In this document: piece by piece, positions 1-29,645 of the stretch
How the letters are laid out: the number at the start of each line of letters is the position of its first letter
Position numbering within the stretch: position 1 is the first letter of the stretch
Origin: a virus
Length of the DNA stretch: 29,645 nucleotides
Virus record (IMG/VR): IMGVR_UViG_3300010885_080910
Location: 1 to 29,645 of that record
Strand: one strand, 5' to 3'
Made by a program: the position numbers and the translations under genes
The notes under the pieces: generated by a model
Told to the model about the DNA's origin: nothing
What the model saw: the letters and a program-made list of their open reading frames with translations, nothing else
The model's database searches: none

Positions 1-326
1 GGCTCTGTCTTACCAGGCCCAGGAGAAGTTAAGTCGGGGACGTATGGATTGGCTGGGTCGCCGGCTTTTCCCCACTTTACATCTAATGTATTTGGAGAAT
101 CACCGTATTGAAGAGACACACCTTTGCCAAAAATATCGGGATCTCCCTTGCCATCAAGAACGCTCTTGGCCGTGGCGACAGCGGCTTCCGCAGCTTTATC
201 ATTGCTATCATTGTCCCCGTATAGAGCGCTCAATCCGCCCTTAAAAAGCCTAGTTAATAAAGAAACTTTGTTGTCGGTCTTAATTGGCACGTATGTCGTA
301 TATCTTCCGCTACCTGGCTTTCCCAT
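1..326 (-). CDS. Partial hypothetical phage protein, cut by left window edge
   Basis: An open frame starts at an ATG (complement of 324-326) and runs without a stop to base 1, giving 108 residues before it is cut. It begins MGKPGSGRYTTYVPIKTD and continues with a short Ala-rich helix-like stretch (about residues 42-58), then a Gly/Asp/Pro-rich part ending at GPGKTEP. A purine-rich stretch (GAAAGGG) lies about 8 bases upstream and could be the ribosome binding site. It follows the small head genes by 40 bases on the same strand, so it is probably part of the capsid module. I do not recognise the family. The low-complexity Gly/Pro composition suggests a structural or linker-like protein rather than an enzyme, but that is inference. 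The C-terminus lies outside the window. Confidence 0.75.
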   Translation of the reverse strand, partial: MGKPGSGRYTTYVPIKTDNKVSLLTRLFKGGLSALYGDNDSNDKAAEAAVATAKSVLDGKGDPDIFGKGVSLQYGDSPNTLDVKWGKAGDPANPYVPDLTSPGPGKTE

Positions 327-366
327 AATGACTACCCTTTCAAATGTTGCTATACTAACTAAAATT

Positions 367-612
367 TCAGATATTGCGAGCTACTCTGCGGCGAGTTTCG
401 ACGACTTTACCTAGACGGCGACGAAGGCGGGTCTCCTCAATCTTGAGGGCCTTGATGTAATTGATTTTCTTCTCAAGAGCCTTGTCTGAACCGTGCTCGT
501 CGGCGTCGATTTCCTCGGCGTCCTTGGCACGGTCCTCGACGGACTCGCCCGAACCAAACTTGGAAACCTCTTCTTCGATTATCTTCTTGAGTAACGAGCT
601 CGTCAATTTCAT
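367..612 (-). CDS. Small charged protein, candidate head-core/scaffold component
   Basis: 81 residues starting at ATG 612. I prefer this start to the TTG 18 bases upstream because AGGAGA sits 6 bases before it. The N-terminus MKLTSSLLKKIIEEEVSKF is an amphipathic helix resembling those of the proteins at 673-1104 and 6451-6753. The middle is strongly acidic (about residues 22-42, many D/E). The C-terminal half is lysine/arginine-rich and probably helical or coiled (KALKIEETRLRRRLG). Small, highly charged helical proteins next to the prohead protease recall T4 gp67/gp68 core proteins, but I see no sequence that proves this. No clear LxE|A/G protease site was found near its N-terminus. Function: unknown; internal head protein is the best inference. 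Confidence 0.75.
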   Translation of the reverse strand: MKLTSSLLKKIIEEEVSKFGSGESVEDRAKDAEEIDADEHGSDKALEKKINYIKALKIEETRLRRRLGKVVETRRRVARNI

Positions 613-672
613 GTGAATTCTCCTGATCAACTAGGCTAAATATATCCCTAAAAATAAATTGAAAATAAAAAG

Positions 673-1104
673 TTACTTCTTGTTCGCTCCCATGAACGCC
701 AAGTCGGCCCACTTCGAAGCTGCTTCTTCACCAAAAAGTTGTTCTGGCGCGTAAGACGCCACAAGATTTTCAGCGCGGCCGGTCGGAGCGGCGTGTAGTT
801 TTGTTCTGTCGTTTTCTAGCATGGCAGGTAACGTAGTCGCAGCGGTGTCGGCCAAGATGTCGGCCAAGACGCTGTTTCCGCCGGATTCGCTCCTTATCGC
901 TTCCTTTAAGTTAGACGCCTGAACGGAACGGGAAACTGATCTCTGCGGAGCAAACGACATGTGAGATGTCGGATGAACCCGAGAAGGCTGTCGTCTGTTG
1001 GCTTCTTGTAAGGCATTTTCGGTCGAAGGCCCCATACCTTCCGACAAAATTTCCACAAGACATTCCTTGACTATGGACTTCAATTGTTGCTTGGATATTC
1101 CCAT
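673..1104 (-). CDS. Small head-region protein with N-terminal propeptide-like helix
   Basis: 143 residues from ATG 1104; a TTG at 1110 is an alternative (145 residues) with better spacing (6 bases) to the GGAAGG upstream, so the start is not settled. The TTG start would overlap the TGA of the upstream gene; the ATG lies 2 bases past that stop. The first 22 residues form an amphipathic helix (QQLKSIVKECLVEILSE) ending in L-S-E followed by Gly, which matches the (I/L)-x-E site cleaved by T4 gp21. The middle is Ser/Arg-rich and probably disordered. The C-terminus has a conserved-looking helix with EEAASKWADLAF. It lies two genes after the prohead protease. I do not recognise a named family; a cleaved internal head or scaffold protein is inferred from motif and position. 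Confidence 0.75.
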   Translation of the reverse strand: MGISKQQLKSIVKECLVEILSEGMGPSTENALQEANRRQPSRVHPTSHMSFAPQRSVSRSVQASNLKEAIRSESGGNSVLADILADTAATTLPAMLENDRTKLHAAPTGRAENLVASYAPEQLFGEEAASKWADLAFMGANKK

Positions 1105-1106
1105 GC

Positions 1107-1517
1107 TCAACCCACGCCTTCCCAGTAAGTAGCTCCACCAAGGGAACCAGTCAAAATAGGCATCATCATCGCGTCGATGGTCGTAAGATTGGCACAGACG
1201 CTTGTTGAAATATCGCTACCACCGTCTCTCAAAAGATAGAGCTCTTTAACTCTGACATTCAAGGTAATGTTGCTACCACCGTTGACAAGGATATAATAAG
1301 CATTGCCGACGCCATTAACGCCATTTTCAGTAAATCCAACTCGCAATCGCTGTGCGGCGGTCGTGTTGTTGTTGATGATCACTATGTCCTTTGTCACCTT
1401 GGGAAAAGAATATTTGACAACAGAGTTTGACACTGTGCCGGACAAGACCCAGGGCAGACCAGAAGCTGTGAATTCTGCGGCGTTATTGAAACCTGGTTTT
1501 ACGTTGTTCAAAGCCAT
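1107..1517 (-). CDS. Beta-rich small protein, possible virion/head decoration component
   Basis: 136 residues starting at ATG 1517, one base after the protease stop, with a strong ribosome binding site (GGAGGT, 7 bases upstream). The sequence alternates hydrophobic and polar residues as in an all-beta fold (KYSFPKVTKDIVIINNN, then YYILVNGGSNITLNVRVKELYLL), is rich in Asn, Gly and Thr, and has no signal peptide, transmembrane segment or catalytic motif. Its place between the prohead protease and the small core-like proteins suggests a virion surface or decoration role, but no named family is recognised. The C-terminus is Gly-rich (TGSLGGATYWEGVG). Confidence 0.75.
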   Translation of the reverse strand: MALNNVKPGFNNAAEFTASGLPWVLSGTVSNSVVKYSFPKVTKDIVIINNNTTAAQRLRVGFTENGVNGVGNAYYILVNGGSNITLNVRVKELYLLRDGGSDISTSVCANLTTIDAMMMPILTGSLGGATYWEGVG

Positions 1518-1518
1518 G

Positions 1519-2130
1519 TCACTTACCTCCGAACGAGATGATGTCGTTCAATACTCTGTCTATTCTATCCGACTTGTTGAATACCCTCCGAAGTTCGGAA
1601 GACTCTATCCTCTTGCCTTCGGGCAACATAAAGGCGCCTGGTGTCGAAGGCTCGGAGACATAATCCCAACATATCAGCTGAAAGTCGTCCTGCACCACAA
1701 AATAGTCACCTTGTTTCTTGGTCGAACCAACGCCACGCGAAGAGATTCCAAGCTTCACTCCTGATTCAACGAGAGATTGGAGAATCTTACCCGACGGTGT
1801 ATCTAGAATTTCTACAGTACCGTATACCGTGCCTCCCTCTAGATAGGCCTCACGGATCAAGTGAGAAACATTCTTTAAATTGACGACAGAAGAATCCGGG
1901 TGGTCCAGCTCTCCTAAAGCCCTGTTTTCTACAATAAACTTTTGATAGTTACGTATCTCGCGCTGAAGGACCTCTATCGGGTAGATTCTACCGTTCTGGT
2001 TTAGGGTATCGGCCTTTTGAAGGATACCCTTCATCATCACCTTGCCACCGTTCTTCTCCTTGGATTCCCGTATCATGTCGGGAGTATAGTCGAAGACCTC
2101 GTATGAATTTAAAAGTCGTAGGTCTTTCAT
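1519..2130 (-). CDS. 21: Prohead core protease, T4 gp21-like serine protease
   Basis: 203 residues, close to T4 gp21 (about 212). It cleaves scaffold, core and capsid precursors inside the prohead before DNA packaging. Visible motifs: NGRIYP (residues 46-51), the catalytic-His block ELDHP (His77) and the serine block GISSRG (Ser130/Ser131), in the order and spacing of the phage prohead protease family, whose fold is related to herpesvirus assemblins. The C-terminal part after about residue 165 is charged and may be autocleaved, as in T4. It starts with ATG at 2130 inside the ATGA overlap with the gene before it, with GGAG 9 bases upstream, so translation is probably coupled. Order portal - unknown - protease matches the T4 20-21 region. 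Confidence 0.93.
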   Translation of the reverse strand: MKDLRLLNSYEVFDYTPDMIRESKEKNGGKVMMKGILQKADTLNQNGRIYPIEVLQREIRNYQKFIVENRALGELDHPDSSVVNLKNVSHLIREAYLEGGTVYGTVEILDTPSGKILQSLVESGVKLGISSRGVGSTKKQGDYFVVQDDFQLICWDYVSEPSTPGAFMLPEGKRIESSELRRVFNKSDRIDRVLNDIISFGGK

Positions 2131-2996
2131 TGATTTTCTCCTTCGCTCGAAATGAGCTCGTGACGTAACGTAGAATACAACATAAACTTTGATACCGTAG
2201 AATCATCGACGGTCTCCAGCAGCTCGGATACGATCGCCGTCTTTGCTTCGTTCAGCTTCTTGACGAGAAAATTGTTGTCTTGGTTGTTGATCTTGTATTC
2301 TTCGATCGAATTCAAAAGATCGCTTCTCATCTCTTCGAGCTTCCTCTTTATCGTCGTCTGATCGTCATTGGCTGTAGAAAAAGCGTAAGCCTTGATGAGC
2401 TCCCGTTGCTCATCGCTAAGGACGTTGGAATACTTTTCGTTAAGCTTCTTCATCATCACCCGCATGAGAAGACGCGCGGTGCCAGGAGACTCGTCTATCA
2501 AGCCACTTTCGACGGTCTTCTTTTCCGATAGCAACCATGACCGAAGATGGTCTTCATACTTTGCAAGAGACGACAAATCGGCGGTTCCGACAGGCTTTCT
2601 CCACTCATTCAGCAACGTCTGTATGGTCGCGTACATCCTGTACTCGGCTATCGGCTGTTCGTAGAAGTTATCATCACGAAGGGAGTAGTTGATGCTACGT
2701 ATCAACAAAGACTTTTCTCTATCGAGAGCATTCATGTCTGCGGTCCGTGCCGCCATCCGTGCCTCACCAATGATAGAAGAAGAAACTCCGTCAGAACTAA
2801 CGGTGGTCTTAACCAAAGAATTAAACAACCTAAACTCCTTATAGAGCTGGGTGCCTGGTTTGTAGTACCTCCGCAAAATCTTAAGGGCTGTCGAAGACGT
2901 CTTCTTGTCTCCTTCGACGAGCGCACTAGAGATCTTGCGGATCAAAAACTCGTATAGCAAAGCGGTGTTACGCTTCTTGTTGTGTGATTTGGACAT
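2127..2996 (-). CDS. Conserved-looking helical protein between portal and prohead protease
   Basis: 289 residues from ATG 2996, chosen because AAAGG lies 8 bases upstream; a TTG at 3011 would add five residues and overlap the portal stop. The protein is almost wholly alpha-helical and charged, with a basic N-terminus (MSKSHNKKRN), then helices around ALLYEFLIRKISSALVEGD and a long Lys/Glu-rich region (about residues 175-260) with coiled-coil-like spacing. No enzyme motif is visible. L-V-E followed by Gly at residues 26-29 is a possible site for the neighbouring gp21-like protease. Location directly between portal and protease argues for a head-assembly role (core, scaffold or portal-associated protein). 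I do not recognise a named family. Confidence 0.8.
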   Translation of the reverse strand: MSKSHNKKRNTALLYEFLIRKISSALVEGDKKTSSTALKILRRYYKPGTQLYKEFRLFNSLVKTTVSSDGVSSSIIGEARMAARTADMNALDREKSLLIRSINYSLRDDNFYEQPIAEYRMYATIQTLLNEWRKPVGTADLSSLAKYEDHLRSWLLSEKKTVESGLIDESPGTARLLMRVMMKKLNEKYSNVLSDEQRELIKAYAFSTANDDQTTIKRKLEEMRSDLLNSIEEYKINNQDNNFLVKKLNEAKTAIVSELLETVDDSTVSKFMLYSTLRHELISSEGENQ

Positions 2997-3007
2997 CTGC
3001 GAACCTT

Positions 3008-6000
3008 TCAATCTTCGTCTGTGATAAATAAGCCTTCAATTTCATTATTGATATTTTTTTCTTCGACCAAAAGTCCGTCAGGCTGCTGGGGGCGAGGTCC
3101 TAACTTCAATGTCATGCGTCTCAAGGCCGAAGATACGTCTGACGGAAGGCTAGTCTTGAATCTCGGTGATGGTGATTCTTTGAATGGATCTCCTCTCATC
3201 TCTCGATTAGAAGCCTTGATGTCATAAGGGTCTTTTGTGTCCTTGTGAGACGTCATCTTCACAAAATCAGGTTGATGGAGATTGTGTTTCTTGCGACGAG
3301 AACTGTCATATATGGCTTTCTTTAGCTGAGATTGAGCTTTGACAGGGACCTTGTCCTTTTCGTAAAGCGGCATGTCTATATCAGGTTCGTCAGAAGACGT
3401 CAGAAGCTCGACGTCAGGTTCCTTTTCACCTGCGTCATCGCCGGCGAATAAATCTTCTCCTCCGCCTTCTTCCTCACCACCGGCGGCCTCTTCTTCTCCT
3501 CCGCCTTCTTCTCCTCCGCCTTCTTCCTCTCCGCCTTCTTCCTCTCCGCCACCAAAGAGATCACCGCCGCCTTCTTCTCCACCGCCTTCTTCTCCGCCTT
3601 CGCCTTCTTCTGGTTTAGCGTTCTCTATGGTGGTATCGACTATTTTTTCCTTGTAACGCTGGTCGTCGAGGGCTTCGCATTGTTCGTCAGTCAGACCCCA
3701 TATGGTCTTCCTAACAAATTCTTTGCTTCCCATACCTTCTGGCAAAGAACCACCAATTTCAAACTTAGAGCGCCAGAGTTCCAACTTCTGCTGCTGGGCC
3801 ACCGTCGATGGATTAGAGAGGTGCAGGGTAAAGTTCTGGAGATCTTCTCCATCAAACCCATTAGAATACAGATGGATTATTGCAAGTTTATTTAACTCAG
3901 CCAGAAGGACCTTCTGGATAACGTTGATAGTCCTAGAAAAACGGATGTCCTCTTGAGCCAACGTCGCCTTGGACGACAGCATCTCATCGTAACCCAAATA
4001 AGCCCGTGGAATCTTCAAAGCCGCAAACAACTTCTTTTGGATATAGGCGACGTCCTCGACAGCTGCCGCGTTCTGACCGCCCGCCAGGGTATCGATCTTT
4101 GTGCCGGAATCTCCGCCGCGGACAGGAATAAAATAATCGTCCTCTATGCTCAAAGGAGCGTATCGAAGATCCAGACGACCGGTCTGTCGATCGACAACTT
4201 GGTTGGTCCGAAGATTCTTTCTCTGTTCCTCAACATACATGGGAACATTCTCAGGAGGTATATTAGCAACATCGATATAGAAGACACGACGTTCTGGGGC
4301 ACGGACGACCCTGTATACTAACATGGCATCTTCGATTAGTATTAATTGACGCCAGATGCGCCGAGCCGCCTCGATGACCGAAGAGCCGTAGGGCAAGAAC
4401 ATGTCATTTCCAAGCAGACGGAAGTGAGTGACTTCCCAATTCTCTAAAGTCCTGTTGCCTAATGTAACCCAACGATAGCGAACGGCAAAGGGATCGTTGG
4501 GATCATAATTCTCTTCTCTTTCTATTTCATTGACAGGAATAGGAAAAGCGTTGATGACTCCATACTCGGGTGAAACATCGTTGTAGAGGAAAAAATCACC
4601 GTACTTGACAAGGTTACGAGCCCATGATCGGAGGTTAAATTCTACATTTAGAGTATTATAAAAAAGGTCTTCGAGAATCTCTTTGACCTTTTCATTGTCA
4701 GAATAGATGTGTAATACTCTACCTTTTTCGTCCTGCGCACAGGTTTCATCGGCATATATGTCAAGAGCCGCGGCTAGCTCCGGTGTGTTGTGAGATATTA
4801 CCGAATCGGTCGCAAAATTCTTATATCCATCGACGGTTAAGTCGTAGAGCGGAATAACTCCCATGTATTCTATGGATTCCACTTTACAATTTTGATAAGC
4901 CGAAGCAAATTCGCTGTACCTCTTGTGACCTTGTTGCGCCAATCGAGAAATGATGGTGTTCTTGTTAACACCTAAAGAAGAAGCCAATCGGGGGAGAGTT
5001 TGGCCTGGTAGATAGGCGTCACATATTTGCTGAAATGTTATTTCGTGATTATTCTTTTCCTTGGGTCTTCCACCACGGCGGAGCAAGTTTGAAAAGCCAG
5101 TGCTTCCTTGATCGTTGTATCCCAAAGAAGACCTCAGCTGCGTCCAGGTCATTCTTTCTCTTTTTGCTAAAAATTTATCCAGCACATTGGTGGTACAACC
5201 TAATTTAATGGCCAAAGATCGCTTTGTGTCCTCGGGAAGAACTACAGAACGTATCATATCTAACGTCAAGTCTCTTGTCAACAATCCAGGACGACCATCG
5301 ATCAGAGAATCTTTTTGTCCATCGCGATAAGCTTCGACAAATTGCTCAAAATTGGCAAATCCATGTGCTGTCAGCCGAGAATATATCAAATTCCAGGTCA
5401 CATCTAAGGTCGACGCAATCGCAGGCATGCTAAAACCGACGCGCTCGGCCGCTTCCAGTATCCTAGAAAATGTAACGTCGGTGCGGGCGGTTGGGGCATT
5501 GTCACGCATCCATGCGGAATGACGTTTTTTAAAGTCTTCTATCCATTCCCCATTTTCAGGCGACCATTTTACATTATTATTTAAGGCTGTGTGATAAGAA
5601 TCGTGATCCGACTTCGACATAATTTTTAGATTTTCTGGTCGATTGTCGGTCTTCACAAAATTAATGTGATGAACCACTTCATCTTCTGCCAAATTTCTAC
5701 CCACAACCCACTCGGCAACCATCTGGTGCTCTTTGGTCCATCCACGGAACCTATCGTCCATCGTATAAATCCAAGAATATCCCCCGGTGCCTTCCTTGGC
5801 CCCTTCAAAAAGATCCTTGCGATAGAAGGGCATCATGGAATCCCCAGGCTGTAAATCCTCAACCTTCCTGTAGGTGCCATCTCGCAACATCAAACGATGC
5901 TCTGGGCTGGCAATTATTTCCTTGCCGTTATCAAATTTGACTTTCCACGCATGGTCAACGCAAGTCTGACGAGCTTGCTTGCCCAATGCTGGCACTATTT

Positions 6001-6376
6001 TTTTCTGTACATGGTCGTAAGAATAAACGACGAAGGTCTTATTCGGATCTTTTTCGCACTCTTCCGTCAACTCACCGATAGTTTTGAATCCATCAGGCGT
6101 AGCAATTTTTGTAGAAATTGCCAGTGAATATTCCATTTCTTGAAAATCTTGGTACCTCATCAGGCGCTCTGAGAGGTTATAAGCGTTGGCCGTAATGGTC
6201 GCGTAAGTTGGAGCCAAAGACTTTTGAAATAGTAACGCTCCAGAAGACTTGGACTTGTCGGCCATCGCTATCGTCGTGTCAAGGGTCCTTATCTTACGCT
6301 TGACGACAGGACCGCTCTTGAACAGTTTGGACAGTCTCTGAAATAAAGAATTTGGTTTTTGGTCTTTGCTTGCCAT
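3008..6376 (-). CDS. 20: Portal protein, T4 gp20-like, interrupted by an intein
   Basis: 1122 residues from ATG 6376 (a TTG at 6394 would add six). Removing the intein (nt 4787-6127) leaves a portal of about 675 residues. The portal ring sits at one capsid vertex, nucleates the prohead and is the DNA channel. Support: extein residues QEMEY join TPELAAALDIYADE, the conserved N-terminal block of T4-type portals; downstream there is DFFLYNDVSPEYG, EVTHFRLLGNDMFLPYGSS, the helical stem region RVFYIDVANIPP, and GYDEMLSSKATLAQEDIRF typical of gp20 homologues. It is longer than T4 gp20 (524) because of a Glu/Gly-rich segment (nt about 3433-3615) and a basic tail. It lies downstream of the terminase and upstream of the protease, as expected. 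Confidence 0.93.
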   Translation of the reverse strand: MASKDQKPNSLFQRLSKLFKSGPVVKRKIRTLDTTIAMADKSKSSGALLFQKSLAPTYATITANAYNLSERLMRYQDFQEMEYSLAISTKIATPDGFKTIGELTEECEKDPNKTFVVYSYDHVQKKIVPALGKQARQTCVDHAWKVKFDNGKEIIASPEHRLMLRDGTYRKVEDLQPGDSMMPFYRKDLFEGAKEGTGGYSWIYTMDDRFRGWTKEHQMVAEWVVGRNLAEDEVVHHINFVKTDNRPENLKIMSKSDHDSYHTALNNNVKWSPENGEWIEDFKKRHSAWMRDNAPTARTDVTFSRILEAAERVGFSMPAIASTLDVTWNLIYSRLTAHGFANFEQFVEAYRDGQKDSLIDGRPGLLTRDLTLDMIRSVVLPEDTKRSLAIKLGCTTNVLDKFLAKRERMTWTQLRSSLGYNDQGSTGFSNLLRRGGRPKEKNNHEITFQQICDAYLPGQTLPRLASSLGVNKNTIISRLAQQGHKRYSEFASAYQNCKVESIEYMGVIPLYDLTVDGYKNFATDSVISHNTPELAAALDIYADETCAQDEKGRVLHIYSDNEKVKEILEDLFYNTLNVEFNLRSWARNLVKYGDFFLYNDVSPEYGVINAFPIPVNEIEREENYDPNDPFAVRYRWVTLGNRTLENWEVTHFRLLGNDMFLPYGSSVIEAARRIWRQLILIEDAMLVYRVVRAPERRVFYIDVANIPPENVPMYVEEQRKNLRTNQVVDRQTGRLDLRYAPLSIEDDYFIPVRGGDSGTKIDTLAGGQNAAAVEDVAYIQKKLFAALKIPRAYLGYDEMLSSKATLAQEDIRFSRTINVIQKVLLAELNKLAIIHLYSNGFDGEDLQNFTLHLSNPSTVAQQQKLELWRSKFEIGGSLPEGMGSKEFVRKTIWGLTDEQCEALDDQRYKEKIVDTTIENAKPEEGEGGEEGGGEEGGGDLFGGGEEEGGEEEGGGEEGGGEEEAAGGEEEGGGEDLFAGDDAGEKEPDVELLTSSDEPDIDMPLYEKDKVPVKAQSQLKKAIYDSSRRKKHNLHQPDFVKMTSHKDTKDPYDIKASNREMRGDPFKESPSPRFKTSLPSDVSSALRRMTLKLGPRPQQPDGLLVEEKNINNEIEGLFITDED
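3433..3615 (-). repeat. Glu/Gly-rich low-complexity repeat in the portal C-terminus
   Basis: About 60 residues made almost only of Glu and Gly in units such as GGEEEGG and GGGEEGGG, twice broken by DLF (GGGDLFGGG and GGEDLFAGDD). On the plus strand it appears as repeated CCGCCTTCTTC blocks. It follows the folded portal core and precedes an acidic then basic tail. It is likely a flexible, strongly acidic extension; its length may vary between relatives through slippage. Confidence 0.85.
4787..6127 (-). other. Intein with HNH homing endonuclease inside the portal gene
   Basis: 447 residues. The N-terminal splice residue is Ser (SLAISTKIATPDGF, block A). Block B is GKEIIASPEHRLML, with Ser in place of the usual Thr but the His kept. 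The C-terminal blocks F and G read LYDLTVDGYKNF and VISHN, followed by Thr+1 of the extein. So splicing would use Ser1, the block B His, the penultimate His and terminal Asn, and Thr+1. Between the splicing halves is an HNH nuclease: VHHINFVKTDNRPENLKIM followed by DHDSYH. After it come three repeats of about 50 residues that look like helix-turn-helix DNA-binding units. The reading frame is open throughout, so the element is probably active or recently so. The insertion point is in a conserved portal block. Confidence 0.93.
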
Positions 6377-6415
6377 ATAGTCTTGCCTGTCCAATCGTGG
6401 ACGCGGCTCTCGCTC

Positions 6416-6432
6416 AGGATTATAGTAATCCT
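6416..6432. repeat. Perfect inverted repeat upstream of the portal gene
   Basis: A 7-base stem with a 3-base loop (AGGATTA / TAG / TAATCCT on the plus strand) lies in the 74-base gap between the 100-residue gene and the portal ATG. On the plus strand it is followed by a T-rich run (TGTTTTATTTT), so it resembles a weak terminator for plus-strand RNA; on the minus (gene) strand the run is A-rich and precedes the hairpin. It may be an operator or an RNA processing or stability hairpin in the portal leader. Function not shown. Confidence 0.5.
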
Positions 6433-6450
6433 TGTTTTATTTTCGTATAA

Positions 6451-6753
6451 TCACATTACTTTGCCAGCGGGCCTGAGGGACACCTTTTTGGCCGTGGGCT
6501 TGGGAGTATCGACATAGTTCATTGGAGAATTGATAACACTCTTGAGAACATTCTCAAGGGCGTCAAGATGAGAAGAAGTCTCTGCTTTGGCCTTGCCTGT
6601 GGCTGATTCCTTAAATGACTCTATGGCCGCGATCAATTTGACGGCAGATGCCATGACTTTGGATGCCGTATCATGGTCGGCGCCTTCGTGGAGGTTGGCT
6701 ATCTCTTCTGAAATAATCTTTCTTAGCGTTGTGATGTTGATCTTATTGGACAT
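6451..6753 (-). CDS. Small helical protein, candidate protease-processed head protein
   Basis: 100 residues, ATG 6753, with GAGGA five bases upstream. The N-terminus (INITTLRKIISEEIANLHE then Gly) shares the helix motif of the small head genes at 367-612 and 673-1104, and its L-H-E|G at residues 21-24 matches the T4 gp21-type cleavage rule. The rest is an Ala/Ser/Lys-rich helix followed by a Pro/Lys-rich basic tail (PKPTAKKVSLRPAGK) that could bind DNA or be flexible. It sits between terminase and portal. No named family recognised. An internal or core protein delivered into the prohead by a removable leader is the inference; the leader bases ATTCACATG are also shared with the gene at 612. 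Confidence 0.75.
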   Translation of the reverse strand: MSNKINITTLRKIISEEIANLHEGADHDTASKVMASAVKLIAAIESFKESATGKAKAETSSHLDALENVLKSVINSPMNYVDTPKPTAKKVSLRPAGKVM

Positions 6754-6793
6754 GTGAATCCTCTATCTAGCTCCTATACATATTATCTACTGT

Positions 6794-8407
6794 TCAACGA
6801 TACAGCCAAGAAAAGTCAGAAACGTCGGCGTGGCGCACCGAAGCGGGGTCCTTGGGCTTAAATACGTCTCTTGGGCTTGGGACCTGACCAGAGATGGCTG
6901 GATTTACCAATGGTTTGGCAGAGTTGACGTCGCCTGGCATATTGGTGTTGCGTTCTAATTTTGTGGCTTTGAGCATGGCATAGGACATGGCCATGGCCTG
7001 CTCGTTGATCCCTGATTCTCCTGCTGATAACCAGACAGTGATTGCCAGGCTCATGATGAGATCATCGTGAGCGTCCTTGGAGGATTGGGCCCTATTGCCG
7101 TTCCAGATGAATGCCTGGAGTTGATCGTATAGTCGTTGTGAATAAACCTTAACGACGGAGTTCCTGATGAGTTCTTCTAATTTGGCTAGGATCTGTGCCC
7201 TGGTTTTTGTCTGCGTCGAGAAGCCAGGTATCGCATCTGGATTTGTGGACTTGTATTCGAAATGATCTCCGGAAGAGCTTTGGTAATACAGGTGCGGGTA
7301 GCCTTCATCTCGTAATTTGACACAGGTAAAATACCCAAATGTATTTTGCTCCGGACACAGCAATGCATCGTTATACATCTTGCCGTATTCAGAAAGCAAA
7401 TCGGCGAATTTATCCGGGGGTATTTTACCCATATATTCAGCAACAATTTCGCAAGTCTCGTTATCGACCACGTGAAAAGTAGAGAAATCTCCTGCATCTC
7501 CTCTAGCTACGTCGGCGCCGATGATGTATTTTTTGCCGGAAGATGGTCTACTCCAGATCCAAACTGCGCTCTGCGGACCTTTCTTTTCCAGAGGTGGTCG
7601 AATCATCTCACGAAGATATTCTAGCTCTGTAGGCTGGAGGAATGTGTCGCCTGATGATATGAAATCACACAAAAATTCTTGGGCAACTTTTCGCTTTGGC
7701 AGGTTCTTTGTTTCTTTATCAAACCACTCTTGGTCGTGCTCAGGATGGACCCACCATGGCAGCTTGATGGTATTAAATTCATTCTGTTTGGTCTCGCCGT
7801 CCATCCAGAGACGATAGTACTGTCCTCCAACACCATTAGGAGTTGAAATAATGATGGCATTGCCACCGGTGGATAACGTAGGATAGAGACCGGTCCAGAT
7901 ATCCTCAAAGTCTCTAATAAAAGCAGCTTCATCGACGATGAGCAAAGACAGGGCTTCGGACCGACCGGCGTCGGGACTTGTTGGTATGGCTGTTATTGTA
8001 GAACCATTGGCGAAGGCTATCGATTGTTTCGTTGGTTCGTATTTCGTTAACAACAACCAAGGCGGTAGACCGTCCAGCATGATCTTTATTTTTTTAATGA
8101 AGTTCATGGCAGTCGATAGCTTTGTGGCTATGACTAAGATGTTCTTATCCTTTTTAAAAATAGCGAACCATGTGGCGTAAGCCGCCGTAACCGTGGAAAG
8201 ACCCAGCTGCCTAGATTTAAGGACTATGTTGAAACGACTTTCTTCAAATGATTTAACACAATCATCCTGAAAATCATAAGTCTCAAAAGGAACAAGACCC
8301 CGCAACATGTGCTGGATCTTTACGTAGTTCCGCATGAAGTAGACGGGTTCTTTGCCGCAGCGGATTATTTCCTTTATTTGTTCGCTTCTTGTCAGCGGCT
8401 TTATCAT
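6794..8407 (-). CDS. 17: Terminase large subunit (packaging ATPase and nuclease), T4 gp17-like
   Basis: 537 residues. It pumps DNA into the prohead through the portal and cuts the concatemer. Domains in order: N-terminal ATPase with Walker A-like KSRQLGLST (64-72), Walker B plus catalytic Glu LLIVDEAAFI (155-164), and coupling motif STPNG (188-192); C-terminal RNase H-fold nuclease with acidic residues in GADVARGD (Asp299), PEQN (Glu353) and DAHDDL (Asp448/Asp449). The length is a little shorter than T4 gp17 (610). ATG 8407 is inside an ATGA overlap with the gene before it, so the two are translationally coupled. No intein or frameshift is seen in this gene. Confidence 0.96.
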   Translation of the reverse strand: MIKPLTRSEQIKEIIRCGKEPVYFMRNYVKIQHMLRGLVPFETYDFQDDCVKSFEESRFNIVLKSRQLGLSTVTAAYATWFAIFKKDKNILVIATKLSTAMNFIKKIKIMLDGLPPWLLLTKYEPTKQSIAFANGSTITAIPTSPDAGRSEALSLLIVDEAAFIRDFEDIWTGLYPTLSTGGNAIIISTPNGVGGQYYRLWMDGETKQNEFNTIKLPWWVHPEHDQEWFDKETKNLPKRKVAQEFLCDFISSGDTFLQPTELEYLREMIRPPLEKKGPQSAVWIWSRPSSGKKYIIGADVARGDAGDFSTFHVVDNETCEIVAEYMGKIPPDKFADLLSEYGKMYNDALLCPEQNTFGYFTCVKLRDEGYPHLYYQSSSGDHFEYKSTNPDAIPGFSTQTKTRAQILAKLEELIRNSVVKVYSQRLYDQLQAFIWNGNRAQSSKDAHDDLIMSLAITVWLSAGESGINEQAMAMSYAMLKATKLERNTNMPGDVNSAKPLVNPAISGQVPSPRDVFKPKDPASVRHADVSDFSWLYR

Positions 8408-8781
8408 GCAAGCTCGAAAGTTGTCTTTCTTCGGAAGTAAGCTGTCCGCTTTGGATTGTGAACGTTAAAACCAATGACTTCGATAGAGTCTGTCGTGGAA
8501 TGTTCCTTGATGGATAACGTCTTGCCGGTCAAATCTTTATAGACGGACTTGACGTTCTTTAGAACGGCGTCAATAACCTTCACCGATTCTTCGGAGTAGC
8601 CTCGCTTCATCGTTATCATCTCTTTTTCGGTAGCAAAATTAACTATGGCCTGGTAAGAAGCCAGTAGCATGTCGCCAACAAAGCTAAATTTAACGGAATA
8701 CGAAGCCGTCTTTGGTGTAGACGAACGACCCCATGTGGTGTCTATCGCCTGTCCCAACGCTGCAAGATCTATCGTGCTCAT
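8404..8781 (-). CDS. Small conserved-looking protein coupled to the terminase gene
   Basis: 125 residues, ATG 8781, with its stop overlapping the terminase start (ATGA). The N-terminal half has helices around the segment FVGDMLLASYQAIVNFATEK; the C-terminus is beta-like and basic with the distinctive run DSIEVIGFNVHNPKRTAYF. There is no Cys cluster, no obvious helix-turn-helix and no enzyme motif. The position directly before the large terminase is often that of a small terminase subunit, but the sequence gives no direct support for that. I do not recognise a named family; packaging or virion role inferred from position only. Confidence 0.75.
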   Translation of the reverse strand: MSTIDLAALGQAIDTTWGRSSTPKTASYSVKFSFVGDMLLASYQAIVNFATEKEMITMKRGYSEESVKVIDAVLKNVKSVYKDLTGKTLSIKEHSTTDSIEVIGFNVHNPKRTAYFRRKTTFELA

Positions 8782-8810
8782 AAAATATCTCTACCTAAAT
8801 ATAACGAATT

Positions 8811-9128
8811 CTACTCAAAGCGTATATCAGTGTTGACAAAAAGTCTTTTTTGATTATTGGCGTTAACTTGCTCAACCGATGGCCGCCATCCCTTTTCCCA
8901 CTCTGTCCTGTGAGAATAGGCCCACGTATCAGCGCAGGTCGTACAGCATTGGAATTCTTTGAAAGAAATTTCATCTTCCTTATGGGAAAAAGAAAAATTG
9001 CACACCCCACAAAATAAAGGCATGTCCTTTCGCTTGCTCTCATCATAAGACGAAGGCACAATAACGATGTAACTTCCTTTGTCTTTCATCTTCCTGTCTC
9101 GTGGATAAGGCAGCCAATCTTCGGTCAT
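8811..9128 (-). CDS. Small zinc-ribbon protein
   Basis: 105 residues, ATG 9128 within an ATGA overlap with the stop of the SbcD-SbcC fusion gene. Two Cys pairs, FCGVC (Cys40/Cys43) and CCTTC (Cys62/Cys65 with an extra Cys61), form a likely zinc ribbon, followed by a Trp-rich segment (ADTWAYSHRTEWEKGWRPS). The charged C-terminus has no further motif. Such proteins often bind nucleic acid or a protein partner, but nothing here shows the target. Coupled translation with the recombination nuclease suggests a link to DNA metabolism; that is inference. Confidence 0.78.
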   Translation of the reverse strand: MTEDWLPYPRDRKMKDKGSYIVIVPSSYDESKRKDMPLFCGVCNFSFSHKEDEISFKEFQCCTTCADTWAYSHRTEWEKGWRPSVEQVNANNQKRLFVNTDIRFE

Positions 9129-12100
9129 GATTCTTCTCCATAGGATATTCTAGCATCTTTTTCATTCTTTGTTATTTCCAATACGTGGTCGACAACATCT
9201 TTGATGCCATCGACATGGGTAATTACTATAATCACTCTAAAATATCGTTTTAGAGACGTCAACAAGCGATTGCAGGCCTCGACAGAAGCATCGTCCAAGG
9301 TTCCAAATCCTTCATCGATAATAAAGATATTTGGGCGTGGGAGAGAAGACACATTGATCATTGCGACACGAATCGCCAGAGAAGCGATGGTCTTTTCCAT
9401 TCCTGAGCACAGTTCGATGATTCTACGAGAATCACCATAGTTGATATAGATCTCGGAGCTGTCTGACTCTTCGTCATTTTCAAGTTCTATCGAAAAATCG
9501 ACAATGCCATGGAGTATCTTTGCCACCTCGGCATTGATGGCCGGCAATTGCGATTTTGTGATTATCGTAGGGATGCCTCGCTTGGAAAAAGCCGAAGCCA
9601 CTAAATCATGGACCTTCATCTTTTCCAACAAATCGTCCCTAATGGTCTTTTCTTCTCTTAGTTTTTCAAGCTCTGCAGCTAGCTTGCCTTTTTTTGTGGC
9701 CGCCTCAAATTTCATGGAATCCAAGAGCTTGATTGACTCTGATAGCGTCTCCATATTGGACTTAATAGAAACTGCTTCGGCATTTTCTTCCTTTTTTAAA
9801 GCTTCTTCCAGCAACTTTAGTCTATCTCTGGCAGAAGTCATTTCTACCCTTTGCTTGTCACATGAAGATTTTATCCTGGCGAGCTCAGTCTCTTTTCGAG
9901 ATAAATCCAGTTGCAATTTGGACTCCAAGGTCAAAAGCTTTTCCATCTTGTTGACCCGCTCCAAAACATTTTCATTATTGATGATATCGAGAGCCGACTG
10001 GGCCTCATTGAGATTCTTTAAAGCTTGTTCGACTTTTTCTGATTGGGTAGACATCTTTTCTTTATTAATGTGTGCATCTTTTATGAACTTGCAACTTGGA
10101 TAGTCGTCGCCACAAGGCACCTCGTCCAATATTTTTAATGATTTTTGGAACTGTTTTAATTGAGTCGATTCTTTCTCGTGGATGTGCCTCAAGGTTGAAA
10201 GAGATGTTTCCAATTTCTTGTAGGCATCGAGGCGGGCTCGAAGGACGGTTATGTTATTCTCGGCCTTAACGTTCTTTATTGTTTCTAATTTGACAACATA
10301 GTCCTGCGTCTCTTCCTCCAACCTTTGAATAGAGTCTTGACAACTTTTTGCCTGTTTTTCCAAAAATGTTACTTGGTGGGCATAAGTTTCCACCTGCGAA
10401 CGAGTTATCGGTGTCGTGTCTTTGTGTTTAGATAATTCTAGCTGCAATTGAGATAACTTGATCTGTTCTTCTTGCGACTTTTTTGTCAAATTATCGATTG
10501 TTCTTTCGCACTCTTCCAAGTCAAAGTTGCACTTTTCGATAATGGGCAACCACTCCTTGGGGGGGAAATTCTTAAGCTGCGCCTTAAGCACGTTGACTTC
10601 TTTGTTGGCCAACTCATGCATCTTATCAAAGATGTCTAGGTCCAGGAATCTAGACAAGATTGCTCGACGCTTTGTAGATCCCTGGGAGATAAACTGATTG
10701 ATCTCTCCTTGGGCAGACAATGACGTCATCAAAAAATCTTCGTGATTACCGATGAGGGTCTTGATCGCTTTTTCGGTATCCGTCCGCTGCTCACCGGCTA
10801 AATCTTCTGCCTCACCATCGTCATTAATCCTAAAAAGATTGAGGGCCGTCGCGGCCGTGGTCACGCCCTTCTTGTTTTCGCTCTTTGTAGTCTGACGCTC
10901 AATGACATAATCTGTCCCATTGTGATTGATAAGAACTTTGGAAGAACAATACGGCTTCCTTATATTGCAAACGTGTAGGTTTTTCATCGGACCACGATCC
11001 GTGGTGTTGAAAAGAGAATACATCAAGGTCCCGACAATAGAGGACTTGCCCAGCCTGTTGGAACCAAATATCCCAACGATTCCGTTGAGCTTATCGAAAT
11101 TGATAAAGTTCTTTGGGCCATACGTAAACATGTTGTCGAATTCTAGACACCTGAGAGTCCACTTAGAATTTCGTGTCGACTCTTCAGAATTTGCGACGGT
11201 AGACAAATACGACTTCACCTGCTCAAGAGCGGAGTCCCACGTTTCTTCCGAAAATTGCGAAGACTTGTGAAAATCCTTGACCAGCTTTGTCAAGACGTCT
11301 GGGCTTCTGAGGTCGGCTTTGGCCAGTGTCGTCGAACCCGTCTTTACGATGGACTTATCGATGACAAAATCAGACTTAAAAGTTACTTCGGTAGCCAGCT
11401 TCTTGCCTTTCAAGTTCTCGTTGAGGTCTCGAAAATCTTTTTGAGTCAACTGCTGGGAACTACGAATACGGAAGCGAGAACCATCTGGATAACTGGAAGC
11501 TTCTTTGATGACATCTTCTGTCGAACCTGACCACGTCAGCGTCACATAAGGCTTCGGATTGGGAAGCTTTCTAAAGCTAACGTCCCATTTTGATTCATCA
11601 TCTATATCCCATAGAAGATATCCATGTTCCAGCTCTTCCGCGTAGTTCTGTTGCAACGGAGTTCCAGCGTAAGATATCCAAGGCTTGTCGTCCCTATAAG
11701 CTAGATGCTGTCGCTTGTGGATGTCACCAAGGAGCACAAATGGATAATTTTTGAAGAAATCTGTCGTGAGTCCGTCGTCCAGTTCCCATCCGGTTTCCGT
11801 TTTTGAACCTCGAACCGGACCATGATAACAGGCTATGTTGACCTTGCCCGCGACGGGCTTAATGTCCTTCCATCCTTCCTCGTCAAAAAGGCTATAAATG
11901 CACCATGTATAACCAGGATGAAATTCGTACATTCCACTCTTTTTATAGAGATGGATCCTCGGGTTGTCCAAGGCGGCAACGATGGGAGACACGGCGTCTT
12001 GTCGAGATAGGTTGACCAAGTTCCCATCATGGTTGCCCAATGTAAGATGAACAGGGGCAACTTTTGACATGGCCTCTAACCACCACGTCAAAAACTCGAT

Positions 12101-12277
12101 GTATTCTGGCGATATGCCAGAAGTCTTTGTGTGGAATATGTCCCCACCGATGAAGATGTGATCTACTTTGTTCTTTTTACAATCTTTGATGAATTCGGTG
12201 AATACTTCTCGATACTCGTCGTGTCGAGAAAGAGACCGAATGTGGATGTCGGCGGTATGGGCTATTCGCAGTGTCAT
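9125..12277 (-). CDS. SbcD-SbcC (Mre11-Rad50) fusion recombination nuclease, T4 gp47-gp46-like
   Basis: 1050 residues. The N-terminal ~360 residues are an Mre11/SbcD phosphoesterase with metal-ligand motifs TADIHI (Asp10, His12), GGDIFH (Asp46), GNHD (81-84), CYHGP (His152) and GDIHKRQ (Asp185/His187). The chain then continues into a Rad50/SbcC SMC-type ATPase: Walker A GSNRLGKSS (405-413), Q-loop region SAQGEINQF, coiled coils with an unusual hook Cys722-x6-Cys729, signature ELCSGMEK (near 955-962) and Walker B IFIIDEGFGTLDD (about 984-996). In T4 and bacteria the nuclease and ATPase are separate chains. The complex processes DNA ends for recombination-dependent replication. No strong ribosome binding site is seen before the ATG; a small hairpin lies there. 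The frame is open across the junction. Confidence 0.95.
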   Translation of the reverse strand: MTLRIAHTADIHIRSLSRHDEYREVFTEFIKDCKKNKVDHIFIGGDIFHTKTSGISPEYIEFLTWWLEAMSKVAPVHLTLGNHDGNLVNLSRQDAVSPIVAALDNPRIHLYKKSGMYEFHPGYTWCIYSLFDEEGWKDIKPVAGKVNIACYHGPVRGSKTETGWELDDGLTTDFFKNYPFVLLGDIHKRQHLAYRDDKPWISYAGTPLQQNYAEELEHGYLLWDIDDESKWDVSFRKLPNPKPYVTLTWSGSTEDVIKEASSYPDGSRFRIRSSQQLTQKDFRDLNENLKGKKLATEVTFKSDFVIDKSIVKTGSTTLAKADLRSPDVLTKLVKDFHKSSQFSEETWDSALEQVKSYLSTVANSEESTRNSKWTLRCLEFDNMFTYGPKNFINFDKLNGIVGIFGSNRLGKSSIVGTLMYSLFNTTDRGPMKNLHVCNIRKPYCSSKVLINHNGTDYVIERQTTKSENKKGVTTAATALNLFRINDDGEAEDLAGEQRTDTEKAIKTLIGNHEDFLMTSLSAQGEINQFISQGSTKRRAILSRFLDLDIFDKMHELANKEVNVLKAQLKNFPPKEWLPIIEKCNFDLEECERTIDNLTKKSQEEQIKLSQLQLELSKHKDTTPITRSQVETYAHQVTFLEKQAKSCQDSIQRLEEETQDYVVKLETIKNVKAENNITVLRARLDAYKKLETSLSTLRHIHEKESTQLKQFQKSLKILDEVPCGDDYPSCKFIKDAHINKEKMSTQSEKVEQALKNLNEAQSALDIINNENVLERVNKMEKLLTLESKLQLDLSRKETELARIKSSCDKQRVEMTSARDRLKLLEEALKKEENAEAVSIKSNMETLSESIKLLDSMKFEAATKKGKLAAELEKLREEKTIRDDLLEKMKVHDLVASAFSKRGIPTIITKSQLPAINAEVAKILHGIVDFSIELENDEESDSSEIYINYGDSRRIIELCSGMEKTIASLAIRVAMINVSSLPRPNIFIIDEGFGTLDDASVEACNRLLTSLKRYFRVIIVITHVDGIKDVVDHVLEITKNEKDARISYGEES

Positions 12278-12283
12278 GTTTTT

Positions 12284-12301
12284 CTAGTCATTGAAGACTA
12301 G
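12284..12301. repeat. Inverted repeat in the leader of the SbcD-SbcC gene
   Basis: CTAGTC and GACTAG form a perfect 6-base stem around a 6-base loop, ending 7 bases before the ATG at 12277. On the coding strand it is followed by AAAAAC, not a T-run, so it is not a terminator for this operon. It could hide or position the start codon, since no good ribosome binding site is visible. Confidence 0.4.
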
Positions 12302-12350
12302 CAGATTTGCTATAAATAATGTATTATAGTTAGATTGTACTGTTCAAGCT

Positions 12351-13331
12351 TTATAGTCTAAAGCTGGTCGTTGAAGCTTTTTGTAGACGACCGGCAAATA
12401 TATCGCTCCATCCCATGGGACGGGCTTCATCGAGAGCTTTTTCAAATTCTGCTTTTGTCATCGCACCGGGATCTCCCCATGGTCTAACATCGACTACAAC
12501 AACATCGATATTGTATTCTTCTAGCTTTTGGACGATCTTGGGAGTCTTCTTGTTCCACATGTCGCCGTCGAGAGATAGAGCGACAGGAGTGCCATGGAGC
12601 AAGATCCTATTGAACAACTCATGACGTTCGTCTAAATCTGAGCCCAATAAAGCGGTGGAATTTTCGGGGCATTTAACAAGATCGAATGTTCCTTCACATA
12701 AAACTAGTCGTTTCGACCAATCTAAATTTATCTCATTAAAGATGATGGGATTTTTGTCGACATCAGGGTTGTCGTATTTGGGTTTCTTGTCTTTGTCTAC
12801 AGCCCGGGCTACAAAATAATTCAAATTGCCTTGAGAATCAAAAGACGGCATGATGACTCGCCTTTTCCATCGAGGCTCATCTGATATTCCAAATTTAAAA
12901 TACCAGGCATCGCGATCGGTTAAACCACGAGAATAGATGTATCTCCATAAAGCTTTGACGTCTGGGTCTGTGTCTCCAGCTTGGACCAACAATCTAAAGT
13001 CTTTTGGTAGCGATATCTTTTGGTTCTCGACAATTTCGGCTGTGACAAATCTATTTGTTGTAGAAGAATCTCCAATTAGTTCACGATAAGAGTTCAGCTG
13101 CTCTTGTGTGCCATATTTCCTGAGCAGAGGAGCAAGGGTCCGAGATTTCCATCCGCATGTCCAGCAGTGATTCGCTTCGTCTTGTGGACGAATAGACAAC
13201 TTTTTTTTCGTCGGGTCCAATGGAGCACATATTGGACATCTAACATCGAAATTTTTACCATTGCCCGATAGTCGACCTCGACCAAAAATGGATTCATAAA
13301 ACTTTATTTTATCAGTGACAGAAACCAGCAC
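12351..13331 (-). CDS. DNA primase, Zn-finger and Toprim type
   Basis: 326 residues. It makes RNA primers for lagging-strand synthesis. The N-terminus has a zinc finger CPIC (Cys32/Cys35) and CWTC (Cys56/Cys59), then a linker, then a Toprim catalytic core: LVLCEGTFD (Glu213, Asp217) and ALSLDGD (Asp255/Asp257). The length matches phage primases of the T4 gp61/DnaG type without a helicase fused to it. The start is a GTG at 13331: an in-frame TAA lies 24 bases upstream and no in-frame ATG lies between, and an AAGG further upstream is poorly spaced, so the start is the best available rather than certain. It follows the RuvC-like gene after 24 bases. Confidence 0.9.
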   Translation of the reverse strand: MLVSVTDKIKFYESIFGRGRLSGNGKNFDVRCPICAPLDPTKKKLSIRPQDEANHCWTCGWKSRTLAPLLRKYGTQEQLNSYRELIGDSSTTNRFVTAEIVENQKISLPKDFRLLVQAGDTDPDVKALWRYIYSRGLTDRDAWYFKFGISDEPRWKRRVIMPSFDSQGNLNYFVARAVDKDKKPKYDNPDVDKNPIIFNEINLDWSKRLVLCEGTFDLVKCPENSTALLGSDLDERHELFNRILLHGTPVALSLDGDMWNKKTPKIVQKLEEYNIDVVVVDVRPWGDPGAMTKAEFEKALDEARPMGWSDIFAGRLQKASTTSFRL

Positions 13332-13355
13332 ATCATCATTATACCACTGACCTTA

Positions 13356-13925
13356 TCAATTTTTCACTGAGCCTTCGACCATGGCGGCCCGAGCGATGAC
13401 ATAACTATCAGTGGCATCTCGAGACCAATCAACTGGGGCGCCACTCTTCTTCAGCGGCCACTGAACATGTTTCAAATCGTTCTCCGACATATGCTTGAAA
13501 ACTTGTTCTTTTCCGCTCATTCCAGCTATCGAATTCCTCTGCATCTTTATGCCGCACAACTTTCGAGCGTGGGAAGCTGATATGTGCTCTGGATCAACTT
13601 TAAATATTTCCCTAGAGATGTAGGAGACTATCCCGTTGAACCGCATCAACGTCGTTATCGTCGCGGCCGACGACATCCCCTTTTGAAAACCCAGAAGAGG
13701 CTCTTCCAAAGCGACGCGATAGTTGCCAGGAAACTTGTTGCACAACGAAGCCAGCTCTAAGGCCACGACGTCGGCTTTCTCGAAGAAAGTCTTGCATTTC
13801 TTAAACTCTATCCTGTCCAAATAAACGATGTGAGAACTTTCAAAGGCTTCATCGACTTCTGGATTTAGCACGCAGACTCCCGTCACCGAAGTGGAAACAT
13901 CGAGACCGAGAATAAATTTGGACAT
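13356..13925 (-). CDS. RuvC-like Holliday-junction/branched-DNA nuclease
   Basis: 189 residues with an RNase H-like fold: GLDVSTSVTG (Asp9), the second acidic strand ALEEPL (Glu74/Glu75) and the C-terminal helix SRDATDSYVIARA (Asp170, Asp173). These match the catalytic acids of the RuvC family. In phages such enzymes resolve branched replication or recombination intermediates so that the terminase can package linear DNA. ATG 13925; a weak AGG lies upstream. It sits between the gp4-like nuclease and the primase in a compact nucleic-acid operon. Substrate specificity cannot be read from the sequence. Confidence 0.85.
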   Translation of the reverse strand: MSKFILGLDVSTSVTGVCVLNPEVDEAFESSHIVYLDRIEFKKCKTFFEKADVVALELASLCNKFPGNYRVALEEPLLGFQKGMSSAATITTLMRFNGIVSYISREIFKVDPEHISASHARKLCGIKMQRNSIAGMSGKEQVFKHMSENDLKHVQWPLKKSGAPVDWSRDATDSYVIARAAMVEGSVKN

Positions 13926-13964
13926 ATTGCACTATAAGCCTGAGTGACACGAGATAAAACTTTT

Positions 13965-14366
13965 CTATAATAGACCCATGTCCTTCAATTGAATTTCTGT
14001 TAATACTTTGTAGGTGGCTCCATGCATCAAGCACCAGCGTTCGGCAGCCTCCATCTTCTTCTTTACTGTGGCTTGTTCCAATTTGCGGCGGGGCTTTATC
14101 TCGTATACTATCCTGGTTCCGTCTACGTATTCTACATAAAAATCAGGGTAGTATTTGCGAATCTTGCCTGTCTTTTTGTTCGAAAGGTACTCGATGACAA
14201 GCTTTTCATAGGACCACGACTTTACTTCCGCCAGCGAATCCAAGTAAACGCAAAATTTTTGTTCCCAACCACTACGATATTTACACTCTCCAGCAAGCGG
14301 GGATATATGCGTGCCACGATGATAATGACTTTTGCGCTTTTTCTTTTTTCGAGGAATAGTTGGCAT
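13965..14366 (-). CDS. 4: PD-(D/E)XK nuclease, T4 gp4 head-completion-like
   Basis: 133 residues. The strongly basic N-terminus (RKKKKRKSHYHRG) is followed by a nuclease core: RSGWEQKFCVYLDSL (Glu35), the strand pair KYYPDFYVEY (Asp75), and VYEIKPRRKL (Glu89, Lys91). This is the pattern of the TnsA-like/PD-(D/E)XK superfamily to which T4 gp4 head-completion proteins belong (gp4 ~150 residues). T4 gp4 acts after packaging to ready the filled head for tail joining. ATG 14366 lies 8 bases after the previous stop with no clear ribosome binding site. A general DNA-repair endonuclease role cannot be ruled out. Confidence 0.8.
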   Translation of the reverse strand: MPTIPRKKKKRKSHYHRGTHISPLAGECKYRSGWEQKFCVYLDSLAEVKSWSYEKLVIEYLSNKKTGKIRKYYPDFYVEYVDGTRIVYEIKPRRKLEQATVKKKMEAAERWCLMHGATYKVLTEIQLKDMGLL

Positions 14367-14374
14367 AAATTCAA

Positions 14375-16876
14375 CTAAAAATCAAAAGTTATTTTAAATA
14401 AAATTTTATTAGGCTCTCTTTTTAAAACAGGCTGAGAAAAAGTGGCCTTGGCAATGACATTGAGATTTTCATCATGAAAATTTAAATTAGATATATAAGA
14501 AAAAACGCCGGTATCCAACGGATCGCCGGAGGGCTTTAATAAATTTTGTATTGGAGAATATGTCGGATTTGAAGAAGAATTTAAATAACCCTGTGGAGCC
14601 AAAATTTCATATTTGGAAGTTGACAGTTGTTGCTCTCCAATAAAAGACATTTCATAACCATTTTTGCCAAAAAAATAAAGATGTGGACTTTTTATAACAA
14701 CAATTCCTTCATTATAAAATATATTGCCAACTGAATTCCATTTACAGTGAGGAGTCAATGAATCAGCTCTGTAGATATTGCCGTATTTGTCATCTTGCAA
14801 AGTAATAGAAATTTTACCTGAAGACCCTGTTAAATTGGCATCTGTGATTTTAAAAGATCCAGGCAATATTCTGGATCCATAAAACAAATTACTAATATCA
14901 AAAAATATTACCTGGTTGGAAGATGGGTCTTTTGTGCGTTGAAAAATAGTTAAGGGGGTTTCTTTGACTATAGATGGATCATAATTGTCGTCAATTTTTA
15001 TGCTATTTTTAAAATTAGAAACAGCCGGACCAGGCGGAATTCCTGGGTTTTCAGGAGTGAATCCTAGTTGTTGTTGGGTCAGTGATGCATCGTGTTCGGC
15101 ATCGTGTGTAGAGCCGAATAACAAAGAAGAAGTATTAAGTAAATCATTTAATGTTATTAAGCTCAAATCTAATCTACCATGATCATCAATAAATTTTTTA
15201 CCTGGTTCAAGAAATAGAAAATTAAAATTAGGAATAAAATTTCCGTCATCACAAGGCATAATCAACAAATTTCTTCTACGAACAAATGAATCATCATAAA
15301 GAAATTCATTTGCCTCTTTTGCTTCTGTCGTATAATCAATTGTGGAACCAGACATTTGGTGCAATCTTGGAAAGATTTCATTTGAAAAATCTTTAGTAAA
15401 ATTTTCCAAATTTATGTAGTGTCCATTGACTCCGAATGACATCGCAACATTAAAAGGGTCGTTTGTCGATCCGTCTATTGAAAAGAAAGGTGTCTGAAGA
15501 ATTCCTCCATGAGCCGTGCCCATTAAGCTCGGAGCATTGGTAAATTTACGAATAGGTGCTGTTTCAACAAAAAAAGGCGGGAGATAAAAGGCTGTATTTT
15601 TACGATCAATAGACCCAGTCGCTCGATCAAATGTAGAAGAAATATTTTCATTAGTCAAATATCTACGATGAATGATTAAATCATGAACTTCTGCCTTGAG
15701 AGGATGCTTAAAAAAATAACGAGTAGGCTCATCCTGCGAGCCATTATCTGAAATTAAAGCATTTAATCCTTCCCTATTTGAAACTACATCACTAAAAAAA
15801 TAAGCTTGGGCCTCAGTGCCTTGATTTGTTCCTTCATAAAAATTACCAATACAGAGAACCCTAGGATCATCATTTGCTGAAAAATAATAGGATCTTGGAT
15901 TTATAGTGCCGGACGGAACAACAAAATGGCCTTTTTCGATTCCATTTATGTTAAAAGATCCCGTTCCATTATTGACAATATTAGTCCCCCATCGAACAAC
16001 AGCACGATGCCAGTTATTAAAATCTAGTGAATTATCATCAGATAAAAAAATTAAATCATTAGGATAAGGACCGGGGACGGCCAAAGAAGGGGGAATGTCT
16101 GCGCTGTGACTTAATTGTAGTTGTAGTCTAAAAGACAAAGGCATGCCATTGTTGTCTTTTTTTGAACCAGTTATCAAAGACAATGCATAGCTGGAAGAAA
16201 GATGCAATATTGTTGCTGCTTTAAAATTTTTATTGTCGTCGGCCCCATATCTGGGGTTAATATTAAAATCTAAACTAAAAGCACCAGATAAAGAATATAT
16301 CCCATCAACATGACCTTCTTGCTTGGGTACATAAGTATAAAATTTTTCCAAATGAGAATTAGGCAAATTAGGAAACAAAAGTGCCGAACTTGTCGGGACA
16401 CTTGGCGAAGTAAAAAAATTTAAACTATGATAATTTGTATAAGCCCAATGGGCTGAAGGATATATCGTAGAATAATACGACATCAAAGAATTTTTTACGT
16501 TTAATTTTCTAAGAGTATTAGAAGTAAAAGAAACGCTAGGCGTAAATCTATTGATGTAGATAATTTTTTGTTTTTTAGCTGATATGGATTGATTATTTAC
16601 TAAATTTAAATAATTTTCAGCCGATTGACTAAAGTTTTTGGTGTCTAAAGATATAGATCTAACGACATCTGTTCTAAAAGATTCTAGATCTTGATCATTA
16701 ACAAATGAAGAATTAAAATTATTTAATGGTCTAATTTCTTTCTCTACCCTAGGAACCCTAGAATAAAGAAGTATTGATCCGGTTGCCCCAGAAGAAGAAG
16801 TAACATAATTTCGAATTGGATTTATGATTGTATCAAATACTTCAACATCTTCTTGCAAAACGGGTAAGATTGCCAT
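14375..16876 (-). CDS. Large virion-type protein with LamG-like region
   Basis: 833 residues, AT-rich codons (Lys AAA, Asn AAT). No signal peptide or membrane segment. Residues about 190-410 look like a concanavalin A/LamG fold: DGIYSLSGAFSLDFNI, NNWHRAVVRWG, GSFNINGIEKGHFVV, VLCIGNFYEGTN, EVHDLIIHRRYLT, the usual order of LamG strands. The last ~44 residues (GVFSYISNLNFHD ... LFKITFDF) align without gaps to the C-terminus of the protein at 16900-18135. LamG domains bind sugars or other proteins, so a role in tail fibre, spike or baseplate is likely, but unproven. It is the last gene of the AT-rich block. Confidence 0.85.
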   Translation of the reverse strand: MAILPVLQEDVEVFDTIINPIRNYVTSSSGATGSILLYSRVPRVEKEIRPLNNFNSSFVNDQDLESFRTDVVRSISLDTKNFSQSAENYLNLVNNQSISAKKQKIIYINRFTPSVSFTSNTLRKLNVKNSLMSYYSTIYPSAHWAYTNYHSLNFFTSPSVPTSSALLFPNLPNSHLEKFYTYVPKQEGHVDGIYSLSGAFSLDFNINPRYGADDNKNFKAATILHLSSSYALSLITGSKKDNNGMPLSFRLQLQLSHSADIPPSLAVPGPYPNDLIFLSDDNSLDFNNWHRAVVRWGTNIVNNGTGSFNINGIEKGHFVVPSGTINPRSYYFSANDDPRVLCIGNFYEGTNQGTEAQAYFFSDVVSNREGLNALISDNGSQDEPTRYFFKHPLKAEVHDLIIHRRYLTNENISSTFDRATGSIDRKNTAFYLPPFFVETAPIRKFTNAPSLMGTAHGGILQTPFFSIDGSTNDPFNVAMSFGVNGHYINLENFTKDFSNEIFPRLHQMSGSTIDYTTEAKEANEFLYDDSFVRRRNLLIMPCDDGNFIPNFNFLFLEPGKKFIDDHGRLDLSLITLNDLLNTSSLLFGSTHDAEHDASLTQQQLGFTPENPGIPPGPAVSNFKNSIKIDDNYDPSIVKETPLTIFQRTKDPSSNQVIFFDISNLFYGSRILPGSFKITDANLTGSSGKISITLQDDKYGNIYRADSLTPHCKWNSVGNIFYNEGIVVIKSPHLYFFGKNGYEMSFIGEQQLSTSKYEILAPQGYLNSSSNPTYSPIQNLLKPSGDPLDTGVFSYISNLNFHDENLNVIAKATFSQPVLKREPNKILFKITFDF

Positions 16877-16899
16877 ATTAACATCTATAAAAACTCAAA

Positions 16900-18135
16900 T
16901 TAGAAATCTAATCTAACTCTAAAAGTAAGATCTCTTTCGGCGCTTTTTTCTACAGGTCGACTGAGTTTAGCGACAGCTAGCAAATTGTCGCTTTGATCAT
17001 ACATTCCTATTGATGTCACATATGTAAAAGACTCTTGTGTATCTTCTGAGCCTACATCAATTACACGAAGGCGTCCATTGTCATCCACAAATGTAGGATT
17101 GGATGAGAAATTAAAATTATCTGCAGAAGCTCTACAAAATATGAGAGTAGAATTAATATTAGTGACATTTTGAAATGTTATTGCTGTCAAAGAGCCGGAT
17201 TGAAAACGAGTAGAACAGAGATGATCCACTATATTGTCGATGCTGCCCGACGTAATAAAATCAGGTATAAATTTTGCAGTCGCTGCTGTTTCTGTTTTGT
17301 CTCCCCCTAAAGTGATATGTCCCAAGGGATGCATTGCATCTATAGTCCCAGAAATAAATTGACTACCTGAAGCAATTTTCTCCAAATCAAAAACAGCGAC
17401 ACCGGCGTCATAAAACATTAGCCCAACTTTACGAGAACTATTTGATGAATCCACAATTGTGCCATACTGGCCTCCAACTGTGGAAAACTTTTGAGTAGAA
17501 GAATTTAAATCAGTGAAAATAGTCGAACCGGATAGAGATGTGCTGGCCATATTTGGCACACCATTGGCGTCATCAGATGGTGGGCCTCCGCCGTCTAAAC
17601 CAACTTTAGAAACAAAAGATGCACTTTGATAAAAACGCATAGCAAAAGTTTCTCTTTTTATTTGATCTCTAGCAAAAAGACGCTTAAAGGCCATAAACAT
17701 AGCAGCATCAATTGGGTCACCGTCTTCCAAAGGAACTTTAAAAATATTATTTCCATTACCCAATAAAGCCTGGGCAAATTGCTGATAATTATCAGTTTTC
17801 TCTCTCATCATTAAAGATGAACTAGGGTACAGATATTTGCCAGAAGCTTGTCCAGTTTGTGTAATATTAGCAATGCTATTTGCTATGTCGGCAGATGACA
17901 AACCTATTGTTATGTCAAATACAGCATTGGCTGTTTGCAATGTAAAATCTTGATCATACACAGTTTGAAATAACGAAGAAGTGACGCCTGGTCCAACACC
18001 ACCTGTTACAAAATGTTGATATTTTCTACGAGACGTAGAACCACTAATGTCTTCTTGAAGAACATCTATTAACTGATTCAAAAAAGAACGAGCTGTTTTT
18101 ACATCATTGGGACCAAATTCTTGATACGTTGCCAT
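16900..18135 (-). CDS. Virion-type structural protein sharing C-terminal domain with its neighbour
   Basis: 411 residues; AGGA lies 6 bases before ATG 18135. The N-terminus (about 1-60) is polar and helical; the middle is Gly/Ser/Asp-rich with the look of a beta-rich structural protein (DLEKIASGSQFISGTID). The C-terminus FTYVTSIGMYDQSDNLLAV then LSRPVEKS ends in FRVRLDF, and matches the C-terminus of the 833-residue neighbour at 13 of 43 aligned positions. This type of ending is plausibly an attachment or assembly domain. No catalytic motif. A tail or baseplate role is inferred from the company it keeps. Confidence 0.83.
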   Translation of the reverse strand: MATYQEFGPNDVKTARSFLNQLIDVLQEDISGSTSRRKYQHFVTGGVGPGVTSSLFQTVYDQDFTLQTANAVFDITIGLSSADIANSIANITQTGQASGKYLYPSSSLMMREKTDNYQQFAQALLGNGNNIFKVPLEDGDPIDAAMFMAFKRLFARDQIKRETFAMRFYQSASFVSKVGLDGGGPPSDDANGVPNMASTSLSGSTIFTDLNSSTQKFSTVGGQYGTIVDSSNSSRKVGLMFYDAGVAVFDLEKIASGSQFISGTIDAMHPLGHITLGGDKTETAATAKFIPDFITSGSIDNIVDHLCSTRFQSGSLTAITFQNVTNINSTLIFCRASADNFNFSSNPTFVDDNGRLRVIDVGSEDTQESFTYVTSIGMYDQSDNLLAVAKLSRPVEKSAERDLTFRVRLDF

Positions 18136-18164
18136 TATTTTCCTATAGAAGTATGTAATTTATT

Positions 18165-18917
18165 TCAAGCTTTTATGATGGTAACAGGCACATTGACTGA
18201 GGCACCAGAAGATTGTCCAACAATCTTAATAGAAGTATTTATAGCGCGAGCAGTAATCAAATCGCCCTTATTATTAGAAACTGAAGTATTTCTGCCATAA
18301 ACATCAAATATTGTTGATGTTAATCCGGCTGCAGGTGTCAATGAAAAACTAAGCCTAGTGCTTGCACCATTGGATGCTGAAGTAGAAACCCTGTACAATT
18401 GAATTCCGCTATTATCAGGTCTATTTTTTTGACCTTGGTTATTGTTGAGATTAAGAAAAAGGCTGGGAACATAGATGTCATAAGCTGATTCTGCCAAATC
18501 AGTAGATAGACTGGTTTCCGTTCCTTGTGCCGATTGATCAACAATAATATTGACGCTATTTGTATAACTGTAATTAGATCCCGTTTGAGTTACCAAATAT
18601 GCGACGTCGCCACCACCAGTTATCGTTACTTTTAATTTTGGAAGATATAAAACTGGCGTGGCTATACCAACCAGTTTATATTTAATGGCTAAATTTTGAT
18701 TTGTGAATGCTTCAAAAATAGGAGTATTTTTTTCTATTTTTTCTTTACCAACAGTTCTCCCATATTTGGTGATAGTTTCATAATCTATTTCATCATCGCC
18801 TAACGCAAATTTAAATATTTTAAAACTTCCATCATTTCTAGACAAAGCACTTCTGCCGTAATCTGTCAGCACGGCATCAAGTATAATATTGTTAGTAGAA
18901 TTATCTAACCATCCCAT
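18165..18917 (-). CDS. Structural protein with a shared 'LDN...DA-LT-GR' N-terminal domain
   Basis: 250 residues. GGAGAG lies about 7 bases before ATG 18917. The N-terminal ~45 residues (MGWLDNSTNNIILDAVLTDY, GR, DGSFKIFKFALGDDEIDYE) closely resemble the start of the protein at 27075-28130 at the other end of the cassette. The rest is beta-rich, Ser/Thr/Asn-rich, without enzyme motifs. I do not know a named function for this domain. Its repeated use at two ends of a structural gene block suggests a virion assembly role such as an adaptor. Confidence 0.83.
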   Translation of the reverse strand: MGWLDNSTNNIILDAVLTDYGRSALSRNDGSFKIFKFALGDDEIDYETITKYGRTVGKEKIEKNTPIFEAFTNQNLAIKYKLVGIATPVLYLPKLKVTITGGGDVAYLVTQTGSNYSYTNSVNIIVDQSAQGTETSLSTDLAESAYDIYVPSLFLNLNNNQGQKNRPDNSGIQLYRVSTSASNGASTRLSFSLTPAAGLTSTIFDVYGRNTSVSNNKGDLITARAINTSIKIVGQSSGASVNVPVTIIKA

Positions 18918-18997
18918 TTTTTATCTCTCCACGGTAACACAATCGTTTGGCATAGGTATTGATTTTTATTAATTTTAGACCATTTTTCAATTTATTA

Positions 18998-20830
18998 TTA
19001 TTGGCTATTTTGATACACTAAATTTTGTGGATCATTAATCACTATTTTAACAGAGTCACTTTTTTGATTTTGAGTATTGATAAATTGAATTTTATAAAAT
19101 GAATTTAATTGTTTTGTTGCGACCATGCGTTGCACTGTCTTATTGGCATATTGTAACTTAAAATATTCCGGCATAAAATATATTTTTAAATTTTTTGAAA
19201 ATTCACCTCTGGCTTGGATTGTATCCTTAAAAGTGTCTACTTCCAAATACAAATTTGGATACTGTCTAGGGGCACCGGGTAAACTAATTAATTTAGTAAT
19301 TAATTTATTTTTAAAAAAATCAAAAGTTACTTCAAATTGGGCGCTATAATTGGAAATTATACCATGAGCATCTACGCTAGCTAATGCATAGATGTATTTT
19401 GAAGCTTGTAGCAACTCTATGTCTTTCTTGAATTCATTATCAATATGAGATTTTATTGGAAAATTTGAAGACTCTACAAACAATGAATCCCGTGGATTCA
19501 TGTCTATTTTATTTCCATCGATATTTTCCCCAGACAAATATTTTTTTGTAGAATAATCAAAACAATATTGTTTTAATAATTGAAAAGGTTCTTTTATTGA
19601 AGACCTTCTCAAAACTTGAAATTGTGTTATGTCTCTTTGAGAATTTAACGGCATGTTCCAAACAATCATTAGTTTGTTTTTTTTATAATTCCAAATAAAA
19701 TCTATGTCAACCGGAGGCGGAGGTGGTACAGTTTCAAAACAAGTTATTTGTGTAGAGGCTGGTCGAGAAGAAATAAGATAAGTGATTTCTCTTATTGTAC
19801 TGTCTTCTTCATTGTAAGCAGCTGTTTTTATAGAGGCAACGGTCCTTATCAAATAAGAATAAGAAGATCCATATTTGACATATGGATCAATGTAGTTATT
19901 TATGGTAGGACTTTCAATAGGTATGATTTGAATCAAATTGCGACCTGTTTCGGTTATTTCATATTTTTCTATGACATAGCCTTCATATAAAATTATAGGA
20001 GAAAAAATTTCGACATTTTGTACTATTTCTCCCACAAAAATAGGGTGAACAGTAGGGTCGCTAAAACTTTTATTTTTTTGTTGATTTTTTACATAAAAAT
20101 CATTAATTTTTTTTAAATCATATTTTTCCAATGAAGAAGATATAAAAAGATCTGGCAATACAAATGCATTGATCTGGGTGTGTAAAAATGGGGCTCTAGA
20201 AATTAGCTTATCAAAAGCCGAAAAATTTATTATACTTTGATTAGAATCGATATGAGTATAAGTTATGCCCAGGGTATTGGCGGAATTATCGGCAATCATT
20301 TCTATATTTGAAATTGCTGTTGTAATTCGATTCCTTAAGTCCAATGCATTGGGTTCATTTCCTGTTTCTACATAATTTTGCAATAAATTAGAAACATAAT
20401 TGTCTATTGCAGTGGCTTGACTACTGTCCGATATTAAATTTTGATCATTAAAATTTTTTTGTGCTGCAATTATATCATCAGTGGTAGAAAAAGAATAAGA
20501 AACATTATTCAAAGAAATGAAATTATCTTCAGTGACTATATCATTTAAGTGATCAGATATTGAAAATTTTTTATTTTCATTTATACCCCCAGATGCACCA
20601 GGATAAGTCCAGTTCAATGTAATAAATCTCGGAATTTTTACAGAAAAATTGGGGGTTTTTGTGTCTAATTGACCATTCGAACTTATTTTTAAAACATCAG
20701 GAATTACAGGTGTACTATTCGTGCTTTCGTCATATGTGTAATAATTGTAATTGAATGAAGAATTTACATTCAGTGGTTCAGACAAATTTAAAGATACTAT
20801 TGGATCCGATATAGATGAAAAACTAGTCAT
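18998..20830 (-). CDS. Large virion-type protein with fibronectin-like segment
   Basis: 610 residues, AT-rich. Its ATG is inside the ATGA overlap with the stop of the 1271-residue gene, so translation is coupled. A PPPPP hinge (about residue 368-372) is followed by a fibronectin III-like stretch: DIDFIWNYKKNKLMIVWNMP, FQVLRRSSIKEPFQLL, IYALASVDAHGIISNYS. No signal peptide or catalytic motif. Phage tail and baseplate proteins often carry such domains. The N-terminal half is unrecognised. An 80-base gap follows its stop; I see nothing definite in it apart from the next gene's ribosome binding site. Confidence 0.83.
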   Translation of the reverse strand: MTSFSSISDPIVSLNLSEPLNVNSSFNYNYYTYDESTNSTPVIPDVLKISSNGQLDTKTPNFSVKIPRFITLNWTYPGASGGINENKKFSISDHLNDIVTEDNFISLNNVSYSFSTTDDIIAAQKNFNDQNLISDSSQATAIDNYVSNLLQNYVETGNEPNALDLRNRITTAISNIEMIADNSANTLGITYTHIDSNQSIINFSAFDKLISRAPFLHTQINAFVLPDLFISSSLEKYDLKKINDFYVKNQQKNKSFSDPTVHPIFVGEIVQNVEIFSPIILYEGYVIEKYEITETGRNLIQIIPIESPTINNYIDPYVKYGSSYSYLIRTVASIKTAAYNEEDSTIREITYLISSRPASTQITCFETVPPPPPVDIDFIWNYKKNKLMIVWNMPLNSQRDITQFQVLRRSSIKEPFQLLKQYCFDYSTKKYLSGENIDGNKIDMNPRDSLFVESSNFPIKSHIDNEFKKDIELLQASKYIYALASVDAHGIISNYSAQFEVTFDFFKNKLITKLISLPGAPRQYPNLYLEVDTFKDTIQARGEFSKNLKIYFMPEYFKLQYANKTVQRMVATKQLNSFYKIQFINTQNQKSDSVKIVINDPQNLVYQNSQ

Positions 20831-23800
20831 GACGCACTTTCTGCTTCGGCATAAGATTCAATTTCACAATAATACTTATTTAAAGTAATTTCCCCCTTGA
20901 CAGTTCTTTTTCTTTGCAAATTTCCATCCGGTAATTGAATTAAAAAACCATCATTTGTATACTTGTTTAATAGGTCGCTAAAATTTGTCTGAGTTTTTTC
21001 TTTGTCTATTAAAAAGTCATCAGAATCGAATAATACATGAAAAACTCTATCAAACTTTCTTGGATTAATTAAATTAAATTTATAGTTGTCAACATTCATT
21101 AAAAAGCTGTCTTCAGTAAAGGTAATTTCACCTGCTCTTGTAGATGAAATATTTGTATTTAAATTTTGAGAAACATTTTGTAAAAATTTAGAATATTCAG
21201 AATTATTAGATTTTTTTATTGTCTCATAATGAAAATATTTTTGTTCGTCAAATGACAAATCGGTCAAAAATTTCAAATACAATTCCATCAAATGGCTATA
21301 AAAATGATTTGCAAATATTTCTTCTTTTTCAGAATATTTTAAAAAATTATAAACATTTGATAAATCTGTTTCATCAAAATTATTTCTTAAATTAAATCCT
21401 GAAAATATAGAATTGGATTCTATTGATGGCACAAATTGCAAATGATTAGGTGCACTGCCCATCATCTCAGAAAAACCTAAATTTGCAATTTTAGAAAAAT
21501 CGTGTTCTTTATAAGAACCTAAAATTCTAGTTGGATACAAATTCATATTAAATATATAAGATATAGGTTGCCATGTCAAGCATGGTCGTAGCGTATCTAT
21601 TTTATATAGATTAATTTTAAAAATTCCATTTATTAAATTAGAAGACTTTAAATCTGCAGCATTGACTTGTAATCTTCTGTATAAATTTTGTGGTATTCCT
21701 ATAGAAATTATTTTTTTATTAAAAGCAGAGCTTTCTAGCAGACTATAAAATGAATCTCTGCCATTAATTTTAGTGATCAATGGTTCTTTCAAAAAATCTT
21801 TTAATAAAAGATTCCAAGAAAGTAGATCTAAATCTTCTGTCGGAAGAAATAATTCGAAGTCTTTTTTGTCCTTTAGATTAAGGAAATAAGGCAAGTTATA
21901 TTTTATTGGAGAAGAATAATCTTCAGCGGCACGGTTAGAAATATCGAATAATTTACTGCGTATTAATCTAAGTTGTTGTGGAGACATCAAGGACTTAATT
22001 AAATCTTGATCTTTAATGATGCTTTTTGCAGTCGACAATATGTCGTTGTATTTTCCGGAATTCAATGAAGTCAATAAATCATTGATCTTTTTTTGCAAAA
22101 TTTTCAAATGTGACCAAAATTTATTAATTATTTTTAATGATTTGTTTTTTTCCGTATCTAAAGAATTTTCCACTTGTATGACAATATCATCATAAAATCC
22201 AAGATTCAAAACGCTGGGATTGCTGGGATTGATTTCGATTCCAACGTTGGAATTTGGGCCACTAACATGTACACCGCTTTTTATTCTAGTTATAGTAATG
22301 CTAGGATCATTCGGGGTGCCATTCACTGCTGCGTCTGAAAGGCCTAAATCCCCATTGGGATCTGAACTAGAAGAATAGGCTCCTTGTCCGCTTTGAGAAT
22401 TTGAATTTTGAGAATTTTTTCCTTTAAAATTGAAATGATAATGCTGGGGAGGTTTAGCATAAATAAAATTTTCAGAATTAACAGAATGTATCATTAAACA
22501 ACAAAGTTCAAAAATACTGGCCAAGTAGTTGGTTTTTTGTACTCCTAAATAAGCAGTTCTTTTATCAGCGGCATTGCTGAAACCTTGGGAAGGATTATTT
22601 TTTTGTGATGGTGCCGGCACGAATAAATTTCTTTTTACATTTTTTAAATTTTCAAAAGAATTATTTAAATCACTAAAAAAATTTATCAAATTATTTAGTA
22701 AAAGGTTGGATGTTGCAAAGTCTGAATTAAGATAATCTTTTAAAATACTAATATAAATTAGTGAATATTTTTCAGAAGCATCTAAAATTGGTGCATTTGG
22801 CTTGTTGTCAGCGGCGTAAATATTTTCGCCGTTTTTAATATATCTTTTGTTTAAATTTAAAACGATAGAGTCGACTATCTTTGTCCTAATATTTTTATAG
22901 TTTTGAGAATCTTGTGACAAATTTTTACTATTATTTATTTCAACTTTAGAAAGAACATATAAAAACAATAAAGTTTTTAATTCAGCGCCAAGAACACTGT
23001 CTTCCATTGCAGAAGATATTAAAAGAGAACTTGCATCAGATGAGGGTGCTTGGCCTTGACCTAAATCGTTTTCATTAGAAGTATTTGACGTCCATAATCG
23101 TTGGTATGGTTTAGCGAAAACATCGGTTCCGACCAACACTTTTTCTTCTATGTACCTAATCAAGGATATTGGGTCTGAAAAAGCGTTACTTAAATCCATC
23201 GAACTTTTATAGGAATTGCTAGCGCCAGGAGCTGGGTTATTTTTTTCCGCAGGGCTAGAGAATGGCAAAATATCCTTATCAAAGGATAAATTATTTTTTA
23301 CCATATTTAACATATCAATGGCATTTGATAATTTTATATTAAAATTATAAAGACGAGAAGTGTCGAAACCAGAACCATTTTCCGTTGTATTGATGGAACT
23401 TTCTAAATAATAAAAGGTGCCAGGTGTTATGGTCGATCCTTTATTGGTCCCAATGTCGTCAGTTATGTATCTATTTTCAAAAGTCAAAATTTCATTAGAG
23501 TTATTTTCAACTGATTGAGAAAGGCTAATTAATGAATTGCCATTGCCTAATGGATTTTTAGATATATCTGTTATGTCTTCTGGGCCAGATTGCCCAATTA
23601 AATAATCCCAAATGGCCGAATTATTTTGACCAGAATTAAGTTGATATCCATAAATTGACAACAATGTGCTGTCCAGCATTGTGGAATATAAAAACTCTTT
23701 GCATAATATGTAACTAAGTCTGGCTATGGAATCGGCCAAATGTGTTGTATCGGAAAAATGTTTTTTATTAAAAAGACTATATCGTGAACTACCATTGAAA

Positions 23801-24642
23801 GCCACTCCAAGAGTTTTTACCAAATAATCATAATTTGTTGTTAAATCATCGATACCATTTATGGCCGGTACTATTACAATGTTTTCATTAAATCCCAACC
23901 TCGTTGTATTTTCAGAAACAGCTTTTTTTAGTTTATAAGGACTAAGATAATCAGGATCATTGGTGTCAACATAAGGTGCTATGCCTTCTCCTAAAATTCC
24001 ATCTACTCTTCCTTTTTTTAAAAATTCTTTAAATTCTAAACAAGATTGAATCCAGGCTTTGGTGGGAGTCCAAGATTTATATGCAGAATTATTAAATAAT
24101 ATATTTTCTAATTTTTCAGGATAATCCTTTGATGAAGGAATGAATCCCAATCCCCACAAGTCATAAGAGAGAGCTACGTCTATGTTTCGACGAAAATCAA
24201 AAGAATTTTTTATATCTTCTAAATTTTTTAATAAATCTTCGATGTCTCTTCCAAAATTATCACAAAAATTCTTTATATTATTTCTATTTAATTTGGCATT
24301 TAAATTTATTTCTTGAGAATCTATAATAGAACCAATCGCTGAACTGGCAAGCATAAGAAGACTTTCTTGCTTTGCTTGCAATATTTTCCCTGCATCATTT
24401 AAATTGCCTTCATCATTATAAACAGGAATAAAATCAGTCAAGGCTATTATCTCAGGACTTTCATGTGAAAGTCCAGTTTTAACATCAAAAGGCTCTCCCG
24501 ATGTTATCATTGAAGAATTATCAAAATTGTCAACATTGGTTGAAGATATAGAATAAGTTGTTAAAGAAGAATTGGGTGAATTGACAACTCCCGGTACTTC
24601 TTTTTGTTGTGGTAATGATGATTGATTATAATTTTTAGCCAT
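20827..24642 (-). CDS. Very large unrecognised virion-type protein (1271 residues)
   Basis: 1271 residues, the longest gene in the window. Two purine-rich sites (GGAGG and AAGGA, the closer one 6 bases away) precede ATG 24642. The protein is Asn/Ser/Lys-rich, with helical segments in the first 160 residues (DFGRDIEDLL-like pattern at about 130), a Gly/Ser/Asn-rich linker at about residues 745-790 (SSSDPNGDLG), and mixed folds after it. No transmembrane helix, signal peptide or metal motif is visible. It stands in the middle of the structural cassette and is coupled to the next gene by ATGA. Tail-tube, baseplate hub or tape-measure candidates cannot be separated by eye; the lack of long uniform helices argues against a simple tape measure. 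Confidence 0.85.
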   Translation of the reverse strand: MAKNYNQSSLPQQKEVPGVVNSPNSSLTTYSISSTNVDNFDNSSMITSGEPFDVKTGLSHESPEIIALTDFIPVYNDEGNLNDAGKILQAKQESLLMLASSAIGSIIDSQEINLNAKLNRNNIKNFCDNFGRDIEDLLKNLEDIKNSFDFRRNIDVALSYDLWGLGFIPSSKDYPEKLENILFNNSAYKSWTPTKAWIQSCLEFKEFLKKGRVDGILGEGIAPYVDTNDPDYLSPYKLKKAVSENTTRLGFNENIVIVPAINGIDDLTTNYDYLVKTLGVAFNGSSRYSLFNKKHFSDTTHLADSIARLSYILCKEFLYSTMLDSTLLSIYGYQLNSGQNNSAIWDYLIGQSGPEDITDISKNPLGNGNSLISLSQSVENNSNEILTFENRYITDDIGTNKGSTITPGTFYYLESSINTTENGSGFDTSRLYNFNIKLSNAIDMLNMVKNNLSFDKDILPFSSPAEKNNPAPGASNSYKSSMDLSNAFSDPISLIRYIEEKVLVGTDVFAKPYQRLWTSNTSNENDLGQGQAPSSDASSLLISSAMEDSVLGAELKTLLFLYVLSKVEINNSKNLSQDSQNYKNIRTKIVDSIVLNLNKRYIKNGENIYAADNKPNAPILDASEKYSLIYISILKDYLNSDFATSNLLLNNLINFFSDLNNSFENLKNVKRNLFVPAPSQKNNPSQGFSNAADKRTAYLGVQKTNYLASIFELCCLMIHSVNSENFIYAKPPQHYHFNFKGKNSQNSNSQSGQGAYSSSSDPNGDLGLSDAAVNGTPNDPSITITRIKSGVHVSGPNSNVGIEINPSNPSVLNLGFYDDIVIQVENSLDTEKNKSLKIINKFWSHLKILQKKINDLLTSLNSGKYNDILSTAKSIIKDQDLIKSLMSPQQLRLIRSKLFDISNRAAEDYSSPIKYNLPYFLNLKDKKDFELFLPTEDLDLLSWNLLLKDFLKEPLITKINGRDSFYSLLESSAFNKKIISIGIPQNLYRRLQVNAADLKSSNLINGIFKINLYKIDTLRPCLTWQPISYIFNMNLYPTRILGSYKEHDFSKIANLGFSEMMGSAPNHLQFVPSIESNSIFSGFNLRNNFDETDLSNVYNFLKYSEKEEIFANHFYSHLMELYLKFLTDLSFDEQKYFHYETIKKSNNSEYSKFLQNVSQNLNTNISSTRAGEITFTEDSFLMNVDNYKFNLINPRKFDRVFHVLFDSDDFLIDKEKTQTNFSDLLNKYTNDGFLIQLPDGNLQRKRTVKGEITLNKYYCEIESYAEAESAS

Positions 24643-24669
24643 TTTATCCTTATCCTCCAGGATTAAGGC

Positions 24670-27078
24670 TTATGCATTTACATAAGCTTGTTGAAAAGAA
24701 ATTTCTTTTGGATCAACTATGACTGAATTAGATTTTATGGGTTTTCCAACTGAATAATCAGAAAAAATAGGAATTATATAATACAATATAGTGCCAAATT
24801 CTCCGTCTTCAAGATGATCATAGGCATCAGTTGAGAAAACGGTTGTCAAAAAATTTCTTTTTCCATTGGCTTCTTTTATTAATATAAAGTGATCATAATC
24901 AGAAGCGTCACCATACACCGACCAAGATAATCTAACTTTGTTTATTGATATCCTTTCAGCCGTCATGTCCGTGATAGTTGAAAGATCATTAAGCGAGCTG
25001 GCCGTATATGTGGCCGTAATTCCTATTGCTCCATGTTCAAAAGGTGATTTGCTTGATGATATATTCCCATCTGCGTCTAAAGAAAACAAAGTACCTGTTT
25101 TAATGGTTTTTGGATGTCTCCATACATATGGCCTATAAAAATATGTTTTATTTCTAATTTGCACCTGTTTAACATAGTCTCTTATCAAAGACACAGGGTC
25201 TCTCAATGAAACGATTACCTCATAAAGATAACTAGTGTTGCTGTCTAGGGGCGAAACAGAATTTATTTTTTGACTTTCATAATTGTCTATAAATTGATTG
25301 CCAGTGGTTGATGTGCTTTCCAGAGGTTCAACAAAACTTTCTCTTAGTCCTGTGGTTAAATTGACTCTATTGACTATATGAGTGATCAAACTATCAAATT
25401 TTTCTGTCAAATTTGACATTTCATTTTGAAATTCTCCATAAATGCCTTGTGTTTGCAAAAGTTTCTTTATTTTTGTGGTCTGATCAGTAGAGGCATCTGG
25501 CGTTAATGAACTCTGTATATCAAATTTAACTTCTATAGGATTTTCTATATTTTCATTTTTAGAAGTGTTTTGGTTTGATATTTTTGTAGAAATTCCAGAA
25601 TTTCTTGAGGAATTTATATACTCGAATATAGAACTTTTTGATTCTTTAATGGTTCCATTTTTGGTTCTATAAAAAACCTTATATTCATATATTGTGTCTT
25701 TGCTGACAGTATTATCAAAAACAATTATTGATTTTTTTGTCAAATATTGGTAATTCGAGATATCCAAATATGGAGAAAAATGTTTATCAAAAAATTGTCT
25801 TCTTGATATTTTAAAAGCAATGGCATATTCAGGCGGATTTACTAAATTTATAACGACTGAATTATCTCTGGTTTTGTGACTCGTAACAACTAGCCCCGTA
25901 GAATCAATATCAATTTTATTTCCAATTACTAAATTCTTAAATGTTGGATTTGAAACAGTGGAAATAGAATCTCCAATGATGCATCTATATATCTCTAAAT
26001 TAGTCGGTGGTTTTGTAATCAATTTAGAGACATTTTTATTAGATTGCAATAATCCAGAAAATGATTTTTGATATTGTGTAGTGTGCCCTGTATTGGTTAC
26101 TTCTTTTTTTAAAATTGAATAACTATCAAATCCTTCTTTTTGGGTAAAAGATAATCGACTTGATGACTGGTTAGAAGAATTAGAAAATAAAGGTTTAGTA
26201 TTTTTTACTAATTTTAAAAAATTGACATGTTTAATTAAATTAATATCTTGCCTAATAATTGACACAGGGTGTCCAGATCCAAATTTATATGTTTCAAATG
26301 CAATATCTAAATTAGAATTGGCTAAATTTTTTGGTATATCAATATACGTTGATATTGATATTTTATCTAAAAATGTTTTTTCTTTTTTGGCATAAAAATA
26401 AGCATTTTCTTTTGGCAAGGAATTTAATATGTCATTTAAATAATGATTTCTTAAATTTTTTATTTCTAATATATTTGAATTTTTGTATTCATCATAAATA
26501 ATGTCAGAAGGATCTATTAGATATTTGCTCAGCAACGTTAAATTGTAAATTTTTAAGGAATCTAAGCTAAGATTATTAAATTGCGGCATTAATTGCGGCA
26601 TTGCAGGTTGTTCATTAGATGAATATAGCACATCCACATATCCATATAATGATGTTACATTTTTTGCAATTTTGTTATTCGACAATTCTTCACGTACAGA
26701 AGGATAAACATATTGATTTAAATTAATGTATTGCGAAGCTATAATTGAATTTATAGAAGCCTTAAAGGCTTTGACCTTGTCAGAAAATCCATTTATTTCT
26801 TTGTCTAGGCTGTGTCTGCCTATTTTAGTAATGCTTTTTTTAGGAATATATGCTTGTCTAGAAGACAAGATTTTAGATCCATTTTTATCTAAAGTTACAT
26901 TTTTATTTGTTACGTTAATAACAATTTTTTCTAATTTATTTTTAACTATAGAGCTTTGTAATATGCTAAAAAATATTTCAAACGTATAAGACGATTCATT
27001 TTCTTCTATTAAATTTGCAAAATATTTAGGAACTTCAACAGAAGTATCAAATTTAATTGGAGCATAATATGAAATCAT
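24670..27078 (-). CDS. Large virion-type protein with two fibronectin-like regions
   Basis: 802 residues. Its ATG overlaps the previous stop (ATGA), so it is coupled to that gene. Fibronectin III-like strands appear at about residues 390-490 (NSVVINLVNPPEYAIAFKIS, YEYKVFYRTKNGTI) and again near 700-795 (AERISINKVRLSWSV, YDHFILIKEANG, ILYYIIPIFSDYSVGK). A short YFYRPYVWRHPKTIKTG segment precedes the last one. No catalytic residues recognised. It shares composition and domain type with the 610-residue protein downstream, so both may belong to the same virion sub-assembly. Unknown exact role. Confidence 0.84.
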   Translation of the reverse strand: MISYYAPIKFDTSVEVPKYFANLIEENESSYTFEIFFSILQSSIVKNKLEKIVINVTNKNVTLDKNGSKILSSRQAYIPKKSITKIGRHSLDKEINGFSDKVKAFKASINSIIASQYINLNQYVYPSVREELSNNKIAKNVTSLYGYVDVLYSSNEQPAMPQLMPQFNNLSLDSLKIYNLTLLSKYLIDPSDIIYDEYKNSNILEIKNLRNHYLNDILNSLPKENAYFYAKKEKTFLDKISISTYIDIPKNLANSNLDIAFETYKFGSGHPVSIIRQDINLIKHVNFLKLVKNTKPLFSNSSNQSSSRLSFTQKEGFDSYSILKKEVTNTGHTTQYQKSFSGLLQSNKNVSKLITKPPTNLEIYRCIIGDSISTVSNPTFKNLVIGNKIDIDSTGLVVTSHKTRDNSVVINLVNPPEYAIAFKISRRQFFDKHFSPYLDISNYQYLTKKSIIVFDNTVSKDTIYEYKVFYRTKNGTIKESKSSIFEYINSSRNSGISTKISNQNTSKNENIENPIEVKFDIQSSLTPDASTDQTTKIKKLLQTQGIYGEFQNEMSNLTEKFDSLITHIVNRVNLTTGLRESFVEPLESTSTTGNQFIDNYESQKINSVSPLDSNTSYLYEVIVSLRDPVSLIRDYVKQVQIRNKTYFYRPYVWRHPKTIKTGTLFSLDADGNISSSKSPFEHGAIGITATYTASSLNDLSTITDMTAERISINKVRLSWSVYGDASDYDHFILIKEANGKRNFLTTVFSTDAYDHLEDGEFGTILYYIIPIFSDYSVGKPIKSNSVIVDPKEISFQQAYVNA

Positions 27079-28130
27079 GATTCGCTACCACCAAAAACTA
27101 ATGTAAATAAATGCACAAAACAATCACTACCTGAATCATCGACAACAACTTTTCCTACAAAAAATATTTGATTCGTTGCAGATAATGGGTTATTAGAATT
27201 ATCTGCTGTTTTTCCATAGTCTATTACATCAAGTTTATTAACTTGACCATCTGTTATCTCAAAAAATTGAGCAACTATTTCATTGTCCAAAGAAGTAGGA
27301 TCAAAAATTATTGTTTTTGAATTATTTTCATATTTATTTAATTCATTTTTTATATCAGAAAAATTCAACTGATCAATTGGTCCCCATGCTCTATAATCTC
27401 CTAATACTAATCCATTGGAGATTAATGAATATACATCCAATAAATCAACATTTGGACCTGCTTTTTTTATGGGAGGCAAATATCTAAAATTAATTAAATT
27501 TCTTAATTTTTCATCATTAAATAAAGAATCTATGGTATTGACGTCTGTAGGAAATACCATTTGCAGATTCTCTTGTGTTGAATCGATAGAAAATTCTATT
27601 TCATTGCTGCTAACTGCAAAATTTTTATAATCAAAAAGACTATCGATTGATCCTAAAATTTGAAGATTATTAAAATTATCAATAGAAGAATTCAACAATC
27701 CTTCTATTTGAGAATTAAAATCATTTTGAAATAAAATATATTCTGAAAAATTATTGCCAACAGAGTTTGTAGAAAAATTCTGAATTCTGTTTAATAAAGT
27801 CCCATTTACAAAAGAAGTCCAAGAAACACTACTGGTAATGCTGCCAGTCAATGTTTCATGACCATAAGCACTATGTTGTCTAAATGGCACTAGTCTGCCC
27901 GAATCGTCGGCTGTAAAAATTATTTGATCAGATGGTGAATTAAATGATTCTAAATATATTTTAGATGTAGGATCAACATGTCCATTGTCCAAATCAACCT
28001 GATAAACAACATTTTTATCTGAAAAAGTTGCATATTTTACTTTAAATTTACCTGCAGCTAATTGTTGACGACCTTCAAATGTCAACATAGCATCAATAAT
28101 TCTAGATTTGTTGTCTAATATTCCACTCAT
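27075..28130 (-). CDS. Structural protein with the 'LDN...DA-LT-GR' N-terminal domain
   Basis: 351 residues from ATG 28130; a TTG at 28145 would add five. ATG is preferred because MSGILDNKSRIIDAMLTFEG then aligns with the start of the 250-residue protein at 18165-18917 (LDN, DA, LT, GR, FK all shared). No clear ribosome binding site precedes either start. The remaining 300 residues are Asn/Asp/Ser-rich, mixed, with no enzyme motif. It is the first gene of the AT-rich cassette and its stop overlaps the following ATG (ATGA). Virion role inferred; no named family recognised. Confidence 0.82.
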   Translation of the reverse strand: MSGILDNKSRIIDAMLTFEGRQQLAAGKFKVKYATFSDKNVVYQVDLDNGHVDPTSKIYLESFNSPSDQIIFTADDSGRLVPFRQHSAYGHETLTGSITSSVSWTSFVNGTLLNRIQNFSTNSVGNNFSEYILFQNDFNSQIEGLLNSSIDNFNNLQILGSIDSLFDYKNFAVSSNEIEFSIDSTQENLQMVFPTDVNTIDSLFNDEKLRNLINFRYLPPIKKAGPNVDLLDVYSLISNGLVLGDYRAWGPIDQLNFSDIKNELNKYENNSKTIIFDPTSLDNEIVAQFFEITDGQVNKLDVIDYGKTADNSNNPLSATNQIFFVGKVVVDDSGSDCFVHLFTLVFGGSES

Positions 28131-28177
28131 GTCGACACGTATCAAATATTCTATTACAAGATAACTCTACCAAAACT

Positions 28178-29566
28178 TTATAGAATTTGTGAAGCTAATG
28201 TAGCCAAGGCCGATCTCTCGCCCTTAATGAGATTGACATGACCTGCTATGCCATGCTCCTTAAATTTTTCTACGGCATACGTCAGACCATTGGTAAAGGT
28301 ATCGACATGGACATTATCAATCTGTTCTATGTCGCCAGTCAAAACAAGCTTCGTGCCGTCACCGACGCGAGTAATGATGGTCTTTAATTCATGCATTGAA
28401 AGATTCTGAGCCTCGTCTATGATGATATAGGCATTTGGAATGGAACGACCACGGATAAAAGTGATGGCTTCTATTTCTATCAGACCTTTTTCCTGCATGA
28501 GAGTCAAGTAGTATTCGTCTCCTAGTCTAGACTTCTCTGGATCACTACTGACGCGCTTCTTGTGGCCTTTCTTGCTACTCATCAAAAAGTTTATGTTATC
28601 CCTAATCGGAGATATCCAAGGCTCCATCTTTTCCTGCAGGGTGCCTGGAAGAAAGCCGATGTCTTTACCGACTGGCTGAACAGGGCGTGTAACAATGAGC
28701 TTTTCATACTTGGCATCAGAACCACCGATTCCTTTTAGTTGTTCCAGGGCGGCGGCTATGGCCAACAAAGTTTTTCCGGTGCCCGAAGGTCCGGTCAAAG
28801 TCAATAGCTTGACGTTATCATCGAATAATAAGTCAAGAGAAAATGTCTGCTCTTTGTTCCTAGGTTTCAGGCCAAAGGCTTGTTCTATCTTCGCTATGGG
28901 GACCAAGGGCTTGTCGACAGATAAGCACTTGGATAAAGCCGACTTTGTTGTCTTACCATCGGGCCCTACATTCTTTATGACAACTATCTGATTTGGATAA
29001 AGCGGAGTATCCTTGAGCTCATTTGAATCTAGTTGAAGCTGTCCTTCTGAATAGAAAACATCAACGCGTTCTTCAGGTATCTCTAGGACAGTGACACCAC
29101 GATAGAATTGGTCGACGTCACTTTTGACCCTCATCTTTAGATAGTCTTCGCACTTTACCCCCAAAGAATCACACTTTATTCGAACGTTGATGTCTTTGGA
29201 AACCAGTATGCACTCGGCCAAAGATTCTTTCATCTGTAGCATAAAGGCAATAATCATGTTATCGACCTTAGAAGCTTGGAGCTCCGGAGGTAACTTTTTG
29301 AAAGTATCCGTGCTGATAGATACCACTCTTAAATTGGAACCCGAATACAGAGAGACTCCTTCTATCAAGCTACCTGTTGAACGTAGGTCGTCTAGAGTAC
29401 GAGATATTTGTCTGGCGTTCTTTCCAACTTCATCTATTCGACTCTTATGATGGTCAAGTTCTTCGAGAACGGCCATCGGAATTATCAAGTCGTTGTCCTC
29501 AAAAGAGAATATAGAGTTTGGATCGCTGAGTAGTACGTTGGTGTCAAGGACGTAAGTTTTTTTCAT
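28178..29566 (-). CDS. phoH: PhoH-family ATPase fused to a PIN domain
   Basis: 462 residues with two domains. Residues 1-~145 are a PIN ribonuclease fold: VLDTNVLLSDP (Asp8), AVLEELDHHK (Glu35), SKVDNMIIA (Asp102), VSKDINVRI (Asp125). After a linker (about 155-235) comes the PhoH ATPase: Walker A GPSGTGKT (259-266), TRPVQPVGKDIGFLPG, and Walker B YIIIDEAQN (380-388). The PIN-PhoH arrangement is that of PhoH2, a proposed RNase and RNA helicase. PhoH genes are common in marine phages; the role in infection is not settled. ATG 29566; only weak AGAAG is seen upstream, with a sigma70-like promoter nearby. Confidence 0.93.
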   Translation of the reverse strand: MKKTYVLDTNVLLSDPNSIFSFEDNDLIIPMAVLEELDHHKSRIDEVGKNARQISRTLDDLRSTGSLIEGVSLYSGSNLRVVSISTDTFKKLPPELQASKVDNMIIAFMLQMKESLAECILVSKDINVRIKCDSLGVKCEDYLKMRVKSDVDQFYRGVTVLEIPEERVDVFYSEGQLQLDSNELKDTPLYPNQIVVIKNVGPDGKTTKSALSKCLSVDKPLVPIAKIEQAFGLKPRNKEQTFSLDLLFDDNVKLLTLTGPSGTGKTLLAIAAALEQLKGIGGSDAKYEKLIVTRPVQPVGKDIGFLPGTLQEKMEPWISPIRDNINFLMSSKKGHKKRVSSDPEKSRLGDEYYLTLMQEKGLIEIEAITFIRGRSIPNAYIIIDEAQNLSMHELKTIITRVGDGTKLVLTGDIEQIDNVHVDTFTNGLTYAVEKFKEHGIAGHVNLIKGERSALATLASQIL

Positions 29567-29583
29567 CTGTTCTTCTGTCTATT

Positions 29584-29612
29584 AATATAACTTTCTTAAA
29601 CAATTAAGTCAA
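29584..29612 (-). promoter_or_regulatory. Candidate sigma70-type promoter for phoH
   Basis: On the minus strand TTGACT (complement of 29607-29612) and TATATT (complement of 29584-29589) are separated by exactly 17 bases, each matching 5 of 6 bases of the E. coli consensus. Transcription would start about 29577, leaving a leader of only ~10 bases before the phoH ATG. The region is AT-rich, so chance is possible, but two good boxes at the ideal spacing next to a gene start are the best promoter signal in the window. Confidence 0.55.
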
Positions 29613-29645
29613 ATTTTAGTAAACTACTTGTAAGGACCAGCTGAA

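Follow-up and report, generated by a model that had tools for sequence, protein, structure and literature searches.

A shared N-terminal leader of uncultured T4-like phages and its putative role in capsid targeting

The window, meaning the whole stretch of DNA that was analysed, is 29,645 bases long and is part of the genome of an uncultured T4-like phage known from a virus record. Its minus strand carries a head operon in the order terminase, protein A, portal with intein, a 294-aa protein, S77 protease, a 136-aa protein, protein B, protein C and the start of a further, partial gene; in relatives, the scaffold and the major capsid protein come next. The features are listed below, with a slash marking a proposed cut within a motif.

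6794..8407, minus strand: terminase large subunit (PF03237, 7.1e-14; phrog_2)
6451..6753, minus strand: protein A, 100 aa, between terminase and portal
6685..6753, minus strand: leader of protein A, residues 1-23, ending LHE/G (alignment of 17 homologues; structure prediction)
3008..6394, minus strand: portal protein (gp20 type) with intein and HNH endonuclease (PF07230, 3.7e-68; PF14890, 7.9e-15)
2127..3011, minus strand: 294-aa protein between portal and protease, function unknown (no significant Pfam or PHROG family)
1519..2130, minus strand: S77 prohead core protein protease (PF03420, E 9.3e-26; phrog_207)
1107..1517, minus strand: 136-aa head operon protein, function unknown (no Pfam or PHROG match)
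673..1104, minus strand: protein B, 143 aa, with conserved blocks ILADTA and SKWAxLAF
1036..1104, minus strand: leader of protein B, residues 1-23; proposed cut after E22 (codon 1041-1039), P1' Gly23
367..612, minus strand: protein C, 81 aa, acidic
553..612, minus strand: diverged leader of protein C, MKLTSSLLKKIIEEEVSKFG, without a downstream [IL]xE

The intein and HNH endonuclease domain lie in frame within the portal gene, at roughly residues 100-536, and the C-terminal part of the portal carries a long Glu/Gly-rich repeat tail (about 3400-3620 of the window). The neighbouring gene taken for a prohead protease when only the letters had been read is indeed of the S77/gp21 type, with PF03420 scoring 91 bits against a cut-off of 27.

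Protein B begins with ATG at 1104 in the frame 1104-673, and its residues 1-23 (positions 1104-1036) read MGISKQQLKSIVKECLVEILSEG, giving the N-terminus MGISKQQLKSIVKECLVEILSE/G; this start is supported by homologues with the same beginning (MGI, MKI or MAK). The sequence-only reading had placed a leader with an LxE/G site here and a putative cut after residue 22, and both positions were borne out: the LSE ends at E22, and its conservation across 74 B homologues is more than chance would give. When virus contigs were scanned with the protease and B as queries, 119 related loci emerged, and among the 74 B homologues from dereplicated contigs P1 was E in 72 and D in 2, P1' was G in 69, and P2 varied. 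L20, E22 and G23 were each conserved in at least 90% of a 48-sequence alignment, while residue 21 was not, and the stretch of B beyond the leader was poorly conserved. AlphaFold predicted a helix at residues 5-23 (pLDDT 85-90) followed by low confidence to about residue 60, which places the site at the end of the helix.

Further sites follow in B, namely LVE18/I, LQE34/A (E34 codon 1005-1003) and LKE68/A (E68 codon 903-901), and the final mature start may therefore lie elsewhere than at Gly23. In 67% of B homologues, compared to 8% of shuffled sequences, an [IL]xE followed by a small or polar P1' residue (A, S, G, T or N) lies no more than 30 residues past the leader. Because of the further LxE/A sites, B is read as probably a core protein cut several times, like T4 gp67 and gp68, rather than cargo that simply starts at Gly23. 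B had no significant homologue in the phages collection. A RelB-like antitoxin was considered for the B leader and rejected: the Pfam match (E 0.049) covered only the helix and fell well below the curated score.

The similar helices seen at 612 (MKLTSSLLKKIIEEEVSKF) and 6753 (MSNKINITTLRKIISEEIANLHE/G) are both real and both genes lie in conserved synteny; the resemblance extends to the LHE/G end in A, but not to C, which has no downstream [IL]xE. A hydrophobic-x-E was read from the alignment at the leader end in 16 of the 17 A homologues, P3 being I or L in roughly half of them, and in the predicted structure of A the leader helix (7-21) stops at the LHE/G site and a helical body begins at 24. 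Within the C family a downstream [IL]xE occurred in only 3 of 30 members and in none of the 19 of the KFG type, to which the C of the window belongs. All three carriers lie in the head operon, and A, B and C are probably core or assembly proteins of this phage.

As judged from sequence, the N-termini of A and B and the diverged one of C fall into an extensive family of leaders at protein N-termini, of the pattern MK-[IVL]-[ST]-[KR]-x-QL-[KR]-x-II-x-E-(E)-...-[LI]-x-E/(G, A, S, N or Q), with the form of a basic amphipathic helix of 14-28 residues. A matrix trained on B leaders alone was run against 1646 other genes (452,448 positions) and gave 28 matches of at least 12 bits, 27 of them N-terminal; 13 of the top matches were B orthologues overlooked by the training regex and the rest were other genes. 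At a lax threshold (E ≤ 10), the leader profile was found in 17 long relatives at 1-29 places per record. Four records were examined in full (G002, G003, G004 and G006), and they gave 51 leader proteins that were mostly unrelated to one another: only 10 homologous hits extended past residue 30, all confined to B, C and one other pair. Another 20 records, found by the leader pattern alone, held 2-40 copies each (E ≤ 0.01) in tandem clusters. The environmental phage records with leader copies span 82-293 kb, and the leader proteins of large phages form clusters away from the head operon that vary between phages.

A short leader query of the phages collection found one record only, the uncultured LR756508.1, and scans of 132 leader proteins with Pfam and PHROGs found no family for the leader. 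Neither the leader sequence nor a shared leader in environmental phages was found in open papers, subscription papers and preprints not being covered.

A set of 215 leader proteins, chosen by their leader core, was compared with shuffled sequences over the 16 residues after the core. The [IL]xE motif occurred there in 56.7% of the proteins against 25.8 ± 2.7% after shuffling (z 11.4), and [IL]x followed by D, Q, K, R, S, A or G was not enriched in the same set; the shuffle tests ignore phylogeny. At P1', A, S, G or Q was commonest. The leaders fall mainly into two classes by length, the EEK type ending LLxE/ at residue 22, as in B, and the EEY type ending LIxE/ at 27; the end motif thus survives the extra residues of the longer class. 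Many leader proteins carry a short form, IIxE/A or IIxE/S, and IIxE followed by A, G or S inside the core was found in 35 of the 93 proteins without a downstream site as opposed to 12 of the 122 with one (Fisher p 1.7e-6). Roughly 58 of the 215, about a quarter, lack both the downstream [IL]xE and an IIxE with A, G or S behind it. The [IL]xxE motif was enriched too, which is partly expected from LLxE and also from an amphipathic helix.

Comparable sites occur in the head proteins on which such a protease would act. All 48 capsid proteins of relatives have an LxE at the gp23-type maturation position, with the consensus [VLIA]-L-[KR]-E/[SAQV] (the T4 equivalent is FLTE/A at 65), and 69 of 71 relatives have an [IL]xE in the protease N-terminus ahead of the conserved protease domain, IRE22/S in the window (E22 codon 2067-2065); in both proteins these are sequence sites whose cutting has not been shown. 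The scaffold has 2.85 [IL]xE per 100 aa where 1.67 would be expected, and [IL]xD is not enriched. T4 gp21 cleaves after L/I-X-E, and propeptides of 10-19 residues target the T4 internal proteins into the core (PMC9026906). The putative specificity of the window protease fits the L/I-x-E sites found in leader, capsid protein and protease.

The leader also co-occurred with the protease family. PF03420 was present in 17 of 20 records found by their leader compared to 2 of 20 random records (p 3.4e-6), and no leader was found in the 20 random records. The random records, drawn by an arbitrary 14-mer, were shorter on average, a bias in favour of the contrast, and the leader records are mutually related. 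The three leader records without S77 are 83-99 kb long and are probably fragments. In the 484-kb phage LR756508.1 the leader was hit 15 times, and one of these hits lies about 1.4 kb from an S77 gene. No leader profile match was found in T4, P-SSM2, S-SRM01 and Mel-JY01, in which S77 is present, and a single partial match in the immuto phage (profile positions 5-17) was not counted. Within these data, the apparent rule is that the leader goes with S77, not the reverse.

Two side observations concern S77 phages more generally. The S77 match of LR756508.1 (156507-158102, locus L386) is split in two, with about 1 kb between its parts in a single open frame of 576 aa, which suggests an in-frame insertion such as an intein. 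Other S77 phages have different N-termini that also end in [IL]xE (L123:3284-3592; L122:13922-15004), for example MKSFKQFISE/S in S-SRM01 and ...HFIAE/A in Flavobacterium phage immuto, and several leader codes may exist among S77 phages.

A cellular function of the leader was also considered. Scanning prokaryotes, with one genome for each of 84,980 species, found the leader at six loci only, all in MAGs, and in most of these leader genes were crowded, with up to 17 in 20 kb; an S77 gene was present in two of the three MAGs checked. The leader-dense contigs L388, L389 and L391 (NHDW01000006.1, PBIO01000025.1) are assigned to Methylococcaceae and Halobacteriovorax and look like large phage contigs binned with bacteria. 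A cellular function was rejected, as the loci look to be of phage origin.

The annotation of the leader proteins themselves was sparse. No function common to the 132 proteins scanned emerged from Pfam, PHROGs or PADLOC, and PHROG matches were limited to three families with one member each. The scattered single matches, an HD domain, a weak EF-hand and one PADLOC JetB match, define no cargo class, and the mature part was acidic in 78% of leader proteins, whose median length is 113 aa. The HD phosphohydrolase match (PF13328, 6e-9; phrog_990, E 2.6e-28) probably belongs to the gene at L258:1319-2263 (minus strand), which has the leader-like start MKVSRKLIREILLE; this assignment is an inference from its sequence, as the scans gave counts and not members, and a packaged nucleotide hydrolase is a possible product. 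A small leader protein at L094:16792-17010 (plus strand) has an EF-hand-like stretch, DLNKDGKNDFADV, right after its leader.

The initial proposal of a capsid-targeting leader shared by several small cargo or core proteins is supported by these results, and its sequence-level predictions all held. By analogy with T4, we consider it likely that the leader is a long-form, T4-like capsid-targeting sequence cut off by the S77 protease, with both cleavage and packaging inferred. Freshly synthesized proteins would be docked by the leader in the prohead's scaffold core, where cleavage after [IL]-x-E by the S77 protease would release their bodies within the head. B would probably be cut into pieces like T4 gp67 and gp68, and in related large phages the leader on tens of small orphan proteins would mark them as internal proteins that are packaged and, probably, injected along with the DNA. 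Observed in the sequences are the leader common to these proteins, its place at the N-terminus, the statistics of its end site, the co-occurrence with S77 and the sites in capsid protein and protease; docking to the core and the actual cut are inferred from T4, as are presence in virions and injection, there being no virion data.

The observations on the head operon would also be consistent with the leader being a core-assembly helix only, its carriers being degraded at maturation and neither retained nor injected as cargo. A, B and C all lie in that operon, B contains several LxE/A sites, C is small and acidic like gp67, and the scaffolds are rich in [IL]xE. However, the tens of variable, mostly unrelated carriers off the head operon fit accessory cargo better, and we regard this explanation as unlikely, though not negligible. 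The orphan nature of most carriers, many of them far from the head operon, might instead point to a task unrelated to the head, such as binding of host or phage proteins or placement in the cell, with [IL]xE arising as a by-product of the amphipathic helix; the additional enrichment of [IL]xxE and the quarter of carriers without a clear site would agree with this. Against this stand an enrichment at the third place for Glu only and not for D, K, R or Q, an end motif kept in the length variants, the small-P1' alternative in leaders that lack the downstream site, the co-occurrence with S77 and the absence of the leader from random phages. This reading appears improbable.

It is also conceivable that the leader targets proteins into the head and stays on, its likeness to a protease site reflecting shared docking chemistry. 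In T4, Asp at the cut position stops processing and not targeting (PMC9026906), two B homologues have D at P1, and C has no downstream site. However, Glu at P1 in 72 of 74 B homologues with P2 free is the pattern expected of a substrate, and the same motif lies at the maturation positions of the capsid protein and the protease; a retained leader seems very improbable.

Extending the preferred reading, a targeting leader removed by the S77 protease, many uncultured T4-like phages of about 100-480 kb may load each virion with tens of orphan proteins by means of a single leader code (a record has up to about 40 such genes), the protease stripping the tag from each. Their injected internal proteome would then far exceed the handful of T4, having arisen by fusion of the same 5' module to new genes; we give this extension only slightly more credence than its opposite. 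If it is true, a 20-residue signature would predict, on sequence evidence alone, head-carried, probably injected proteins in large environmental phages, many of them unannotated, and would list candidate early-acting and anti-defence proteins in phages that cannot yet be grown. It would also supply a new leader with which cargo could be directed into phage heads, and it would reveal the way in which T4-like phages acquire further packaged proteins.

Several known systems share parts of this arrangement. In SPN3US, two head-protein propeptides of 20 and 24 residues have been described (PMC10052503), and SPN3US and phiKZ resemble the present case in the removal of N-terminal propeptides from head proteins by a gp21-like protease; the SPN3US motif is A-x-E, however, and no common leader across many proteins is reported there. 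The N-terminal residues of P1 DarB suffice to carry a reporter into the P1 capsid (PMC9024508). That signal has been described on a single protein of very large size; P1 has an HK97-like capsid and a predicted protease, Pro, and no multi-gene leader has been described for it.

Among T4 proteins, gp67 and gp68 are likewise small head-operon proteins near the protease with several LxE sites. B and C resemble them by position, and only B does so by the number of sites; B and C lie downstream of the protease gene, whereas gp67 and gp68 lie upstream, and no family match for B or C was found in Pfam or PHROGs.

A close parallel would be the capsid-targeting sequence of T4 IPI-IPIII, a short N-terminal segment on otherwise unrelated small basic proteins of an S77 phage that is removed after [IL]-x-E. 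A segment common to otherwise unrelated proteins is met by the 51 leader proteins; the terminal [IL]-x-E is met as a sequence site in A and B and not in C, and its removal is only proposed for the leader of the window. The bodies of leader proteins are mostly acidic, unlike the basic T4 internal proteins. A search of T4 with the leader profile gave nothing at E ≤ 0.1, and the leader is therefore described as working like the T4 sequence and not as shown to be homologous to it; as no leader of this sequence was convincingly found in T4 or the other S77 phages examined, the partner to which it docks may differ from that of T4. The leader differs in sequence and is longer (14-28 compared to 10-19 residues), and its phages have tens of carriers each, unlike T4. 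Its short form, MKITRRQLRRIIKE/A, has the same layout as the T4 leader MKTYQEFIAE/A.

Follow-up and report, generated by a model that had tools for sequence, protein, structure and literature searches.

A predicted Ser1/Thr+1 intein without the motif-NX histidine in a T4-like phage portal gene

Here we describe an insert in the T4-like portal protein of an uncultured phage. It follows EMEY and precedes TPE, and is very probably a class 1 intein of full length that includes an HNH homing endonuclease and is mobile by homing. It lies in a window of 29,645 nucleotides, positions 1 to 29,645 of the IMG/VR virus record IMGVR_UViG_3300010885_080910. The intein begins with serine. Comparison with other inteins at the same insertion point indicates that such Ser1 forms probably derive from Cys1 inteins of that site and dispense with the motif-NX histidine described before. 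The best candidate for a compensating residue is Cys56, which may assist the first nucleophile or take its place. Portal inteins and Ser1/Thr+1 inteins were both known before.

Results

The portal gene and its insert

An open frame of 1128 codons (3008-6394, minus strand) matches Portal_T4 (Pfam, E 3.7e-68 on the whole frame) and contains a stop-free insert that is entered at QEMEY/SLAIS and left at VISHN/TPELA. Translation bears out the 447-residue in-frame insert between QEMEY and TPELA that had been claimed in a first-pass annotation, and with it the Ser1, the block-B Ser (SPEH) and the Thr+1. Without the insert, the portal is 681 residues long if translation begins at a TTG; a start at the ATG of codon 7 gives 675, in agreement with the earlier figure for the spliced protein. 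The features, with residues numbered from Ser1, are:

6128 to 6394, minus strand: portal N-extein, of 89 residues with the TTG start or 83 with the ATG start at codon 7, ending RYQDFQEMEY; empty-site relatives run straight on into TPE
4787 to 6127, minus strand: predicted intein, 447 residues, Ser1 to Asn447 and followed by Thr+1, supported by profile, fold and relative comparisons
5807 to 6127, minus strand: N-terminal splicing region, residues 1-107, with Ser1, the motif-NX position at R53-Q54 (Gln, not His), Cys56 and block B S74-P-E-H77
5591 to 5728, minus strand: predicted HNH endonuclease core, residues 134-179, with Pfam HNH_3 over residues 134-175 (E 2.5e-8)
4895 to 5479, minus strand: three helical repeats, about residues 217-271, 284-334 and 364-411, from helices in the AlphaFold2 model and the alignment
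4787 to 4885, minus strand: C-terminal splicing region, residues 415-447, with block F YDLTVD including Asp429 and block G ending SHN
3008 to 4786, minus strand: C-extein of the T4-like portal, starting at Thr+1 (TPELA), with the Portal_T4 match; the intein-free relative L004 matches T4 gp20 (3ja7)

The insert is matched by Pfam Intein_splicing (E 7.9e-16) and, above their curated cut-offs, by TIGR01445 (3.4e-9) and TIGR01443 (5.9e-4); given these scores and that of HNH_3, the intein call is not a product of chance. All 50 matches listed in a PDB fold search with a profile were intein or BIL/Hint structures, the best E value being 1.6e-9, versus 0.14 with the single sequence. An AlphaFold2 model of the intein was middling (mean pLDDT 70.9, pTM 0.41), although the means of ten-residue blocks were 74-91 within residues 1-100 and 75-92 within residues 411-447.

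Portal relatives were gathered with the C-extein alone as query, and 80 loci were kept of 128 confirmed. The two portal halves are joined directly at the insertion site in 48 of these 80, as expected from the earlier claim that the flanking block closes without the insert. The remainder carry an insert at exactly the same codon (29/80), four codons upstream (2/80) or, in L058, one that finishes HN/T and inside which the contig ends. The profile search and this alignment are the checks that the first-pass annotation had proposed, and it had named a conserved domain in the portals of close relatives as one finding that would overturn the intein call; close relatives instead have an empty site. 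We found no point in favour of a structural domain of the portal, and we reject that reading as improbable in the extreme, given the precise absence of the segment from 48 of the 80 relatives and the intein profile and fold matches on it.

Splicing residues and endonuclease

All the class 1 residues, as defined in PMC5222942 and PMC4031507, are found in the window intein: Ser1, H77 (B:10), D429, H446, N447 (G:7) and Thr+1. Thr+1 was present in 32 of 32 complete inserts at this site (site b; the window copy, L002 and L003 among them) when counted without any extraction condition. Splicing would begin with an N-O shift in which Ser1 attacks the peptide bond that joins it to Tyr; Thr+1 would receive the N-extein from Ser1, and Asn447 would cyclise, aided by His446, as the portal halves are joined. 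We infer such splicing, its efficiency and its chemistry from sequence. Block B usually has Thr, and the Ser in its place is a point against this reading.

A class 3 mechanism was considered and rejected. Class 3 inteins have Cys at F:4 and Trp at B:12 and require no residue-1 nucleophile; they provide a precedent for a first nucleophile other than residue 1 (Cys at block F position 4; PMC5222942); the window intein differs from them in having Asp at F:4 (D429), Leu at B:12 (L79) and Ser at residue 1.

In the predicted endonuclease, H153, H154, N156, D161, N162, N166 and H179 are invariant among 28 aligned inteins, leaving the HNH motif residues intact, and the enzyme would be expected to cleave DNA. 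The helical repeats, the middle one of which is absent from the shorter inteins (60/78), are presumably helix-turn-helix-like and the part that reads the target DNA. During co-infection, the HNH enzyme, with the repeats reading the site, would cut intein-free portal alleles, and repair of the cut allele would copy the intein in. Four features were absent from the first-pass annotation: the endonuclease, the horizontal transfer of the intein, the lack of an NX histidine and the association with Cys56.

Apparent recent transfer between distant phages

The locus L004 has a near-identical portal, with DNA 92-98% identical to the window, and an empty site. The intein of L003 is 97.5% identical in DNA to that of the window, whereas the flanks are 66-80% identical where alignable and the C-extein DNA only 71-72%. 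Upstream of the site the window and L003 share 60 identical bases, beyond which 19-24 of 30 match per block. On the downstream side the identical stretch is just 9 bases long, followed by 18-26 of 30. Because of the intein identity despite diverged C-exteins, together with the 60 identical upstream bases, the intein appears to have moved recently between these phages by homing. The upstream identity could be partly conserved sequence, but among 1687 locus pairs with C-flank identity of 0.66-0.76, in which L002 stood in for the window itself, only L002-L003 had 60/60. The L003-L004 pair has 59 of the 60 bases, which reflects the same event via the empty allele. Between the window and L003 inteins there are 24 synonymous and 9 non-synonymous differences (dN/dS 0.10), which points to purifying selection.

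Ser1 and Cys1 inteins at one site

Several of the loci L100-L197 repeat contigs already represented by earlier loci, and unique sequences were therefore counted. Of 80 unique pieces, L169 and L190 were dropped (each with more than one intein), giving 78 unique complete inteins at the window insertion site. Not included in the set are two inteins at site a (L034, L040), five cut short by a contig end (L058, L113, L140, L157 and L167) and L186, whose N-terminus is missing; extraction required HN/T[PA]E, so that Thr+1 is assumed in the set. Residue 1 is Cys in 65 and Ser in 13. Block-B Ser occurs in 12 of the 13 Ser1 inteins and 12 of the 65 Cys1 relatives. Thus the two rarities noted in the first-pass annotation, Ser1 and block-B Ser, are both true of the window intein but are shared by others at the same site.

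Every Ser1 intein has Gln at the motif-NX position (13/13, none with His). Every one also has Cys56, versus a single Cys1 intein (1/65, L181), and the partial Ser1 intein L113 has it as well. In the intein tree, all 13 unique Ser1 sequences fall in one 18-row clade (support 100/99) with five Cys1 members, the remaining 60 rows being Cys1; within the clade, L111 (Cys1, Arg56) groups with L177/L178 (Ser1, Cys56; 98/95). Six sequences encode Ser1 with AGT and seven with TCA/TCG, types that no single base change interconverts, which favours at least two switches of residue 1; both could nevertheless have come from one Ser origin via an intermediate or a double change. A search for more Ser1 members with two peptide patterns gave, among the best 80 matches listed, no additional contig of the three-repeat class; the single weak match from a search of genome contigs covered no more than the HNH part and was not used.

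The motif-NX position

Pasch et al. found the motif-NX His critical in the Ser1 inteins tested; in all three of these, changing it to Ala left little or no splicing (PMC10189870). In the same paper, Tyr or Asn at this position in 2 of 58 Ser1 inteins indicates that the motif is not absolute. This His follows an Arg or Lys. The distance from it to the block-B His is 22-23 residues in PI-PkoII and MjaTFIIB and 41 in PolB16; in the CL intein the two are His68 and His90, and the strand bearing the NX His is part of the catalytic centre (PMC13014065). R53-Q54 of the window intein, 23 before H77, aligns with the R-H of PI-PkoII and MjaTFIIB; profile comparison with Ser1 inteins was weak (38.8% probability), and the match is based on this alignment together with the like distance to the block-B His. 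The window intein therefore has the Ser1 and Ser/Thr+1 of the Ser1/Ser(Thr)+1 subgroup without its NX His, and with that His missing, known residues account only in part for the chemistry of Ser1.

Discussion

Possible accounts of the missing NX histidine

The account we favour, with some reserve, is that of a class 1 intein of the usual Ser1/Thr+1 kind in which the active site accepts Gln in place of the NX His, with Cys56 and Glu76 as lineage markers that have no role. The Tyr and Asn exceptions among published Ser1 inteins fit it, as do the many columns that co-segregate with residue 1 by descent; the loss of splicing on NX His replacement does not, given thirteen sequences that all do without that residue. 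A more tentative proposal is that Cys was replaced by Ser at residue 1, probably at least twice, with Cys56 arising beside the N-terminal active site and doing the work of Cys1 or of the NX histidine. It is likewise possible, if doubtful, that the Ser1 inteins form a new mechanistic variant in which Cys56 attacks the N-terminal junction, relays the acyl group or activates Ser1. The near-exclusive pairing of Cys56 with Ser1, the two codon types and the L111 grouping speak for such a role, and a predicted strand (residues 43-65) would carry both the NX position and, two residues later, Cys56, in line with the placement of the CL strand.

Descent weakens this evidence. Within the 18-member clade, columns such as 221 and 244, after the HNH core, split Ser1 from Cys1 completely and column 56 does not, so shared ancestry explains part of the association; L181 pairs Cys1 with Cys56, and a mutual-information ranking of alignment columns did not single out column 56. 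In an independent-pairs comparison Cys56 accompanied Ser1 or was unchanged and never the reverse, which sits less easily with Cys56 as a mere marker, but the tree holds 2-3 independent changes, too few for significance. A simple replacement of Ser1 by Cys56 is countered by the Ser1 kept in every Ser1 member. We consider it very unlikely that the Ser1 forms are crippled, splicing poorly or only cleaving, with portal made from few spliced molecules or the phages defective. C1S did inactivate several Cys1 inteins (PMC10189870); yet H77, D429, H446 and N447 are kept in all 13 of the unique Ser1 inteins, which are as little as 59% identical to one another, the dN/dS between window and L003 is low, and portal is essential in tailed phages.

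This family of portal inteins seems to have made the Cys1 to Ser1 switch without the histidine identified by Pasch et al. Ser1 and Cys1 members at one insertion point make the needs of a serine nucleophile testable on few natural sequences; if Cys56 does have the proposed role, these would be natural cases in which a Cys1 intein became a functional Ser1 intein, and their near Cys1 relatives would serve as controls.

Relation to known inteins

The Ser1 class 1 inteins PolB16 OarG, Aes123 PolB1/CL, PI-PkoII and MjaTFIIB, described in PMC10189870, share Ser1, Thr+1 (Ser+1), the block-B His and the C-terminal Asn with the window intein, which differs in having Gln for the NX His with a Cys two residues later, in holding other Cys (it is not cysteine-less) and in having close Cys1 relatives. 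The portal had been called a less usual intein host; the intein in it stands, but six portal inteins (PORT) are already published from cluster C1 mycobacteriophages (PMC5050341), which belong to another host group and are likened here by the gene that they occupy. Phage TerL inteins (Maynard, crAss-like, phiCbK and IBB_35; PMC3868846, PMC7886860, PMC3556154, PMC3322345) also occupy essential packaging genes, though not the portal, and none was detected in the terminase of the window. Haloarchaeal MCM inteins, at four neighbouring sites (PMC10643990), are likewise clustered in one gene invaded by homing; that gene encodes a helicase, whereas the gene here is a phage structural one. The portal genes form an intein hotspot of about ten sites, including a pair separated by four codons. 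A single gene may hold as many as four complete inteins, and genes with three or four at once allow study of the load of self-splicing inserts that a gene essential to the virion can carry.

A recently mobile intein in the portal gene

The first-pass annotation had placed an intein in a T4-like portal gene, and its position was confirmed, with 447 stop-free residues lying within a frame of 1128 codons. The features of the locus and of the intein are as follows:

3008-6394, minus strand, portal reading frame
4787-6127, minus strand, intein
3008-4786, minus strand, portal part after the intein (C-extein), starting with Thr+1
Intein residues 1-107 and 415-447, splicing domain
Between intein residues 107 and 415, HNH core and helical repeats (helices in the AlphaFold2 model)

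Profile searches matched the frame to the T4 portal family (E 3.7e-68) and the insert to the intein splicing domain (E 7.9e-16) and to an HNH endonuclease (E 2.5e-8), and both the N- and C-terminal NCBI intein models scored above their cut-offs on the insert. Across the window, the Intein_splicing profile gave no second match beyond the insert. The AlphaFold2 model of the intein is of middling quality (mean pLDDT 70.9, pTM 0.41); all 50 of the 50 fold matches shown are solved inteins or BIL/Hint domains, and 44 of the matches listed have E ≤0.001. On this model the helical repeats may be helix-turn-helix in character.

It had also been asked whether the segment might be a conserved domain of the portal protein. 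Using the C-extein alone as query, we kept the best 80 of 128 confirmed portal loci, in which the insertion site (EMEY/TPE, here site b) was empty in 48 and filled in 29; in two others an insert lies four codons further upstream and is followed by Cys+1, and one locus ends inside an insert. The site is empty even in L004, a locus with portal DNA 92-98% identical to that of the window. The empty sites in these relatives thus exclude a portal domain.

Identity of the intein DNA to that of the window is 99.0% in locus L002 and 97.5% in L003. Outside the intein L003 agrees far less with the window, at only 66-80% over the alignable stretches of the portal and adjacent genes (C-extein 71-72%), and identity is sharply limited, with 60 identical bases upstream of the intein and 9 downstream. 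Of the 1687 locus pairs whose C-flanks are similarly diverged, L002-L003 alone is identical over all 60 bases upstream. To judge from the sequences, such sharply bounded identity is the trace that would be expected of homing with short-flank co-conversion. The inteins of the window and L003 differ by 24 synonymous and 9 non-synonymous changes (dN/dS 0.10), and therefore the intein protein has been constrained since transfer. Filled and empty alleles are scattered among one another on a quick portal tree, with 21 changes between them on the best tree, 5 of them forced by well-supported branches; shuffled labels required a mean of 26, so there is some clustering by descent too. The intein in the T4-like portal gene of the window is real, bears an HNH endonuclease and has moved recently.

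The intein is ordinary in kind and, as an allele family, apparently undescribed. Portal inteins are known from cluster C1 mycobacteriophages (PMC5050341) and TerL inteins from several phages (PMC7886860, PMC3868846, PMC3556154, PMC3322345). In the passages found by our literature search, which covered few subscription journals, no intein in a T4-like portal is described. Among the papers in which intein, gp20 and portal vertex all occur, one lists the terminase, PhoH and ribonucleotide reductase genes as carrying inteins, and in another no intein was detected in the phage under study.

Ser1 inteins without the NX histidine

With two further scans, the unique pieces at site b numbered 80, 78 of them single complete inteins. 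The middle helical repeat is present in 18 of these (437-449 residues) and absent from the other 60 (372-379 residues). Four codons upstream, at QDF/C (site a), L034 and L040 carry a different intein type with Cys+1; L040 has the last repeat only, and L034 retains the HNH stretch with no helical repeats.

The Ser1, block-B Ser and Thr+1 originally called are borne out in the window intein (Ser1, Ser74, Thr+1), which has the further class 1 residues His77 (block B), Asp429 (block F), His446 and Asn447. The signatures of class 3, as defined in the passages found of PMC5222942, are absent. Ser1/Thr+1 inteins are a known minority (PMC10189870); in the passages found of that study (Pasch et al. 2023), 58 Ser1/Ser(Thr)+1 inteins were aligned, all but two with a His after Arg/Lys in the NX motif, and this His was critical in all three inteins tested.

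In PI-PkoII and MjaTFIIB, the NX Arg-His lies 23 and 22 residues ahead of the block-B His, whereas the window intein, which aligns with PI-PkoII gap-free from NX to block B, has Arg53-Gln54, 23 residues before His77. Thirteen of the 78 complete inteins have Ser1 and 65 have Cys1; the NX residue is Gln in all 13 Ser1 inteins and His in 4 of the 65 Cys1 inteins. Residue 56 is Cys in 13/13 Ser1 and 1/65 Cys1 inteins (L181), as well as in the partial Ser1 intein L113; Glu76, directly before the block-B His, occurs in 13/13 and 2/65 (L111, L191). The unexpected feature is a predicted Ser1 chemistry without the known helper His, coinciding with a new Cys. A further search for Ser1 members with a three-repeat-class profile and two peptide patterns returned no new contig of the class among the best 80 matches listed, and the passages found in PMC10189870, PMC11923092, PMC13014065, PMC5222942, PMC4031507 and PMC7765530 describe no Ser1 intein in which a Cys compensates.

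A tree calculated with the above columns removed implies 3 changes for Ser1 and 4 for Cys56. Ser1 is encoded by AGT in L105, L107, L110, L177, L178 and L182, and by TCA or TCG in L002, L003, L071, L100, L102, L104 and the window. A single base change does not convert one codon type into the other, so that two or more Cys-to-Ser switches are favoured, although a double change or an intermediate could also account for the two types. A functional link of Cys56 to Ser1 would fit the 2-3 independent pairs on the tree, too few to test, in which Cys56 either accompanies Ser1 or shows no difference, with no pair pointing in the opposite direction. However, L181 combines Cys1 with Cys56, and within the clade Ser1 is told apart from Cys1 better by some columns outside the splicing blocks than by column 56. 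Because of these points and the few events, we keep the link as a rather doubtful hypothesis.

Portal genes, an intein hotspot

The two further scans gave 98 new loci, 4 of which end inside the intein, leaving 94 portal frames for analysis. Inteins were counted by junction patterns for nine sites, with near-identical loci (e.g. L181, L185) counted separately: 78 frames have one site, 11 two, 2 three and 2 four, and the single frame without an intein is truncated. A tenth site, before SKATL, was recognized by eye in L160 and L182, both counted among the 78. L190 (1997-6916) carries three inteins with just 6 and 5 portal residues between them, and the last residue of the middle intein is Gln, followed by Ser. 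In L181 (635-6562) and L185, whose portal frames run to 1976 codons, four inteins at four sites each have both junctions; profile search found five N-terminal intein regions in the L181 frame. The fifth intein of both, before SKATL, comprises only an N-terminal part with an HNH-like stretch, the frame ending inside it, and may be a broken copy, a split intein or an assembly artefact.

By eye, three inteins at sites other than site b were seen in the portal frame of L084 (LR756508, 484 kb) and one, also not at site b, in that of L085 (LR756511, 595 kb), both unannotated records of very large phages. Inteins starting with Pro occur at RNL/CKYGD (L101, L102, L104, L130, L181, L185) and at NPL/S (L107, L131). 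Those of L101 and L104 resemble class 3 inteins in their blocks F (YCMEV) and B (HEW); their Cys at +1, however, is exceptional for class 3 according to passages of PMC5222942. In genome contigs G002 (C1:202485-203704) and G004 (C1:152754-154036), the N- and C-terminal intein halves lie in separate open frames, possibly as split inteins or interrupted genes.
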